Of a DNA stretch of 64,000 nucleotides, positions 1 to 64,000 are shown piece by piece. Numbering within the stretch: position 1 is the first letter of the stretch; each line of letters opens with the position of its first letter. The stretch spans positions 1 through 64,000 of the forward strand of contig JALHLV010000021.1 of assembly GCA_022844405.1 (NCBI GenBank), given 5' to 3'. Made by a program: the position numbers and the translations under genes. The notes below the pieces were generated by a model. The model saw only the letters and a program-made list of their open reading frames with translations. It was not told the DNA's origin and made no database searches. This DNA is from Sphingomonadales bacterium. Its GTDB lineage: Bacteria > Pseudomonadota > Alphaproteobacteria > SMXS01.

Positions 1-105
1 TTCCCGGATGGGAACGACGGGCCGGATGTATTCTAATACGTTGAATATAAGAACAATATCGTGCTGTAGCGCAATGCCGGATAGCACGGCGAAGAGGCAT
101 GGGGC

Positions 106-153
106 ACCTTGCCAAGGTTAGGGTCGTGAGTTCGAATCTCATCGCCCGCTCCA
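106..153 (+). other. 3' half of tRNA-Gly(GCC), probable att site of an integrated element
   Basis: These 48 bases match positions 29-76 of a tRNA-Gly(GCC): the anticodon loop TTGCCAA, the 3' anticodon strand, a GGGTC variable loop, a T arm with stem GTGAG/CTCAT around TTCGAAT, the acceptor strand CGCCCGC, discriminator T and CCA. The 5' acceptor strand that would pair (GCGGGCG) and a proper D arm are absent from the preceding 105 bases. The match breaks inside the 5' strand of the anticodon stem. Tyrosine-recombinase elements that insert into tRNA genes leave this kind of 3' duplication at one end. The tRNA identity is read directly; the att interpretation is inference. Confidence 0.7.
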
Positions 154-409
154 AAATTCTCGGATCGACACTGTGGCCGCGCCGGGCAGTTTACTGTCCC
201 ATCGTGACGTTGACGGGCTCAGCCGCGGCGCTCCATCGCGATTTGGCGATCGCGCGTCACAGGCGTATAATCAGCGGGTCGATCCGAGTCCGATTTAAAA
301 CATCCGTTGCTCGACGACCGCTGCTCGACCGCCGTCTTTTCGTGACTTGCCGCGGCCGAATAGTGCCGGACATGTGATGGTTGAGCTTTGTTGTTCGAGG
401 AGACTGGCA
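154..409. other. Intergenic stretch with no supported gene
   Basis: This stretch lies between the tRNA-Gly fragment and the TPR protein. Open frames here lack a ribosome-binding site, recognisable domains or the G/C-ending codon bias of neighbouring genes. The last 15 bases carry the Shine-Dalgarno of the next gene. I see no convincing promoter or hairpin. Confidence 0.5.
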
Positions 410-976
410 ATGAACGTCAGACTGCTGTTGACCGTGACCGCGCTTCTTTCAGCCGCCGCCGCACCCGCCTGGGCTGGCGCGATCACCATCCTTGGCGAAT
501 CCAAGGCGGCGCGGTGCTCGGAGGCGGCGTTGTGGGGCCGCGCCGACGAGAAGTCGCTGGCGATCTGCGACACGGCGCTGATGGAGGAACCGCTGGACCA
601 GCTCCGCCGCGCCAGCACCTTCATCAACCGCGGCATCATCCACATGCGCCGGCGCGAATGGGAGCAGGCACACCGCGACTTCGACGAAGCGCTCGAGCGC
701 AAGCCTGAAATGGGCGAGGGCTGGGTCAACCGCGGCGCGCTGATGATCGGCACCAAACGCTTCGCCGAGGGCCTCGCCGACACCAACAAGGGCCTGGAGC
801 TGGGCATCATGGAGCCCGAGAAGGCCTACTTCAACCGGGCGATCGCCTATGAAGGGCTGGGCGACACGACAGCGGCCTATTACGACTACAGCCAGGCGCA
901 GGCCCTGAACCCGGACTGGGACATGCCGAAGAAGGAGCTGACCCGCTTCACGGTGACGCGGCGCGAGACGCGCTGA
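410..976 (+). CDS. Exported TPR-repeat protein
   Basis: A 188-residue protein with an N-terminal signal peptide (hydrophobic core at about residues 5-20, Ala-rich with a likely cut after AWA near residue 22). At least three tetratricopeptide repeats follow between about residues 65 and 170, with the typical small/large residue pattern (INRGIIHMRR, WVNRGALMIG, YFNRAIAYEG). TPRs are protein-binding scaffolds, so it probably acts as a periplasmic adaptor, but no partner is visible. The ATG at 410 is preceded by GAGGAG at good spacing. An in-frame upstream ATG at 347 would put charged residues before the signal peptide and was not used. Confidence 0.82.
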   Translation: MNVRLLLTVTALLSAAAAPAWAGAITILGESKAARCSEAALWGRADEKSLAICDTALMEEPLDQLRRASTFINRGIIHMRRREWEQAHRDFDEALERKPEMGEGWVNRGALMIGTKRFAEGLADTNKGLELGIMEPEKAYFNRAIAYEGLGDTTAAYYDYSQAQALNPDWDMPKKELTRFTVTRRETR

Positions 977-1043
977 ATCGGCTTGGAATCCGGCGACGCG
1001 ATGGGCACTCTGCGCGCCTGAGCACCAGCCGAAAGCCGATCCG

Positions 1044-1304
1044 ATGACCGACACCCTGCCCGACCGCCTGTCCACCAACCCGAAAAGCCCTCATTACGAC
1101 GAGGAGTTGCTGCGGCGCGGCATCGGCATCCGTTTCAAGGGTGTCGAGAAGAACAACGTCGACGAGTACTGCGTCAGCGAGGGCTGGATCAAGGTCAGCG
1201 TCGCCAACTCGCTGGACCGCCAGGGCAATCCGATGACCATCAAGCTGAAGGGCGCCGTGGAAGCCTATTTCCGCGACCCTGAACCGGACGCCGCGCCCGA
1301 CTAA
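1044..1304 (+). CDS. DUF3297 family protein
   Basis: An 86-residue soluble protein matching the DUF3297 family over its whole length. Recognisable family sequence includes DRLSTNPKSPHYDEE, RGIGIRFKGVEKNNV, EYCVSEGWIKV and a C-terminal GNPMTIKLKGAVEAYFR. No function is established for the family. It lies between the TPR gene and a dienelactone hydrolase in the same direction, with a 23-bp gap to the latter, so cotranscription is plausible. No strong Shine-Dalgarno is visible before the ATG. Confidence 0.85.
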   Translation: MTDTLPDRLSTNPKSPHYDEELLRRGIGIRFKGVEKNNVDEYCVSEGWIKVSVANSLDRQGNPMTIKLKGAVEAYFRDPEPDAAPD

Positions 1305-1327
1305 CGGAAACCCTGGAGAAAATCCCG

Positions 1328-2041
1328 ATGCCGAGCCGCTTTCACGAGCACGCCCATGGCGGCGTGACCTGCGAACTCTACGTCTCCCTCCCGGACGGCG
1401 GCGGCAAGCGGCCCGCCGTGCTGGTCGCGCACAACTGGGCGGGCCAGGGGCCGCCCGAGCGCGAAACCGCCGACCGGCTGGCGGCGCTGGGCTATGTGGG
1501 CATCGCCGTCGACGTCTACGGCAAGGGCGTGCGCGGCGGGCTGGAGGACGACAACAGTGCGCTGATGGCGCCCTACATGATGGACCGCGCCCTGCTGCGC
1601 GACCGGCTGCTGGCCGTCGTCGATGCAGCCGCCGCGCTGCCCGAGGTGGACGCGGGGCGCATCGCCTTCGCCGGCTATTGCTTCGGCGGCCTGTGCGCGC
1701 TCGACCTGGCGCGCAGCGGGACCGACAGGGTGAAGGGCGTGGTCAGCATCCACGGCATCTTCGCGCCACCGAACATCGGGCCGCAAGGAAAGATCAACGC
1801 CAGCGTGCTGATCCTGCACGGCTGGGAGGATCCGATGGCCACGCCCGCCGACGTGCTCGCCGTGTCGAAGGAACTGACCGACGCCGGCGCCGACTGGCAG
1901 CTCCATGCCTATGGCCACGCCCTGCACGCCTTCACCGCCGTGGGCTTCGACATGCCCGAGCGCGGACTGAAATACGATAAGAAGGCCGCGAATCGGTCGT
2001 GGCGGGCGATGCTGAACTTCCTGGAAGAGGTGCTCGCCTGA
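1328..2041 (+). CDS. Dienelactone hydrolase family protein
   Basis: A 237-residue alpha/beta hydrolase of the dienelactone hydrolase family. The nucleophile elbow is GYCFGG with Cys118, Asp168 sits in HGWEDPM, and His200 in YGHALHAFT, giving the Cys-Asp-His triad typical of these enzymes. Family members hydrolyse dienelactones or related small esters and lactones in the cytoplasm; the substrate here cannot be told. GGAGAAA lies 8 bases before the ATG. The gene ends 39 bases from a convergent gene. Confidence 0.9.
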   Translation: MPSRFHEHAHGGVTCELYVSLPDGGGKRPAVLVAHNWAGQGPPERETADRLAALGYVGIAVDVYGKGVRGGLEDDNSALMAPYMMDRALLRDRLLAVVDAAAALPEVDAGRIAFAGYCFGGLCALDLARSGTDRVKGVVSIHGIFAPPNIGPQGKINASVLILHGWEDPMATPADVLAVSKELTDAGADWQLHAYGHALHAFTAVGFDMPERGLKYDKKAANRSWRAMLNFLEEVLA

Positions 2042-2080
2042 CCCGTGAGCGTGGGGCGCCTGCCCTGAGGCGGAGCCACT

Positions 2081-3004
2081 TCAGCCGACGCTATCGAGAC
2101 AGCATTTCTTGAATTTCTTGCCGCTGCCGCACGGGCAAGGGTCGTTGCGTCCCACGCCGCGCCAGGGATTGGACGCCGGCACCACCGCCGGCCAAGCATC
2201 GGTCGACGCGAATCTTTCGCTGGGCCAGCCGTCCCCGGTCCACCCGTCGGCGGCGTCGTCGCCCCAGTAATATCCTTCGAGCGCTACCGCCAGGTCTTCG
2301 ATGTACCCGAGGTGACGGGATCGGAAGCGCTCGATGTCGTCGGGCGCATTTTTCGCTTCGGCCAAGGTCTGCCGAAACATGGCCAGATCGCTGATCGTAT
2401 TGTCGATCCGGCGGTCGCGGAACGCCGCCTCGACCCTTGGCGCCAACGTCTGCAGGCCGAGCAGCGCGATCGACTGCTCCCAATCGCTCCAGACGAACTC
2501 TCCCTCCGCGGCAAGACGCTCGTCGTCGAACCGTTCGAGAAATCGAACCGTCCGGTCCAGATCGATCCGCTTGTCCCAGGTCAGGAACGTCAGCGCACCG
2601 AGCAGGTTGCCCCGAAGGAACTCGTCTAGGTCCGGGTCGGCGATCATGTCCATCAATGCCTCGACGTCGCCGTCGAACATGCCGGCCGCCGCGTAGGACG
2701 TCAGCTCGGTCAGGGCATCGCCCAGCAACTGTTCCAGCTCGTCCTGAGGCAACCGCAGCAGGCGGAGAAACGGCTTGAACGAGAGCGGATCGCGACCGCC
2801 GGCCAGGATGTGAAGCCCGACGAAGAACGTCTTCTCCTCATTCGGCTGCAGCGTGCCGTCCGCCGCGCGCTGCAGCAAGTCGCGCAGCACCGGCGCGGCC
2901 TCGGCGAAGCGCAGCAGGCACACGCCGGCTATCTCGATCCGCGGCATGCCGTCGACGAACAATCCATCCAGGAGTTCGGTGATCGGGGTCGTCAACAGGC
3001 TCAT
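2081..3004 (-). CDS. DUF1186/SEC-C motif protein
   Basis: A 307-residue protein with a helical DUF1186-like body (about residues 5-240) and a C-terminal SEC-C zinc motif, NDPCPCGSGKKFKKCC, of the CxCx(n)CC type also found at the end of SecA. Such proteins are cytoplasmic and poorly characterised; the SEC-C knuckle binds zinc and often contacts other proteins. The ATG at 3004 (MSLLTTP) was chosen over an in-frame ATG at 3013, which is only one base from the AGGG Shine-Dalgarno. It converges on the dienelactone hydrolase gene. Confidence 0.82.
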   Translation of the reverse strand: MSLLTTPITELLDGLFVDGMPRIEIAGVCLLRFAEAAPVLRDLLQRAADGTLQPNEEKTFFVGLHILAGGRDPLSFKPFLRLLRLPQDELEQLLGDALTELTSYAAAGMFDGDVEALMDMIADPDLDEFLRGNLLGALTFLTWDKRIDLDRTVRFLERFDDERLAAEGEFVWSDWEQSIALLGLQTLAPRVEAAFRDRRIDNTISDLAMFRQTLAEAKNAPDDIERFRSRHLGYIEDLAVALEGYYWGDDAADGWTGDGWPSERFASTDAWPAVVPASNPWRGVGRNDPCPCGSGKKFKKCCLDSVG

Positions 3005-3127
3005 TCTCGGCATCCCTGAAGAAACGGCGCCCGGTCCAAGGCCGGCCACCTCGGCTGCCGACAGTTTAGCCTCGCGCGTCCCGCATCCGCAAACGCTGCC
3101 AACCCGCCCAAGGAAACGCAGGCCGGA

Positions 3128-3628
3128 TTACGCGCTCTCCACCGATGCGGCGATGTCGGCCATGGAACGGAACAACAGCAGCGGGTCGGCCTTCGACGGC
3201 ACAAACCCTCTCCTGACCCAGAAATCAGCGGCCTCGCGGTCGATTCCATTGACCATCAATGCGCGCCCGCCAACCAGCCGGGCCGCCGCCACAGAGCGGA
3301 TCAGGGCGTGTTTCAGCAGCCCGGTTCCCACGCCTTTACCGGCCCACGACAGATCGGACGCCAGTTGTCCCAGCAACAGGCACGGCACGGGGTCGGGCGG
3401 CTGGCCGGTGCGGATCGCTCGGGGTAGTACCGAGGGAATGACCGCGGTGGGCGCCAGGCCGTAATAGCCGACGACCCGTTGCCGGTCGTGAACCACCATC
3501 ACGGCGGTAAAGCCCTTGCGATGATTCGAAAGCGCGCGGGTCTTGAGCCATGCATCGAGCGCGGGCTTGCCGCAGGCGAACCGCGACAGATCATGCGTCT
3601 CGTCGATCGGCTCGGGTGCGGACAGCAT
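3128..3628 (-). CDS. GNAT toxin of the TacT/AtaT family
   Basis: A 166-residue GNAT acetyltransferase with the family-typical opening MLSAPEPIDETHDLS and CGKPALDAWL, the RVVGYYGLAP strand, and the acetyl-CoA loop WAGKGVGTGLL around residues 95-105. TacT/AtaT toxins acetylate the amino acid on charged tRNAs and stop translation. The gene lies 9 bases downstream of a DUF1778 antitoxin, the standard order. Oddly, the C-terminal FY motif that holds the catalytic tyrosine in TacT and AtaT reads FW here (Trp137), so activity may be reduced or lost. Family and pairing are clear; toxicity is untested. Confidence 0.88.
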   Translation of the reverse strand: MLSAPEPIDETHDLSRFACGKPALDAWLKTRALSNHRKGFTAVMVVHDRQRVVGYYGLAPTAVIPSVLPRAIRTGQPPDPVPCLLLGQLASDLSWAGKGVGTGLLKHALIRSVAAARLVGGRALMVNGIDREAADFWVRRGFVPSKADPLLLFRSMADIAASVESA

Positions 3629-3637
3629 GGGTGCCGG

Positions 3638-3934
3638 TCAGCTGTCCCGGCCGCCCGCATCCCACGGCGCGGGACGCCGCATTATCTCGACCATCTCGGG
3701 CACCGGCGACGCGGGCGCGGCGACCGCCGCCATGAACGCCGCGAAATCCTCGGCGTTCATGCGGATCGGGGCGCGGTCCATCAGCGCCTCCTCGGCGGCG
3801 CGCACGGCGGCGTCACGCACGAAATCGGTGCGCGACCGGCCGCGCAGACGGGCGGCGCGGTCGATGATGGCGATGTCGGCTTCCGGCAGCCGCATCGACA
3901 GGGGGAATTCCTTCTTTTCGCTGGCTCGTGTCAT
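3638..3934 (-). CDS. DUF1778 (TacA-type) antitoxin
   Basis: A 98-residue protein with a ribbon-helix-helix N terminus (FPLSMRLPEADIAIIDRAA, residues 10-28) and the DUF1778 signature SRTDFVRDAAVRAAEE. Such antitoxins bind their own promoter through the N-terminal domain and wrap the GNAT toxin with the flexible C-terminal tail. AGGTGAG lies just upstream of the ATG. The gene is preceded by a near-consensus promoter overlapped by a palindrome, as expected for autoregulation, and followed after 9 bases by the toxin gene. Confidence 0.9.
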   Translation of the reverse strand: MTRASEKKEFPLSMRLPEADIAIIDRAARLRGRSRTDFVRDAAVRAAEEALMDRAPIRMNAEDFAAFMAAVAAPASPVPEMVEIMRRPAPWDAGGRDS

Positions 3935-3951
3935 ATCTCACCTCGGCGGCC

Positions 3952-3980
3952 ATATTAGCCCCTTGTAGTGCATTCCACAA
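3952..3980 (-). promoter_or_regulatory. Sigma-70-type promoter of the DUF1778/GNAT toxin-antitoxin operon
   Basis: On the minus strand a -35 box TTGTGG (3980-3975) is followed by exactly 17 bases and a -10 box TAATAT (3957-3952), then about 18 bases to the antitoxin ATG, with AGGTGAG between them. Confidence 0.65.
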
Positions 3981-3984
3981 TACA
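3964..3984. promoter_or_regulatory. Operator-like palindrome overlapping the toxin-antitoxin promoter
   Basis: TGTAGTG (3964-3970) and CAATACA (3978-3984) form an inverted repeat matching at 6 of 7 positions around a 7-base spacer. It covers the -35 box, the usual place for ribbon-helix-helix antitoxin binding. Binding is inferred. Confidence 0.5.
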
Positions 3985-4033
3985 TCCCATGCAACTACCG
4001 GCGATGCATAACGGGAAACGGGCAAGCGGCGCC

Positions 4034-5239
4034 TCAGACAATGCCGCCACGGCGCAGGCCCGCGATCTCGTCGGCCGACAGTCCCAGCAGCCCGCCATAG
4101 ACCTCGTCATTGTGCTGGCCCAGCGCCGGGCTCGGCACCGTCGCGGGCCGGTCGGCGCCATGGATTCGCAGCGGGCTGTTTGGCAGCACCACGCGCCCAA
4201 GTTCCGGGTGGTCGACCCATTCCAGCATGCCGCGTTCGTGCATGTGCGGGTCGTTCATCACCTCCTCCAGGTCGCGGACCGGCGCGCAGGGAATGCGGTA
4301 GTGCTTGATGGCGGCGAAGATTTCCGCGCGGGTCCGCGCCGTGGTCCAGGCCTCGACGACGGCGTCGGTCGCCTCCAGGTTGCGGACGCGCAGGGCGTTG
4401 GTGGCAAAGCGCGGGTCGCCTGCCAGGTCCTCGCGGCCCATGGCGCGCAGCAGGTTGCTCCAGTGGGCTTCCCTGATGCACAGGATGGCGACATGGCCGT
4501 CGCCCGCCGGATAGACGTTGTAAGGCGCGATGGCGAGGCCGCCATGCCGGTTGCCGGTGCGCGTGGTGGCCGCGCCGGTGGTGCCGTAGAGCAGACTGAG
4601 ATTGGAGGCGAGCGCCGGATAGATGGTCTCGACCATGGCCACCTCGACCAGCCGGCCCTTGCCCGTGCGCGTCCGCTCGAACAGCGCGGTCAGCACCGCG
4701 CCGTAGAGATGGGTGCCGCTGAGGAAATCGGCGAAGGTGGGACCGGATTTCATCGGCGGGCCGTCGGGGAAGCCGGTGACGCTCATGGCGCCCGACACCG
4801 CCTGGATGGTCAGGTCCATGGCGAGCGCGTCGCGGTCGGGCCCGGACAGGCCGAAGCCGCTGCCCGAGGCATAGATCAGCCGGGGATTGGCCGCGCGCAG
4901 CACCTCCCAGCCGACGCCGAGATTGTCCATGACGCCGGGCGCGAAATTCTCCAGCAGCACGTCGGCGCGCTCGGCCAGCTTCAGCAGCAGCCCGCGCCCT
5001 TCCTGCGACTTCAGGTTCAGTGTGATGCCGCGCTTGTTGGAATTGAGCATGGCGAGCGGCAGCAGGGCGCCCTTCGACACCGCCGAGCGGCGGCGCGCCG
5101 GCTCGCCATCGACCGGCTCGACCTTGATCACCTCGGCGCCCGCCCGCGCCATCAGCATGGCCGCGTACGGCCCCTGATAGACTTGGCCCAGGTCCAGCAC
5201 GGTGATGCCGGCGAGCGGCATGTTGGCGGTATCGGTCAT
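4034..5239 (-). CDS. CaiB/BaiF (family III) CoA-transferase
   Basis: A 401-residue family III CoA-transferase. It opens with LAGITVLDLGQVYQGPYAAMLMARAGAEVIKVE, contains NSNKRGITLNLKSQEGR and the NFAPGVMDNLG region with the position of the catalytic aspartate around GPDRDALAMDLTIQA. These cytoplasmic enzymes move CoA between carboxylic acids such as formyl, oxalyl, carnitine or bile-acid thioesters; the substrate is not evident. GGAAGG precedes the ATG at 5239 (MTDTANMPLAG); an ATG 30 bases further upstream lacks this. It is divergent from the GNAT gene at 5309. Confidence 0.92.
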   Translation of the reverse strand: MTDTANMPLAGITVLDLGQVYQGPYAAMLMARAGAEVIKVEPVDGEPARRRSAVSKGALLPLAMLNSNKRGITLNLKSQEGRGLLLKLAERADVLLENFAPGVMDNLGVGWEVLRAANPRLIYASGSGFGLSGPDRDALAMDLTIQAVSGAMSVTGFPDGPPMKSGPTFADFLSGTHLYGAVLTALFERTRTGKGRLVEVAMVETIYPALASNLSLLYGTTGAATTRTGNRHGGLAIAPYNVYPAGDGHVAILCIREAHWSNLLRAMGREDLAGDPRFATNALRVRNLEATDAVVEAWTTARTRAEIFAAIKHYRIPCAPVRDLEEVMNDPHMHERGMLEWVDHPELGRVVLPNSPLRIHGADRPATVPSPALGQHNDEVYGGLLGLSADEIAGLRRGGIV

Positions 5240-5308
5240 GGATCCTTCCCCGGCGACAGGGTGGCGCAATCGGCGGCCTCATGCTAGTCGGTGATTTTGG
5301 GGAGACTC

Positions 5309-5791
5309 ATGCTGATCAGGCCCGCGATTCAGGACGACTCTGACGCCATCTGGGCGATCATCGGCCCCACCATCAGGGCCGGCGACACCTATACGATCGA
5401 CCCTGACATCACCGAGGAAGCGGCCAAGGCCCGCTGGCTCGGCCGCGACCGCGAGACCTTCGTGGCGGTGGAGGACGGGAAGATTGTCGGCACCTACTAT
5501 ATCCGTCCAAACCAGGAAGGCGGCGGCAATCACGTAGCCAATTGCGGCTACATGACCGCCCAGGCGGAAGCCGGACGCGGCGTGGCCCGGCGCATGGGCG
5601 AGCATTCGATGGAACATGCGCGGGGGCGTGGCTTCCACGCCATGGTGTTCAACTTCGTCGTCGGCAGCAACGACCGCGCCGTCCGTCTCTGGCAGTCGCT
5701 GGGCTTCGCGATCGTCGGCCGTGTGCCGGGCGCGTTCCGCCATCCGACGCTGGGCTATGTCGATGCCCTCGTCATGTTCCGCAGCTTATGA
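5309..5791 (+). CDS. GNAT family N-acetyltransferase
   Basis: A 160-residue GNAT (MLIRPAIQDDSDAIWAII start, acetyl-CoA-binding region AEAGRGVARRMGEHSMEHAR, then the VVGSNDRAVRLWQSLGF beta-bulge typical of the fold). The substrate is unknown. The ATG at 5309 has GGGGAG at good spacing; an in-frame GTG at 5291 lacks it. The stop codon overlaps the start of a second GNAT gene (ATGA), so the two are translationally coupled, though they are only distantly similar to each other. Confidence 0.88.
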   Translation: MLIRPAIQDDSDAIWAIIGPTIRAGDTYTIDPDITEEAAKARWLGRDRETFVAVEDGKIVGTYYIRPNQEGGGNHVANCGYMTAQAEAGRGVARRMGEHSMEHARGRGFHAMVFNFVVGSNDRAVRLWQSLGFAIVGRVPGAFRHPTLGYVDALVMFRSL

Positions 5792-6249
5792 GTGCGGTAA
5801 TCCGCCCCGCCGCCCTTATCGACGTTCCGGCCATGGCGCGGCTGGAGGAAATCTCGTTCCCCGGCGACCGGCTGTCGGCGCGCAGCTTGCGTCGGCTGGT
5901 GCGCGAAGGGCGGGCCACGTGCCTGGTCGCCGAGCTGGATGGCTGCGTGGTGGGCGACGCGATCGCCCTGCCGCGCCGGGGCAGCCGGTCGCTGCGGCTC
6001 TATTCCGTCGCGGTCGATCCCGCCGTCCGCAAGGCGGGCATCGGCACCGCCTTACTGGCCGAATCCGAGCGGTGGGCCGCCTTGTCCGGCCATGACGAGA
6101 TCAGGCTGGAGGTACGCGAGGACAACGCGGCGGCGATCCGCCGTTACCTGGCCGGCGGCTACGTGACGACCGGCCGCAGGCCGGCCTTCTACGACGACGG
6201 CGCGGCCGCCATCGTGATGAAAAAACGTCTCGCGGGCATACCGGCTTAG
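5788..6249 (+). CDS. RimI-like GNAT, partner of the ATP-grasp ligase
   Basis: A 153-residue GNAT with VIRPAALIDVPAMARLEE, FPGDRLSARSLRRLVREG, the central LRLYSVAVDPAVRKAGIG acetyl-CoA loop and EVREDNAAAIRRY. This closely resembles the acetyltransferase part of GNAT/peptidase-C39 proteins usually encoded beside RLAN-type ATP-grasp ligases, but it ends just after the acetyltransferase, so the peptidase domain is missing. It starts inside the stop of the previous gene (ATGA) and is followed after 147 bases by the ATP-grasp gene. Its acceptor may be the ligase product; that is inference. Confidence 0.87.
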   Translation: MSAVIRPAALIDVPAMARLEEISFPGDRLSARSLRRLVREGRATCLVAELDGCVVGDAIALPRRGSRSLRLYSVAVDPAVRKAGIGTALLAESERWAALSGHDEIRLEVREDNAAAIRRYLAGGYVTTGRRPAFYDDGAAAIVMKKRLAGIPA

Positions 6250-6396
6250 CGGCCACGCGCTATCTTTACTGCAACGGCAACGGCGCGCATCATGTGGCGC
6301 GGCGGGGTTCTACGGAGCCATGGTCCGGCGAGGCAGTGCGGCGCCCCGTCCGGCATTTCAGGCGACGTCTTTTTCGGCCCCAATCGCGAAGGCCTC

Positions 6397-7857
6397 ATGG
6401 CACGACACATCATTATCGTGGATTCCCCGGCCGACTGCGAATGGGCGCAGAAAGCGGGCAAGGCCGTCACCCTGCAGCAATATGTCGAGACGCCCGACGG
6501 GCTGTCGAGCAAGAGCGCCCGCGTCGTCAATCTGAGCGGCGACCTGGAATATCTCGACCTGGGCTATTACTGCTCGCTACTGGCCGAGGCGCGCGGCCAG
6601 AAGGTGGTGCCGACGGTCGAGACCATCCTGAACCTGTCGCGCAAGCAGCTCTACAGCGTGGAGCTGCCCGACCTGAACCACACCCTGCGCGACGAGATGC
6701 GCAAGCTGTCCAACCCGCCGCAGGCGGCATTCACGCTGACCGTCTATTTCGGCCAGACCGCGGGCAACCGGTTCCGCACCTTCGCCCGCCAGCTGTTCGA
6801 CCGGTTCCGTTGCCCGCTTTTGCGCGTCGAGGTGGCGTTCGACGAGCGCTGGAGCGTCAAGTCGCTGCAGGCCATCGCGCCCCGCGCGCTCAGCCCGGAG
6901 GAGTTCGACTTCTTCCTGGCGCGCCTCGAGCACTACACCCGCGCCGATTGGCGCGCGCCCAAGGCGCGGCCCACCTCGCGCTTCGCGCTGGGCGTGCTTT
7001 ACGACGCCTCGGCCAAGCTGCCGCCGTCGTCGCCGGAGACCATCAGGAAGTTCGTCTCCATCGGCGCGCAGATGGGCATCGACGTGGAGACCATCGAGCG
7101 CAAGGACTATTTGCGGCTGGCGGAATACGACGCCCTGTTCATCCGCGAGACCACCACGCTGGAGAACCACACCTTCCGTTTCGCCCAGAAGGCGGTGTTC
7201 GAAGGTCTGCCGGTGATCGACGACCCGGTGTCGATCCTGCGCTGCACCAACAAGGTCTACCTGGCGGAGCTGCTGCAGACCAACAGGGTGCCGGCGCCCA
7301 AGACCGTCATCGTCGGCCGCCAGAACATCCTCAACGCCGAGGCCGAGTTGTCCTATCCGCTGGTGCTCAAGATTCCCGATGGCTCGTTCTCGCGTGGCGT
7401 GGTCAAGGTGGAGAACCGGTCCGACCTGCTGGAGCACGGCAAGCGGCTGTTCCGGCACTCGGCCGTGATCCTCGCCCAGGAGTTCATGTATACGGACTAT
7501 GACTGGCGGGTCGGGGTGCTGAACCGCAAGCCGCTGTTCGTGTCGCAGTACTTCATGTCGCGCAAGCACTGGCAGATCATCAACCACAAGCCGGGCGGCG
7601 GCTTCGCCGAGGGCGCGTTCCGGGCGGTGGCGGTCGAGGATGCGCCGAAGGAGGTCGTCGAGGCCGGCGTGCGCGCCGCCAACCTGGTCGGCGACGGTCT
7701 CTACGGCGTCGACCTGAAGCAGCGCGAGAACGGTGTGTTCGTCATCGAGATCAACGACAACCCGAACATCGACCGGGGCGTCGAGGACGGCATCCTGAAG
7801 GACGATCTCTACAAGACCGTCCTGAGCGATTTCATGCGCCGGATCGAAACCCGCTAG
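6397..7857 (+). CDS. RLAN domain/RimK-type ATP-grasp ligase
   Basis: A 486-residue protein with an N-terminal RLAN (RimK-like ATP-grasp N-terminal) domain, residues about 1-155 (VVNLSGDLEYLDLGYYCSLLAEARGQKVVPT), and a C-terminal RimK-type ATP-grasp fold, with VLKIPDGSFSRGVVKVEN, ILAQEFMYTDYDWRVGVLN, GVDLKQRENGVFVIEINDNPN as ATP- and Mg-binding elements. ATP-grasp enzymes join a carboxylate to an amine through an acyl-phosphate, so peptide or amino-acid ligation is expected, but the product is unknown. AAGG precedes the ATG. It pairs with the upstream GNAT, and its stop codon overlaps that of the convergent Kef gene. Confidence 0.9.
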   Translation: MARHIIIVDSPADCEWAQKAGKAVTLQQYVETPDGLSSKSARVVNLSGDLEYLDLGYYCSLLAEARGQKVVPTVETILNLSRKQLYSVELPDLNHTLRDEMRKLSNPPQAAFTLTVYFGQTAGNRFRTFARQLFDRFRCPLLRVEVAFDERWSVKSLQAIAPRALSPEEFDFFLARLEHYTRADWRAPKARPTSRFALGVLYDASAKLPPSSPETIRKFVSIGAQMGIDVETIERKDYLRLAEYDALFIRETTTLENHTFRFAQKAVFEGLPVIDDPVSILRCTNKVYLAELLQTNRVPAPKTVIVGRQNILNAEAELSYPLVLKIPDGSFSRGVVKVENRSDLLEHGKRLFRHSAVILAQEFMYTDYDWRVGVLNRKPLFVSQYFMSRKHWQIINHKPGGGFAEGAFRAVAVEDAPKEVVEAGVRAANLVGDGLYGVDLKQRENGVFVIEINDNPNIDRGVEDGILKDDLYKTVLSDFMRRIETR

Positions 7858-9590
7858 GCTGGCCGCGAGTCCTTCGGCCTGATCCCCTCATAGACCTGGC
7901 CGCGGACGCGGTCGACCACCGGCGTGACCGCGTCGGCCGGGATGCCGCGGTCCATCAGCACCTCGGCGGCGAGCTGGAGGCTCGATTCGACCATCTCGGG
8001 CACCGCCTGGCAGGCGCCGCCCTCCATCAGGTCGCGGGCATCGTCCATGTCGCGGGCGCGGACGAAGATGCGCAGCTGCGGCCATCGGTGATGGGCGGCC
8101 TCGAGCGCAGCCCGGGCGCTTTCGGCGTCGTCGAGGGTGACGACCAGCGACGACGCCCTGCCGGCGCGCACCGCCTCGAGCACTTCCGGCCGGCGCGAGT
8201 CGCCGAAATAGACCGGCAGGCCGGTGCGGTGCAGCCGCGACACCAGTTCGGCGTTCATGTCGAGCGCCACATACGGCACCCGGTGTTCGGCGAGCAGCCG
8301 CGCTACCGTGCGCCCGACCCGGCCGAACCCGGCGATCACCACATGGTCGTCCAGGTCGTCGAAATCGCCGGGCGCGCCGCCGGTCTGTTCCGGCGGCATG
8401 CGGTCGGCGGCCTTGCGCGAGATCCACTCGCCGAACAGGCCGGCGAACGGCGTGACGGCGATGCTGAGCCCGGTGACGACCAGCATGAACTGGGCGGTGT
8501 CCGGCGCGATCACCGCCCCGGCCAGCGCCGCGGTGATGACGACGAAGGCGAACTCGCCGCCCTGCCCCAGATTGAAGCCGACCTGCAGCGCCTGCGGCAG
8601 GGTGTGGCGCCACGCCAGCGCAAGCAGGGTGATCACCGCCGTCTTGATGGCGTAGAGCCCCACTACCGCCGCCGCCACCTTGCCCCAATCGTCCATGATC
8701 AGCGACAGGTCGATCCGCATGCCCACGGCGATGAAGAACAGGCCCAGCAGCAGGCCCTTGAACGGCTGGATGTTGGCGTCGATCTGGTGGCGGAATTCGC
8801 TCTCGCCCAGCAGCATGCCGGCGAGGAAGGCGCCCAGCGCCATGGACAGCCCGGCATGGAACGTCGCCACCGCCGTGCCCAGGATGGCGAGCAGGGTCAT
8901 GGCCATGAACAGCTCCGGGCTGTGCAACGCCGCGGCGCGCCGGAACAGCGGGCGCAGCAGCAGGCGGCCCAGCACGAGGATGATGGTCACGGCCAGAACC
9001 GCCTTGCCCAGGCTGAGGGCGAGGCTGGTCAGGTCGGAGGCGCCGCCGCCGGCACTGAGCAGCGCGGTCAGGAACAGGATGGGCACCACGGCCAGGTCCT
9101 GGAACAACAGGATGGAGAAGCTGGTGCGGCCGGCACGCGAGGAGATCTGGTCCCGCTCCACCAGCAGCTGCATCACCACGGCCGTCGACGACAGCGCCAT
9201 GCCGAGGCCGAGCAGCAGGCTGGCGCCCCAGCTATTGCCCCACAGATAGGCCAGCCCGCCGATCGCCGCGCCGCAGCCCAGCAATTGCAGCGAGCCCATG
9301 CCGAAGACGTAGCGCCTGGCCTTCCACAACCGGTCGAGCGACAGGTCGAGGCCGATGGTGAACATCAGGAACACGACGCCCAGCTCGGCCAGCGCCTCGA
9401 TCCGTTCGGGGTCGCGGGCGATGGCCAGCGCCGACGGGCCGACCAGCACGCCGACGCCCAGGAAGCCGATGATCGGGCTGATTCGCAGGAACCGCGAGAC
9501 CGGCACCACCACGATGGCGGTCACAAGGAAGGTCAGCAGTTCCGTCAGGAACGGCAGGCCAGTGTCGTGGCTCACGGGCATGTCTGGCAT
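7854..9590 (-). CDS. Kef-type monovalent cation:proton antiporter (CPA2) with TrkA-N domain
   Basis: A 578-residue inner-membrane protein with about 12 hydrophobic segments in the Na/H-exchanger (CPA2) fold (residues about 15-395), including the characteristic SSTAVVMQLL and FQDLAVVPILFL motifs, followed by a TrkA-N Rossmann domain from about residue 408 (HVVIAGFGRVGRTVARLL). KefB/KefC-type proteins exchange potassium for protons under control of nucleotide or glutathione adducts. GGAAGGG precedes the ATG at 9590. No KefF/KefG ancillary gene is nearby. It diverges from the glutamate dehydrogenase gene. Confidence 0.92.
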   Translation of the reverse strand: MPDMPVSHDTGLPFLTELLTFLVTAIVVVPVSRFLRISPIIGFLGVGVLVGPSALAIARDPERIEALAELGVVFLMFTIGLDLSLDRLWKARRYVFGMGSLQLLGCGAAIGGLAYLWGNSWGASLLLGLGMALSSTAVVMQLLVERDQISSRAGRTSFSILLFQDLAVVPILFLTALLSAGGGASDLTSLALSLGKAVLAVTIILVLGRLLLRPLFRRAAALHSPELFMAMTLLAILGTAVATFHAGLSMALGAFLAGMLLGESEFRHQIDANIQPFKGLLLGLFFIAVGMRIDLSLIMDDWGKVAAAVVGLYAIKTAVITLLALAWRHTLPQALQVGFNLGQGGEFAFVVITAALAGAVIAPDTAQFMLVVTGLSIAVTPFAGLFGEWISRKAADRMPPEQTGGAPGDFDDLDDHVVIAGFGRVGRTVARLLAEHRVPYVALDMNAELVSRLHRTGLPVYFGDSRRPEVLEAVRAGRASSLVVTLDDAESARAALEAAHHRWPQLRIFVRARDMDDARDLMEGGACQAVPEMVESSLQLAAEVLMDRGIPADAVTPVVDRVRGQVYEGIRPKDSRPA

Positions 9591-9683
9591 CGATTTTCCC
9601 TTCCGGCAGGCGCCCTCCCGCGCGGCTTCGCCAAACCGCCACACAGTCCCTATATTGTAGCAGACCGAACGCCCGGAGGCCCG

Positions 9684-12600
9684 ATGGCCGCGAGTCCGGA
9701 CAAAGGGGGAAAGATGGACAACCGCTGGGACCGGAAGCAGCAGCATCTGGACCGCATCGGCGAACTGGCGCGGGATAGCCTGAACGCTGTCGAAGCCGGT
9801 CCGTTCCAGGAATTCATGACGCGGTTCTTCGCCGGCGTCACGCCCGAGGACCTGCTGGACCGCCGACCCGAGAGCCTGTTCGCCATGGCCCTGTCGCTGT
9901 GGCGGTTCGCCGCCACCCGAGCGCCGGGAACGGCCAAGGTGCAGGTGTTCAATCCGTCCATGGAGGAGACCGGCTGGCAGGACCGCCATACGGTGGTCGA
10001 GATCGTCAACGACGACATGCCGTTCCTGGTCGATTCCGTCACCGCCGAGCTGGCCCGCCAGGGCCGCGAGATCACCATGCTGGTGCATCCGGTGATGACG
10101 GTGGAGCGCGACGTCGCCGGCCTGCGCACGCCGCAGGGCCTGGGCTACGTCGAATCCTACATGTATCTGGAGATCGACCAGCAGACCTCGCCCGCGCTGC
10201 TGAAGCAGATCGAGTCGGGCGTCGCGGCGGTGCTGGCCGACGCGCGCACCACCTTCGAGGACTGGCAGCCCATGGTCGCCCGGCTCCGCGGCGCGGTCGA
10301 CTGGCTGCTGGCCCATCCCGGCCCGGCGCCGGTCGAGGACGTCCAGGAAGCGGTGGATTTCCTGAACTGGCTGGCCGACGACAATTTTACCTTCCTGGGC
10401 TTTCGCGAGTACGACTTCGTCGACCGGGACGGCGCGCTGCACGCGGTGACCGACCCCGGCGCCGGCCTCGGCCTGACGCGCGACCCGGCGTTCCCGGTGC
10501 TGCGCGAGCAGGGCACCGATGCGGTGCTGTCGCAGACCGCCCGCTCGTTCCTTGCCCATCCGACACCGCTGATCATCGGCAAGGCGCACCGGCGCTCGAC
10601 CGTTCACCGCCCCGTCCAACTCGACTATGTCGGGGTGAAGCGTTACGACGACGCGGGCAGGCTGATCGGCGAATGGCGATTCATCGGTATGTTCACGTCG
10701 CTCGCCTACAGTATGGCGCTCAAGTCGATCCCGCTGCTGCGGCGCAAAGCCGCCATCGTGACCCAGCGCGCGGGGTTCAACCGCTACAGCCACGACGGCA
10801 AGATTTTCGCCAACATCCTCCAGCTCTTCCCGCGCGACGACCTGTTCCAGATCGACCCTGACGAGCTGTTCGAGATCGCCATCGGCATCCTGCGCCTGCT
10901 GGAGCGGCCGCACGCCAAGTCCTTCATCCGGCTCGACCCCTATGGCGGCTTCGCGTCGGTCCAGGTCTATATCCCGAAGGAGGCGTTCACCCCCGATCGC
11001 CTGCAGCGCATCTCGGCACTGTTCGCCGGGGCGCTGGGCGGCGAGATCGTGGCGGACAGCACCCAGCTCGGCGATTGGCCGCTGGCGCGCCTGAGCCTGC
11101 TCGTCGATCTGCCGCCGGGACCGCTTCCCGAAATCGACGCCGACGAGATCGACGAACGGCTCGCCGAGATCATCCGCAGCTGGCGCGACCTGTTGAAGGA
11201 CAGCCTGCGCGAACACTTCGGCGACGAACGCGGCAACGCGCTGTGGACGCGCTATGCCGAGGGCGTGAGCCTCGCCTATTGCGCCGCCTACGAGCCCGAG
11301 TTCGCGGTCAACGACATCGAGAAGCTGGACCAGCTGACCGACCCGGAATCCCGCGGCTTCAACATCTACCGGCGGGTCGGCGACCAGCCCAACGTGCTGC
11401 GGGTGAAAATCTACCATGCCAGCCGGCTGGTGCCGCTGAGCGACGTGCTGCCCAAGCTGGAGAACCTGGGCCTTAAGGTGATGGAGGAGCAGGCCTATTC
11501 GGTCCGTCCGCGCGGCGAGGATCGCGAAGCCTGGATCCACGACATCCTGCTGCTCGACGGAACCGGCGCCGAGCACCGTCTGCGCGACGTCAAGGCGCCG
11601 CTCGAGGACGCGCTGGCCGAGATGTGGGACGGCTCGGCCGAGGACGACAGCCTCAACCAGCTGTTGCTGCACACCGCCATGGGCTGGCGCGAGATCGTCA
11701 TCCTGCGCGCCTACCTGAAATATCTGCGCCAGGCCGGCACCACCTTCTCGCAGACCTATATGCGCAAGTCGCTGACCAACAACCCGGAGATCGTCGGCAA
11801 CCTGGTGGCGCTGTTCGCCGCCCGCTTCGATCCCGCCGCCGACCGCGCCGCGGCCGACGAGATCGCCCGGCGCATCGAGACCCAGCTCGAGGCGGTCCAG
11901 AGCCTGGACGAGGACCGGATCATCCGCCGTTTCGTCAACCTCATCCAGTCGACGCTACGGACCAACTACTATCAGCCGGACGCCAGCGGCAAGCCCAAGC
12001 CCTACCTGTCGCTGAAGCTGGACAGCGCCCTGGTCGAGGGGCTGCCGAAGCCGCGGCCGGTGGTCGAGGTGTTCGTCTACGCGCCGTGGATGGAGGGCAT
12101 CCATCTGCGCGGCGGCAAGGTGGCGCGCGGCGGCATCCGCTGGTCGGATCGGCCGGAGGACTTCCGCACCGAGATCCTGGGCCTGATCAAGGCCCAGATG
12201 GTGAAGAATTCGGTGATCGTGCCGGACGGAGCCAAGGGCGGCTTCGTGCCCAGGCATCTGCCGGAAGGCGGCACCCGCGAGGAAATCCAGGCCGAGGGCA
12301 TCCGCTGCTACCGCACGCTGATGTCCGGCCTGCTCGACATCACCGACAACATCGCCGGCGGCATCGTGACGCCGCCCACCAACGTGGTCCGCTATGACGA
12401 GGACGACCCCTATCTGGTGGTCGCCGCCGACAAGGGCACGGCCAGCTTCTCGGACATCGCCAACGAGATTTCGCTGCAGTACGGGTTCTGGCTGGGCGAC
12501 GCCTTCGCCTCGGGCGGCAGCAATGGCTATGACCACAAGAAGATGGGCATCACCGCGCGCGGCGCCTGGATCAGCGTGCAGCGCCACTTCCGCGAGCTGG

Positions 12601-14498
12601 GCATCGACATCCAGACCGAGCCGGTCACCGTCGTCGGCATCGGCGACATGTCGGGTGACGTGTTCGGCAACGGCATGCTGCTGTCGCCTGCGGTGAAGCT
12701 GGTGGCGGCGTTCGACCACCGGCATGTGTTCATCGACCCGAAACCGGACCCGGCGGCGAGCCTGGCGGAGCGTCGCAGGCTGTTCGAGCTGCCGCGCTCG
12801 AGCTGGGCCGATTACAGCGCCGAGCTGATCTCGGAAGGCGGCGGCGTGTTCCCGCGCTCGGCAAAATCCATCGCGCTCACCCCGCGGATCAAGGCGCTGA
12901 CCGGCATCGAGGGCGACGCCACCACGCCCGCCGAACTGATCCATGCACTGCTGAGGACCGAGGCCGACCTGCTGTGGATCGGCGGCATCGGCACCTATGT
13001 GAAGGCCAGCGGCGAAACCCACGCCGAGGTCGGCGACCGCGCCAACGACGCGCTTCGCGTCGACGGCAGGGAGCTGCGCTTCAAGGTGGTGGGCGAAGGC
13101 GGCAATCTGGGCTTCACCCAGCGCGGCCGGATCGAATATGCGCAGGGGGGCGGCCGGCTGAATACCGACGCGGTGGACAACTCGGCCGGCGTGAACACGT
13201 CGGACTACGAGGTCAACATCAAGATCCTGCTGAACGCGGTGATCGCCGACGGCGACATGACCGGCAAGCAACGCAACGCCCTGCTGGTCGAGATGACCGA
13301 CGACATCGCCGCGCTGGTGCTGGCCAACAATTACCGGCAGACCGAGACCCTCTCCACCACCCTGGCGCGCGGCGCCGAGCAGCTTGACGCCCAGGCGCGT
13401 TTCATGCGCCGGCTGGAACATGAGGGCACGCTGGAGCGGCCCGTCGAATTCCTGCCCGACGACGAGGAGATCGCCCGGCGGCTGGCGGCCGGCGAAGGCC
13501 TGACCCGGCCCGAGCTGGCGGTGCTGCTCGCCTACGCCAAGAACTCGCTGAAGCGGCGCCTCGCGCGCAGCGACCTGCCCGACGATCCATGGATCTGCAA
13601 CGACCTGATCGCCTATTTCCCGCCGGCCATGCGGGCACCCTTCGCCGAGCGGATCAAGGCCCATCAATTGCGGCGCAACATCATCGCCATGGTGGTGGGC
13701 AACGAGATCGTCAACCGCGCCGGCATCACCTTCGTCACCCGTGTGGCCGAAGAGAGCGGCGCGCCCGTCGACCAGATCGCCACCGCCTATATCGTCGCCC
13801 GCGAGGTGATGGGCCTGCAGGCGCTGTGGGACGACATCGACCGGCTGGACAATGGCGTTTCCGCCCACGTGCAGAGCGGCATGATCCTCGAGGTCAAGGA
13901 ACTGCTGCACCGGATGTCCATCTGGTTCCTCACCCATCTGGGCCTGCCGCTGGACATCGGCACCGTGGTCGAGCGCTTCCGCCCCGGCGTGCAGGCGCTG
14001 TTCGCCTCGCCCGCGCTGATGGAGGTAAGCAGCGGCGATGCCGCCGCCGAGCAGATCAGCCTGCTGGTCGCCAAAGGCGTGCCGGCCGAGCTGGCGCACC
14101 GGATCGCCTGCCTGGAACCCATGCTGTCGGCGGCCGACATCGTGCTGCTGAAGGAGCGCGACGCCGGCACGCACGACGACATCGCCCGCGCCTATTTCGC
14201 CGTGGGCGAGCGCACCGGCCTGGACTGGCTGCGCGCCGCCACCGAGATGGTGACGGCGCCGGACCACTGGGACCGGCTGGCGCTGGGCAGCATCGTCGAC
14301 GACCTTTACGACCAGCAGCGCGAGCTGACCGGCATGGCGCTGGCCGAGGGCGGCCTCGACGGCTGGGCCGCCAACCACGCCAAGGCGCTGGACCGCGCCC
14401 GGGAGCTGATCGCCGAGCTGCAGTCGAGCGGCGCGGTGACCGTCGGCAAGCTGGGCTACGTGGCCCGGCAGATCAGGGGCGTGTTCGCGTCCATTTGA
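9684..14498 (+). CDS. NAD-specific glutamate dehydrogenase, large (about 180 kDa) type
   Basis: A 1,604-residue enzyme of the large NAD-GDH class, oxidatively deaminating glutamate to 2-oxoglutarate and ammonium, usually for glutamate or arginine catabolism. An ACT-like region (HTVVEIVNDDMPFLVDSV, about residues 95-130) lies in the long regulatory N terminus. The catalytic region (about 810-860) reads GGIRWSDRPEDFRTEILGL and KNSVIVPDGAKGGFV, and the NAD-binding part has GIGDMSGDVFGNG (about 985) and VGEGGNLGFTQRGRIEYA (about 1135). GGAGG precedes the ATG at 9684; another in-frame ATG at 9714 with its own purine-rich leader would shorten it by 10 residues. Confidence 0.96.
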   Translation: MAASPDKGGKMDNRWDRKQQHLDRIGELARDSLNAVEAGPFQEFMTRFFAGVTPEDLLDRRPESLFAMALSLWRFAATRAPGTAKVQVFNPSMEETGWQDRHTVVEIVNDDMPFLVDSVTAELARQGREITMLVHPVMTVERDVAGLRTPQGLGYVESYMYLEIDQQTSPALLKQIESGVAAVLADARTTFEDWQPMVARLRGAVDWLLAHPGPAPVEDVQEAVDFLNWLADDNFTFLGFREYDFVDRDGALHAVTDPGAGLGLTRDPAFPVLREQGTDAVLSQTARSFLAHPTPLIIGKAHRRSTVHRPVQLDYVGVKRYDDAGRLIGEWRFIGMFTSLAYSMALKSIPLLRRKAAIVTQRAGFNRYSHDGKIFANILQLFPRDDLFQIDPDELFEIAIGILRLLERPHAKSFIRLDPYGGFASVQVYIPKEAFTPDRLQRISALFAGALGGEIVADSTQLGDWPLARLSLLVDLPPGPLPEIDADEIDERLAEIIRSWRDLLKDSLREHFGDERGNALWTRYAEGVSLAYCAAYEPEFAVNDIEKLDQLTDPESRGFNIYRRVGDQPNVLRVKIYHASRLVPLSDVLPKLENLGLKVMEEQAYSVRPRGEDREAWIHDILLLDGTGAEHRLRDVKAPLEDALAEMWDGSAEDDSLNQLLLHTAMGWREIVILRAYLKYLRQAGTTFSQTYMRKSLTNNPEIVGNLVALFAARFDPAADRAAADEIARRIETQLEAVQSLDEDRIIRRFVNLIQSTLRTNYYQPDASGKPKPYLSLKLDSALVEGLPKPRPVVEVFVYAPWMEGIHLRGGKVARGGIRWSDRPEDFRTEILGLIKAQMVKNSVIVPDGAKGGFVPRHLPEGGTREEIQAEGIRCYRTLMSGLLDITDNIAGGIVTPPTNVVRYDEDDPYLVVAADKGTASFSDIANEISLQYGFWLGDAFASGGSNGYDHKKMGITARGAWISVQRHFRELGIDIQTEPVTVVGIGDMSGDVFGNGMLLSPAVKLVAAFDHRHVFIDPKPDPAASLAERRRLFELPRSSWADYSAELISEGGGVFPRSAKSIALTPRIKALTGIEGDATTPAELIHALLRTEADLLWIGGIGTYVKASGETHAEVGDRANDALRVDGRELRFKVVGEGGNLGFTQRGRIEYAQGGGRLNTDAVDNSAGVNTSDYEVNIKILLNAVIADGDMTGKQRNALLVEMTDDIAALVLANNYRQTETLSTTLARGAEQLDAQARFMRRLEHEGTLERPVEFLPDDEEIARRLAAGEGLTRPELAVLLAYAKNSLKRRLARSDLPDDPWICNDLIAYFPPAMRAPFAERIKAHQLRRNIIAMVVGNEIVNRAGITFVTRVAEESGAPVDQIATAYIVAREVMGLQALWDDIDRLDNGVSAHVQSGMILEVKELLHRMSIWFLTHLGLPLDIGTVVERFRPGVQALFASPALMEVSSGDAAAEQISLLVAKGVPAELAHRIACLEPMLSAADIVLLKERDAGTHDDIARAYFAVGERTGLDWLRAATEMVTAPDHWDRLALGSIVDDLYDQQRELTGMALAEGGLDGWAANHAKALDRARELIAELQSSGAVTVGKLGYVARQIRGVFASI

Positions 14499-14537
14499 GG
14501 CCCGTTTCCTTTTCCACGCTGGCACGCCGGACGTATT

Positions 14538-14569
14538 CCCGGAGACGTCGACTCACGGGATTCCCTTTT
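14538..14569 (+). terminator. Hairpin terminator candidate after the glutamate dehydrogenase gene
   Basis: CCCG-GAG (14538-14544) pairs with CTC-CGGG (14552-14559, one unpaired A) around a 7-base loop and is followed by ATTCCCTTTT. The T tract is short, so strength is uncertain. Confidence 0.35.
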
Positions 14570-14649
14570 GGCGCTGCAAACGAAACCGACAATCCGGCAA
14601 TTCCTCGAGTCGGCCCGTCTCGACCAATGGCACTCTGGGATGGGACCTT

Positions 14650-15963
14650 CTACTTCGCCGACGTCAGCTTCTCCAGCAGATCGGGCGCGTCGAAATACGC
14701 GCCGTTGGCCAGCTTGTGATGGCCCCACTGGCGCGGCGCGGTCGGCCCGGTGCCGCTGGTGCCGGTGGCGTCGAACAGGCTGCGTGTCTCGCCATCGCGG
14801 TAGTACAGCCTGCGCAGGCGGTCGTATTCCACCAGGAGATAGTTGTCGCGGGTCACGCCGTCCCACGCGCCCACATGCCTGATGTCGTGGGTCGCGCCAT
14901 CGATGCTCAGCACCAGCCGACTGCCATCGGGAATCTCCGGCAGCTTGGCCGCGCCCGGCGCGCGCAGGCTGCCATCCAGCAGCAGCAGATAGTTGCTGCC
15001 GTCGGTGTGGATCGTGTCGTAGGCCAGCGGGTTGCCGTCGGCGCCCAGCGTGACGCGCCAGATCAGGCCGTCGAGCGGCTGCGCCTTGAACCAGATGAAA
15101 TAGCTGATCTGCAGGACCGGCTCGCCCTTCCATTTCGCCTGCGAGAATCTGGCATAGGCCACGGCGGCGTTGTACTCGCTGGCGATCTTGCCGTCCTTCC
15201 ACACCGGGATGACCATGGATTCATCGGGCTCGCCGGTGACGCGGACCATGGGCGCGAAGCTGCCGATCAGGCGTTCGGCCGCTTCCTCCTTGGGCGCCGG
15301 GATCTTCAGCTCCTTGGAGCGCGACTGGTTGACCACGAGCTTCACGGTATAGGCCGACATGGGCTTGGTGCCCATCGGCTCGAACACGGTGGTGCCCGTG
15401 ACCGGCGGCGGCGTGGCGGCGGTCAACGCGGCGAGTTGCTCGGGTGTGCGGATGGCGGTCCTGGCCGGCGCGGCGTCCGAACCGCTCACCACCGCACGCG
15501 GCGGCAGCGCCTTGTGGGCGTCGGGCTTCTGGTGGTCGAAGGCGCGCAGCGAATCGGCGCAGGCCTTGGTGCTCGTCACGGGATCGCGTTCGAGCCTGCC
15601 GTAAAGCTCGCCGCGTTTCACGGCCGGCAGGTTGCCGATCTCGATGGCGCGCTCGTCCTTGTCGGCCTTCACCAGATGGTCGACCCACTCGGTGCGCTGG
15701 GCGGCGTTCAGCGCGGCGAAGTCGTAGCTCGCCAGAAACCGGTTCAGCCGGAAATAGGGGAAACCCTCGATGCGGGCATATTCCGCGTCGATGGTACCAG
15801 CCTGCTGCACGACCGCGTCGATGGCCGTGTACTCGGACATGCACTTCTCGACGGCGGGATCGCCCTTGCGCCACTCGCCGGTGGGAGACAGGGCCATCAG
15901 CCCGATGGCGGCGGCTACAACGAAAACGTACTTGAACAATCCCTGCTCCATCGGTGGGGGCAT
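14650..15963 (-). CDS. Unrecognised exported or membrane-anchored protein
   Basis: A 437-residue protein I do not recognise. An N-terminal hydrophobic segment (about residues 9-24, KYVFVVAAAIGLMAL) could be a signal peptide or anchor. The mature N-terminal part is charged and helical (about 30-150), with regularly placed aromatic and acidic residues. A Pro/Ala-rich linker follows (about 160-200), then a mixed beta-rich region to the end with many Asp/Gly turns (GADGNPLAYDT, YDRLRRLYYRDGETRSLFDATG). No catalytic motif is evident. It lies 35 bases downstream of lysK on the same strand. AAGG precedes the ATG at 15963; an alternative in-frame ATG is at 15951. Confidence 0.72.
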   Translation of the reverse strand: MPPPMEQGLFKYVFVVAAAIGLMALSPTGEWRKGDPAVEKCMSEYTAIDAVVQQAGTIDAEYARIEGFPYFRLNRFLASYDFAALNAAQRTEWVDHLVKADKDERAIEIGNLPAVKRGELYGRLERDPVTSTKACADSLRAFDHQKPDAHKALPPRAVVSGSDAAPARTAIRTPEQLAALTAATPPPVTGTTVFEPMGTKPMSAYTVKLVVNQSRSKELKIPAPKEEAAERLIGSFAPMVRVTGEPDESMVIPVWKDGKIASEYNAAVAYARFSQAKWKGEPVLQISYFIWFKAQPLDGLIWRVTLGADGNPLAYDTIHTDGSNYLLLLDGSLRAPGAAKLPEIPDGSRLVLSIDGATHDIRHVGAWDGVTRDNYLLVEYDRLRRLYYRDGETRSLFDATGTSGTGPTAPRQWGHHKLANGAYFDAPDLLEKLTSAK

Positions 15964-15998
15964 GTACCTTGTATACCGGATGACCTGATCTGGACCAT

Positions 15999-17579
15999 TC
16001 AGGCCGCGAGCTTGCCTGCCAGCGCGTCCGCCAGCAAGGCGCGGCTGTTGTCCCGACCGTACAGCGCGAAGAAAGATCCCATGCGCGGTCCCTGGCTCTG
16101 GCCCAGCAGCGTCTCGTAGAGCGCCCTGAACCAGTCGCGCAGCGGCTCGAACCCATGCGCCTTGCCGACGGCATAGACCTCGTTCTGGATGTCCTCGGCG
16201 GTGGCGCCGGCCGGGAGTCCGCCCAGCGCCGCCGCCATGTCGGCCAAGGCCGCGCGCTCGCGGTCGTCGGGCTGGCGGAACCGCTTGCTGGGCTTCACGA
16301 AGTCGTCGTAGTAGGCGACGGCGAAGCGCACCAGCCGGTCGAGCAAAGGATGGGTCGCCGGCGTCGCGCCCGGCGCATACTGGCCGATGAAGCCCCACAG
16401 GATCGCCGGATCCTCGGCATTGCTGGCGCTCACCAGGTTCAGCAGCAGGCCGAACGTCACCGGCACGTCTTCCCGCGGCGGGTTGCCGCCATGGATGTGC
16501 CAGACCGGGTTGGCGAGCTTCTCCTCCGGCGCCGACTGCCGGTGATAGGCGTCGAGGAAGGTGATGTACTCGTCGACCGCCTTGGGGATCACGTCGAAAT
16601 ACAGCCGCTTGGCTTTGCGCGGCGACTGGAACATGTAGAGCGACAGGCTCTCGGCCGGCGCATAGCGCAGCCATTCCTCGATGGTCAGGCCGTTGCCGCG
16701 CGACTTGGAGATCTTCTCGCCGTTCTGGTCGAGGAACAGTTCGTAGTTGAAGCCCTCGGGCGGCGTGCCGCCCAGCGCCTGGCAGATGCGGCTCGACAGC
16801 TTCACCGAATCGATCAGGTCCTTGCCGGCCATCTCGTAATGCACGCCCAGCGCCACCCAGCGCATGGCCCAGTCGGCCTTCCACTGCAGCTTGCAGTGGC
16901 CGCCGGTGACCGGGACGGTGACCCGCTCGCCATTGTCGTCGTAGGTGATGGTCCCCGCGGCCACGTCGCGGCCGGTGATCGATACCTGCAGCACCTGGCC
17001 GGTGCGCGGGCAGACCGGCAGGAACGGGCTGTAGGTGGCGCGGCGCTCGGGGCCCAGCGTCGGCAGGATCACGTTGATGACCGCGTCGTAGTGGCGCAGC
17101 ACACTGAGCAGGGTCTCGTCGAACCGGCCGGCCTTGTAGCAGTCGGTCGAGCTCATGAACTCGTACTCGAAGCCGAATTCGTCGAGGAACGCGCGCAGCC
17201 GGGCGTTGTTGTGGGCGCCGAAGCTGTCATGGGTGCCGAACGGGTCGGGCACCTGGCTCAGCGGCTTGCCCAGATGCGGCACCATCGCTTCCCTGTTGGG
17301 GATGTTGTCCGGCACCTTGCGCAGCCCGTCCATGTCGTCGGAGAACGCGATCAGCCGGGTCGGGATGCCCGACATGGTCTCGAACGCGCGGCGCACCATG
17401 GTGGTGCGCGCCACCTCGCCGAAAGTGCCGATATGCGGCAGGCCCGACGGGCCGTAGCCGGTCTCGAAGATCACCGCGTCGGGTGTCACGCCCGCCTTCG
17501 CGAACCGGTCGACCAGCTTGCGCGCTTCCTGGAAAGGCCAGGCGGTGCTGTTCAGGGCGGTTTCTCGAAGCTCGGACAT
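15999..17579 (-). CDS. lysK: Lysyl-tRNA synthetase, class I
   Basis: A 526-residue class I lysyl-tRNA synthetase, charging tRNA-Lys in the cytoplasm. The HIGH-type motif is [11 protein letters not shown] (His49-Gly51) and the KMSKS-type motif is KISKSRGNG (289-293). These mark the class I Rossmann enzyme used by many alphaproteobacteria and archaea in place of the common class II LysS. The ATG at 17579 (MSELRETA) gives the usual family length; upstream in-frame ATGs would add about 57 low-complexity residues. It diverges from the helicase gene. Confidence 0.96.
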
Positions 17580-17697
17580 GGTGTTCCCGGGATTGGAAGT
17601 GGGGCGGAAAGTAGGGCCAAGCCGGGGGAGCGTCAATGTTTCAGCGGTTTCCGGCACGCTCATGGCCGGCGCGCCGCGCGTTTTCGTCGGGCGGCGC

Positions 17698-17726
17698 ATG
17701 ACAGGGAGACGGGTCTCTCCTAATAT
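17698..17726 (+). promoter_or_regulatory. Sigma-70-type promoter before the DinG-like helicase gene
   Basis: ATGACA (17698-17703) and TAATAT (17721-17726) are separated by exactly 17 bases. The ATG at 17735 begins only 8 bases after the -10 box, so transcripts from here would be leaderless or nearly so, even though GGAG is present in the DNA. Confidence 0.5.
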
Positions 17727-17734
17727 CGGAGCCG

Positions 17735-20509
17735 ATGTCCGCGCCCGCACCCACGATCGCGCTGCCCGCCATGCCTGCCCTCGCGGTGGGTTTCCGCGAC
17801 GCCGCGCTGGTGACCGCCGACGGCGAGGTGGAGACGCTCGGCCTCGGCGAGGCCGCCGTGCTGGCGGCGCGCGGGCGGGTGCTGGTGTGCCACGAACCGG
17901 CGGTCAGCGCCCGGCTGGAGACCGAGCCGCTCGCCCGCGTGCTCGACGTACTCGACCTCTACGCCTTCGCCTGCCCCGCCAAATTCTGCCTGCCGACACC
18001 AGGCGGGCTCGCCACGGCGCTGGGGCTGCCGCCGCCGTCCGGCGAACTCGAAGACCAGGCGGCCATGCTGCACCAGGCCGCCCGCCTGCTGCTGGCGCTG
18101 CTCGCCGACCCGCGCTATCCCGACCGGCCCGAGGCGCAGCGTATCGCCCGCACCATGGCCCGGGCGGGCTGGACCTGGGGCGCCTATGTCGCCGCCGCGC
18201 TGGGCGCGCCCGCCTCGGGCGAGGACGCGGGCGGCGGCCTCGACGTCTGGCGCCGGCTGCCGCAATGGGAGGACATGCCGCCGCGCCCGCCGCCCGACGA
18301 TTTCCCGGTGGGCTCGGGCGAGGTGCAGGAGCGGCTGACGGCGCTGCTGGGCCAGGGCGCCGAGGACCGTACCAGCCAGCGGGACTACGCGGATATGGTC
18401 ACCGCCGCCTTCGAGCCGCGCGAGATCGTCTCGGCGCCCAACGCGGTGATCGCCGAGGCCGGCACCGGCATCGGCAAGACGCTGGCCTACATCGCGCCGT
18501 CGAGCCTGTGGGCCGAGCGCAACCACGGCGCGGTCTGGCTATCGACCTACACCAAGAACCTGCAGCGCCAGCTCGACCAGGAGCTGGACCGGCTGTTCCC
18601 CGACCGCCGGGTGAAGGCGCGCAAGGTGGTGGTGCGCAAGGGCCGCGAGAACTATCTGTGCCTGCTCAACCTGGAGGAGGCGGTCGGCCGCGCCCAGATG
18701 ACGCCGGAGAACCTGGTGCGCCTCGCGCTGGTGGTGCGCTGGGCGCGCTACAGCCGCGACGGCGACATGGTGGGCGGCGACCTGCCCGCCTGGCTGCTGC
18801 AGCGGATCGGCGCGGGCCGCGCCTCGGGCCTCACCGACCGGCGCGGCGAATGCGTCTACGCGGCCTGCCCCCACTGGCGCGCCTGCTTCATCGAGCATTC
18901 CGCGCGCAAGGCCAAGGGCGCCGACCTGGTGATCGCCAATCACGCGCTGGTGATGATCCGCGCCGCGCTCTACGGCCCGGAGGAGGACAGGCCGACCCGC
19001 TACGTGTTCGACGAGGGCCATCACCTGTTCGACGCCGCCGACAGCGCTTTTTCCGCCCATCTCTCGGGCCTCGAGGCGGTCGAGTTGCGGCGCTGGGTGC
19101 GGGGACCGGAAGGCGGCAGGCGCGGCCGGTCGCGCGGCATCGAGGCGCGCATCGGCGACCTGCTGGCGATGCACCCGGAATCCGAGACGCTGATGCGCGA
19201 GGCGATTCGGGCCGCCGCGGCGCTCCCCGGCGAGGGCTGGCTCGCCCGCATCGCCAGCGCCGGCGCGCAGGGCGCCGCCGAAGCGTTCTTCGCCGCCGTC
19301 CGCGGCCATGTCTACGCCCGCGCCCAGCGGCCGGACGATCCCTACACGCTGGAGGCGGCGACCCACACGCTGTCCGATGCGTTGCGCGCCGCGGCGGGCG
19401 CGCTCGAGCAAGCCCTGGCCGAGCTGACCGTGCCCATGCAGCAGCTCGCCAGGGTCATCGGCAACCGTCTGGCGGACGAGTCCGAGGAACTGGAGAGCGC
19501 CGAGCGGACCCGGCTGGAAGCGGCGCGCGGCGGCATCGTCCGGCGGGTCGATGCCACGATCCTGCCTTGGCGGGCCATGCTGCGCGACCTGGAAAAGGGC
19601 ACGGCGGACGGCTTCGTCGACTGGTTCTCGGTCGAGCGCGGCGGCCAGCGCGAGTTCGACGTGGGCCTGCACCGCCACTGGATCGATCCGACGAAACCGT
19701 TCGCCGACGTGGTGCTGTCGCCCGCCCACGGCGTCGTCGTCACCTCGGCCACCCTGCGCGACGAGACGGGGCGCGACGAGGCGGGTGCGGAAGGCGCGGG
19801 CCAGGACGGCTGGCGCAACGCCGAGCTGCGCACCGGCTTCAACCACCTGGTGCTGCCGGCGAAGCGGTCGAGCCACCGATCGCCGTTCGACTACGGCGCA
19901 CAATCGAGGGTGCTGGTGGTCCGCGACGTCAAGCGTACCGACGCCCAGCAGGTGGCGGGCGCCTACCGGGCGCTGTTCGAGGCGGCGGGCGGCGGCGGGC
20001 TGGGCCTGTTCACCGCCATCAACCGGCTGAAGGACGTCCATGGCCGCATCGCGGCGCCGCTCGCCCAGCAGGGCATCGGCCTCTACGCCCAGCATGTGGA
20101 TGCGTTCGATCCGGGCACCCTGGTCGACATCTTCCGCGCCGAGCAGAATTCCTGCCTGCTCGGCACCGACGCCATCCGCGACGGCGTCGACGTGCCCGGC
20201 GACGCGCTCAGGCTGATCGTGTTCGACCGGGTGCCGTGGCCACGCCCGTCGATCCTGCACCGCGCCCGCCGCGACGCCTTCGGCGGCAACCGCTACGACG
20301 ACATGCTGACCCGGCTGCGGCTGAAGCAGGCGTTCGGCCGGCTGATACGCCGCGCCGGAGACCGGGGCGTGTTCGTCATGCTCGACAGCGCCATGCCCAG
20401 CCGGCTGCTCGGCGCCTTCCCGGCGGAGGTGGACGTGGTCCGCGTCGGCCTCGCCGAGGCGGTCGAGACCACGCGGGCTTTTCTGCGTTCGGCGGTGACG
20501 GCGGCATAA
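17735..20509 (+). CDS. DinG/XPD-like ATP-dependent DNA helicase
   Basis: A 924-residue superfamily 2 helicase of the DinG/Rad3 (XPD) group. Walker A is [10 protein letters not shown] (about residues 239-249) and the DEAH-type box is DEGH (426-429). Four cysteines, Cys309, Cys373, Cys378 and Cys384, are spaced as in the XPD/DinG 4Fe-4S cluster. The C-terminal motor half carries [25 protein letters not shown] and ends [17 protein letters not shown]. Such enzymes unwind DNA 5' to 3' in repair and replication-fork restart. About 200 residues precede the motor, longer than E. coli DinG; this part is unassigned. GGAG precedes the ATG. Confidence 0.92.
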
Positions 20510-20513
20510 GCCG

Positions 20514-20542
20514 TTGAAAATCCGGCGATCGCGCCGTATTTT
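20514..20542 (+). promoter_or_regulatory. Sigma-70-type promoter of the TerB-like gene
   Basis: TTGAAA (20514-20519), exactly 17 bases, then TATTTT (20537-20542), about 35 bases before the GTG start. It begins five bases after the helicase stop codon, so the TerB-like gene is probably transcribed separately. Confidence 0.55.
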
Positions 20543-20576
20543 GGAGCCATCGAGGCCAATTCTAGGGACTGTGCCC

Positions 20577-20999
20577 GTGAACGCTCCGGTTCTTACGCCC
20601 CATTCGGCGCTTGTGTACCTGATGGTTGCGGTCGCCTCCGCGGACGCCCGGATGACCGACGAGGAGATCGGCGCCATGTCCCATGGCGTCGCCGATCTGC
20701 CGGCGTTCAAGGGGTACGACAGAGCTTGGCTGGTATCGGCGGTACGGGCCTGCAACACCATGTTGCGCGAGAAGGATGGGCTTGAGACCGTGCTGGGGCT
20801 GGTATATGCCGCCCTGCCCGGCAGCGTGAGCGACACCGCCTACGCGCTTGCCTCCAACATGGCCGTGAGCGACGGCAATGTCGGCCAGCGGGAGTCGCGG
20901 CTGCTGGAGATGATTCGGCACGATCTGGGCATCGAACGGCTGACCGCCGCGGCGATCGACCGGGCCGTTGTCGCCCTGAACCGCAGCCTGCCGGCCTGA
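20577..20999 (+). CDS. TerB-like tellurite-resistance domain protein
   Basis: A 140-residue all-helical TerB-like protein: the first helix pair carries LMVAVASADARMTDEEI, followed by a linker region and ALASNMAVSDGNVGQRESRLLEMI, the second acidic metal-binding-like repeat of the fold (D/E-rich helix starts). TerB-like domains are cytoplasmic and linked to stress responses, but no other ter genes are here, so a direct tellurite role is doubtful. The GTG at 20577 is chosen, with AGGGA 9 bases upstream; a GTG at 20571 is too close to that site. Confidence 0.82.
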   Translation: MNAPVLTPHSALVYLMVAVASADARMTDEEIGAMSHGVADLPAFKGYDRAWLVSAVRACNTMLREKDGLETVLGLVYAALPGSVSDTAYALASNMAVSDGNVGQRESRLLEMIRHDLGIERLTAAAIDRAVVALNRSLPA

Positions 21000-21087
21000 C
21001 GTTCGATCACCGGCACGATCAATCCCGTTTCACGGGAACGACACGGTCGCGCTGTATGGTGCGCCGTGAAGCGAGGGGAGAACTTCC

Positions 21088-21597
21088 TTGAAGCGTCTGT
21101 TGCTGCTGCGGCACGGCAAGTCCGACTGGAACAATCCGGACCAGCCGGACAACGAGCGGCCGCTCAACGACCGCGGCCAGCGCGCCGCCGCCCTGATGGG
21201 CGCCTACCTGCGCCAGCGTGGCCTGACGCCCGACCTGATCCTCTCCTCGCCCGCCGTGCGCACCCGCGAAACGGCCCAACGGGTGCTGACCGCGCTGCAC
21301 GCCGACGTCCCGCTGGAGTTTCGTGCCGAGCTTTATCTGGCCGATCCCAAGACCATCGCCGATGTGGTGCGCGCCGCGCCGGACGAGGTGGCAACTCTGC
21401 TGCTGATCGGCCACAACCCCGGCATGCAGATCGCCGCGCTGAAGCTCTCCGCCGGCGACCCGGCCGGCCGGCGCGACGAGATCGGCGACAGGTTCCCCAC
21501 CGCCGCGCTGGCCGTCATCGAGTTCGACACCAAGAGCTGGGCGAAGGCCAAGGCCGGCGATCTGGTCGCCTTCGACAGCCCCAAGGCGCTGGTGTGA
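21088..21597 (+). CDS. SixA-like histidine phosphatase
   Basis: A 169-residue protein of the histidine phosphatase superfamily, SixA branch. The catalytic motif LLLRHGKSDW places the nucleophile at His9, the second conserved histidine is His109 in LIGHNPG, and SSPAVRTRETA supplies the phosphate-binding arginine. SixA proteins dephosphorylate phosphohistidine on signalling or phosphotransfer proteins. The start is TTG, supported by GAGGGGAG just upstream and by exact agreement with the family N terminus. A short CCCGT/ACGGG hairpin (21023-21037) lies in the 88-base leader. Confidence 0.9.
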   Translation: MKRLLLLRHGKSDWNNPDQPDNERPLNDRGQRAAALMGAYLRQRGLTPDLILSSPAVRTRETAQRVLTALHADVPLEFRAELYLADPKTIADVVRAAPDEVATLLLIGHNPGMQIAALKLSAGDPAGRRDEIGDRFPTAALAVIEFDTKSWAKAKAGDLVAFDSPKALV

Positions 21598-21669
21598 TGC
21601 ACCCTTCTCGTCCAGCCGGACGGTGATAGAATCCGGAGTCTGGACCGGACCATTCAGGGGAGCATGACG

Positions 21670-22824
21670 ATGGCCGATTACAATCCGTTCGCCGAGAACA
21701 CGCTGAACAACCCGGCGTCGGCCTATGGCTATCTGCTGACCGAGAAGCCGGTCCACCATTTCGCCGATTACGACCCGCCGTTCTACACGCTGACGCGCCA
21801 TGCCGACCTGGAAGCGGCGCTCAGGGACATCGAGCTGTTCTCCAGCGAATTCGGCCAGGGGCCGCGCTTCACGCCGCCGGGCGGCATGCTGTCGGACCCG
21901 CCGCAGCACACCTTCTTCCGCCGCTTGGTGCAGCAGGCGTTCACGCCGGGGGCGATCCGCGCGCTCGCCGCCCGCATCGAGGCGCTGGCCGAGGAGTTGC
22001 TCGACGCCGTCGAGGGCCGGGAAGGCTTCGACATCCACGACGACTATGGCTTCCCGCTGCCCGTGGTGATCATCGCCGAGCTGCTCGGCGCGCCGGGCGA
22101 GGACATCGCGCAGTTCAAGAAGTGGTCCGACAGCTCGGTCGAGGCCATGGGCGCGTCCGATCCGACGCCGTGGCTCGCGGACCTCGAGGCCATGGGGAAC
22201 TACGTCCTGCGCCAGGCCCAGGCGCGGCGCGAAATGGCCTCGCCGCCCGACGACCTGATCACCCGGCTGGTGCAGGCGGAAAGCGACGGCGCCCGCCTCG
22301 CCGACGACGACATCCAGAGCGTCATCCGCCAGCTGCTGGTCGGCGGCAACGAAACCACCACGTCGCTGATTACCAATGTGGTCTGGCGCCTGCTGGAGCG
22401 GCGTGAGTTGTGGGAGCGAGTCGTCGCCGACCCGTCGCTGGTCGACCGGGCGATCGAGGAGAGCCTGCGCTATGACCCGCCGGTGCTCGGCCTGTTCCGC
22501 AACACCACCCGCGACGTGACCCTGCACGGCGTGCGCATCCCCGAAGGCTCCAAGGTGATGATGCACTACGCCGCCGCGAACCGGGATCCGGCGGTGTTCG
22601 AGGATCCCGACACCTTCTCCCTCGACCGGCCGTCCCGGCGCCACCTGGCGTTCGGCCTCGGGGTGCATTTCTGTCTGGGCTCGGAACTGGCGCGGATGGA
22701 GGCCCGCACCGCCCTGACCGCGCTGGTGAAGCGGTTCCCCGACCTGCGGCTGGAGAATTCGGGCAGCCGGATCAAGCCGTTCTTCCTCTGGGGCCGCCGC
22801 CGCCTGCCGGTGCGGCGCGGGTAG
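21670..22824 (+). CDS. Cytochrome P450
   Basis: A 384-residue soluble bacterial P450. The heme-binding loop is FGLGVHFCLGSE with the axial cysteine near residue 335, the I-helix oxygen-activation motif is GGNETTTS, and the K-helix ExxR is EESLR. It would monooxygenate a small hydrophobic substrate with electrons from a ferredoxin and reductase, neither of which is encoded nearby. GGGGAG sits 7 bases before the ATG at 21670; an in-frame ATG at 21664 is too close to it. The following 170 bases hold a GGCCTT/AAGGCC hairpin (22898-22912). Confidence 0.95.
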   Translation: MADYNPFAENTLNNPASAYGYLLTEKPVHHFADYDPPFYTLTRHADLEAALRDIELFSSEFGQGPRFTPPGGMLSDPPQHTFFRRLVQQAFTPGAIRALAARIEALAEELLDAVEGREGFDIHDDYGFPLPVVIIAELLGAPGEDIAQFKKWSDSSVEAMGASDPTPWLADLEAMGNYVLRQAQARREMASPPDDLITRLVQAESDGARLADDDIQSVIRQLLVGGNETTTSLITNVVWRLLERRELWERVVADPSLVDRAIEESLRYDPPVLGLFRNTTRDVTLHGVRIPEGSKVMMHYAAANRDPAVFEDPDTFSLDRPSRRHLAFGLGVHFCLGSELARMEARTALTALVKRFPDLRLENSGSRIKPFFLWGRRRLPVRRG

Positions 22825-23002
22825 AACCGCATACCAGGGCACCTTCCAGTCAGCGTCGTCGCCTGCGGCATCACCAGCGTGGTGCTCGCCGGGCGCTGGC
22901 CTTTCGAAGGCCCCAGGGCACTGGTCTGACGTGGCCGAATGCGCGGAGCGCGCTTGATCCCGCGCAAGAATTCTGGCGCTATGCCGTGAGAGGATGGCCT
23001 TC

Positions 23003-23722
<720 letters not shown>

Positions 23723-23725
23723 AAC

Positions 23726-26089
23726 ATGTCGATGCTTGACCGTAAACTGCTGCGGAACTTGCGCTCGATGGGCAGCCAGGTGATCGCCATCGGCCTCGTC
23801 ATGGGGGCCGGCATCGCCACCTTCGTCATGAGCACAGGACTGATCGATTCGCTCGGCGAGACGCGCCGCCTGTATTACGAGGAATTCCGTTTCGGCGACG
23901 TTTTCGTCGACGTCAAGCGCGCTCCCGAAGGGCTGGCGCGGCGGCTCGCGGAAATACCCGGCGTCCGGCGAGTGGAGACGCGCGTCACTGTCGGTGCCAC
24001 GCTCGACGTGCCGGGCATGCGCGAGCCGGCGACCGGCCTGCTGGTGTCGCTGCCCGAGGGAAGGCAGCCCGAGCTGAACGGGCTGTACCTGCGGGCAGGC
24101 AGGCTGGTCGAGCCCTACCGGGAGAACGAGGTGGTGATTGGCGACGCGTTCGCCGAGGCGCAGGAACTGGGTCCGGGCGACCGGATTTCCGCGCTGATCA
24201 GCGGCCACCGTCGGGAACTGGAAATCGTCGGTGTCGCCATCTCGCCCGAGTTCGTCTATGCGGTGCCGCCCGGCGCCCTGTTTCCCGACAACAAGCGCTT
24301 CGCGGTGATGTGGATGGGTCGGGACGCGCTCGAAGCCGCGCACGATATGGACGGTGCGTTCAACGACGCGGTCCTGTCGCTGATGCCCGGCGCATCGGAG
24401 CCGGACGTGATCGAGGCGGTCGACGCGCTGTCGCGGCGTTTCGGCGGACAAGGCGCCTATGGCCGCGAGGATCATACCTCGGACATGTTCTTGCGCAGCG
24501 AGCTCGACCAGCTCGCGGTGATGGCCATCGTCCTGCCGGTCATCTTCCTGGTGGTGGCGAGCTTCCTGCTGCACACCGTACTGTCGCGGCTGATCAGCCT
24601 AGACCGGGAGGAGATCGGCACGCTCAAGGCGCTCGGCCTGACCGACCGTGAGGTTGCCTGGCACTACGCCAAGTTCGCCGCCGCTATCGCCGCCCTGGCC
24701 GCCGTCACCGGTATCAGCGCGGGCGCCTGGTTCGGACACGCGATGGCGGGCATGTATGCTGAGTTCTACCGCTTCCCGGCGCTGCACTACGAGCTGGCGC
24801 CCTGGGTGCTGGCCACGTCGTTGAGTCTCGCCTTCGGAATCGCCCTTCTTGGCGCGTTGCAGGCGATCCGGCGGGTGATGCGGCTGAGGCCGGCGGAAGC
24901 GATGCGGCCCGAGCCGCAGCCGGTATACCGTCCTCTGCTGCTCGAGCGGCTCGGTGTCGCCCAGGCGCTCTCGCCGGCCGCGCGGATGATCCTCCGGCAC
25001 CTGGAGCGGCGCTGGCGGCGGTCCATCCTCACCTGCCTCGGTATCGCCACTGCCCTCGGCACGCTGATCGCCTCGAGCTTCTTCCTCGACACCATCGACT
25101 TCATGCTCGACGTGCAGTTCAACCGAGCCGAGCGGGAAGACGTCGCGCTAGCGTTGATCGAGCCGCAATCCCTGCGCGCGCTTGACGACATCCGGCACAT
25201 GCCCGGCGTCATGCGCGCCGAACCGTATCGCGCGGTGCCGGTCAAGCTCCGGCTGGAAAACCGGACGCGGCGGCTGGCGGTCCTGGGCATGCGACCCGGC
25301 GGCGACCTGCACCGCGCCCTCGATCGGCGCCAGCATCCGGTCAGCCTGCCGCCCGACGGCATCCTGCTGTCGGACATGCTGGCGCGCCTGCTCGGCGCCC
25401 GGCCGGGCGATGTGCTGACCGTCGAGGTGCTGGAGGGTCGCCGGCCGGTCCGGCAGGTCCGCGTCACCGGCATCGCCGAGCAGTATGTGGGCACGGCGGC
25501 CTATATGGATATGGACGCACTGAACCGGTTGATACTGGAGGGGCCAAGCATTTCGGGCGCGTGGCTCAAGGTTGACGGTGCCGCCGCCGGCACATTCTAT
25601 GACGCCGTCAAGCGGACGCCGGCGATTGCCGGCCTGTCGATCCGCGCCGCCGCGATTAGCGGCTTCAACGAAACCCTGGCTGAGAACCTCATCCGGATGA
25701 CGCTGACCAATATCGCCTTCGCCTCGATAATTGCCTTCGGGGTGGTCTACAACTCGGCGCGGATCAGCGTCTCCGAACGTGGCCGCGAACTGGCCAGCAT
25801 GCGCGTGCTTGGGTTCACGCGCGGCGAGATTTCCGCCATCCTCCTCGGCGAGCTGGCGATCCTCGTACTGTTCGCCCTGCCGCTGGGCATGGTGATCGGA
25901 TACGGGATCGCCGCCGTGGTGGTGGAAAGCCTGCAGACGGAATTGTTCAAGCTGCCGCTTGTGCTAAAGCCGGCCACCTATGGCTGGACGGCGCTTGTGG
26001 TGGTCGGCGCCGCCACCGTCTCGGCGCTGGTCGTGCGGCGCCGCCTCGACCGGCTCGATCTCGTCGCCGTTCTGAAGACGCGGGAGTAA
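23726..26089 (+). CDS. ABC exporter permease with two FtsX-like domains
   Basis: A 787-residue permease. An N-terminal membrane helix (about residues 15-35, SQVIAIGLVMGAGIATFVM) is followed by a large periplasmic domain (about 40-260), a first FtsX core with three helices (about 265-395), a second helix near 430-450 preceding another periplasmic domain, and a second FtsX core at the C terminus (about 655-780). The duplicated layout is that of MacB-like/LolCE-type exporters that act on substrates at the periplasmic face rather than channelling them. It starts 3 bases after the ATPase stop and ends 2 bases before the adaptor gene. Confidence 0.92.
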   Translation: MSMLDRKLLRNLRSMGSQVIAIGLVMGAGIATFVMSTGLIDSLGETRRLYYEEFRFGDVFVDVKRAPEGLARRLAEIPGVRRVETRVTVGATLDVPGMREPATGLLVSLPEGRQPELNGLYLRAGRLVEPYRENEVVIGDAFAEAQELGPGDRISALISGHRRELEIVGVAISPEFVYAVPPGALFPDNKRFAVMWMGRDALEAAHDMDGAFNDAVLSLMPGASEPDVIEAVDALSRRFGGQGAYGREDHTSDMFLRSELDQLAVMAIVLPVIFLVVASFLLHTVLSRLISLDREEIGTLKALGLTDREVAWHYAKFAAAIAALAAVTGISAGAWFGHAMAGMYAEFYRFPALHYELAPWVLATSLSLAFGIALLGALQAIRRVMRLRPAEAMRPEPQPVYRPLLLERLGVAQALSPAARMILRHLERRWRRSILTCLGIATALGTLIASSFFLDTIDFMLDVQFNRAEREDVALALIEPQSLRALDDIRHMPGVMRAEPYRAVPVKLRLENRTRRLAVLGMRPGGDLHRALDRRQHPVSLPPDGILLSDMLARLLGARPGDVLTVEVLEGRRPVRQVRVTGIAEQYVGTAAYMDMDALNRLILEGPSISGAWLKVDGAAAGTFYDAVKRTPAIAGLSIRAAAISGFNETLAENLIRMTLTNIAFASIIAFGVVYNSARISVSERGRELASMRVLGFTRGEISAILLGELAILVLFALPLGMVIGYGIAAVVVESLQTELFKLPLVLKPATYGWTALVVVGAATVSALVVRRRLDRLDLVAVLKTRE

Positions 26090-26091
26090 CC

Positions 26092-27276
26092 ATGGCTGCC
26101 TGGAAGCAACTCGGGCGTTGGATCAAGTGGGGCGGCGGCGGCGCGGTCGTAGCGGTCCTGCTTTACCTTGCCTTCGCACCAGAGACGGTGATGGTCGACG
26201 TCCGCGAGGTCACGCGTGGACCGCTCGAAGTGTCGGTGACCGCCGAGGGGCGCACCCGCATCCGCGACATCTTTACCGTGTCGGCGCCGCTCGGCGGCCG
26301 GCTGCGCCGCGTCACCCTGGATCCGGGCGATCCGGTCACGGCGGGCGAAACCGTGGTCGCCATCTTCGAACCGACGGCGCCCGATTTTCTCGACCGGCGT
26401 GCCGCTGCGCGCGTGCGCGCCCGGCTCGACCAAGCCAAGGCTACGGCCGCCCGCGCCAGGGCCGATCTGGATCTCGCTCGGGCGGAATGGGAACGGGCGA
26501 AGGCGCTGCCGGCGGGCACCACCATCTCGCAGCGCGAGCGGGACCGGCGCCGCGCCGATTTCGAGATGGCCGAGGCGGCTCACCAGGCCGCGAAGGCAGA
26601 CCAGGCGGCGGCGCAGGCCGAGCTGATCGTGCCGACCGAGGAAGCCGGCGAGCAGACCGGGGGCTGCTGCCTGCGCATGGCCGCGCCGGTCAGCGGTCGC
26701 GTGCTGCGGGTGATGGAGGAGAGCGAGCGGGTCATGCTGGCCGGCACGCCGATCCTGGAGTTGGGCGAGCCCGGCGACCTGGAGATCGTCGTCGATCTGC
26801 TGTCACAGGACGCCGTCGGCGTCAGGCCCGGCCAGACCGCACGGATCGAGAACTGGGGTGGTAACCGCCATCTGAACGGCAGGGTGCGGTATGTGGAGCC
26901 CTCCGGCTTCACCAAAATCTCGGCGCTGGGCGTCGAGGAGCAGCGGGTCAACGTGGTCATCGACCTGACCGACCCGCCGGAACGCTGGGCGACTCTGCTA
27001 GACGCCTACCGGGTCGAGCCCCGCATCGTCGTCTGGTCCAAGCCCGATGTGGTGACCGTGCCGATCGGCGCGCTGTTCCGCCACGGCGGCGAATGGGCCG
27101 TCTACCGCATCGAGGGCGAACGTGCGATGCTCCGCACGCTCCGCATCGGTCAGCGCAGCGCCGAAGCCGCGCAGGTACTCTCCGGCCTCGATCCCGGTGA
27201 CCTGGTGGTTGGCCATCCAAGCGAGGAGGTGGCCGACGGAGAGCGCGTGAAGCGACGCGATGCGAAAGAACCCTGA
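26092..27276 (+). CDS. HlyD/MacA-type periplasmic adaptor subunit
   Basis: A 394-residue membrane-fusion protein. One N-terminal helix (about residues 16-28) anchors it. Lipoyl half-motifs flank a coiled-coil hairpin (about 95-180, rich in Ala, Arg and Glu, RAAARVRARLDQAKATAARA), followed by beta-barrel and membrane-proximal domains (VVDLLSQDAVGVRPGQTARIENWGG). Such adaptors bridge an inner-membrane ABC exporter to an outer-membrane channel, but no TolC-like gene is in the window. An unusual CC pair occurs in GGCCLRMAAPVSG. GGGAG precedes the ATG and overlaps the permease stop. Confidence 0.92.
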   Translation: MAAWKQLGRWIKWGGGGAVVAVLLYLAFAPETVMVDVREVTRGPLEVSVTAEGRTRIRDIFTVSAPLGGRLRRVTLDPGDPVTAGETVVAIFEPTAPDFLDRRAAARVRARLDQAKATAARARADLDLARAEWERAKALPAGTTISQRERDRRRADFEMAEAAHQAAKADQAAAQAELIVPTEEAGEQTGGCCLRMAAPVSGRVLRVMEESERVMLAGTPILELGEPGDLEIVVDLLSQDAVGVRPGQTARIENWGGNRHLNGRVRYVEPSGFTKISALGVEEQRVNVVIDLTDPPERWATLLDAYRVEPRIVVWSKPDVVTVPIGALFRHGGEWAVYRIEGERAMLRTLRIGQRSAEAAQVLSGLDPGDLVVGHPSEEVADGERVKRRDAKEP

Positions 27277-29771
27277 TGCACGAGAAGGAGCTCCGGCTGG
27301 CGATCGTGTGCAGCGGCGGCATCTCGCTGGCCGTCTACATGCACGGCATCGCCAAGGAAATCCTCAAGCTGGCGCGGGCGTCGAAACTCTATCACTCCGT
27401 CCACGACGCCAACCTGAAGCGCGAGCGGCGGTTCGCCGAGCTGCCGCCGTCGCCCGGACGGGAGACCGATACGGAGGAAGTCTATTTCGACCTGCTGCGC
27501 GAGATCGGCGCCGGGCTTGACCTGCGGGTGATCGTCGACGTCATCGCCGGCGCCAGCGCGGGCGGCATCAACAGCGTGCTGCTCGCCCGGGCGCTCGCCC
27601 ACGACTTGCCGTTCGACGCGCTGCGCGAGATGTGGCTGGCGGGCGCCGACGTGGAGGCGCTGATCACCGAGGGCAGCACCACGGCCTGGAGCGACCGGCT
27701 GTTCTGGCCGCTGGTGCGCTGGGTGGCCGGCGACCGGTTCCGCGACATCGAGCTGGACGACGAGGTCGAGGGCAAGCTGCGCCGGATGATGCAGCTCGTG
27801 CGGCTGCGCCCGCCCTTCGACGGCGAGCGGCTGGTCGACAGCCTGATCACCGCCATGGAGGCCATGGGCACACCGAAAAGCGCCATCGACTCGCTGATGC
27901 CGAGCGGCCTCAAGCTCGACATGTTCGTCACCCTCACCGACTTCTTCGGCTACGCGCGGTCGATCCCGCTCTACGACCCGCCGCTGATCGAGGAGCGCGA
28001 GCATCGCCACCGGCTGCATTTCCGCTACCGCCGCTGGGCCGACGGCCAGGTGGAGACCGATTTCGACCTGGCCTGCATCCCGGCGCTGGCCTTCGCCGCC
28101 CGCGCCACGGCCAGCTTTCCCGCCGCCTTTCCCCCCGCCCAGCTCGGCGAGGTCGACCGGGTGCTGGAAAGGCGCGGCCGGAAATGGACCGGCAAGGACC
28201 GGTTCCTGCGCGGCAATTTCCGGCCCTACCTGCCGTCGGGCACGGACCCGGAGAAGACCTCGTTCCTCGACGGCAGCGTGCTCAACAACAAGCCGTTCGC
28301 GCCGGCCATCGCCGCTATCGGGCGGCAACCGGCGTATCGCCGGGTCGATCGGCGGCTGGTCTACATCAATCCCAGCCCGGCCAACAAACCGCCGCCGCCG
28401 ACCGGCAAGCCGCCCGGCGTGCTGCGCACCCTGAAGGCGGCGCTGTCCGACATCCCGCGCAACCAGCCCATCGCCGACGATCTCGACTGGGTGCAGGAGC
28501 TGAACCGGCGCACCCGCCATACCAGCGAGATCATCGAGGCGGCGCGCCCCGACATCGCCGCCGCGGTCGACAAGGTGACCAGGGGCAGGCTCGACCGGCG
28601 GCGGCTTGCCGTCGAGCAGATCGCCCGGTGGCGCGCGCTGTGCAACGAAGAGGCCGCCGCGCAGGCCGGCTTCGCCTACAAGGGCTATCTGCGCCTCAAG
28701 CTGCAGGCGGCCGTCGACCAGGCCGCCAAGATCGTCGCCCTGCTGTGCGGCGACGAGCCGGGCGGCGCCCGGGCGGGCTTCATCGGGGATGCGCTCGACG
28801 AATGGGCCGCTCTGCGCGGCGTGCTGCCGGCGGGCAAGGGGACGCCGGAAGCGCCGGCGACGGGCCGCGACGCGCCGTCCTGGATCAGGCTGCTGCGCGG
28901 CTACGACCTGGAGTTCCGCAGCCGCCGCATCCGCTTCGTCATCCAGGCGCTGAACGCGCTCTACGGGCGGCTGGGCCAGGCCGGACTGCCGGACCTCAAT
29001 TCGCAGCGGCTCGACTATCTCAAGGGCCGCTTCTACGAGGTGCTGGACGCGCTGCGTGCCCGCGACGGCACCGCGGCAGTCAGCCTGGAGGCGGCGGGCC
29101 GCACCCGCGACGTGTTCGGTCCCGTCCTGTCGCGGGCGACGTTCGACAGCCAGAAACCGGATGGGGGTGGCGGCGCGGCGTTCGCACGCGACAATCTGGC
29201 GGCCATCGACGCCATCGTCGGCGGCATCGCCCGCGACATCGACCTGGAATCGATGAATCGGCGGTCGGACGAAATCCTGTCGGGCATGGAGCACACGGGT
29301 GCCGCCGGCATGATCCGCCGCGACCTGCTGATCCACTATCTGGGTTTTTCGTTCTGGGACATGGTGACGTTCTCGGCGGGCGTCTGGGACGCCACCGGCA
29401 GCGCCGACGAGATCAGGGTCGCCCGGCTCAGCCCGCAGGACTGCAACGCCATCCGCGAGGGCGGCGCCGAAGACGTCCTGAAGGGCGTGAAGCTTGGCAA
29501 TTTTGGCGCCTTCTTCAAGCGCGCCCACCGGGAGAACGACTATCTGTGGGGCCGGCTGCACGGCGCCGACCGGCTGATCGACATCGTCGTCGACGCCGCG
29601 CGGGTCGACGGCACCGGCGGCGGCATCGACACGCTGGCGCTGAAGCAGCAGGCGTTCCGCGCCATCCTGGCGGCCGAGAAGCCGCACCTGGCCGCCAGCG
29701 GCGCCCTGATCGCCGAACTGGAACACGAGATCGAGGCGTTGGGCGGCCCGCCGACGCCGCCGGAGGCCTGA
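27276..29771 (+). CDS. Patatin-like lipase with DUF3376-type C terminus
   Basis: An 831-residue patatin-related protein. The phospholipase core has the oxyanion region CSGGISLAVYMHG (residues 12-24), nucleophile Ser94 in GASAGG and dyad Asp332 in FLDGSVLNNKPF, so all catalytic pieces are present. The C-terminal half (about 480-831) is helical and matches the patatin-related (DUF3376) architecture. Patatins hydrolyse acyl groups from phospholipids or other lipids. No signal peptide, so it is predicted cytoplasmic. The ATG shares one base with the adaptor stop (TGATG), tying its translation to the exporter operon. Confidence 0.9.
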   Translation: MHEKELRLAIVCSGGISLAVYMHGIAKEILKLARASKLYHSVHDANLKRERRFAELPPSPGRETDTEEVYFDLLREIGAGLDLRVIVDVIAGASAGGINSVLLARALAHDLPFDALREMWLAGADVEALITEGSTTAWSDRLFWPLVRWVAGDRFRDIELDDEVEGKLRRMMQLVRLRPPFDGERLVDSLITAMEAMGTPKSAIDSLMPSGLKLDMFVTLTDFFGYARSIPLYDPPLIEEREHRHRLHFRYRRWADGQVETDFDLACIPALAFAARATASFPAAFPPAQLGEVDRVLERRGRKWTGKDRFLRGNFRPYLPSGTDPEKTSFLDGSVLNNKPFAPAIAAIGRQPAYRRVDRRLVYINPSPANKPPPPTGKPPGVLRTLKAALSDIPRNQPIADDLDWVQELNRRTRHTSEIIEAARPDIAAAVDKVTRGRLDRRRLAVEQIARWRALCNEEAAAQAGFAYKGYLRLKLQAAVDQAAKIVALLCGDEPGGARAGFIGDALDEWAALRGVLPAGKGTPEAPATGRDAPSWIRLLRGYDLEFRSRRIRFVIQALNALYGRLGQAGLPDLNSQRLDYLKGRFYEVLDALRARDGTAAVSLEAAGRTRDVFGPVLSRATFDSQKPDGGGGAAFARDNLAAIDAIVGGIARDIDLESMNRRSDEILSGMEHTGAAGMIRRDLLIHYLGFSFWDMVTFSAGVWDATGSADEIRVARLSPQDCNAIREGGAEDVLKGVKLGNFGAFFKRAHRENDYLWGRLHGADRLIDIVVDAARVDGTGGGIDTLALKQQAFRAILAAEKPHLAASGALIAELEHEIEALGGPPTPPEA

Positions 29772-29928
29772 CGCGCGCCGCGAAGACGCCGCTTGCCGCA
29801 TGGTCCAAACTGGGGAAATCTGTAAACGCCGATAGGGTCGGCACGAGGGGAACATCGACACGATCGAGTGTCTGGAATCAAACGCCCGGCTTGGATCTTC
29901 GGATCGGCCGGCACCACGGGAGGGGCAA

Positions 29929-30321
29929 GTGGTCAGCGCAGTCAAATTATACAAACCCAAGCCGGTGAAGACGGCCGTCAACATTCTCACGGCGGCGCTC
30001 GTGCTCGCACTGGCGATGGTGGGCCTCGAATATGTCCACTTCCACTCGGGCCTGCTGGAGACATTCGCGCCGCTCTATCAGGGTGTCGCCTATGGGGCGC
30101 TGGCCGTGCTGATCCTGCTGGTGTCGAACGGGCAGGGATGGGCGCGTTTCCTGCTCGCCGCCTGGCTGCTGGCCGCGCTGGTGCTCGGTGGGCCGTTGAT
30201 CGTGGCGCTGATCGGCAAGAACGCGGTGCTGGGGGCGCTCGCCGCCGGCCAGCTCGTGCTGGTCCTGCTGGGGCTTGCGATGCTGTTCGGGGGTCGCGCC
30301 AACGATTGGTACAAGGGCTGA
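29929..30321 (+). CDS. Small four-helix membrane protein
   Basis: A 130-residue protein I do not recognise, with a basic N terminus and four predicted membrane helices at about residues 16-36, 47-64, 72-92 and 98-118. It ends in a short charged tail. No known domain is evident. The GTG start has GGGAGGGG immediately upstream. It lies 157 bases after the patatin gene with no clear link to it. Confidence 0.78.
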   Translation: MVSAVKLYKPKPVKTAVNILTAALVLALAMVGLEYVHFHSGLLETFAPLYQGVAYGALAVLILLVSNGQGWARFLLAAWLLAALVLGGPLIVALIGKNAVLGALAAGQLVLVLLGLAMLFGGRANDWYKG

Positions 30322-30408
30322 CCTGCGCCTTGCGCGGGGACTGCGGCGGTATTCTGTAACCTGCCCATGCTAGCATGCGCCTTTCGGATCGTCGGGAGCG
30401 GGGGCGGC

Positions 30409-30984
30409 ATGCGGGTGTTCATGGATATCGAGGCGTCCGGCCTGACCGGGGACAGCTATCCCATCGAGATCGCCTGGGTGTTCGAGGACGGCAGCGGCGG
30501 CGAAAGCCACCTGATCCGGCCCGCGCCCGGCTGGACGGCGTGGTCCGCCTCCGGCGAGGCAACCCATGGCATCGACCGCGCCACGCTCGCGGCGACGGGT
30601 GAACCGGCCGACGCCGTCGCCAGCCGCATGGTCGCGGCGCTGTCGGGCCACGACTTATATGCCAGTTCGCCCGAGTGGGATGGCAAGTGGCTGTCCGACC
30701 TGCTGGAGGCGGGCGGCTTCGCGCGCGACGCGCTGAGCCTGCGCGACACCGAGGCGGCCCAGGCCGAAGTGATCGCCGAAACCCTGGGCATCGACCTCGC
30801 CACCGCGCCGCGCGATCCGGGCGAGGAACTACCGACCGCCGTCGAGACCATCATGGTGCTGGCCGCCATGGAGGAACGCCGCCCCCATCACCACCGCGCC
30901 CTCGACGACGCCGAAGAGGAGCGCCGCCGCTGGATCAAGGTGCGCGAGATGGCCGAGAAGGAGAAGGGGTGGATGGCGGGATAG
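30409..30984 (+). CDS. DEDDh 3'-5' exonuclease-like protein
   Basis: A 191-residue protein with the DnaQ-like exonuclease fold. Motif I is FMDIEASG (Asp6, Glu8), motif II probably includes Asp91 in SSPEWDGKWL, and motif III is HRALDD (His162, Asp167, the H-x4-D pattern), so the DEDDh metal and general-base set appears complete. It could trim RNA or DNA 3' ends. It is shorter than typical oligoribonuclease-family proteins only in the middle. The ATG at 30409 is preceded by GGGAG; an ATG at 30367 would add residues that precede strand one without need. Confidence 0.78.
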   Translation: MRVFMDIEASGLTGDSYPIEIAWVFEDGSGGESHLIRPAPGWTAWSASGEATHGIDRATLAATGEPADAVASRMVAALSGHDLYASSPEWDGKWLSDLLEAGGFARDALSLRDTEAAQAEVIAETLGIDLATAPRDPGEELPTAVETIMVLAAMEERRPHHHRALDDAEEERRRWIKVREMAEKEKGWMAG

Positions 30985-31099
30985 TCGCAACGCGGCGCGG
31001 AATTGCGAGGTAAAGCGCCGGAACCGCTTGTTTCACCCGTGGTTGCTCATAAAGTGTGAATCTCGAAACTCTAACCGTGAACGAGAAAGAATAAGCGCC

Positions 31100-31921
31100 T
31101 TGAAAAGCTATCGTGACAAGGTCGTCGTCATCACCGGTGGCGCAACCGGCATTGGTTTCTCCTTCGCCAAGCGCTTCGGCGACGATGGCGCCAAGCTGGT
31201 GATCGCGGGCCGCCGCAAGGCCAAGGTCGATGAGGCGGTCGGGGCGCTCAGGGACATGGGCTACGAGGCGGTCGGCACGGCGTGCGACGTGTCGGAGCTT
31301 TCCCAGGTCGAGGCGCTCGCCGATTTCGCCTGGGAAAGCTGGGGCCGCGCCGACGTCATCATGAACAATGCGGGCATTGCCCAGCGGCCCACGCCAATCA
31401 TCGGCACCGATCCGGCAGAAGTGGAACGCATCATGCGGACCAACTATTTCGGGGTCTGGTACTGCTGCCATGTCTTCGGCAAGCGCTTCATCGAACAGGG
31501 CACGCTGGCGGCGATCTACAATGTCGGGTCGGAGAACAGCCTGCAGAATTTCGTCTTCATGGCCGGCACCTACGAGGCGTCGAAGCATGCGCTCCATGCC
31601 ATGACCGATGCGATGCGCGAGGAAGTGCCGGATTTCATCGAAGTATCGTTCGTGTTGCCGGGGTTTGTCTCCTCGGAGATGACCGACCCGTTCGGCAAGG
31701 GCCTCACCATGGACACCGACCGCTATACCGGCATCGCCTTCCCGCAGTTGAAGGCGGGCGAGTTCTACGTCGTTTCCCACGCCTACAACATGAAGCGCAT
31801 TACCGACCGTTATGAGGAAATCAGCACGGCTTACGCCAAATACGCACCGCGCTACGAGGGCGACGAGGAATTCGACGCCCGGTCTCTCATGGCAAAGATC
31901 CGCGCGCGTATGCAGGGATAG
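31100..31921 (+). CDS. Short-chain dehydrogenase/reductase
   Basis: A 273-residue classical SDR. The cofactor motif GGATGIG, the NNAG motif, and the catalytic Ser (NVGSENS), Tyr and Lys (TYEASK) are all present. A basic GRRKAK after strand two suggests NADP use. The C-terminal part is longer than in minimal SDRs. The TTG start is chosen because it begins right before LKSYRDKVVVITGG, with AGAAAGA upstream; the in-frame TTG at 31028 would add 24 residues without a Shine-Dalgarno. It converges on the LysE gene. Confidence 0.88.
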   Translation: MKSYRDKVVVITGGATGIGFSFAKRFGDDGAKLVIAGRRKAKVDEAVGALRDMGYEAVGTACDVSELSQVEALADFAWESWGRADVIMNNAGIAQRPTPIIGTDPAEVERIMRTNYFGVWYCCHVFGKRFIEQGTLAAIYNVGSENSLQNFVFMAGTYEASKHALHAMTDAMREEVPDFIEVSFVLPGFVSSEMTDPFGKGLTMDTDRYTGIAFPQLKAGEFYVVSHAYNMKRITDRYEEISTAYAKYAPRYEGDEEFDARSLMAKIRARMQG

Positions 31922-31933
31922 TGCCGGCACCGC

Positions 31934-32530
31934 TCAGATCACCATCGGCACCACGCTGAGCGCCAGCGCCGCGCCCATGGCGATGTTGAACCACTTCAGC
32001 CGCACCGGATCGGCGAGGAACCCGCGCATGGCGGTGCCGAAGCCGGCCCAGGTCGACACGCTGGGCAGGTTGACCAGCGCGAAGGCGACGGCGACCAGGA
32101 TCACCGACAGGAATGGCCGTTCGGCACTGGTGTAGAGCGACATGGCGGTGACCGCCATCACCCACGCCTTGACGTTGACCCACTGGAACGCCGCGGCCTG
32201 CAGGAAGGTCATGGGTTTCGCGCCGGTCGCGCCAGCCTTGCCCATGGTCCGCGTCATGGCGATCTTCCAGGCGAGGTACAGCAGGTAGGCGCCGCCGGCC
32301 ACCTTCAGCGCGGTGTGGATCGACGGGTAGGCCGTCAGCAGCGCGCCGAGCCCGAAGCCGACCGCCAGCAGCAGGATCAGGAATCCGACGCCGATCCCCA
32401 GCATGTGCGGGATCGTCCGCACGAAGCCGAAGTTCACGCCCGATGCGAGCAGCATCAGGTTGTTGGGGCCCGGCGTGATCGAGGACACGAAGGCGAATAG
32501 GAGCAGGGCGAAGAAAACGTCGAGGGACAT
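31934..32530 (-). CDS. LysE/RhtB family amino-acid exporter
   Basis: A 198-residue inner-membrane protein of the LysE superfamily with about six membrane helices and the signature TPGPNNLMLLASG near residue 20. Family members export lysine, threonine, homoserine lactones or similar amphiphilic compounds; the substrate is not predictable here. It ends 12 bases from the convergent SDR gene and is preceded by an intergenic gap filled by an inverted-repeat element. Confidence 0.9.
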   Translation of the reverse strand: MSLDVFFALLLFAFVSSITPGPNNLMLLASGVNFGFVRTIPHMLGIGVGFLILLLAVGFGLGALLTAYPSIHTALKVAGGAYLLYLAWKIAMTRTMGKAGATGAKPMTFLQAAAFQWVNVKAWVMAVTAMSLYTSAERPFLSVILVAVAFALVNLPSVSTWAGFGTAMRGFLADPVRLKWFNIAMGAALALSVVPMVI

Positions 32531-32557
32531 GAGTTTTGCTCAAATGTTCCCCATCGG

Positions 32558-32707
32558 CGTCATTCCCGCGCACGCGGGAACCCAGCTCTTCGTAGGGCTG
32601 GTTGGCCGCGGCCAGCCTTCTACAACGAAAGAAGATTCTTCGTGATCGAACTGATTGAGGGGCCACGTGATGGCCCCGACTGGGTTCCCGCGTGCGCGGG
32701 AATGACG
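32558..32707. repeat. MITE-like element with perfect 28-bp inverted repeats
   Basis: Arms at 32558-32585 and 32680-32707 are exact reverse complements over 28 bases. Each arm also contains its own palindrome, TTCCCGCG-CA-CGCGGGAA. The 94-base centre has further hairpins, such as GGGGCCA/TGGCCCC. A related element with the same arm length and end sequence lies at 48815-48918. No coding capacity. Confidence 0.8.
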
Positions 32708-32740
32708 ACAATGAGGATTGGAGACCGAACCGAACCTGGC

Positions 32741-33073
32741 CTAAACCGTGAAGCTCTCCCCACACCCACAACGCCCCTTTTCGTTGGGGTTCATGAACAG
32801 GAAGCCGGAGAAGAACCTGTCTTCCTGGTAGTCCATCTCCGAGCCCAGGATGTACATCACCGCCTTCGGGTCGACATACACCTTGCCGCCCTCGGTCACG
32901 ACAACGTCGTCGCCGGGCTTGGCCTCCTCGGTGAAATCCACCTTGTAGCTCAGGCCCGAACAGCCGGATTCCTTGATCCACACGCGCAGGCCCGCCGCGT
33001 CGGGGCGCTTTTCCATGAGCGTCTTCACGCGGTCCACCGCGCGGTCGGTCAAGGTGATGATGCCAGCAGCCAT
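32741..33073 (-). CDS. sufA: SufA/HesB-type iron-sulfur carrier
   Basis: A 110-residue A-type Fe-S carrier with the three conserved cysteines Cys38 (ESGCSGLSY), Cys102 and Cys104 (RCGCGESF). It would receive clusters from the SufBCD scaffold and deliver them to apoproteins. It is the last gene of the SUF operon, 10 bases after sufT. Confidence 0.94.
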   Translation of the reverse strand: MAAGIITLTDRAVDRVKTLMEKRPDAAGLRVWIKESGCSGLSYKVDFTEEAKPGDDVVVTEGGKVYVDPKAVMYILGSEMDYQEDRFFSGFLFMNPNEKGRCGCGESFTV

Positions 33074-33083
33074 CGTCCGTCTC

Positions 33084-33443
33084 CTACAACATGCCCAGTT
33101 CGAGCTTGGCCGCCTCGGACAGCTTGCTCATGTCCCAGGCCGGCTCCCACACCAGCTCGACCTCGACCTCGTTCACGCCGTCCACTTCGCGCACCTTGCT
33201 TTCCACGTCGCCGGGCATGGATTCGGCGACGGGGCACATGGGCGTGGTCAGGGTCATGGTGACCTTGACGTCGTTCTCGGGCGATACGTCCAGGCCATAG
33301 ATAAGCCCGAGTTCGTAAATGTTAACCGGAATCTCCGGATCGTAGATCGTCTTCAGCTTGTCGACGATCTGGTCGCGGAGCGCATTGTCCGGGGCGGCCT
33401 CTGCCGGGCCGTCGAGGAATTCGTCCAGGAAGGTCTCGCTCAT
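33084..33443 (-). CDS. sufT: SufT/MIP18-family (DUF59) Fe-S assembly protein
   Basis: A 119-residue DUF59 protein, with the family core YDPEIPVNIYELGLIYGLDV and LTTPMCPVAESMP, including the conserved cysteine. SufT proteins help mature Fe-S enzymes, especially when demand is high. The start overlaps the sufU stop by four bases (ATGA), implying translational coupling. Confidence 0.94.
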   Translation of the reverse strand: MSETFLDEFLDGPAEAAPDNALRDQIVDKLKTIYDPEIPVNIYELGLIYGLDVSPENDVKVTMTLTTPMCPVAESMPGDVESKVREVDGVNEVEVELVWEPAWDMSKLSEAAKLELGML

Positions 33444-33894
33444 TCCGTCACCACCATTTCGCCGTTGTTCTCAAGCGCGGCATGCATCGTGTGCCAGCCC
33501 AGCGTGGCGCATTTCACCCGCAAGGGATAGTCGCGCACACCGGAGAATACCGCCAGCTTGTCCAGGTCCTCGAGCTGTTCGAGGGTCACATCCGCCTCGC
33601 CCGTGATCAGGGCGTGGAATTTCTCGAACAGGGCGCCCGCCTCGGCCTCGGTCTTGCCGATCAGGACCTCGGTCATCAGCGAGGCGCTCGCCACCGAGAT
33701 GGCGCAGCCGGCGCCCTCGAATTTCACGTCCTCGACGATGCCGTCCTTCACCTTCAGGCGCACGTCCAGCTTGTCGCCGCACAGCGGATTGTGGCCGTGC
33801 GCCTCGCGGTTGGCGTCCGGCAGCGCGCCGAAGTTCCGCGGCTTGCGGCCGTGGTCCAGGATGACTTCCTGATAAAGCTCGCGCAGGTCGTTCA

Positions 33895-33895
<1 letters not shown>
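33440..33895 (-). CDS. sufU: SufU-type sulfur transfer protein
   Basis: A 151-residue IscU-like protein of the SufU type. Zinc ligands Cys39, Asp41, Cys64 and Cys129 match the C-D-C-C set of Bacillus SufU, and the insertion between about residues 85 and 110 that distinguishes SufU from IscU is present. SufU accepts persulfide sulfur from SufS, replacing SufE, which is absent here. The ATG shares one base with the sufS stop codon (TGATG). Confidence 0.93.
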
Positions 33896-35141
<1,246 letters not shown>

Positions 35142-35145
<4 letters not shown>

Positions 35146-36419
35146 GACAGCGCCCTCCCGTGCAGCCAGCCGCCGATATCGGTGCGGAACATGTCGCGGA
35201 TCTCCGGCGAGGCGATGCGCTCCAGCACTTCCAGCACGAAGCCCTCGACCAGCAGCGCGCGGGCCGTCTTCGGATCGAGGCCGCGCGCCTGCATGTAGAA
35301 CAGCATGTTCTTGTCCAGCTCGCCCACCGTGGCGCCGTGGGCGCACTTGACGTCGTCGGCGAAGATCTCCAGCTCGGGCTTGCTGCTCGCCTCGGCCGAG
35401 CGGGCCAGCAGGATATTGTGATTGGCCTGGCGCGCGTCGGTCTTCTGCGCGTCCTGGCGCACGATCACCTTGCCCTGGTAGACGGCGTGGGACTGGTCGT
35501 CCAGCACTGCCTTGAACACCTGGTCGCTGACGCCGTTCGGCACCGCGTGGTCGAGCACGGTCACGCTGTCGTGCAGCTGCTTGCCGCGGCCCAGCGACAC
35601 GCCGGCCAGATGGCACTCGGCACGCTCGCCGGCGACCAGCACCCGGGTCTCGTTGCGCGCGACCGCGCCGCCCAGCATCACGGCGACGCTGTTGAAGCGC
35701 GCGCCCTGCGCCAGCCGCACCCGGTTGGCGCCGATGTGATAGGCGGAAAGCCCCTCGTTCTGCTGCCGCGCGTGCTCGATGCTGGCGCCCTCGGCCACGA
35801 AGAACTGGTTCACCACGTTGGTCCAGTAGGCATCCTTGCCGCCGAAAAAGCCCTCGGCGACGGTGACGCTCGCGCCCTTGCCGGCGACGATGACGTTGCG
35901 CATCTGGTTCATGCCGCCCTGCTTGGCGAAGAACAGCAAGTGGATCGGCGCTTCCACATGGACGCCGTCGGCGACGCGGATCACCGCGCCGTCATTCATC
36001 AGCGCCGTGTTCAGCGACACCAGCGCGTCGTCCGGGCTGTCGCCCGCCGCCTGGACCAGCCAGGGCGACAGGTCGTCGCCCCGCGCCAGCACGTCGGCCA
36101 GGCTCTCGATGGTCACGCCCCTGGGCGCCTGCTCGATGTTCGACAGCGCCCGGTCCATGCGGCCGTTGACGAACACCAGGGTCAGCGCGTCGGGGATCAG
36201 ATGGGCGGCGATGTCGCCCGGCGACACGTCGGAAGCGGCCGACGGCTCTAGCGCCGCGGCGCTGATCGGCGTCAGCTTCGTATGGCGCCACGCCTCGCGC
36301 TTCATGCCCGGGAAGCCGTGCGCCGCATAGCGGGCGAACGCCTGCTCGCGCAGGCCCGCCGCGCCGGGAAGCGCCGGCTTCAGCCGCTCGAACTGTTCGG
36401 CGTAGGGAACGACGGTCAT
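35142..36419 (-). CDS. sufD: SUF scaffold protein SufD
   Basis: A 425-residue SufD subunit of the SufBC2D scaffold, with the SufB/D beta-helix core (NVIVAGKGASVTVAEGFFGG, AYHIGANRVRLAQGARFNSV, and the C-terminal KCAHGATVGELDKNMLFYMQARGL region that carries the interface histidine). Like other SufD proteins it lacks the multiple cysteines of SufB. It lies three bases after sufC. Confidence 0.95.
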
Positions 36420-36422
36420 GGC

Positions 36423-37181
36423 TTACGCCGCCTCCGGCACGTAGTTGACGTAGCCGTCGCGCTCCAGCTCCAGCGCCAGTTCCTTGCCGCCCGAGGCGAC
36501 GATCTTGCCGCGCGCCAGGATGTGCACGAAATCCGGCTCCACATAGGACAGCAGCCGCTGGTAATGGGTGACCAGCACTGTCGCCTTGTCCGGGCCGCGC
36601 AGCGCGTTGATGCCCTTCGAGACAACCTTCAGCGCGTCGATGTCGAGGCCGCTGTCGGTCTCGTCCAGCACCATCAGGTGCGGATCGAGCACCGCCATCT
36701 GGGCGATCTCGTTGCGCTTCTTCTCGCCGCCGGAGAAGCCCACGTTGACCGCACGCTTGAGCAGCCCGTCGTCCATCTCCAAAAGCGACGCCTTCTGGCG
36801 CAGCAGCTTGAGGAAGTCGATGCCGTCCAGCTCCTTCAACCCGCGGTGCTTGCGCACGGCGTTGGCGGCGGTGCGCAGGAACGTCATGCCGTTCACGCCG
36901 GGCAGCTCGACCGGATACTGGAAGCCCAGGAACACGCCGTCGCGGGCGCGCTCGTCCGCCGACATCTCCAGCAGGTCCTTGCCGTCATAGGACACCGAGC
37001 CCTCGGTCACCTCGTAGCCGGCGCGGCCGGCCAGCACATAGGCCAGCGTCGACTTGCCCGAGCCGTTCGGGCCCATGATCGCGTGCACTTCGCCGGCCTT
37101 CACCGTCAGGTCGATGCCCTTCAGGATTTCCTTGCCGTCGACGGCCGCGTGCAGGTTCTTGATTTCCAGCATGGTGGTCAT
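36423..37181 (-). CDS. sufC: SUF scaffold ATPase SufC
   Basis: A 252-residue ABC-type ATPase with Walker A GPNGSGKST, the SufC-typical signature FSGGEKKRNEI and Walker B LMVLDETDSGLDIDAL. It drives conformational change in SufBC2D during cluster assembly and is cytosolic. The ATG at 37181 (MTTMLEIKN) has GGAAGAA upstream. It follows sufB after 16 bases. Confidence 0.95.
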   Translation of the reverse strand: MTTMLEIKNLHAAVDGKEILKGIDLTVKAGEVHAIMGPNGSGKSTLAYVLAGRAGYEVTEGSVSYDGKDLLEMSADERARDGVFLGFQYPVELPGVNGMTFLRTAANAVRKHRGLKELDGIDFLKLLRQKASLLEMDDGLLKRAVNVGFSGGEKKRNEIAQMAVLDPHLMVLDETDSGLDIDALKVVSKGINALRGPDKATVLVTHYQRLLSYVEPDFVHILARGKIVASGGKELALELERDGYVNYVPEAA

Positions 37182-37197
37182 GTCCGTTTCTTCCCGC

Positions 37198-38667
<1,470 letters not shown>

Positions 38668-38681
38668 GGCTTCAGGCTTCC

Positions 38682-39155
38682 TTACTGCACGTCTGCGATG
38701 GTTTGGCGCGGCGCGGGGGCGCGCGGCGGGAACATGGCGAGCTGGTCGGCGCACAGCTCGGCAAGGCTGATCTCGCCGAGCGCGCCGGCGACCGCCTTGT
38801 TGATCTTCTGCCAGCTGGTGCGCACGCCGCAGAGCGACTCGATGCCGCAGTCGCTGGTGTCGGTCAGGCAGTCGGTCAGGGCGATGGGACCGTCGATGGC
38901 GCCGACGATGTCGGCGACCGAGATCGCCGCCGCCGGCCGCGCCAGCGTATAGCCGCCAGCCTGTCCGCGATGGGACGTCAGCAGGCCGCCGCGCGACATC
39001 ACGCCCAGCAGCTTGCTCACCGTCGGCATGGGAATGTGCGTCTCGGCCGACAGCCCGCCCGCGTTGTGGATACGCTCTGGATGGCGCGACCACTCATGGC
39101 CCAGATGGGTCATCAGCAGCACCGCGTAATCGGCCAGCCGCGTCAGGCGGATCAT
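38682..39155 (-). CDS. Rrf2-family Fe-S-sensing regulator of the SUF operon
   Basis: A 157-residue Rrf2/IscR-type repressor. The winged helix covers about residues 1-80 ([43 protein letters not shown]), followed by Cys96, Cys103 and Cys109 spaced as the cluster-binding cysteines of IscR. It is expected to repress the operon when loaded with a 2Fe-2S cluster, giving feedback control. It heads the operon, and an IscR type-1-like site lies 31-55 bases upstream of its ATG. Confidence 0.94.
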
Positions 39156-39185
39156 GGAAACTGTCCTCGCTCGTCGTCGCCGAAC

Positions 39186-39210
39186 ATACCGAACCGTTTT
39201 GGTCCGGTAT
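39186..39210. promoter_or_regulatory. IscR type-1-like operator upstream of the SUF operon
   Basis: A 25-base dyad with half-sites ATACCGAACC and GGTCCGGTAT around GTTTT. By my alignment to the remembered E. coli IscR type-1 consensus, 20 of 25 positions agree, with identical length and spacing. Its position 31-55 bases before the regulator's start codon fits autorepression. Confidence 0.6.
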
Positions 39211-39237
39211 GCATCAGATGGGGCATGGCACCCCGTG

Positions 39238-39255
39238 AGTCAACGGCGTTTGACT
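39238..39255. promoter_or_regulatory. Second dyad upstream of the SUF regulator
   Basis: AGTCAA (39238-39243) and TTGACT (39250-39255) form a perfect 6-bp dyad. On the minus strand it includes a TTGACT hexamer that could serve as a -35 box, although no good -10 box follows at 17 bases. Could be a regulator or polymerase site. Confidence 0.3.
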
Positions 39256-39348
39256 AAATCGGAGCGATCTTGTCAAGAATCCCGGTGATTTTCCCGCGCA
39301 GGTGAGAATGAGTCGCGGAAACGGCGGGTTTCCGCCAGTCCATGGGCG

Positions 39349-39984
39349 TTAGTTGCGGCCCGGACCCTGCGACATGTCGATATCCCGGTAGGTCGCCTCC
39401 GGACGCTGGAACCGGCTTTCGTCGACGGTGCCGACCTGCGCGTTCCGAAGTTCCACGTTCCCCTGCATCATGTCGGTGTTGGTGCGCATGTATTGCATTA
39501 CCATACGGTCGTCGAGGCACAGCTTGGTGGCGGTATTGCCGCCCATGTCCCAGACGGTGCAGGGCGTGCCGTTGAAGCTGTCCGTGCCGGCGCGCTTGCC
39601 GCCCTGGGCCGCGACCATCTTCTCGAAGAAGTCCAGGCCGCTCTTAGCGCTCGCCGCGGCGGCGGCCTGCTCGTTGGGCGCCCGCGTCCCCTGGCGGGCG
39701 GCGACGTCGTAGGTGTAGATCCATTGCGGGTCGGTGAAGGTCCACACGTCGATCTGCTGGGGACCCTGCCGCGACGGCACCGTCGCCGCGTAGTGCTGGG
39801 CGGTGATTCGGCCGTGGTCCTTGATGTAGATGGTCTGGGTGCCCTGCTGGGCGCCGGTGACCGTATAGGTCAGCGTCGCCTTCTCGAACGGGTACATCTT
39901 CACCGGCTCGTTCACCGGTTCGAGGGCGTGTGCGCATGAAAGCATGGCGATGCTGGCAAGACCAGCGGCGACGAGCGTCTTCAA
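39349..39984 (-). CDS. Exported hypothetical protein
   Basis: A 211-residue protein of unknown function. It has a signal peptide (residues 1-20, KTLVAAGLASIAMLSCAHA with a likely cut after AHA). The mature part is beta-rich, with YTVTGAQQGTQTIYIKDHGR, a two-cysteine region (PCTVWDMGG and KLCLDD) that may form a disulfide, and a Met-rich stretch near 165-180 (DRMVMQYMRTNTDMMQGN). The TTG start is supported by GGGAGG 7 bases upstream and by the signal peptide beginning there. It is divergent from the first glycerophosphodiesterase gene. Confidence 0.78.
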   Translation of the reverse strand: MKTLVAAGLASIAMLSCAHALEPVNEPVKMYPFEKATLTYTVTGAQQGTQTIYIKDHGRITAQHYAATVPSRQGPQQIDVWTFTDPQWIYTYDVAARQGTRAPNEQAAAAASAKSGLDFFEKMVAAQGGKRAGTDSFNGTPCTVWDMGGNTATKLCLDDRMVMQYMRTNTDMMQGNVELRNAQVGTVDESRFQRPEATYRDIDMSQGPGRN

Positions 39985-40083
39985 TTCAGCCTCCCGGGCA
40001 TCAAGGCAATCCCTACGGACAATGATATGGGCACGGACCCGGTTCGCCGCTACCTTATCTCGGCGAACCGTGACGGGAAGCCC

Positions 40084-41010
40084 ATGACGCTGAAGACCCT
40101 GACCGGGCGCAAGCCCATCGTCATCGCCCATCGCGGCGCCAGCGGCTATGCGCCCGAACACACCGAAGCGGCCTATGCCATGGCGCTCGACATGGGCACC
40201 GACGCGGTCGAGCCCGACCTGGTGATGACCAGCGACGGCTGGCTGGTCGTGCGGCACGACCGTTACCTGGGCACGACGACGGACGTGGCCGACCACCGCG
40301 AATTCGCCGGCCGCCGCGTCGTGAAGCCCGGCAAGGCCGAACCCGAATGGTACGTCGAGGACTTTACCCTCGACGAGATCCGGACGCTGCGCGCGCGCCA
40401 GCCCTTTCCCGGCCGGTCGACGGCCATGGACGGGCTGTACCCGATCCTGACCTTCGAGGAGCTGCTGCGATTGCTGCGCGAGGGCGAGGCGCGGCGGGGT
40501 GCGGCCATCGGCTTCCATCCCGAGATCAAGCACCCGGACGACCTGCTGGCAATGGGTTTCGACGTCATCCCGCCGCTGCTCGAGGCGCTGGAGGAGCACG
40601 GCTACGGTCCGGACCGGGACAATCTCTATATCCAGTCGTTCGACCATGCGTTCCTGCGGCGAATCCGGCCGCTGACCGGCATCCGGCTGACGCAGCTGCT
40701 GGTGGATGACGGCCACGGCGCGCCGCACGTCCCGCTGGAGCAGGCCGCGACCCTGGCGGCGGCGATCGGGCCGCAGAAATCGCTGCTGCTCGATCCCGTT
40801 ACGAAACGGTCGACCGGGATCACCGAACGGGCGCACGCGCTTGGCATGCAGGTCCATCCGTGGACGTTCCGCGATGACGCCGTCGGGCCGGGCTTCACGA
40901 ACGTGCGCGAGGAGATGCTCGCCTATTTCGCCGCGGGCATCGACGGCGGCTTTTCGGATTTCGCCGACACGGCGCTGTCCATCCGCGACGCGTTCGTCGG
41001 GAGCCTGTAA
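40084..41010 (+). CDS. Glycerophosphodiester phosphodiesterase, cytoplasmic form
   Basis: A 308-residue GDPD-fold enzyme with the active-site signature AHRGASGYAPEHTEAAY, metal ligands in AVEPDLVMTSDG, and VRHDRYL. These enzymes hydrolyse glycerophosphodiesters to glycerol-3-phosphate and an alcohol. No signal peptide, unlike its downstream paralogue. GGGAAG precedes the ATG at 40084; an in-frame ATG at 40027 would add 19 residues without a Shine-Dalgarno and still no signal peptide. Confidence 0.9.
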   Translation: MTLKTLTGRKPIVIAHRGASGYAPEHTEAAYAMALDMGTDAVEPDLVMTSDGWLVVRHDRYLGTTTDVADHREFAGRRVVKPGKAEPEWYVEDFTLDEIRTLRARQPFPGRSTAMDGLYPILTFEELLRLLREGEARRGAAIGFHPEIKHPDDLLAMGFDVIPPLLEALEEHGYGPDRDNLYIQSFDHAFLRRIRPLTGIRLTQLLVDDGHGAPHVPLEQAATLAAAIGPQKSLLLDPVTKRSTGITERAHALGMQVHPWTFRDDAVGPGFTNVREEMLAYFAAGIDGGFSDFADTALSIRDAFVGSL

Positions 41011-41058
41011 CTGTTCCGACACCATGGCGGCGTACCGTGCGCGCCAACCGAGGAACCC

Positions 41059-41991
41059 ATGATGAAGCTGCTGGCCGTCCTTCTCTTCTGTCTCGCGATG
41101 GCGCCGCTGCCGGCCATGGCCGAAGGCAAGCCCATCGTCATCGCCCACCGGGGCGCGAGCGGCGTCCTCCCCGAGCACACCATCGAGGCCTATGAGAGGG
41201 CCATCGAGCTGGGCGCCGACTTCATCGAGCCCGACCTGGTGTTCACCTCGGACGGCGTGCTGGTCGCGCGGCACGACCGCTGGCTGAGCGATTCCACCGA
41301 CGTCGCCGACCGTCCCGAGTTCGCGAATCGCCGCGTGATGAAACCGGGCAGGGCCGAGCCCGACTGGTACGCCGAGGATTTCACCTTCGCGGAGCTGCGC
41401 ACGCTGCGCGCCCGCCAGGTTTTTCCGGGCCGGAGCAAGGCGGACGACGGCAAGTTCCTGATCCCGCGTTTTGAGGAGATCCTGGAACTGGCCCGCGACA
41501 GCAAGGTCGGCGTCTATCCGGAAGCGAAGGAGCCGGCGGCGCTGGCCGCGCTGGGCCATGACTTCACCGCGCCGCTGCTCAACGCGCTCGGCCGGTACGG
41601 TTTCGGGCCGGGCGGCCTGCCGGTGTTCATTCAGTCCTTCGATCCCGACTTTCTGCGCGGCCTGAGGAACAAGACCCGCATCCCGCTGATCATGCTGGTC
41701 GGCGTGGTGGACGGCCGCGAGAGCGTGATGCTCGGCGACGCGGCCGCCTTCGCCGATGGCGTCGGCCCCTACAAGGCCATGCTGATCGACGCGCGGGGAA
41801 AGGACACCGGTTATGTGAAGCAGGCCCATATGCTGGGCCTGCTGGTCCATCCCTGGACGTTCCGCGACGACAAGGTCGGCGAGGGATTCCCGGATATCCG
41901 GGCCGAGCTGCGTGCGTTCCTCGCCCTCGGCATCGACGGCCTGTTCACCGACTTTCCCGACACCGCCCTTGCCGTCCGCGACAGGCGCTGA
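41059..41991 (+). CDS. Glycerophosphodiester phosphodiesterase, exported form
   Basis: A 310-residue GDPD enzyme with a signal peptide (residues 1-21, LLAVLLFCLAMAPLPAMA, cut after AMA). The active site reads AHRGASGVLPEHTIEAY, FIEPDLVFTSDG and ARHDRWL. Similarity to the upstream paralogue is high throughout, including the STDVADRPEFANRRVMKPG segment, so the pair arose by tandem duplication. It probably cleaves periplasmic glycerophosphodiesters. The alternative ATG at 41062 is equally possible. Confidence 0.92.
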   Translation: MMKLLAVLLFCLAMAPLPAMAEGKPIVIAHRGASGVLPEHTIEAYERAIELGADFIEPDLVFTSDGVLVARHDRWLSDSTDVADRPEFANRRVMKPGRAEPDWYAEDFTFAELRTLRARQVFPGRSKADDGKFLIPRFEEILELARDSKVGVYPEAKEPAALAALGHDFTAPLLNALGRYGFGPGGLPVFIQSFDPDFLRGLRNKTRIPLIMLVGVVDGRESVMLGDAAAFADGVGPYKAMLIDARGKDTGYVKQAHMLGLLVHPWTFRDDKVGEGFPDIRAELRAFLALGIDGLFTDFPDTALAVRDRR

Positions 41992-42128
41992 AGCCGGCTG
42001 ACATGGCCGCTTTTTCCGCTGCATCGGGCAGGCAGGGCGTGCTAGCGTTTCGCCCCAACAGAACCGGACGGTAACAAGCGCGTATAAGGCGCGGCGTCAT
42101 CCGCTGACAGACGAAGAGGAACGGGCAC

Positions 42129-43367
42129 ATGGATTTCAACGACACGCCGGAAGAAGCCGAGTTCCGCGCCGAAGTGCGCGCCTGGCTGGCAAAAAATGCG
42201 CCGGAAGGCTGGCGCGAGCGCATGGCCGCGGGTCAGGTGCAGGAAGTCTGCAAGGAATGGCAGCGGATCAAGTACGATGCCGGCTGGGCGTGCCTGGGCT
42301 GGCCGAAGGAATATGGCGGGCAGGGCCTCAGCCCGATCCAGTCGGTGATCTGGTCGCAGGAGGAATCCAAGGTCGCGCCGCCGTCCGCCGCCATGCTGGT
42401 GGTCGGCCTGGGCATGACCGGGCCCATGCTGATGGTCCACGGCACCGAGGAGCAGAAGACGACGCACCTGCCGCCGATGGCCCGCGCCGATATCATCTGG
42501 TGCCAGCTGTTCTCCGAGCCGGCCGGCGGCTCGGACCTGGCCGCGCTGCGCACCCGCGCGGTGAAGGACGGCGACGACTGGATCGTCAACGGCCAGAAGA
42601 TCTGGTCGTCCGGGGCGCACCAGTCCGACTGGGCGATCCTGGTCACCCGTACCGACCCGACCGTGCCCAAGCACAAGGGCCTGACCTTCTTCATCGTCGA
42701 CATGAAGACGCCGGGCATCGAGCCCCGGCCGATCAAGCAGATCTCGGGCGCGGCGCACTTCAACGAGGTCTACCTGACCGACGTGCGCATCCCTGACTCG
42801 AACCGCATCAGCGAGGTCGGCAACGGCTGGAACGTGGCCATGACCCTGCTGATGAACGAGCGTCTCGCGGTCGGCGCCTCGGGCGGCGCCGCCGGCGGCG
42901 GCGTGAGCTGGGACGGCCTGTTCGAGCTGGCGCGTTCGCTCGAGGATGACGACGGTCCGCTGATCGCCAACCAGGCGGTGCGCGAGAAGCTGGCCGACTG
43001 GTATGTGCGCGAGGCCGGCGTGCGCAACGTCAACGCCCGTACCCTGTCGGCGCTGTCGCGCGGCGACACGCCCGGTCCGGAATCCTCCATCGCCAAGCTG
43101 ATCCAGGGCCCGCAGAAGCAGAACATGGCCTCCTACGGCATGGACCTGGCGGACATGGCCGGCGTCATCGCGGATCCCAACCTCGCGGTGCAGCGCGCCG
43201 CCTACCCGTGGACGCTGCTGGGCGCGCCCGCCGGCCGCATCGCCGGCGGCACCGACGAGATCATGCGCAATATCATCGCCGAGCGCGTCCTCGGCATGCC
43301 CGGCGACATCCGCGTCGACAAGGACCTGCCGTTCAACCAGATCCCCACCGGCGGCAAGGCGGCCTGA
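42129..43367 (+). CDS. Acyl-CoA dehydrogenase
   Basis: A 412-residue FAD-dependent acyl-CoA dehydrogenase. Substrate/FAD motifs WCQLFSEPAGGSDLAALRTRA and DDWIVNGQKIWSSGAHQSDWAIL, and the C-terminal GGTDEIMRNIIAERVLG, are all present. The FAD-stacking and long C-terminal arrangement resembles dehydrogenases for bulky acyl chains such as those used in steroid or alicyclic catabolism, but the substrate is not certain. GAGGAA precedes the ATG. The 3' end is followed by a repeat. Confidence 0.95.
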   Translation: MDFNDTPEEAEFRAEVRAWLAKNAPEGWRERMAAGQVQEVCKEWQRIKYDAGWACLGWPKEYGGQGLSPIQSVIWSQEESKVAPPSAAMLVVGLGMTGPMLMVHGTEEQKTTHLPPMARADIIWCQLFSEPAGGSDLAALRTRAVKDGDDWIVNGQKIWSSGAHQSDWAILVTRTDPTVPKHKGLTFFIVDMKTPGIEPRPIKQISGAAHFNEVYLTDVRIPDSNRISEVGNGWNVAMTLLMNERLAVGASGGAAGGGVSWDGLFELARSLEDDDGPLIANQAVREKLADWYVREAGVRNVNARTLSALSRGDTPGPESSIAKLIQGPQKQNMASYGMDLADMAGVIADPNLAVQRAAYPWTLLGAPAGRIAGGTDEIMRNIIAERVLGMPGDIRVDKDLPFNQIPTGGKAA

Positions 43368-43378
43368 AGGCTGGCGCT

Positions 43379-43501
43379 TTCCCTCTCCGAAGGGAGAGGG
43401 AGGGACCCGCGCCCGCAGGGCGTGGGAGGGTGAGGGGAGGCCGCCTCTCGGCCGTCAGCCGATAAACGGGACTTGACTCCACCCCTCTCCCGGCTGCGTG
43501 T
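43379..43501. repeat. GC-rich intergenic repeat with a perfect hairpin
   Basis: CCCTCTCC-GAAG-GGAGAGGG (43381-43400) is a perfect 8-bp stem with a tetraloop. Next to it are GGGACCCGCGCCCGCAGGGC and a GGGAGGGTGAGGGG stretch, and a CCCCTCTCCCGG copy in the opposite sense near 43480. The layout resembles dispersed intergenic repeats common in proteobacterial genomes. It could also end the acyl-CoA dehydrogenase transcript. Confidence 0.6.
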
Positions 43502-43607
43502 CGCATAACTGTCACGGGGCGGTCCATTCGTGCCGGGCATGGCTTGTCCGAAGGCGCCGATGCAGCTATATGCGGCGTGCACAGCGGCACCAGCGGGATT
43601 TGAAGGC

Positions 43608-44552
43608 GTGAGCACGACGGCAAAGGCGACCAGCAGCGAGGCGCGGATCTCCGCCGAGCGGCTGACCCATCTCCAGCGTCTGGAAGCGGAATCCATCCAT
43701 ATCTTCCGCGAGGTCGTTGCCGAGGCCGAGAACCCGGTGATGCTCTATTCGGTGGGCAAGGACAGCGCCTGCATGCTGCATCTGGCGCGCAAGGCGTTCC
43801 ATCCGTCGCCGCCGCCCTTCCCGATGCTCCACGTCGATACGACCTGGAAGTTCAAGGCCATGTACGAGATGCGCGGTCGCATGGCGCGCGAAAGCGGCAT
43901 GGAGCTGATCGTCCATCAGAACCCGGAGGCCAAGGAAAAGGGCATCAACCCCTTCGACCACGGCCCGCTGCACACCGACATGTGGAAGACCCAGGGCCTG
44001 AAGCAGGCGCTCGACAAGTACGAATTCGACGTGGCCTTCGGCGGCGCGCGCCGCGACGAGGAGAAGAGCCGCGCCAAGGAGCGCATCTTCTCGTTCCGCG
44101 CCGCCAATCACGTTTGGGACCCGAAGAACCAGCGCCCCGAGCTGTGGCGGCTCTACAACGCCCGCAAGTCCAGGGGCGAGAGCATCCGCGTGTTCCCGAT
44201 CTCCAACTGGACCGAGCTGGACATCTGGCAGTACATCCACCTGGAGAACATCCCCATCGTGCCGCTGTATTTTTCGGAGATGCGCCCGACCGTCGAGCGT
44301 GACGGTCTGCTGCTGATGGTGGACGACGAGCGCTTCCCGCTGCTGCCGGGCGAAGAACCGGTGATGCGGCCGATCCGCTTCCGCACCCTGGGCTGCTACC
44401 CGCTCTCGGGCGCCGTGATCAGCGAGGCCGCGACCCTGCCGGAAGTCATCCAGGAAATGCTGCTGACCACCACCTCCGAGCGCCAGGGCCGCGCCATCGA
44501 TCACGATCAGGCGGCCTCCATGGAGAAGAAGAAGCGGGAGGGCTATTTCTGA
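43608..44552 (+). CDS. cysD: Sulfate adenylyltransferase subunit 2 (CysD)
   Basis: A 314-residue CysD, the ATP-pyrophosphatase subunit that makes adenosine 5'-phosphosulfate from sulfate and ATP. The PP-loop is [13 protein letters not shown], followed by the family regions [34 protein letters not shown] and [15 protein letters not shown]. The GTG at 43608 (GAAGG just upstream) gives the normal length; an in-frame ATG at 43530 would add 26 poorly conserved residues. The stop codon shares a base with the cysNC start. Confidence 0.95.
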
Positions 44553-46534
44553 TGACCGAAACCCTGTCCGACGCCTCCAGGGCCAGCGCCTACAAGGCCC
44601 ACGACCTCATCGCCGAGGACATCGACGCCTATCTGCTGCAGCACCAGCACAAGAGCCTGCTACGCTTCATCACCTGCGGCAGCGTCGACGACGGCAAGTC
44701 CACGCTGATCGGCCGGCTGCTCTATGATTCGAAGATGATCTTCGAAGACCAGCTCGCCGCCCTCGAGGCCGACAGCAAGCGGGTCGGCACCCAGGGCCAG
44801 GAGATCGACTTCGCGCTGCTGGTCGATGGCCTCGCCGCCGAGCGCGAGCAAGGCATCACCATCGACGTGGCCTACCGGTTCTTCGCCACCGACCGGCGCA
44901 AGTTCATCGTCGCCGACACACCCGGTCACGAGCAGTACACCCGCAACATGGTGACCGGCGCCTCGACCGCCGACCTGGCGGTGATCCTGATCGACGCGCG
45001 CAAGGGCGTGCTCACCCAGACGCGCCGTCATTCCTACCTCGCCAGGCTGATCGGCATCCGCCACATGGTGCTGGCCATCAACAAGATGGACCTGGTGAAC
45101 TACGACCACGCGGTGTTCGACCGCATCGTCGCCGACTACCGCGCCTTCGCCGCCGGCATCGGCATCGACGCCTTCATCCCGATTCCGGTTTCGGGCCTGC
45201 GCGGCGACAACATCACCACCCGCAGCGACGCCACGCCCTGGTACACCGGTCCGGTTCTGCTCGATCACCTGGAGACGGTCGAGATCGGCGACGATCCGGC
45301 CAGCACCGGGCCGTTCCGCATGCCGGTGCAGTGGGTCAACCGGCCCAACCTGGACTTCCGCGGCTTCTCCGGCCTGATCGCGGGCGGCAGCGTGTCGCCG
45401 GGCGACACGGTGCGCATCCTGCCGTCGGGCCGCACCTCGACGGTGGCGCGCGTGGTCACCTTCGACGGCGACCTGCCGGTGGCCGTGACCGGCCAGTCGG
45501 TCACCATCACCCTGGCCGACGAGGTCGACTGCTCGCGCGGCGACGTCATCGCCGCCGCCGGCGCGCCGCCGCAGGTGGCCGACCAGTTCGAGACCACCAT
45601 CGTCTGGATGGCCGACGACGAGATGCTGCCCGGCCGGCCCTACTGGCTCAAGCTGGGCACCCAGATGGTCACCGCCGTGGTCCAGCCGCCCAAATACCAG
45701 GTGAACGTCAACACCATGGAGCACCTGGCGGCCAAGACGCTGGGGCTCAACGCCATCGGCGTCGCCAATCTGTCGACCGACCGGCCGCTGGTGTTCGAGC
45801 CCTACGAGACCTCGCGCGACCTGGGCGGCTTCATCCTGATCGACAAGATGACCAACGCCACGGTCGCCGCCGGCCTGGTCAACTTCTCGCTGCGCCGGGC
45901 GCAGAACGTGCACTGGCAGGCCATCGACATCGACCGCGACGCCCACGCGGCGCAGAAGGGCCAGCGGCCCAAGCTGCTGTGGTTCACCGGCCTGTCGGGC
46001 TCGGGCAAGTCGACAATCGCCAATTTGGTCGAGAAGCGGCTGTTCGCGCTGGGCAAGCACTCGTTCCTGCTCGACGGCGACAATGTCCGCCACGGCCTCA
46101 ACCGGGACCTCGGCTTCACCGATGCCGACCGGGTCGAGAACATCCGCCGCGTTGGCGAGGTGGCCAAGCTGATGACCGATTCCGGCCTCATCGTGCTCGC
46201 CGCCTTCATCAGCCCGTTCCGCGCCGAGCGCGACATGGTCCGCTCCATGCTGCCCGAAGGCGAGTTCATCGAGGTTTTCGTCGACACGCCGCTGGCCGAG
46301 GCCGAGAAGCGCGACGTCAAGGGGCTCTACAAAAAGGCGCGCGCCGGCCAGCTCAAGAACTTCACCGGCATCGACAGCCCCTACGAGCCGCCGGAGAATC
46401 CGGAAGTGGTGATCGACACCACCGAGATGAGCCCCGACCAGGCCGCCGAGCACATCGTCGCCCGCGTCCTGTGGGGCCGCTCGGAAATCCCCGACGACGA
46501 GGATCCAGACTGGTTCAAGGGCCGGGGTATTTAA
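44552..46534 (+). CDS. cysNC: Bifunctional CysN GTPase / CysC APS kinase
   Basis: A 660-residue fusion. The N-terminal CysN GTPase (G1 GSVDDGKST at 43-51, then [11 protein letters not shown] and NKMDLV, with EF-Tu-like barrels to about 450) stimulates CysD by GTP hydrolysis. The C-terminal CysC APS kinase (Walker [10 protein letters not shown] near 478-486, then [16 protein letters not shown] and [17 protein letters not shown]) phosphorylates APS to PAPS. The fusion is the NodQ-type arrangement usual in alphaproteobacteria. Its ATG overlaps the cysD stop (TGATG), so both subunits are coupled. Confidence 0.96.
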
Positions 46535-46567
46535 CCGCGAAGCGGTGCGTTACCGCTCAGCTGCGGT
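46534..46567. terminator. Tandem hairpins between convergent genes
   Basis: ACCGC-GAA-GCGGT (46534-46546) and ACCGC-TCAGCT-GCGGT (46552-46567) are two copies of the same 5-bp hairpin between cysNC and the convergent small gene. No T tract, so a bidirectional terminator is only a possibility. Confidence 0.3.
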
Positions 46568-46586
46568 TGTGAACCCTGCGCCGAAC

Positions 46587-46829
46587 TCAGTTGCTGAGGC
46601 CGAACCGGGCCAGCTTGGTGTCGATCTGGTCGATGTCGGGCCCCTTGGTGGGGCGCTGGTAGAGGCTGCGCACCCTGCGGCGGTGCTCCAGCTTCTCGGC
46701 CGCGTCTCTGGGCATCATGTCCATGGTGATGACGCCCTGCGCGATCAGGACGTCGACCAGATCCTCCAGAACCCGGACGAAATCCCTGTCCTGCTCATCC
46801 ATGATCTTGTCGAGGAGATGCTGCTGCAT
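46587..46829 (-). CDS. Small hypothetical protein
   Basis: An 80-residue, highly charged, mostly helical protein I do not recognise (QHLLDKIMDEQDRDFVRVLE, VLIAQGVITMDMMPRDAAEKL, RRRVRSLYQRPTKGPDI). The helix-turn layout could bind a protein or nucleic acid, but no motif proves it. The ATG at 46829 has AGGGACG upstream; an in-frame ATG at 46865 lacks a Shine-Dalgarno. It converges on cysNC. Confidence 0.65.
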   Translation of the reverse strand: MQQHLLDKIMDEQDRDFVRVLEDLVDVLIAQGVITMDMMPRDAAEKLEHRRRVRSLYQRPTKGPDIDQIDTKLARFGLSN

Positions 46830-46923
46830 GGCGTCCCTGCGTCGCTGCGCTACCGGAAGCATCAAAATCGACTCGAATCGTGGCGATTGTGTGAAGTGAT
46901 TGGGGCATAACCATGGGTGGTGG

Positions 46924-47904
46924 CTATCCCCAGAGTACCCGCGGTGCGGGTTGCATCACGCCCCGCTCGTAGCGGATGCCGTTTTCCCGGTCCCTCGCCA
47001 GCAGCCATGCCCCGTCGAGATCGATCCATGACGCCTCCTGCGCCGCCAGCATGGCCGGCGCCATGGCCAGCGACGTGCCCAGCATGCAGCCCACCATCAG
47101 CTTCAGCCCCCGCGCGCGGGCGGCGTCGGCCGTGGCCAGCGCCTCGGTCAGGCCGCCGGCCTTGTCGAGCTTGATGTTGACCGCCTGGTACTTGCCGGCC
47201 AGGTCGTCGAGGCTGCCCCGGTCATGCAGGCTTTCGTCGGCGCACAGCGGCACCGGGCTGGCATAGCCCCGGAGGTCCTCGTCCTTGCCGGCGGGCAGCG
47301 GCTGCTCGATCAGGTCGACCCGCAGCAGCGCGAGGCGCGGCGCCAGATAGTCCAGCGTCTCGATGGTCAGCGCCTCGTTGGCGTCGACGATCAGCCGCGC
47401 CCGCTGCGCGGCGGCGCTCACCGCCCGGATGCGCGTCAGGTCGTGCTCGTCGCCGGCCAGCTTGATCTTCAAGAGCGGCCGGTCGGCGACCGCCTCGGCC
47501 GCCGCCAGCAGGTTTTCCGGCGTGTCGATGCTGAGGGTGAAGGCGGTCACCAGCGGCCCCGGCCGGTTCCTGTTCGCCAGCGTCCAGACAGGTATGCCTG
47601 TCTTCTTTGCCTCCAGGTCCCACAGGGCGCAATCGAGCGCGTTGCGGGCCGCGCCGTGCGGCAGCAGCGCCTGCGCCGCCTCGCGGCCAATGCCGGATTC
47701 CACGGCATCGCGCACGGCCTCGAGCTGCGCCGTCACGCTCTCTGCGCTCTCGCCGTAGCGCATGTTGGGGCCGCATTCGCCACGGCCGACGGCATCGCCA
47801 TCCCGCAACTCGACCACCACCACATCGGTCTCGGTGGCCGAGCGGCGCGCGATGCGAAAGACGCCGGCCACCGGCCATCGTTCGGTACGGATCAGGTAGA
47901 TCAT
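46924..47904 (-). CDS. Dipeptide epimerase (enolase superfamily)
   Basis: A 326-residue enzyme of the muconate-lactonizing subgroup of the enolase superfamily. Catalytic lysines sit in LLKIKLAG (Lys146/Lys148) and NIKLDK (Lys245/Lys248), and Mg ligands are Asp174 (DAN), Glu200 (IEQP) and Asp223 (ADES). The pattern fits L-Ala-D/L-Glu-type dipeptide epimerases, which help recycle murein peptides. The exact dipeptide is not fixed by these motifs. It diverges from the enoyl-CoA hydratase gene. Confidence 0.9.
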   Translation of the reverse strand: MIYLIRTERWPVAGVFRIARRSATETDVVVVELRDGDAVGRGECGPNMRYGESAESVTAQLEAVRDAVESGIGREAAQALLPHGAARNALDCALWDLEAKKTGIPVWTLANRNRPGPLVTAFTLSIDTPENLLAAAEAVADRPLLKIKLAGDEHDLTRIRAVSAAAQRARLIVDANEALTIETLDYLAPRLALLRVDLIEQPLPAGKDEDLRGYASPVPLCADESLHDRGSLDDLAGKYQAVNIKLDKAGGLTEALATADAARARGLKLMVGCMLGTSLAMAPAMLAAQEASWIDLDGAWLLARDRENGIRYERGVMQPAPRVLWG

Positions 47905-47965
47905 GGCTGGAAGTTACCGGGTGGACACGACATGATATCGCCCACCATAAACGGGAGTAGATCGG

Positions 47966-48781
47966 ATGTCACAAGAAGCCACCGCGACCAAGACCGAACC
48001 GGAAGTCCTGCTGGATATCCGGGATCACATCGCCACCATCACGCTCAACGCACCGCAGCGCATGAACACCATTTCCGGCCCCATGCTCGACCTGCTGGCC
48101 AGAACGCTGGTCGAGGTGGACGCCAATGCGGACGTGCGCGTGGTGGTGCTGACCGGCGCCGGCCGCGCGTTCTGCGCCGGCCTCGACCTGGGCGGCGCCA
48201 GGCAGGGCTCGACCGGCATGTCGGGCGCGTCCACGTCCAGCACCATCAGCATCCGCGATACGCCGCCGACCGTGCTGCACAACATGGACACGCCGGTGAT
48301 CTGCGCCCTCAACGGCGGCGCCGCCGGCTACGGCATGGATTTGGCCATGGGCTGCGACATCCGCGTCATGGGCGAGGGCGGCAAGCTGGCCGCCGCGTTC
48401 ACCAAGCGGGGCCTGCTGCCGGAATCCGGCGGCACCTGGATCCTGCCGCGCCTGCTCGGCTGGGCCAAGGCCGCCGAGCTGGTGTTCACCGGCCGCACGC
48501 TGGGCGCAGCCGACTGCCTGGAACTGGGCCTGGTCAACAAGGTCGTAGCCGACGCCGAGGTGCAATCCGCCGCCCGCGCCCTCGCCGAGGAGATCGCCGC
48601 CAACGCCCCGCTCGCCGTGCGCGCCGCCAAGCGGATGATGCGCATGGGCCTGAAGGAGCCGTTCGACGAGCATGTCCACCACGTCTTCCTGCAGCTCCTG
48701 CCGCTGCTGAAGACCGAGGACTTCGGCGAAGGCATCAAGGCCTTCATGGAAAAACGCGCCCCGGTGTTCAAGGGGAAGTGA
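47966..48781 (+). CDS. Enoyl-CoA hydratase/isomerase family protein
   Basis: A 271-residue crotonase-fold enzyme. The two oxyanion-hole segments are RAFCAGLDLGGARQG and NGGAAGYGMDLAMGCDIR, and a catalytic glutamate sits in LLPESGGTWILPRLLG. Crotonases hydrate or isomerise enoyl-CoAs in beta-oxidation-type pathways. It may act with the acyl-CoA dehydrogenase encoded about 4.6 kb away, but they are not in one operon. A MITE-like repeat follows the stop codon. Confidence 0.93.
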   Translation: MSQEATATKTEPEVLLDIRDHIATITLNAPQRMNTISGPMLDLLARTLVEVDANADVRVVVLTGAGRAFCAGLDLGGARQGSTGMSGASTSSTISIRDTPPTVLHNMDTPVICALNGGAAGYGMDLAMGCDIRVMGEGGKLAAAFTKRGLLPESGGTWILPRLLGWAKAAELVFTGRTLGAADCLELGLVNKVVADAEVQSAARALAEEIAANAPLAVRAAKRMMRMGLKEPFDEHVHHVFLQLLPLLKTEDFGEGIKAFMEKRAPVFKGK

Positions 48782-48814
48782 TCCGGAAGGGGCGCTATGG
48801 CGCCTCCTCTCGAT

Positions 48815-48918
48815 CGTCATCCCGGCGAAGGCCGGGACCCAGACTGGACAATCCGGCGCGCTTCGCGCCGGTCTTGTCGTAAGAATGGGACTGGGTCCCG
48901 GCCTTCGCCGGGATGACG
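48815..48918. repeat. MITE-like element with perfect 28-bp inverted repeats (second copy type)
   Basis: Arms at 48815-48842 and 48891-48918 are exact reverse complements over 28 bases. The 48-base centre contains CCGGCGCG-CTT-CGCGCCGG. Arm ends (CGTCAT inward to CCCAG) are the same as in the element at 32558-32707, though the middles differ. It lies between convergent genes. Confidence 0.8.
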
Positions 48919-48942
48919 GCTGGAGTTGTGGCGACGAACGAG

Positions 48943-49959
48943 CTACGCCGTGAACGGCAGCCGCAACCCCGGCCTCGGCCAGTCGATCGCGATCAGCTGC
49001 CCCAATCCGGACAGCGTCACATAGGCCGTCTTCATGTCCGGGCCGCCGAACGCGACGTTGGTGGCCAGGAAGTCCGTGTTTATCGGCGTGTGCTCGATGG
49101 TCTGGCCATCGGGCGTGATGCGGGTCAGGCCGCCCTTCACCGGGGTGGCGATGACGATGCTGCCGTCTGCCTCCATGGCCAGCGAATCCCAGTAGGTGTT
49201 GCCCCCTGGGGAGGCGACCGTGCGTCCCTGGAAAAGCCCCGGCGCCTTGGCGATCTCGCCTTCGCCGACGATGTCGAAAGCGAGCAGGTGGGCGCTCATG
49301 GATTCCGCCGCGTAGACCGTCTTGCCGTCGGGCGAGATGCCGCAGCCGTTCGGCGTCAGCAGCCCGAACACCGCTTCCTTGACCAGCGAGCCGTCGGGCT
49401 TGCCGTAGTAGAGGCCGCCGCGGTCGGAATCGCGCGAGCGGCCCTGGCCCAAATCGGTGAACCAGAAGCCGCCGTTGCGGTCGAACATCAGGTCGTTGGG
49501 GCCGGTCAGCCTGTGGCCGTTCACCGTGTCGTAGAGCCGCGACACCTTGCCGGTCTTCAGATCGACCCGGTCGATGGAGCCGCCACGGTAATTGTTCGCC
49601 TGGTGGCCGGGCAGCACCAGGCCGCTCGGCAGGGTGTGGAACTCGAAGCCGCCATTGTTGGTGACGTAGCAGGCGCCGTCCGGCCCGATGGCCGCGCCGT
49701 TCGGCCCGCCCGGCACCTCGGCCACCACCTCGACGGTGCCGTCGGGCCAGCATTTGGTCAGCGCCTGGCCCTGGATCTCGGTGACCAGCACGCTGCCGTC
49801 GTTCATCACCACCGGCCCTTCGGGGAAGCGCAGCCCTTCGGCGATCACCCGGTAGTTGACGGCCGGCACCACTTTGGTCGGCGGCGTATAGGCTGGCGTC
49901 GCCCGGCAGGCGTCGATCAGGCTCGGCGACGCGGCTGCGCGTTTTTCCCGGATACCCAT
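48943..49959 (-). CDS. SMP-30/gluconolactonase/LRE family protein
   Basis: A 338-residue six-bladed beta-propeller of the SMP-30/gluconolactonase family. FPEGPVVMNDGSVLVTEI opens the first blade with the metal-ligand glutamate, and GPNDLMFDRNGGFWFTD and NTYWDSLAMEADG supply the expected Asn and Asp ligands. Members hydrolyse lactones or related esters. No signal peptide; the first 34 residues are extra. GGGGAG precedes the ATG. It lies downstream of the SDR on the same strand. Confidence 0.9.
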   Translation of the reverse strand: MGIREKRAAASPSLIDACRATPAYTPPTKVVPAVNYRVIAEGLRFPEGPVVMNDGSVLVTEIQGQALTKCWPDGTVEVVAEVPGGPNGAAIGPDGACYVTNNGGFEFHTLPSGLVLPGHQANNYRGGSIDRVDLKTGKVSRLYDTVNGHRLTGPNDLMFDRNGGFWFTDLGQGRSRDSDRGGLYYGKPDGSLVKEAVFGLLTPNGCGISPDGKTVYAAESMSAHLLAFDIVGEGEIAKAPGLFQGRTVASPGGNTYWDSLAMEADGSIVIATPVKGGLTRITPDGQTIEHTPINTDFLATNVAFGGPDMKTAYVTLSGLGQLIAIDWPRPGLRLPFTA

Positions 49960-50024
49960 GGCTCTCCCCTTCTGCTTCCCCTCAGGAGACTAGCAGAACC
50001 CGGGTCGCCCGGCAGCCGCGACTT

Positions 50025-50792
50025 CTAGAGACCGCCGGCGACGGTGATGATCTCGCCGGTCACCCATGCGGCGGCAGGCGAGGCCAGGTAGACGGCGGCG
50101 CCGCAGATGTCCTCTTCCTTGCCCATGCGCTTCATGGGAATCTGGATCATGGCGACCAGGCCGGGAAGCTGCTCCTCGGTGAGCTTGAGGGCCTCCATGA
50201 ACACCTCGGTCGGGATCGGGCCGGGTGCGATGGCGTTGACCCGGATCTTCGGCGCCAGCTCGGTCGCCAGCGTCTTGGTGAGGCTGTTAACGCCCGCCTT
50301 GGCGGCGCCGTATGGCCCGTTCATCGGCGCCGGCTTGAACGCGGCGATCGACGAGATGTTGATGATCGAGCTGCCCTCCGGCATGCGCTTGGCCGCCGCG
50401 ACGCTGCCCGCCCAGACCGCCTTCAAATTGAGGCCGAGCTGGTAGTCCCACTGGTATTCCGGCAGGTCCATGAAATTGCGCATGGTGCGGTCGTCGGCGC
50501 CGCCCGCGTTGTTGACCCAGATGGTCAGCTTGCCGAGCTGCCTGACGGTTTCCTCGGCCAGATTGTCGATCGCCGCCATGTCCATCATGTCGGTGGTGAT
50601 CGCCGCCGCCTTGCGGCCGAGCGCCCTGATCTCGCCCGCCACCGCCTCGATCTCGGCCGTGCGCCGCGCCGCCACCGCCACGTCGGCGCCGGCTTCCGCC
50701 AGCGCCAGCGCGATCGCCCGGCCGATGCCGCGTCCCGCGCCCGTCACCACCGCCACCTGGCCGTCCAGGCGGAACTGATCCATGATGCTCAT
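50025..50792 (-). CDS. Short-chain dehydrogenase/reductase
   Basis: A 255-residue classical SDR with TGAGRGIGRAIALALAEAGA, NNAGG, and catalytic Ser, Tyr, Lys in NISSIAAF and GPYGAAKAG. It ends AAWVTGEIITVAGGL, typical of the 3-oxoacyl reductase/hydroxysteroid dehydrogenase-like group. It is a close paralogue of the SDR at 62131-62910, sharing PYGA(A/S)K and ELAPKIRVNA(I/V)APGPIPTE. The ATG at 50792 has GGGGAA upstream; an ATG at 50810 is less well placed. It follows the P450 after 82 bases, so cotranscription is likely. Confidence 0.93.
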   Translation of the reverse strand: MSIMDQFRLDGQVAVVTGAGRGIGRAIALALAEAGADVAVAARRTAEIEAVAGEIRALGRKAAAITTDMMDMAAIDNLAEETVRQLGKLTIWVNNAGGADDRTMRNFMDLPEYQWDYQLGLNLKAVWAGSVAAAKRMPEGSSIINISSIAAFKPAPMNGPYGAAKAGVNSLTKTLATELAPKIRVNAIAPGPIPTEVFMEALKLTEEQLPGLVAMIQIPMKRMGKEEDICGAAVYLASPAAAWVTGEIITVAGGL

Positions 50793-50874
50793 GATATTCC
50801 CCGTTGTCACAAACCGGTTTATCCATGGCCCATCGCCCGGGCCACGTCCAGACGCTTGCCTGGGTACGTGACTT

Positions 50875-52137
50875 CTACTTCTTCGGCGTGAACTCGATGT
50901 GCAGTTCCTTCAGAGCGCGCAGCGCGAATGTCGGCCCATGCTTGAAGTCGTTCTTGCCCTCGGCGAACTGGATATGGTCGAACCTGTCGACCATGGCCTT
51001 GAACCCCCAATACAGCTCGCGCCGCGCGAGCGGCGCGCCCAGGCAGTGATGGATGCCCGAACCGAACGCCATGTGGCTGCCGGCGTTCTTGCGGTCCAGG
51101 TCGAGCTTCTCCGGGCAGTCGAAATGCCGCTCGTCGCGGTTGGCCGAGGCGTAGCGGGTGTTGATCATGGCGCCCTTCGGGATGGTGACGCCGTGCATCT
51201 CGATGTCCTTGGCGGCGATGCGGAACAGGCTCTGCACCGGGCTCTCGAGCCGCAGCACCTCCTCGACGAAGGTGCGCAGGTCCTTCTCCACGCCCTGCTT
51301 CAGGCGCGCCCACACATCCGGGTTCTGGATCGCCAGCATCATCCCGGCCGACAGCGCGTTGGTGCTGGTTTCCGAGCCGCCGACGAAGGTATCGGCCATC
51401 ATCTCGGCGTGCAGCTCGTTGTCGTTCAGGGTGCGGCCCCATTCCGGGATCACCGTGTTCACCAGGTCCGACAGCAGGGTTTCGTCGGGCTCCTTGCGCA
51501 GCTTCTCGAAGATCGGCTGGAAATAATGCTGGGCCTCGATCTCCATCTCGACCGACCAGCGTTCCTCTTCCTCGCTCATCATCATGCCGAGGCGCTGCAC
51601 CCAGGCGTCCGTCCAGGCCTTGATCCGCCAGATGTCCTCTTCCTTGGCGCCCATCTGCTTGCCGATGATGATCAGCGGCAGCGGCACGGCGAACTGGTGG
51701 ACCCACTCGCAATGGCCGTCCTTGAGGAAGGCGTCGATCAGCTTGTAGGCGGTCTGCTCGACGGCGGGATCGACTTCCTTGATCTTGCCGGCGCGGAACG
51801 CCACGTCGAACATGGCGCGCATCTGCTTGTGGTTGGGGTCGTCGCGGCCGGCCAGCGTCGGCTCGGGCAGCCAGCCCTTCTCCTCGTAAAGCTTGCGCAT
51901 GCGCTGGACGCGCTCGGGCACCAGCGTCGCCTTGGGGCGCACATTGCTGAAGCCCTCGGTGTCGAGCAGCACCTTGCGCAGGTCGTCATAGCGGGTGATG
52001 AAATAGAAGCCTGTCACCCCGTCCTTCCACACCGGCGCCTCGTCGCGCAGCGTGCGGTAGGCGTCATACGGGAATTCCTGCAGGTCCGGCGCGAAGAAGT
52101 TGAACTCGGGCGTCGGCTTGGTCGTGGTGGTGCTCAT
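50875..52137 (-). CDS. Cytochrome P450
   Basis: A 420-residue soluble P450. The heme loop is FGSGIHHCLGAPLAR with Cys365, the I-helix is FVGGSETSTNAL and the ExxR is EEVLR. The sequence is rather different from the P450 at 21670. It resembles bacterial P450s of terpene, steroid or aromatic catabolism. It is transcribed toward the SDR and SMP-30 genes. No ferredoxin gene is adjacent. Confidence 0.95.
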   Translation of the reverse strand: MSTTTTKPTPEFNFFAPDLQEFPYDAYRTLRDEAPVWKDGVTGFYFITRYDDLRKVLLDTEGFSNVRPKATLVPERVQRMRKLYEEKGWLPEPTLAGRDDPNHKQMRAMFDVAFRAGKIKEVDPAVEQTAYKLIDAFLKDGHCEWVHQFAVPLPLIIIGKQMGAKEEDIWRIKAWTDAWVQRLGMMMSEEEERWSVEMEIEAQHYFQPIFEKLRKEPDETLLSDLVNTVIPEWGRTLNDNELHAEMMADTFVGGSETSTNALSAGMMLAIQNPDVWARLKQGVEKDLRTFVEEVLRLESPVQSLFRIAAKDIEMHGVTIPKGAMINTRYASANRDERHFDCPEKLDLDRKNAGSHMAFGSGIHHCLGAPLARRELYWGFKAMVDRFDHIQFAEGKNDFKHGPTFALRALKELHIEFTPKK

Positions 52138-52236
52138 CGGCTCTCCCCAAAGTCATCGGCGACTGTTTGTACAACCCTTCCGGCGGGGCGGTAAAGGGGT
52201 GCTGAAAAAATGACGCCAGGATTCAGCGCTCCTCTC

Positions 52237-53322
52237 CTACTTCTTCTTTTTCTTTTTGACGGCCTTCTTCTTCTGCACGTGGACGGTGCCCTTGCCGATG
52301 ATCCACGGCAGGTCGAGGAAAGTCTTCACCCCCGACGGCGCGTCGCAGACATAGGGGATGGCGTTGACCGCGTGCATGGCGGTGCCCTGCAGGCCGTCGC
52401 CGATCCAGCGGGCGTCGAAATTCACCTGCATCCGCGGCTCGCCCTCGATGGTCACCGAGTGATCGCCGGTGGGCCATTCGGGCGCGACGCTCTCGTGGAT
52501 GCGCCAGACCGTCTCGTGCACGATCACCTCGGCGCCGTTCGCCACGCCCGCCCATTTCCAGTGCTGGCCGGCGACGGTGCCCTTCTTGACGACGCCCGAT
52601 GCGGTTTCCAGGTCGGCCTTGGCCAACTCGCGCACGCTCGTCGCCGTGATCCCGTCGAGCTTGACGCCGAGCGCGTCGGCGATCATCTGCACGTTCTCCC
52701 TGAACAGCCCCGACAGCCAGAACGAATAGCGCTCGGCATCCTGCTTGAACCGGGCCGGCGTCTTGGAAAAGCCCATCATGTTGAACATGATCTCGGGCGA
52801 AGGGTAATACTGGAAGTTGGATATCTCGCGCACATGGATCTGGTCGACCCGCTTCGACAGCGCCGTCATGGTGATTGGCAGCAGGTCGCCGAGCCAGCCG
52901 GGGTTGAGGCCGGTCGAATGGAAGGTCGAGCCGCCCTTGCGGCAGGCTTCCTCCAGCCGCTTGTTCAGCTTGCTCCCATAGACCTTCGGATACATGTAGC
53001 CGACGGTGGTGATGACGTTCTTGCCCGAGGCCAGCAGCCGGCAGAACGTGTCGATGTCGGCCATCGGATCGGCGCCGTAGACCAGCGACGGCAGCGAGGT
53101 GTGCAGCACCACGTCGGCGTCCATGGCGACGATCTTCTCCACGTCGTTGGTCGCCTTGACGCCGAGCTTGCCGATCCCGGCGATCTCGCCCGCGTCCTGT
53201 CCGGCCTTGGCGTCGGAGAACACATACATGCCGACCAGCTTCAGATCCGGCCGTTCGGCCACCGCGCGCACCGCGTGCCTGCCGACGTTGCCGCTCGACC
53301 ACTGGATGATCTTGTAGGTCAC
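52237..53322 (-). CDS. Dihydrodipicolinate-reductase-like dehydrogenase with poly-lysine tail
   Basis: A 361-residue protein with a Rossmann NAD(P) domain (TYKIIQWSSGNVGRHAVRAV) and a DapB-like C-terminal domain (STFHSTGLNPGWLGDLLP, IHVREISNFQYY). It resembles the 2,4-diaminopentanoate-dehydrogenase/amine-dehydrogenase-like group often found beside P450s in catabolic clusters, not true DapB. The GTG start has GGGAGG 5 bases upstream. The last dozen residues are nearly all lysine (KKKAVKKKKKK), which is unusual for this fold and could bind nucleic acid, membrane or be a stability tag. Substrate unknown. Confidence 0.85.
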   Translation of the reverse strand: MTYKIIQWSSGNVGRHAVRAVAERPDLKLVGMYVFSDAKAGQDAGEIAGIGKLGVKATNDVEKIVAMDADVVLHTSLPSLVYGADPMADIDTFCRLLASGKNVITTVGYMYPKVYGSKLNKRLEEACRKGGSTFHSTGLNPGWLGDLLPITMTALSKRVDQIHVREISNFQYYPSPEIMFNMMGFSKTPARFKQDAERYSFWLSGLFRENVQMIADALGVKLDGITATSVRELAKADLETASGVVKKGTVAGQHWKWAGVANGAEVIVHETVWRIHESVAPEWPTGDHSVTIEGEPRMQVNFDARWIGDGLQGTAMHAVNAIPYVCDAPSGVKTFLDLPWIIGKGTVHVQKKKAVKKKKKK

Positions 53323-53439
53323 GAAAACCTCCCTCGACGTTGCCCGCGTGGCCGCCACGATAGCCGGCGGCCACAGTCGTTTCCAGCCGGTTTGCGTTTT
53401 CGCGCGGCCACGCCTGCGGCCAGGACCGGGGTTTAATAG

Positions 53440-53469
53440 TTGCATTTTAGTTAAAATTAGAAATATATG
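53440..53469 (+). promoter_or_regulatory. Promoter in an AT-rich island upstream of the glycosyltransferase
   Basis: TTGCAT (53440-53445) is followed by 17 or 18 bases and ATATAT/TATATG (53463-53469). The stretch 53430-53470 is the most AT-rich in this half of the window, and sits between divergent genes about 105 bases before the glycosyltransferase ATG. Confidence 0.45.
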
Positions 53470-53572
53470 TCGCTGCCTTGTCCTCCCGGTAAGCTGCGTT
53501 CCACACGGATTGATTGTGCATGCGGCTTGGGCGCTCGCCTTATCCGTGTGGGGTTGGGCCTTGGGAGTGCTT

Positions 53573-54877
53573 ATGCGGCGGTACTATATCAGCGTCAGGG
53601 CGAAGTTCGTCCTCGCCCAGGCCGGCGCCTTGGTGTGGGCGGCGTTCAGTATCTATCTGGCGCTTCCATGGATGGAGCGTCTGGCCGGGACGTTCGGCTG
53701 GCCGCTGACGCTGTTTGCGGTCGGCGGCGTCGCGATCGTTCCGGGCTACAATTGGGCGTTCATGATGTTCAGCCTGCTGCTCGACCGGCGCCCCGACGCG
53801 CCCGAGCCCGCGAGCTATCCGCCGATCACGATCCTCACGGCCGCCTACAACGAGGAGGACAGCATCGAGGCGACGATCGAGTCGATCCTCGCTCAGGGCT
53901 ATCCGGGCGAACTCCAGCTCATCGTCATCGACGACGGCTCGACGGACGCGACGCCCGACATCCTGCGGCGCATCCAGCACCCCCAACTGACGCCCATCAT
54001 CATGCCCAGCAATGGCGGCAAGGCCAAGGCGCTGAACGAGGGTCTGCGCCAGGCCCGCCACGAGATCGTCCTGACGGTGGACGCCGACACCTACATGTAC
54101 CGCGACGCCCTGAAGCTGATCGTCGCGCGTTATCTGGCCGATCCGCCCAACACCGTCGCCGTCGCCGGCGCCATCGCCGTCCGCAATTCGCGCAAGAACT
54201 GGATCACCAAGCTGCAGGAATGGGACTACTTCCACGGCATCTCCGTGGTGAAGCGCATCCAGAGCCTGTACCAGGGCACGCTGGTCGCCCAGGGCGCCTT
54301 CTCGCTCTACGACCGCGACGCGGTCCGGGAGGTGGGCGGCTGGCCCAGCTGCGTCGGCGAGGACATCGTCCTGACCTGGGCCCTGCTCAAGAAGGGCTAC
54401 CGCGTCGGCTATGCCGAGAAGGCCTTGGTCTTCACCAACGTGCCGGAGACCTACCGGCAGCTCTACCGTCAGCGGCAGCGCTGGGCGCGCGGCATGTTCG
54501 AGGCCATGCGGGCCCATCCGGACATCTTCACGACACCGCGGCTCAGCCTCTCGTTCATCGTCATAAATACGCTCTTCCCCTGGATCGATCTGGCGTATCT
54601 GTTCTGCTTCGTCCCCGGCCTGATCGCGGCGGCGTTCGGCTATTACGAGTTCGTCGGGCTCATGACGCTGTTCCTGATCCCGCTGATGCTGATCAACCAC
54701 CTGATCTCGTTCATGGTCCAGAGCCGTACCTTCGGCAAGCGCGGCCTGCGCGTCCGGCGCAACTATCTCGGCTTCCTGCTTTATGCGCTGGCCTGCCAGA
54801 TCATCCTCAGTCCGGCGTCGCTGGCCGGGTATGTCTCCGAGGTACTGCGGCTGAGAAAGATTTGGGGGACGAAATGA
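53573..54877 (+). CDS. PgaC-like processive glycosyltransferase (family 2)
   Basis: A 434-residue inner-membrane GT2 synthase. Two N-terminal helices (about residues 12-30 and 42-68), a cytosolic catalytic domain with IDDGSTDATPD, TVDADTYMY, VGEDIVLT and the processive RQRQRWARG motif, and several C-terminal helices (about 320-430). This layout matches PgaC/IcaA, which polymerise N-acetylglucosamine and thread it through the membrane. GGGAG precedes the ATG at 53573. An upstream in-frame GTG/TTG region would add a further hydrophobic stretch and cannot be excluded. The stop overlaps the next gene (ATGA). Confidence 0.9.
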   Translation: MRRYYISVRAKFVLAQAGALVWAAFSIYLALPWMERLAGTFGWPLTLFAVGGVAIVPGYNWAFMMFSLLLDRRPDAPEPASYPPITILTAAYNEEDSIEATIESILAQGYPGELQLIVIDDGSTDATPDILRRIQHPQLTPIIMPSNGGKAKALNEGLRQARHEIVLTVDADTYMYRDALKLIVARYLADPPNTVAVAGAIAVRNSRKNWITKLQEWDYFHGISVVKRIQSLYQGTLVAQGAFSLYDRDAVREVGGWPSCVGEDIVLTWALLKKGYRVGYAEKALVFTNVPETYRQLYRQRQRWARGMFEAMRAHPDIFTTPRLSLSFIVINTLFPWIDLAYLFCFVPGLIAAAFGYYEFVGLMTLFLIPLMLINHLISFMVQSRTFGKRGLRVRRNYLGFLLYALACQIILSPASLAGYVSEVLRLRKIWGTK

Positions 54878-56325
54878 GACTTTCCCTCGCCATCCTCACC
54901 GTGGCGGCCGTGACCCTGGGCGCGATCGGTTCCGCCGCGGCCGACGCGCCGGATGCGGGCGCCCACATCCGGCAGGGGCGCCAGGCCCTGCTCGACGACC
55001 AGCCGCGGCAGGCGCGCGAGCACTTCAGGGCTGCGCTGGAGGCCCTGCGCGGCCAATCGGCCGACGACGAGGTCGCTGCCCTCTCCGGTCTGGGATATGC
55101 CGGCCTGTGGCTGGGATACGACCGCGAGGCGCGGGATGCGTACCGGCGCGGCCTCGAGATCGCCCGGACCGAGGAGGATCGCCGCGCCATGCGGATCGGG
55201 CTGGCGCGCGCGCTCATCGCCGTCGGCGAGCCACGGCGGGCGCACGAACTGGTGGCGGGCGACGCTGCCGCCGGCAGCGGCGAGGCCGCGCTTCAGTCCG
55301 CGGTCGCCGCCCAGTTCCTGGGATGGAGCGGGTCGGCCGAACGCGCGCTGGCCCAGGCCGCCCCCGACGGCCGCTATGCCGGCCAGAACTGGCAGCAGCG
55401 GCTCTACCGCTACACCGATCAGGTCGTCCGGTTCAACCAGAGCCCGCGGGTCGTCGCCGGCATCGCCTACAGCGACGACAGCGACGACAACGTCAACCGC
55501 ACCTATGCCGCCACCGCCCTGATCCCCGGTCCCAGACCCGGCGACGGATCGTTCAGCCCCACGCTGTGGCAGGCCCATTACGAGCACACCCAGCTCCGCG
55601 AGCCCGGCGGCGACGTGGATCTGAACACCGTCACGGCGGGCCTGGCCTCGCGCATCGATGCCGACTGGGATTATGCCGTTCAGGCCGGCGTCGGTACCAC
55701 GAGCGGCTGGACCTTCGCCACCGGCGCGGCGCGGCTCGCCTACCAGCCCTCCGACAACTGGGGCTTCGAGCTGGGCTTCGACCGGCGCCCCGTGCCGACC
55801 GTGCTGGCGGTGGAAAACCACATCCTGGTCAACGGCTTCAGTGTCAGCGGCTTCGGCACCGTCACCGACATCGGCACTCTGTCCGCCACCTACCTGTACC
55901 AGGATTTCACCGATGGCAATCATCGCAGCAGCGTGGTGGTGCGCGCCACGCCGCGGTTCTACAGCTTCGGTTCGGTGCCGATCAGCATCGGCGTGCAGGG
56001 CTACTACCGCCGCTACGCCAGCGGCGACGCGCCGGTCGCCGCCTATTTCAACCCGCGCCACTACTCGGCCGCGCTGGGCTACGTCATCTACAAGCAGCGG
56101 TTCACGCCGGTCTGGGCCATCGACCTGCGCGCCGGCTTCGGCAGCCAGTCCATCAACGGCCAGTCCAATGCGGTGAAGGACTTCTACGGCACCCTGACCG
56201 GCCTGGTGTCGCCCTGGTTCAAGATCGACCTGAAGGCCGGCTACACCCAGATGGCCACCGTCTTCGGCGCCGGCACCGGCTATCACAACGTCTACCTCGA
56301 AGCCAACCTGTCGGTGCCGTTCTGA
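54874..56325 (+). CDS. PgaA-like outer-membrane polysaccharide porin with TPR N terminus
   Basis: A 483-residue exported protein. A signal peptide (residues 1-23, cut after SAA or AAA) is followed by TPR-like helical repeats (about 25-180, AREHFRAALEAL, ALSGLGYAGLWLGYDREARDAYRRG) and a beta-barrel region to the end (about 185-483) with alternating aromatic strands and a final F. This is the PgaA plan, but at 483 residues it is much shorter than E. coli PgaA (over 800). It would let the polymer made by the coupled synthase leave the cell. The start overlaps the synthase stop by four bases. Confidence 0.85.
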   Translation: MRLSLAILTVAAVTLGAIGSAAADAPDAGAHIRQGRQALLDDQPRQAREHFRAALEALRGQSADDEVAALSGLGYAGLWLGYDREARDAYRRGLEIARTEEDRRAMRIGLARALIAVGEPRRAHELVAGDAAAGSGEAALQSAVAAQFLGWSGSAERALAQAAPDGRYAGQNWQQRLYRYTDQVVRFNQSPRVVAGIAYSDDSDDNVNRTYAATALIPGPRPGDGSFSPTLWQAHYEHTQLREPGGDVDLNTVTAGLASRIDADWDYAVQAGVGTTSGWTFATGAARLAYQPSDNWGFELGFDRRPVPTVLAVENHILVNGFSVSGFGTVTDIGTLSATYLYQDFTDGNHRSSVVVRATPRFYSFGSVPISIGVQGYYRRYASGDAPVAAYFNPRHYSAALGYVIYKQRFTPVWAIDLRAGFGSQSINGQSNAVKDFYGTLTGLVSPWFKIDLKAGYTQMATVFGAGTGYHNVYLEANLSVPF

Positions 56326-56341
56326 CCGGTTGGCGGGGAGA

Positions 56342-56722
56342 TTACCAGATGGTATCTACCGGAGCGTGGCGGAAGGCCCGGTCCGAGGTGACAAGCGAAA
56401 GCCCCCGGCAAATTGCCTGCGCCGCGATCAGCCTGTCCCACGGATCCTTGTGATCCCATTCAAGCACCGCGCCGGTTCGCATATCCAGCGCTTCGAGCGC
56501 AAGCAACGGGATTTTCGCCGCTACGGCATAGTCTTCCAGCTCAAGAACGATGCTGAGCGGAAATTTGCCCCGGCGAGCCTTGTAGGTCAGTTCATAGATC
56601 GAGACAACGCTTGCCCTGACCTCGTTGCCTGGATCGGCGATGGCCGCCCCTGCCTTTTCGGAGAGATGCTCGTCGCCCTTGAGCCACCAGAGCAGTGCGT
56701 TGGTGTCGAGGAGCAGCCTCAA
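56342..56722 (-). CDS. PIN-domain toxin, VapC-like
   Basis: A 126-residue PIN-domain ribonuclease toxin. The acidic metal site is Asp6 (LLLDTNALLWWL), Glu44 (SIYELTYK), Asp93/Asp96 (DPWDRLIAAQA) and Asp114 (LVTSDRAF), all present, so it should be active. Such toxins cut tRNA or rRNA. It starts within the antitoxin stop codon (ATGA) and ends 17 bases from the convergent porin gene. Confidence 0.92.
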   Translation of the reverse strand: MRLLLDTNALLWWLKGDEHLSEKAGAAIADPGNEVRASVVSIYELTYKARRGKFPLSIVLELEDYAVAAKIPLLALEALDMRTGAVLEWDHKDPWDRLIAAQAICRGLSLVTSDRAFRHAPVDTIW

Positions 56723-57006
56723 CGCTTTTCACGATCCTTGGGCAAGCCGATCCAGATACCGATCCCGTCGGTCCCTTCGCCTTCCATGATCGCCTGATCC
56801 TCAGGATCGAGAGGCTCGAAGGCTTCGGGCGGCAATCTCCAGTGTTTGGCGATGCCTGGGACGCGCGGCTTCTGCTGCGGCAGTGGCACCAGTTTGGCGA
56901 GCGGCTTGCCGTTGCGGGAGATGATCACCTCCTCGCCAGCCGCCGCGCGGGTGACCAGTTCGGAAAGGTGGGCTTTCGCCTCGGCGATGTTGACTGGCTT
57001 GTTCAT
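56719..57006 (-). CDS. Phd/YefM-type antitoxin
   Basis: A 95-residue Phd/YefM antitoxin. The DNA-binding half is VNIAEAKAHLSELVTRAAAGEEVIISRNGKPLAKLVP (residues about 5-41 in consecutive strands and helices), and a flexible C-terminal part binds the toxin. It precedes and overlaps the PIN toxin gene. No Shine-Dalgarno is visible before the ATG, and the predicted transcription start falls at or just next to it, so the mRNA may be leaderless. Confidence 0.9.
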   Translation of the reverse strand: MNKPVNIAEAKAHLSELVTRAAAGEEVIISRNGKPLAKLVPLPQQKPRVPGIAKHWRLPPEAFEPLDPEDQAIMEGEGTDGIGIWIGLPKDREKR

Positions 57007-57012
57007 GGCGTC

Positions 57013-57041
57013 AATATGGGGTTACGCTGACAGTTGGTCAA
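57013..57041 (-). promoter_or_regulatory. Promoter of the Phd/PIN toxin-antitoxin operon
   Basis: On the minus strand TTGACC (57041-57036), 17 bases, then CATATT (57018-57013). The ATG at 57006 starts 6-7 bases after the -10 box. Two GTTGGTCA copies (57033-57040 and 57046-57053, 13 bases apart) overlap and flank the -35 box as a possible operator. Confidence 0.5.
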
Positions 57042-57097
57042 CCGGGTTGGTCATATCAGCCGGGTGGGAAGATTTGTAGTTACCAGGGGGAAAAGCG

Positions 57098-57523
57098 ATG
57101 GCCGATACCGCGCAATATGTCGCCGACCGCATGGCGCTGATGGACGTGATGCTGAAATACGCCAAGGGCTGCGACAACCGCGACCTGGCGCTCTACCGCT
57201 CCTGCTTCGCCGACGACGCGGTGATCACCGGCTTCGGCGACGTCACCTACAACAGCGGCGATGCCTGGACCGCCTACGTGGTCGAGGCGCTGGGACGCTT
57301 CGGGCCCACCCAGCACATGCTGGGCCCGCAGCTCGCCACCATCGACGGCGACACCGCCGAGTGCCGCACCGACGTGCAGGCCACCCACTATCTGAAGGAC
57401 GAGGCCAGCACCACGATGACGCTCTGGGCCACCTACGAGACCCGGATGAAGCGCATCAACGGCGAATGGAAGATCGCCCGCCACCACCTGGTACCGCGCG
57501 GACGGCGGAGCCAGGCGGATTGA
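57098..57523 (+). CDS. SnoaL/NTF2-like protein
   Basis: A 141-residue protein with the NTF2-like cone fold of the SnoaL_4/DUF4440-like group: a helical start (YVADRMALMDVMLKYAKGCDNRDLALYRSCFADDAV), then curved strands (ATIDGDTAECRTDVQATHYL, MTLWATYETRMKRINGEWKIARHHLV). Relatives include dehydratases, isomerases and ring-hydroxylating dioxygenase small-subunit-like proteins. Asp and His positions that could act as acid/base lie at the cavity mouth, but the reaction is unknown. Confidence 0.85.
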   Translation: MADTAQYVADRMALMDVMLKYAKGCDNRDLALYRSCFADDAVITGFGDVTYNSGDAWTAYVVEALGRFGPTQHMLGPQLATIDGDTAECRTDVQATHYLKDEASTTMTLWATYETRMKRINGEWKIARHHLVPRGRRSQAD

Positions 57524-57621
57524 GGTCGAGGGTAGTACCGGCCAGGCGGATGGTCAGTCCAAACGGGTTCGGTAGACTGTCAACGTAATCATCCGGTTGG
57601 TAATCAGTTGCCCGGAGCGTG

Positions 57622-59106
57622 TCACATATGGGCAAAGCGCCCGACACTCAGTCCGGCGCGGCGCGCCCAGACGCCCAGCACCCCGCGCTCCTGCTCGGTG
57701 GCGTAGCGGTTCTGCCGGCCGCGCACCTCGATCATGGTCCCGGTCCTATCGAGGGCGATGGTCAGATGCTTCTCGTTGCGTCTCTCGCTGTGCTCGCGCT
57801 CCAGCGTCCAGATCGAGCAGTCGCCGCGGGCACAGCTCGCGGTGTAGGTGGCGACGCAGTGGCGCATGGCGCGGCCCTCCTCGACGAGCTCGGCGCCGCT
57901 GAGCAGTTGGCGGACGCGCCACCGGGCGCGGCGGCCGTCTTCGTCGGCCGTGCCCGCGTCCATCAGCAGCCCCTTGAACCCGGCGGGACGGAAATAGGCG
58001 TTCGCCGCCAGCTTAAAGCCCCGCAATTCGCCATGCCACAGGTGCACCTGCCGCAGCAGGGTGTCGGGCGTGCGCCGGTTCATGGACAGGCCGGGCTGCG
58101 GCGGCGGCATTACCTCCACCTGGCCGGGGCCGGTCAGCACCTCATGCGATTCGAACCTCTGGAAGTTCAGGAAGTCGATGATGGGCCCCACATGCCTCCG
58201 GTCGAGCATCGGATTGTCGATAAAGAAGCGGTACACCGAGGCCCAGAACGCGCGGCGCTCATCGTCCTTCTCAATGGCCGCGCCGAGGCGCGTGCCCAGC
58301 AGTGTCTCCACCAGCCGCTGGTCGCCGCCAAAGGCGCGCACGTCGGCCCACAGCAGCGCCTCCTCGATGGCATAGTGGTCGGGAGCGGCCATGAACTCGT
58401 GGGCCATGCGCTTGGTCATGGGATAGAGCGTATCGGCGGTGCGGATGTTGCCGCCGCCGCCCACATGGATGAACCAGTCGCGGAACCGGTGCGAGCCAGC
58501 GTCGCGCCGAAGCCATACGCTGTCGAGGAACGGCGGCACCGGATAGCGGGCCAGCAGGTGGCGCGCCAGCGAGCCGAACTGGCGGCGATGGTTGTGGGTC
58601 TCCGGCCGCCAGTCCTCGATGGGCCGCAGCCACTGGCCGCGCCGGTCGTGCAGGCGCACCAGCCCGTCGATGTAGCGCAGGTTGGCGCGGCCCCACTGCA
58701 CGCCCTCGAACAGAAAGTCGCAGCGCCGTTCCAGATACAGCAGGAAGCCGCGCAGGCTGTCGCGGTCGGCCGCGTCCCGCTTGCTGGCGGCGATGGCCTG
58801 CGCCGCCTCCTTCCAGCCGGGACGCGCCACCTCGGTCGGATCGATCCCGCCGGCGCAGGCATGCTCGATGAACTTGCGCGGATTTTGGTGGATATGTTGG
58901 CGTGCCTTCGAGCGCTCGGCCTCGCGGCGCAGCAGCGCGATCTCAGCATCCCGCTCGTCGGCGGTCTTGTCCAGCGACGGCGGAAAACCCTTGTCGGCGC
59001 ACCAGCGCAGATAGTTGACGCTGCCGGTCAGGCCGAGCGCGCGGATATGCTTGGCCATGGTCGGCTTCAGCGGCGGCTCTTCGGATTGGCGTCGGTCCCT
59101 CGGCAT
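57622..59106 (-). CDS. PcfJ-like protein
   Basis: A 494-residue PcfJ-like protein. The C-terminal region carries the family signature with an invariant MRHCV, then YTASCARGDCSIWTLE and RNEKHLTIALD, around residues 410-460. The rest is basic and helical, with many Arg and Trp residues and no membrane helix. PcfJ was first named from a conjugative plasmid of Enterococcus and its biochemical role is unknown; chromosomal copies are widespread. No conjugation genes surround it here. The start at 59106 lacks a strong Shine-Dalgarno, and an ATG 48 bases in is a possible alternative. Confidence 0.82.
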   Translation of the reverse strand: MPRDRRQSEEPPLKPTMAKHIRALGLTGSVNYLRWCADKGFPPSLDKTADERDAEIALLRREAERSKARQHIHQNPRKFIEHACAGGIDPTEVARPGWKEAAQAIAASKRDAADRDSLRGFLLYLERRCDFLFEGVQWGRANLRYIDGLVRLHDRRGQWLRPIEDWRPETHNHRRQFGSLARHLLARYPVPPFLDSVWLRRDAGSHRFRDWFIHVGGGGNIRTADTLYPMTKRMAHEFMAAPDHYAIEEALLWADVRAFGGDQRLVETLLGTRLGAAIEKDDERRAFWASVYRFFIDNPMLDRRHVGPIIDFLNFQRFESHEVLTGPGQVEVMPPPQPGLSMNRRTPDTLLRQVHLWHGELRGFKLAANAYFRPAGFKGLLMDAGTADEDGRRARWRVRQLLSGAELVEEGRAMRHCVATYTASCARGDCSIWTLEREHSERRNEKHLTIALDRTGTMIEVRGRQNRYATEQERGVLGVWARRAGLSVGRFAHM

Positions 59107-59186
59107 GAGCGCGATGGGCGCACAGAGGCGCCCGAATGTCCATTGCAGCGAATGCCAGTGCGGGGAGCTTCAGCCGATCCCTGTAA

Positions 59187-60758
59187 TTACCCGACCCGCG
59201 TATCCATCCCCGCCCAGTAGGGCTCTCGCAACTCACGCTTGAGCAGCTTGCCGATGGTGCTGCGGGGCAGGTCGTCGCGTAGCTCGACCTTGTGCAGGCG
59301 CTGCAGCTTGCCGAGGCGCTCGTTGGCCCAGGCGCGGATTTCCTCGCCGGTCGCGGTCGAGCCCGGCTTCAAGACCACCATGCCGAGCGGGCTCTCGCCC
59401 CATTCCTCGCTGGGAATGGAGATCACGGCGGCGTCATCCACGTCCGGATGCTTCAGCAGCTCGGCTTCCAGGTCGGCGGCATAGATGTTGAAGCCGCCGG
59501 AGATGATCATGTCCTTGGCGCGGTCGAGCAGGATGATGAAGCCGTCCTCGTCCATCTTGCCCATGTCGCCGCTGCGCTGCCACAGCCTGCCCTCGGGGTC
59601 GATCCAGCGGCTCTCGCTGGTCTTGTCCGGCTTGTTGTAGTAGCCGGTCATCATGTAGCCCGACCAGCCGATCAGCTCGCCGATCTGCCCGCGCGGCACC
59701 TCGTTCATGTTCTCGTCGACGACGCGAATCTCGCTGCCCTCGCGGGCAAAGCCCACGGTGTGCACCTTGTCAGGATGTTCGTGGGCGTTGAGGAAGCAGC
59801 CGACGCCGCCCTCTGTCATGCCGTAAACCTCGGTGAAGCCGCCCGGCCAGGCGGTGATCAGCCAGGTCTTGAACTTGGGCCGGAGCGGGGCCGAGGTGCA
59901 GAACTTCCACACGAAGCTCGACAGATCGTACTTGCCGAAGTCGGGATGGTCGTGCAGCCGGTGATACTGCACCGGCACCTGCATGGTGTGGGTGGCGCGC
60001 TCCTTCTCGGCGAGGCGCAGATAGTTCTCCGTGTCCGAGCGCGGCAGCAGGATGGTCGTGCCGCCCCAGGCCAATGCCGGCAGCAGCGCGAACAGCGTGG
60101 TGTTGGAATAGAGCGGCGTCGACACGATCAGCCGCGTGTCCGGGCCGTAGCCGAACGCGTCGCGCGTCGCCCAGTAGGAGATGCGGGTGCGGTGGTCGTG
60201 CAGGATGCCCTTGGGCACGCCGGTCGTGCCGGACGAATAGATGATGTTGAAGTCGTCCAGCTTGTCGATCTCGACGCGCGGATTGGTGTCGGGACATTGG
60301 GCGATCCAGTCCTGGAAGCTGGCCCAGCGCTCGTCCGAGAAATCGTAGGCGATGCGGCCGCCGGGAACGAGGGTCGACAGGCGCGCGTCGATCTGGCCGA
60401 CAAGGTCCATGGTCTTCTTCGACACGAACAGCACCTTCGAGCCGCTGTCGGCGATCATCGCCTCGAGGCTTTCGGCGCTCGCCATGCCGGATAGCGGCAC
60501 GGCGCAACCGCCGGCGCGGATGATGCCCCAGAAGGTGAAGAAATATTCGGCCGAGGTGTCGGCCAGGATGGCGACCTTGTCGCCCCGCCCGATCCCCAGC
60601 GCGATCAGGCCGTTCGCCACCCGGTTGATAACCTTGTCGCCTTGGCCCCAGCTGTAGCGCTCGTCGCCGAACACCAGCATCTCGGCGTCCGGCCGCGTGC
60701 GCGCCTGGAAGTCCATGAGGTCGGAGAGGTTGGCTTCCCGTTCGAACTGCGTGAGCAT
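59187..60758 (-). CDS. Acyl-CoA synthetase (AMP-binding, ANL superfamily)
   Basis: A 523-residue adenylate-forming CoA ligase. P-loop IYSSGTTGVPKG, the TEVYGMTEGG motif, hinge region DRAKDMIISGGFNIYAADLE and the C-terminal catalytic lysine in RSTIGKLLKREL are present. It would activate a carboxylic acid to its CoA thioester for degradation. AAGG abuts the ATG at 60758. It lies about 200 bases downstream of an iron-dependent alcohol dehydrogenase, SDR and MDR on the same strand, making a likely catabolic run. Upstream in-frame sequence to 60926 does not have coding-like third-position G/C. Confidence 0.94.
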   Translation of the reverse strand: MLTQFEREANLSDLMDFQARTRPDAEMLVFGDERYSWGQGDKVINRVANGLIALGIGRGDKVAILADTSAEYFFTFWGIIRAGGCAVPLSGMASAESLEAMIADSGSKVLFVSKKTMDLVGQIDARLSTLVPGGRIAYDFSDERWASFQDWIAQCPDTNPRVEIDKLDDFNIIYSSGTTGVPKGILHDHRTRISYWATRDAFGYGPDTRLIVSTPLYSNTTLFALLPALAWGGTTILLPRSDTENYLRLAEKERATHTMQVPVQYHRLHDHPDFGKYDLSSFVWKFCTSAPLRPKFKTWLITAWPGGFTEVYGMTEGGVGCFLNAHEHPDKVHTVGFAREGSEIRVVDENMNEVPRGQIGELIGWSGYMMTGYYNKPDKTSESRWIDPEGRLWQRSGDMGKMDEDGFIILLDRAKDMIISGGFNIYAADLEAELLKHPDVDDAAVISIPSEEWGESPLGMVVLKPGSTATGEEIRAWANERLGKLQRLHKVELRDDLPRSTIGKLLKRELREPYWAGMDTRVG

Positions 60759-60957
60759 CCTTGTTTCCCGGTTGTCGTCGGTATCATCACCAAAAGTCGC
60801 AGCGCGGGCCGGCTGCATGCGCAGCTCGCGAATGGCTGGCCATAGATCGACACCTATTCCCTTGAACCTGTTTCGAATCTTTGTGCCGAGGCCATACTCG
60901 TCCTGGGGTTCTTTCCTTCTGGGCATCCCGGCCTCCTGGTCATCGGCGAAACCCTAC

Positions 60958-62124
60958 CTAGAACGCCGCTTCAAGAATAGCCTTCACCGATGCTTCGTCC
61001 GGCAATGGGCGCGGGTTGGTGCGCACCCACATGCTCGCGACGCTTCGGCGAGCGATGCCGTCGAAATCGTCGCGGGTCACGCCCACGTCGCGCAGCGTCT
61101 GCGGCAGGCCCAGGCCGCCGACGAAGTCGTGGACCAGGTCGGCGGCGTCGGCGTCCGGCTTACCGAAGGCGGCGGCCACGTAGCGCTGCGCCTGCTCCGT
61201 TACCGGCCGGTTCCAGCGCAGCACATGCGGCAGCAGGATGCAGGAGGTGTAACCATGCGGCACCTCCTTCATGCCGCCCAGCACGCCGCCGATACCGTGG
61301 GACGCGCCGTAGGGCGCGCGGTCGATGCCGTGGCCCGCGATCCAGGTGGCTTGCTGGCAGGCGAGGCGAGCCTCGAGGTCGTCCGGGTCGGCCTTGGTGC
61401 GCGGCAGGTTGACCCGGAACATTTCGATGGCCTGGCGGCAGCAGCCGGTGATGAACGGGTTGGCCCGGATCGAGCAGATGCCCTCGACCGCGTGGTCGAA
61501 GCCGCGGATGCCGGTCGACAGCCACAGCCACTCGGGCGTGTGCACGGTCATGGCCGGATCGAGGATGATCGACTGGCCGGCCGAATTGGTGCCGACGAAG
61601 CCGTCCTTGAACTTCTTCCTCAGGTCGGTGACGCCGGCGATGGTGCTGAACTCGGCGCCCGACAGCGTTGTCGGCACGATGATCTGCCGCACGGTCGACG
61701 GCCGCGACTTCGGCGTCACATAGGTGCCGTCCGGATTGACCCGCGTGTGCCAGGCGTCCATACCCTCGATGGTGCGCACGTCCTCGGCGATGCAGATCTG
61801 CACCGTCTTGACCATGTCGATGGCGGTGCCGCCGCCGATGGTGACGATCAGGTCGGCATTCGCGGCGCGCACCGCGTCGGCGCAGTCCAGCACGGTCTCG
61901 CGCGGCGTGTGCGCAATGCAGTCGTCATACAGGCCGACGATCAGCCCGCCCAGCGCGGCGCGCAGGTCGGAAATGGCCGTGGTCTTGCGGTTGAGAGACT
62001 TGGCCGTGACGATGAACAGGCGGCTCTTGCCCAGCCGCTCGGCTTCCGCGCGGATCGCTTCGGCCGCGGGGCGGCCGAAGACGATGCGTTCCTGCGGAAT
62101 GTAGTCGTAGCTGCCCGAAGGCAT
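60958..62124 (-). CDS. Iron-containing alcohol dehydrogenase
   Basis: A 388-residue group III (iron-dependent) alcohol dehydrogenase. The NAD-binding GGGTAIDMVKT and the metal ligands Asp (ILDPAMTV), His (GFDHAVEG), His (SHGIGG) and His (VPHGYTS) are all in place. The sequence resembles maleylacetate reductases and related aldehyde/alcohol enzymes, so ring-cleavage products are possible substrates. It starts 6 bases after the SDR stop, implying one transcript. Confidence 0.92.
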   Translation of the reverse strand: MPSGSYDYIPQERIVFGRPAAEAIRAEAERLGKSRLFIVTAKSLNRKTTAISDLRAALGGLIVGLYDDCIAHTPRETVLDCADAVRAANADLIVTIGGGTAIDMVKTVQICIAEDVRTIEGMDAWHTRVNPDGTYVTPKSRPSTVRQIIVPTTLSGAEFSTIAGVTDLRKKFKDGFVGTNSAGQSIILDPAMTVHTPEWLWLSTGIRGFDHAVEGICSIRANPFITGCCRQAIEMFRVNLPRTKADPDDLEARLACQQATWIAGHGIDRAPYGASHGIGGVLGGMKEVPHGYTSCILLPHVLRWNRPVTEQAQRYVAAAFGKPDADAADLVHDFVGGLGLPQTLRDVGVTRDDFDGIARRSVASMWVRTNPRPLPDEASVKAILEAAF

Positions 62125-62130
62125 GGGCGA

Positions 62131-62910
62131 TCAGGAGCCGCCGGTGACGTAGATGCACTGGCCGGTCACCCAGCTCGACGCGGGCGAGACCATGTAGAGC
62201 ACGGCGGCGCCGATATCCTCGGGCGTGCCCCAGCGCTCCAGCGGCAGCTTGATGTACTCCTTCAGCTCGGCCTCGCGCTCGGGCGTATGCATCTTCATCG
62301 AGTCGATGAAGTTCTCGGTCGGGATCGGGCCCGGCGCCACCGCGTTGACGCGGATCTTCGGCGCCAGCTCGCGCGAGAACGTGGCGGTCAGGCTGTTCAC
62401 CGCCGACTTGGACGCGCCGTAGGGACCGTTCTTCAGGTTCGGGCCCATGTCCTTGGCCGCGCGCGACGAGATGTTGACGATGGCGCCGCCCTTTTCGCCC
62501 ATGGCCTTGGCGGCGACCACGCAGCCGGCCCACACGGCTTTGATGTTCAGGTCGATCTGCGCCATGAACTGCTCTTCCGAGGTGCGGGTCAGCCAGCGCG
62601 GCGTGCCGTCGGGCAGGCCGCCGGCATTGTTCACCCAGATGTCCAGCCCGCCCAGCTCGTCCTGCGCGCGCTTGGCCAGGTTCTCCAGGAACTCCATCTT
62701 GGTCACGTCGGTCGGCACCGCGATGGCGCGGCGGCCGCGTTCCTGGACTTCCTTGACCACCCGGTCCAGTTCGTCCTTGCTGCGCGACGCGACGGCGATG
62801 TCGGCGCCCGCGTCGGCCAGCGCCAGGGCGATGCCCCGGCCGATGCCCTTGCCCGCGCCGGTGATGACGGCGACCTTGCCGTCCAGCTTGAATAGATCGA
62901 GAACGCCCAT
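62131..62910 (-). CDS. Short-chain dehydrogenase/reductase
   Basis: A 259-residue classical SDR with TGAGKGIGRGIALALADAGA, NNAGG, and catalytic Ser, Tyr, Lys in NISSRAAK and GPYGASKSAV. It is a clear paralogue of the SDR at 50025 and shares its C-terminal region (ELAPKIRVNA, APGPIPTE, SSWVTGQ). The second gene of the MDR-SDR-ADH-CoA ligase run. It begins 37 bases after the MDR stop. Confidence 0.94.
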   Translation of the reverse strand: MGVLDLFKLDGKVAVITGAGKGIGRGIALALADAGADIAVASRSKDELDRVVKEVQERGRRAIAVPTDVTKMEFLENLAKRAQDELGGLDIWVNNAGGLPDGTPRWLTRTSEEQFMAQIDLNIKAVWAGCVVAAKAMGEKGGAIVNISSRAAKDMGPNLKNGPYGASKSAVNSLTATFSRELAPKIRVNAVAPGPIPTENFIDSMKMHTPEREAELKEYIKLPLERWGTPEDIGAAVLYMVSPASSWVTGQCIYVTGGS

Positions 62911-62947
62911 CCGGTTTGTCCTTTCGTATTCCCTGTGATTTGGTTTG

Positions 62948-63979
62948 TCAGGCCGATGCCGCCGGCAGGCGGATCACCATCTTGCCCCGGTTCTCGCCAT
63001 GATAGAGCCGCTGGAACACATCGGGGAAGTCGCCGACGTCGCCGTCGATGACATTTTCCCGCATCACCAGCTTGCCCTCCTTGACCCAGGCGGCGAGCTG
63101 CGCCTGGGCGGCGGCGAATTTTTCCGCATAGTCATAGACCACGAAGCCCTGCATGCGGGCCCGCATGGTACCCAGCCAGATATAGTTGCTGGGGCCCTCC
63201 ATCTTCTCCTGGGTGTATTGCGAGGTCGAGCCGCACAGCAGCACCGTGCCGCGCATGGCGATCCACCTCAGGGACTCGTTGAGGATCTCGCCGCCCACAT
63301 TGTCGAAGATCGAATTGATCCGGTCGGGCGCGGCCTTCACCAGTTGCTCGTAGAGGTCGCCCTTCCTGTAGTTGATGGCGACGTCGAACCCCAGTTCCTC
63401 GGTCAGCCACTTGCCCTTCTCGTCGCTGCCGGTAATGCCGATCACCTTCGCGCCCAGGATGCGGCCGATCTGGCCGGCGATGGAGCCGACCGCGCCGGCG
63501 GCGCCGTTCACCACCATGGTATGGCCCGGCCCCGGCTTGCACTCCTCGATCACCGCGAAATAGGCGGTCAGGCCCGACACGCCCATGCCGCCCAGCCACT
63601 GGGCCAGCGGCGCGATCGAGGTATCGACCTTTTCCAGGCCCTTGCCGTCCGAGACGGCGTAGTTCTGCACGCCCAACCCGCCGGTGACGTAGTCGCCTGG
63701 CTTGAAGTTCGGGTTGCGGCTTTCGACGACCTTGCCGGCGACGCCGCCGCGCACCAGGTCGCCGGGCTGCACCCGGAACAGGAAGTCCTTGCTGTCGCGC
63801 ATGATCAGCCGCAGCGCGGCGTCGACCGACAGGTATTGGGCTTCGACCAGGACCTCGCCGTCCTTGGGCTCGGGCATGGGCGCTTCCCGCACCTCGAAGT
63901 CGTTTGGTCCGGCCTCTCCCTGCGGGAAGCGCGTCATGTAGAGCTGCCGGTTACGGCGGTCGTTGGGACGTGTGGTCAT
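62948..63979 (-). CDS. Zinc-independent MDR oxidoreductase
   Basis: A 343-residue medium-chain dehydrogenase of the leukotriene B4 dehydrogenase/prostaglandin-reductase-like, zinc-free group. The nucleotide motif is NGAAGAVGSIAGQIGRILGA, followed by GITGSDEKGKWLTEELGFD. No structural or catalytic zinc cysteines. It would reduce an activated C=C bond such as an enone, with NADPH. The ATG at 63979 gives a full-length N terminus (MTTRPNDRRNRQLYMTRFP); it is the first complete gene of this run in the window. Confidence 0.9.
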   Translation of the reverse strand: MTTRPNDRRNRQLYMTRFPQGEAGPNDFEVREAPMPEPKDGEVLVEAQYLSVDAALRLIMRDSKDFLFRVQPGDLVRGGVAGKVVESRNPNFKPGDYVTGGLGVQNYAVSDGKGLEKVDTSIAPLAQWLGGMGVSGLTAYFAVIEECKPGPGHTMVVNGAAGAVGSIAGQIGRILGAKVIGITGSDEKGKWLTEELGFDVAINYRKGDLYEQLVKAAPDRINSIFDNVGGEILNESLRWIAMRGTVLLCGSTSQYTQEKMEGPSNYIWLGTMRARMQGFVVYDYAEKFAAAQAQLAAWVKEGKLVMRENVIDGDVGDFPDVFQRLYHGENRGKMVIRLPAASA

Positions 63980-63982
63980 GGT

Positions 63983-64000
63983 TCAGCGCTTCTCGAAGGT
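63983..64000 (-). CDS. Possible 3' end of another gene, cut by the window
   Basis: The last 18 bases read on the minus strand as ACC TTC GAG AAG CGC followed by TGA, i.e. the tail TFEKR, ending 3 bases before the MDR start codon. That spacing and codon usage fit the end of an upstream operon gene, but six codons are too few to be sure. Confidence 0.3.
   Translation of the reverse strand, partial: TFEKR

Follow-up and report, generated by a model that had tools for sequence, protein, structure and literature searches.

The first 153 bases of this Sphingomonadales contig raise the question of why the 3' half of a tRNA-Gly(GCC) gene should stand without its 5' half. The window analyzed here is a stretch of 64,000 nucleotides that begins with the very first base of contig C21 in the draft assembly (G000:C21, 73,805 bases), and the assembly holds no sequence further to the left. 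A sequence-only reading had proposed that the half tRNA marks the border of a genomic island lying left of position 1. Our analysis makes it very probable that an integrative element, either a prophage or a genomic island, entered the tRNA-Gly(GCC) gene and that window 1-153 is its distal attachment site (attR), the rest of the element being off the contig. The features of the locus are as follows.

1-105, no strand assigned: AT-richer unrelated DNA, probable end of the inserted element, ended by the contig start at position 1 (similarity to four congener loci starts at 106; GC 52.4%)
105/106, no strand assigned: junction in the anticodon stem between element-side DNA and the tRNA half (alignments to loci L101-L104 all start at 106)
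106-153, plus strand: displaced 3' half of tRNA-Gly(GCC), probable attR core (100% identity over 48 bases, ten loci)
154-186, plus strand: chromosomal DNA directly 3' of the tRNA gene, common to congeners (106-186 aligns at 90-92% to L101 and L104, but only to 167 in L102 and 161 in L103)
410-976, plus strand: probable TPR-repeat protein gene (in congeners 3' of the intact tRNA; TPR models score under their cut-offs)
1044-1304, plus strand: small conserved protein gene (downstream of the intact tRNA in congeners; no NCBIfam family)
410-1304, plus strand: host-side gene block (same genes 3' of the intact tRNA in congeners)

The tRNA half on the plus strand at 106-153 has the sequence ACCTTGCCAAGG...GCCCGCTCCA and corresponds to the 3'-terminal 48 bases of tRNA-Gly(GCC), starting at A29 (in the position numbering that we assume for this tRNA) and ending with CCA, without the 5' half. 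It is 100% identical to intact tRNA-Gly(GCC) at ten loci (L056-L064 and L206), and the displaced fragment extends to the 3' end of the gene. Identity to the intact genes begins at A29, which places the crossover in the anticodon arm, on the 5' strand of the stem. This is one of the subsites known for islands in tRNA genes, the other being the T-arm/acceptor junction. Both the perfect 48-base half and its break in the anticodon stem, as first described from the letters, were thus confirmed. ARAGORN called zero tRNAs in the window. A mechanical open frame at 99-377 overlaps the tRNA half.

Relatives were then compared for an unoccupied site. With the half and its 3' flank as query, matches were obtained in 55 of 60 genomes, the own genome being included in the 60, and an intact tRNA-Gly(GCC) was found in 6 of 6 genomes of the same genus. 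In four of these (G001, G003, G004 and G005) the intact tRNA lies upstream of the TPR and small-protein genes of the window and is therefore the uninterrupted gene at this very locus. The order in these four genomes, all on the same strand, is tRNA, sulfotransferase-type gene (PF13469 in the G001 and G005 copies; G003 and G004 copies assigned by eye), TPR-protein gene and small conserved gene (window 1044-1304). In the other two, G002 and G006, about 6.5 and 4.3 kb separate the tRNA from the small gene. The alignments of the window to L101-L104 run from base 106 to 186, 167, 161 and 186, respectively, and resume further right; the identity over 106-186 is 90-92% for L101 and L104. Left of base 106 nothing aligns to the four congener loci. 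Such a common start at 106 is expected of an anticodon stem that was interrupted by an insertion or broken in another way. The comparison with relatives thus came out as the sequence-only reading had anticipated, with a whole tRNA gene and no half in the congeners, in four of the six at the same locus.

The right side of the locus differs from the congeners in one more respect. Around window 186-239, a segment of about 1 kb with the sulfotransferase-type gene is absent, though G001, G003, G004 and G005 all have it between their tRNA and TPR gene; window positions 186 and 239 correspond to positions 5513 and 6521 of L101. The loss of this segment indicates that the locus has been rearranged.

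The DNA left of the junction differs from the rest of the window in composition. Bases 1-105 contain 52.4% GC as compared to 67.3% for the whole window, and equally low GC was found in 2 of 608 non-overlapping windows of 105 bases, so that 1-105 belongs to the lowest 0.6%. The corresponding bases in four congeners have 60-64% GC, measured one base off the exact break. The claim that the side lacking the tRNA is AT-richer therefore stands. The two inverted repeats cited in the same context, GTATT/AATAC at 28-39 and CGTGCT/AGCACG at 60-88, are indeed present, but in 1000 shuffles for each setting they did not exceed chance. For 5-base arms, P was 0.275 with a gap of up to 2 and 0.125 with a gap of up to 5, where two repeats were observed; for 6-base arms, P was 0.254 with a gap of up to 17 and 0.275 with a gap of up to 20. 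We thus rejected the palindromes as integrase arm sites and give them no weight in support of an island border.

No relative that would mark the 105 bases as element DNA was found in the genomes searched. The 105 bases occur at one place only in their own genome. Against 385 genomes of the class, with at most two candidates scored per genome, the matches listed comprised the own genome and one weak match in G346 (E = 5e-4 per genome); the latter has no adjoining tRNA half, appears coding-like by eye, and was taken as a chance match. An exact pattern from the 105 bases gave one 19-base match among viral contigs (L247), likewise judged to be chance since no tRNA half stands beside it, and a second exact pattern of 25 bases gave no match among viral contigs. 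In phage and plasmid records (best 20 of 29 and best 20 of 191 matches) the matches start at query base 105-107, indicating that only the tRNA part was matched among those listed. By eye, window 1-105 contains no reading frame resembling the tail of an integrase. A search of window 1-400 against Rfam with E up to 10 found no RNA family, intron families included; the same search also missed the tRNA half.

The own genome was searched for the counterpart of the half. The draft consists of 41 contigs with 3.78 Mb; its completeness is rated at 100% and its contamination at 2.75%. A covariance search for tRNAs pointed to 41 places, and ARAGORN, run on loci covering all 41, found no Gly(GCC); the only glycine tRNA found among them has the anticodon TCC and lies on contig C11. 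The last 24 bases of the tRNA half occur once in the assembly, in the window. The 5' half of the congener tRNA was not found in the 3.78 Mb with up to 3 mismatches allowed. tRNA-Gly(GCC) should be needed by the cell. Because such a tRNA was not found in a draft rated 100% complete, an assembly gap is likely, rather than a true absence of tRNA-Gly(GCC) from this genome. Three tyrosine recombinases were detected in the genome, on contigs C1, C24 and C5: XerD (over the model cut-off), an XerC-like protein (best model, below cut-off) and a 204-amino acid protein. None of them is on C21, and none is on C11, which carries the only glycine tRNA found. In the 204-amino acid protein (L205, G000:C5:163787-164278) the catalytic Phage_integrase domain alone was recognized.

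The gap probably reaches beyond the insertion into host DNA. Upstream of the tRNA, congeners have a thioredoxin-TPR gene, then a LON-domain gene (PF02190 in the G005 copy) and, further off, asd (semialdehyde dehydrogenase domains in the G005 copy). The thioredoxin-TPR protein, which is presumably CnoX-like, matches the thioredoxin model TIGR01068 (G001 copy). When it was searched against the whole own genome, no full-length relative appeared; there were three partial matches with 30-38% identity, in the thioredoxin part only. The 5' flank DNA of congeners gave only short or weak pieces in the own genome (best 40 of 370 and best 40 of 323 candidates). The LON-domain protein had no match in the four stretches of this genome searched as protein, and its absence rests mainly on the flank DNA search. 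A match on C24 was rejected as the asd ortholog, as 43% identity is too low for an ortholog within a genus. Since the 5' neighbours of the congeners were not found, the element and its proximal end, together with some host DNA, are probably unassembled.

Displaced halves of the same tRNA were found elsewhere. We read the best 70 of 88 matches to the half and its 3' flank, the other 18 being the weakest, with less than 45 bases. Six of the 70 have no 5' half: the window, one in G007 contig C26, two more diverged in G007 contig C21, one in G016 and one in G023. Loci L084, L235 and L236 were excluded from this count; their lack of a tRNA call is due to the position of the match at a contig end, and their 5' half is present whole or partly. 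A 19-base piece in L066 also stands outside the count. Three other alphaproteobacteria and three viral contigs (L200-L202) have halves that are likewise broken in the anticodon arm; five of the six show either an integrase that adjoins or overlaps the half or an intact copy at a distance of 9-10 kb upstream. The exact break varies by a few bases among the cases and falls on the 5' side of the anticodon stem or at the edge of the loop, a statement that leaves out the second, strongly diverged half of G007 C21.

G023 (L245) offers the most complete parallel: its intact gene and its half share a strand at a distance of 10,465 bp, and an integrase (Arm-DNA-bind_3, PF13356, and Phage_integrase, PF00589) adjoins the half. 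The thioredoxin-TPR and LON-domain genes lie upstream of its tRNA, like in congener G005. On C26 of G007 (L098) the distance from the intact gene to the half is 9,348 bp, and here too the thioredoxin-TPR and LON-domain genes lie upstream; no integrase was recognized by eye among the frames of 100 amino acids or more in this interval. The same interval holds an open frame of 2,734 amino acids. Besides this clear half, G007 has the two more diverged tRNA-Gly 3' halves on C21 (L099), and the stretch of C21 read has no intact Gly(GCC). In G016 an integrase gene ends 40 bases before the half, and no intact copy was seen on its 3.7-kb contig. Among the viral contigs, the integrase of L202 ends 68 bases before the half, an integrase frame in L200 overlaps the half, and no integrase was recognized by eye in L201 among the 15 frames of 150 amino acids or more around the half. 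The 10.5-kb insertion of G023 and the 9.3-kb interval of G007 resemble the window in the tRNA, in the arm that is cut and in the upstream genes, which are those of the congeners of the window genome. Unlike in the window, both ends are present in G023 and G007, and the integrase also in G023.

We also examined the neighbourhood of thioredoxin-TPR relatives. At least 80 loci with such a relative were found, and 77 of 80 have at least 600 bases upstream. tRNA-Gly(GCC) lies within 1.5 kb in 39 of these 77. Extra 3' halves of 42-46 bases are present in 2 of the 39 (L133 and L148), and pieces of 25-26 bases in one (L171).

This arrangement is known from other elements. As described for Islander-type islands, a tyrosine integrase acts on the gene and on an attP site that contains a copy of the tRNA end; recombination rebuilds the gene at one end and leaves the displaced fragment as a mark of the other (PMC4383910). 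In the same source, 2083 of 3919 islands are anticodon-centred and a 3' fragment is present in 3760 of 3919 (PMC4383910). The window resembles these islands in having a 3' fragment that runs to the gene end, a cut in the anticodon arm and unrelated DNA on the 5' side; it differs in that only 105 bases lie between the half and the contig end, with the intact copy and integrase out of view (PMC4383910). The Paracoccus saliphilus prophage vB_PsaS_PD16, which is listed with a tyrosine integrase, resides in tRNA-Gly(GCC), the same target in the same host class (Alphaproteobacteria), but there a whole prophage is present and here one border only (PMC6536676). In Sinorhizobium, tRNA genes have been described as integration hot spots (PMC11476347).

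All observations fit tRNA-gene integration, and the locus is probably a scar of the ordinary kind. An element would have carried a copy of the tRNA-Gly(GCC) 3' half, and recombination of this copy with the chromosomal gene, by a tyrosine integrase, would have taken place within the anticodon arm. The insertion would restore an intact gene at the distant 5' end of the element and push the original 3' half rightward, and the 105 AT-rich bases would be the end of the element. The contig would then lack the remainder of the element as well as the restored tRNA gene and the former 5' neighbours, all of which would be missing from the assembly. The contig starts at position 1, and no integrase, intact tRNA-Gly(GCC) or element gene was seen with the half. 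The island border proposed from the sequence is thus right in outline and partly supported, by the whole gene in congeners and by parallel cases with the same layout and cut arm, but not by the palindromes.

Three other explanations were weighed. The junction lies just 105 bases from a contig end and the 5' neighbours of the congeners were not found in the assembly, as would be the case if the first 105 bases had been misjoined to the half and the genome had an ordinary intact tRNA-Gly(GCC) here. Such an artefact is unlikely, however, as the break falls in the anticodon arm like that of other displaced halves, and the 105 bases, being at a single place in the genome, offer no repeat in this assembly to explain a misjoin. 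It is still less probable that the element was lost or rearranged long ago, leaving the attR end and the half while a working tRNA gene persists elsewhere. The half without an integrase beside it, the missing 1 kb with the sulfotransferase-type gene and the two diverged halves on G007 C21, where no intact Gly(GCC) was read, would agree with such a remnant; against it, all 48 bases of the half are unaltered, suggesting that the event was recent, and no intact gene was found elsewhere in the assembly.

That same failure to find an intact tRNA-Gly(GCC) in the assembly might also be explained by a gene that is truly split or interrupted, with the 105 bases as an intron. Known bacterial tRNA introns sit in the anticodon loop, but the break here is in the stem before the loop, and the gene is uninterrupted in 6 of 6 congeners. 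The lack of any intron family in window 1-400 at E up to 10 points the same way, albeit weakly, as that search missed the tRNA half too. We therefore consider an intron-bearing or split gene extremely improbable, and equally so a genome without a contiguous tRNA-Gly(GCC) in which the functional tRNA is made from two pieces.

Integration of an element at the tRNA-Gly(GCC) gene thus remains the reading that we prefer. This locus alone does not change the general picture; it adds a further probable case of integration at tRNA-Gly(GCC). A gap is probably hidden behind the 100% completeness given for the draft, in that a tRNA that the cell should need and its thioredoxin-TPR neighbour were not found. 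The tRNA-Gly(GCC) beside the thioredoxin-TPR and LON-domain genes carries insertions also in G007 and in the more distant G023.

Follow-up and report, generated by a model that had tools for sequence, protein, structure and literature searches.

The window, the whole 64,000-nucleotide stretch of DNA analyzed here, carries a GNAT acetyltransferase gene beside an RLAN/ATP-grasp ligase gene (5788-7857), both complete and both over the cut-offs of curated models. This peptidase-free pair is a form of the predicted GNAT-C39/RLAN system, in which the GNAT and the RLAN/ATP-grasp ligase are the constant unit and the peptidase (and, in this genus, a set of asparagine-synthetase-like ligases) is probably accessory. 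A core with an optional peptidase is indicated by the pairing of the two genes without exception in a survey of alphaproteobacteria, by their direct fusion, by repeated change in C39 presence, and by one visible loss of the domain. The pair is probably the complete functional core of the system, with a cytosolic N-acetylated amide or small peptide as its product and C39 as an accessory that can be lost. The locus is laid out as follows:

5788..6249, plus strand: RimI/Ard1-like GNAT acetyltransferase of 153 aa, lacking the C39 domain that relatives have in fusion with it (PF00583, fold match, dN/dS)
6250..6396, no strand: non-coding gap of 147 bp, where the C39 domain of relatives would lie (genus alignment)
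6397..7857, plus strand: RLAN + ATP-grasp ligase, 486 aa (PF14401, PF08443, conserved start, dN/dS)
6475..6918, plus strand: RLAN domain, residues 27-174 of the ligase (PF14401, 148.5 bits)
7249..7773, plus strand: ATP-grasp domain, residues 285-459 of the ligase, with conserved K286, K325, D439, E451 and N453 (PF08443)
7852..7860, no strand: CTAGGC junction between the stop of RLAN and that of the convergent kefB-like gene (from comparison with L005 and L003)

The predicted system of a GNAT-C39 (DUF3335) gene paired with an RLAN/ATP-grasp gene reportedly goes back to Iyer et al. 2009, and DUF3335 is often fused to GNATs (PMC10318531). The window shares with it the same GNAT family (5788-6249, recognized with a profile built from the family), the same protein with RLAN fused to ATP-grasp, and the same neighborhood; it differs in that C39/DUF3335 is gone from the GNAT, and is found neither elsewhere in the window nor in the genome. 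In Pfam searches the GNAT scores 57 bits against Acetyltransf_1 (PF00583, cut-off 20.7), and the ligase scores 148.5 bits against RLAN (PF14401, cut-off 25) in its N-terminal part and 26.0 bits against RimK (PF08443, cut-off 21) in its catalytic part. An earlier note on this DNA had proposed domain searches for RLAN and ATP-grasp, and both assignments are supported by these curated models. The AlphaFold2 model of the ligase is confident (pLDDT 89.6, pTM 0.72) and its C-terminal half matches D-Ala-D-Ala ligase, ArgX, LysX and RimK; the GNAT model (pLDDT 95.5) matches the Ard1 and RimI folds. A search by sequence turned up no solved structure that includes the RLAN domain.

The window GNAT stops at residue 153 and the ligase begins 147 bp further on. 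No peptidase remnant was found in this gap, where indels in the genus alignment break any reading frame. The ligase start at 6397 is conserved and the frame 5' of it is broken in relatives, which rules out a longer ligase starting at the ATG at 6292. A second, unrelated GNAT (5309-5791), left aside in the earlier note, weakly ArsN1/PAT-like and far below the cut-offs, lies directly upstream, and the window GNAT gene begins within its stop codon. This upstream GNAT was rejected as a partner since it is not conserved across the genus (a match in G004, none in L003, L005 or L006).

The earlier note had described the GNAT as the acetyltransferase half of the usual fusion, with no peptidase in the window. 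This observation is confirmed and extends to the whole genome as regards DUF3335: in the 3.78-Mb assembly (G000; 41 contigs, 100% complete), neither PF11814/DUF3335 nor PF03412 gave a match at E<=10, so a stand-alone C39 of the DUF3335 family, for which the note had suggested a search, is not available in trans. PF13529 (C39_2) gave only a sub-threshold match (15.8 bits, cut-off 24; C5:115909-116127). The retropepsin family PF05618 is absent from the genome, ruling out a RimB-like retropepsin as a peptidase substitute. RLAN is present in all seven genomes of the genus and the GNAT-RLAN pair is kept, with DUF3335 in 0/7; the peptidase-free members include one genome in 2 contigs that is 100% complete. 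The agreement of all seven rules out the assembly error that the note had named as a possible refutation.

The distribution of the system was surveyed in 387 alphaproteobacterial genomes, each at least 90% complete. RLAN occurs in 50, DUF3335 in 38 and both in 29, an association with an odds ratio of 50 (Fisher p 1.5e-22, uncorrected for kinship). A GNAT of the same family adjoins RLAN in 50/50 RLAN-bearing genomes, with or without C39, an adjacency far beyond chance; this includes all 21 genomes that have RLAN and lack DUF3335, whose loci were read. The GNAT-C39 fusion adjoins RLAN in 28 of the 29 genomes having both domains, and in most of the gamma- and zetaproteobacterial loci read as well. 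Thus the claim that RLAN ligases are commonly encoded beside a GNAT-C39 fusion holds (28/50 among alphaproteobacterial RLAN genomes), with C39 a frequent, not universal, feature of RLAN loci. Loci without the peptidase make up 22/50, occurring in many separate lineages and also in small genomes of 1.8-2.0 Mb, and in 21 of these 22 genomes DUF3335 is found nowhere. In two single-contig complete genomes (G327 and G388) a single ORF, 666 and 670 aa long, encodes both the GNAT and RLAN/ATP-grasp. The reading of the locus given in the earlier note is therefore right in part: the peptidase is truly absent here, but the reduced form is not peculiar to this genome, since it makes up almost half of the loci and has arisen repeatedly. 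The suggestion that a reduced form may show which parts are essential is borne out by the contrast between a constant GNAT and ligase (50/50) and a variable peptidase (28/50).

Counted against the core-pair reading is that the GNAT and RLAN genes are not neighbors in Alcanivorax; in Alcanivorax and Allopseudospirillum no GNAT lies within about 6 kb of RLAN, and of nine genomes tested seven have a GNAT-C39 fusion elsewhere. In L051-L060 (Methylophaga) and in L031, L033, L045 and L049 (Mariprofundus), RLAN is directly adjoined by a gene that is conserved and lies on the other strand (about 390 aa in L049), perhaps resembling DUF2817/M14-like carboxypeptidases. Locus L007, on a contig labelled Gammaproteobacteria, has an RLAN 64% identical to the window's that falls within the alphaproteobacterial branch, and is probably a misbinned contig.

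Nothing would truly be missing if a peptidase encoded elsewhere in the genome, unrelated to this family or strongly diverged from it, carried out the C39 step in trans. Genome G158 might be taken as a precedent: its locus (L054) has GNAT and RLAN without C39, and stand-alone C39/DUF3335 proteins are encoded elsewhere in the genome, one of 667 aa with two tandem domains (L163:2722-4725) and a separate one of 216 aa (L162:2996-3646). The sub-threshold C39_2 match in G000 points the same way. However, the other 21 genomes with peptidase-less loci, like the seven of the genus, have no DUF3335, and G000 has no PF03412, which makes supply in trans improbable. The RLAN-free alphaproteobacteria G038, G145 (L142), G147, G227, G294 and G355 also encode DUF3335 proteins that stand alone; these are about 230-253 aa long and are perhaps a separate subfamily.

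A tree of 119 RLAN proteins, which by itself does not separate gain from loss, requires C39 to have changed between present and absent 14 times, at least 9 times on well-supported branches, and places the window's genus among C39-bearing lineages (G088, Tistlia). The direction of change is apparent in one pair of genomes of the same genus, G074 with C39 and G316 without it, whose RLAN genes are 85% identical in DNA and whose flanks align: G316 has about 153 bp where G074 has a 679-bp stretch holding C39, which by alignment is a clean deletion of the domain. Where present, C39 has both its Cys-Gly and its His-Trp motif intact in 85/85 cases, and the domain fused to GNAT is apparently active.

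In the other six members of the genus (G002-G007), RLAN is followed directly, on the same strand, by one to three asparagine-synthetase-like (AS-like) genes:

L003:7530-11248: AS-like genes 3' of RLAN
L004:3085-6816: AS-like genes 3' of RLAN
L005:7531-10995: AS-like genes 3' of RLAN
L006:7629-11423: AS-like genes 3' of RLAN
L175:9753-11594: AS-like genes 3' of RLAN
L176:10780-16396: AS-like genes 3' of RLAN

Their products score 30.7-41 bits against PF00733 (cut-off 21) and show weak similarity to macrolactam cyclases and to the amidotransferase of N-acetylglutaminylglutamine (NAGGN) synthesis as well. No such genes were found at any RLAN locus examined outside the genus. The aligned proteins keep the SGG ATP motif; none starts with Met-Cys (no N-terminal Cys2), so that use of glutamine is unlikely. 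No lasso-peptide cluster was recognized by eye around the two unlinked copies. The first AS-like protein of G007/L005 (L005:7531-9066) lacks about 85 residues (near 66-152) that are present in the 90%-like L004 copy, possibly through gene decay or an assembly fault. The window genome has only distant AS-like homologues (57 bits). Within the genus its RLAN clusters with those of L003, L004 and G004, with L006 and G003 falling outside, and all five have AS-like genes; given this nesting, the simplest reading is that the genes were lost in the window lineage. CTAGGC at the window's RLAN/kefB-like stop junction is matched by a CTAGGC at the kefB end in L005, consistent with loss by short-homology deletion. 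The window locus would then be reduced on two counts, lacking the peptidase and having lost the AS-like genes. A tentative possibility is that in this genus the peptidase step was replaced by one to three AS-like amide synthetases, giving a three-enzyme pathway, and that the window species then reverted to the bare two-enzyme core.

Two successive losses in the window lineage might instead mark a decaying remnant, in which the peptidase and then the AS-like genes were lost and the system is disappearing; a GNAT dN/dS of up to 0.57 could be cited in its favor. The state of the genes makes this very improbable. Comparisons among members of the genus give RLAN a dN/dS of 0.04-0.11 and the GNAT one of 0.26-0.57, values that indicate purifying selection; the catalytic residues K286, K325, D439, E451 and N453 are invariant in all 28 peptidase-less ligases aligned, and the reduced form persists in many separate lineages, the small genomes included. 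The GNAT evolves much faster than RLAN, which is counted against the core-pair reading since the function of the GNAT may be drifting. Peptidase-less and C39-fused GNATs also differ at residues 63-68 and at 138. A loop reads YxDG, as in Nat-type enzymes, in peptidase-less members vs YEDH in C39-fused ones: H is found in 55/81 GNATs with C39 and 1/29 without, and G in 27/29 without. The sole peptidase-less GNAT with H is that of G316, the recent C39 loser. On phylogenetically independent pairs the change counts about 5 to 0 (median p 0.06), and the columns were chosen by scanning every position; a convergent YEDH/YxDG change tied to C39 is for these reasons a suggestive lead. The ligase active site of the peptidase-less proteins has no change comparable to this loop shift.

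GNATs of named families transfer acetyl groups to amines, and ATP-grasp enzymes of named families form amides via acyl-phosphates. If the window pair is the functional core, the GNAT, which has the fold and loop of Nalpha-acetyltransferases (RimI/Ard1), would acetylate an amino acid or short peptide at its amino group. The RLAN/ATP-grasp ligase would activate a carboxylate with ATP and join it to an amine, so that a cytosolic N-acetylated amide or small peptide results; C39 would be an accessory that trims the product or a precursor, turns it over or transpeptidates it. The two reactions, their order, a C39 that is accessory and not replaced, and a small-molecule in place of a protein substrate are what we infer from the genes and their relatives. 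A search of the open literature on RLAN/DUF3335 function yielded no substrate, product or phenotype, and only DUF3335 was mentioned.

NAGGN synthesis, in which GNAT and ATP-grasp are known as one protein, is the analogy by which the likeliest product is a small amide or peptide carrying an N-acetyl group. The NAGGN synthetase and amidotransferase (TIGR03103, TIGR03104) offer a works-like comparison, combining GNAT and ATP-grasp with an AS-like partner as in the sister genomes. Membership is another matter: the window GNAT reaches 17.6 of 569 bits for TIGR03103, far short of the equivalog cut-off, the ligase does not figure among the 25 matches listed and differs in having an RLAN domain, and the sister AS-like proteins score 21.6-42.6 of 570 bits against the NAGGN models.

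The main rival to a small-molecule substrate is a protein one. The GNAT would then acetylate a protein N-terminus, and the ligase would extend the C-terminus of a protein or carrier with amino acids, on the model of RimI and RimK acting on ribosomal proteins or LysX/ArgX acting on LysW. RimI/Ard1 and RimK/LysX/ArgX are indeed the nearest relatives in sequence and fold, and the catalytic half of the ligase shares their ATP-grasp fold. However, the ligase adds the N-terminal RLAN domain and falls below the subfamily cut-offs (75.9 of 143.4 bits for the RimK alpha-L-glutamate ligase, TIGR00768), the GNAT misses that of RimI (61.2 of 86.4 bits, TIGR01575), and no carrier or target gene is conserved beside the pair. 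Protein modification is thus rather unlikely. Other ATP-grasp/peptidase pairs are found in Pseudomonas, where the RloABC operon encodes the ATP-grasp protein RloC and the retropepsin RloA (PMC12239564). The likeness lies in an ATP-grasp protein genetically opposed by a peptidase; the peptidase class differs, GNAT/C39 is not described there (PMC12239564), and PF05618 is absent from the window genome.

Across Proteobacteria the GNAT-C39/RLAN system occurs widely, with two of its proteins constant and sometimes joined in one polypeptide, and the finding of this core tells which two proteins to assay first. Natural pairs with and without the peptidase, one of them within a single genus, can be used to find the product and the role of the peptidase. 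If the three-enzyme reading is true, the GNAT, the RLAN/ATP-grasp ligase and the AS-like ligases would make up a new peptide/amide pathway.
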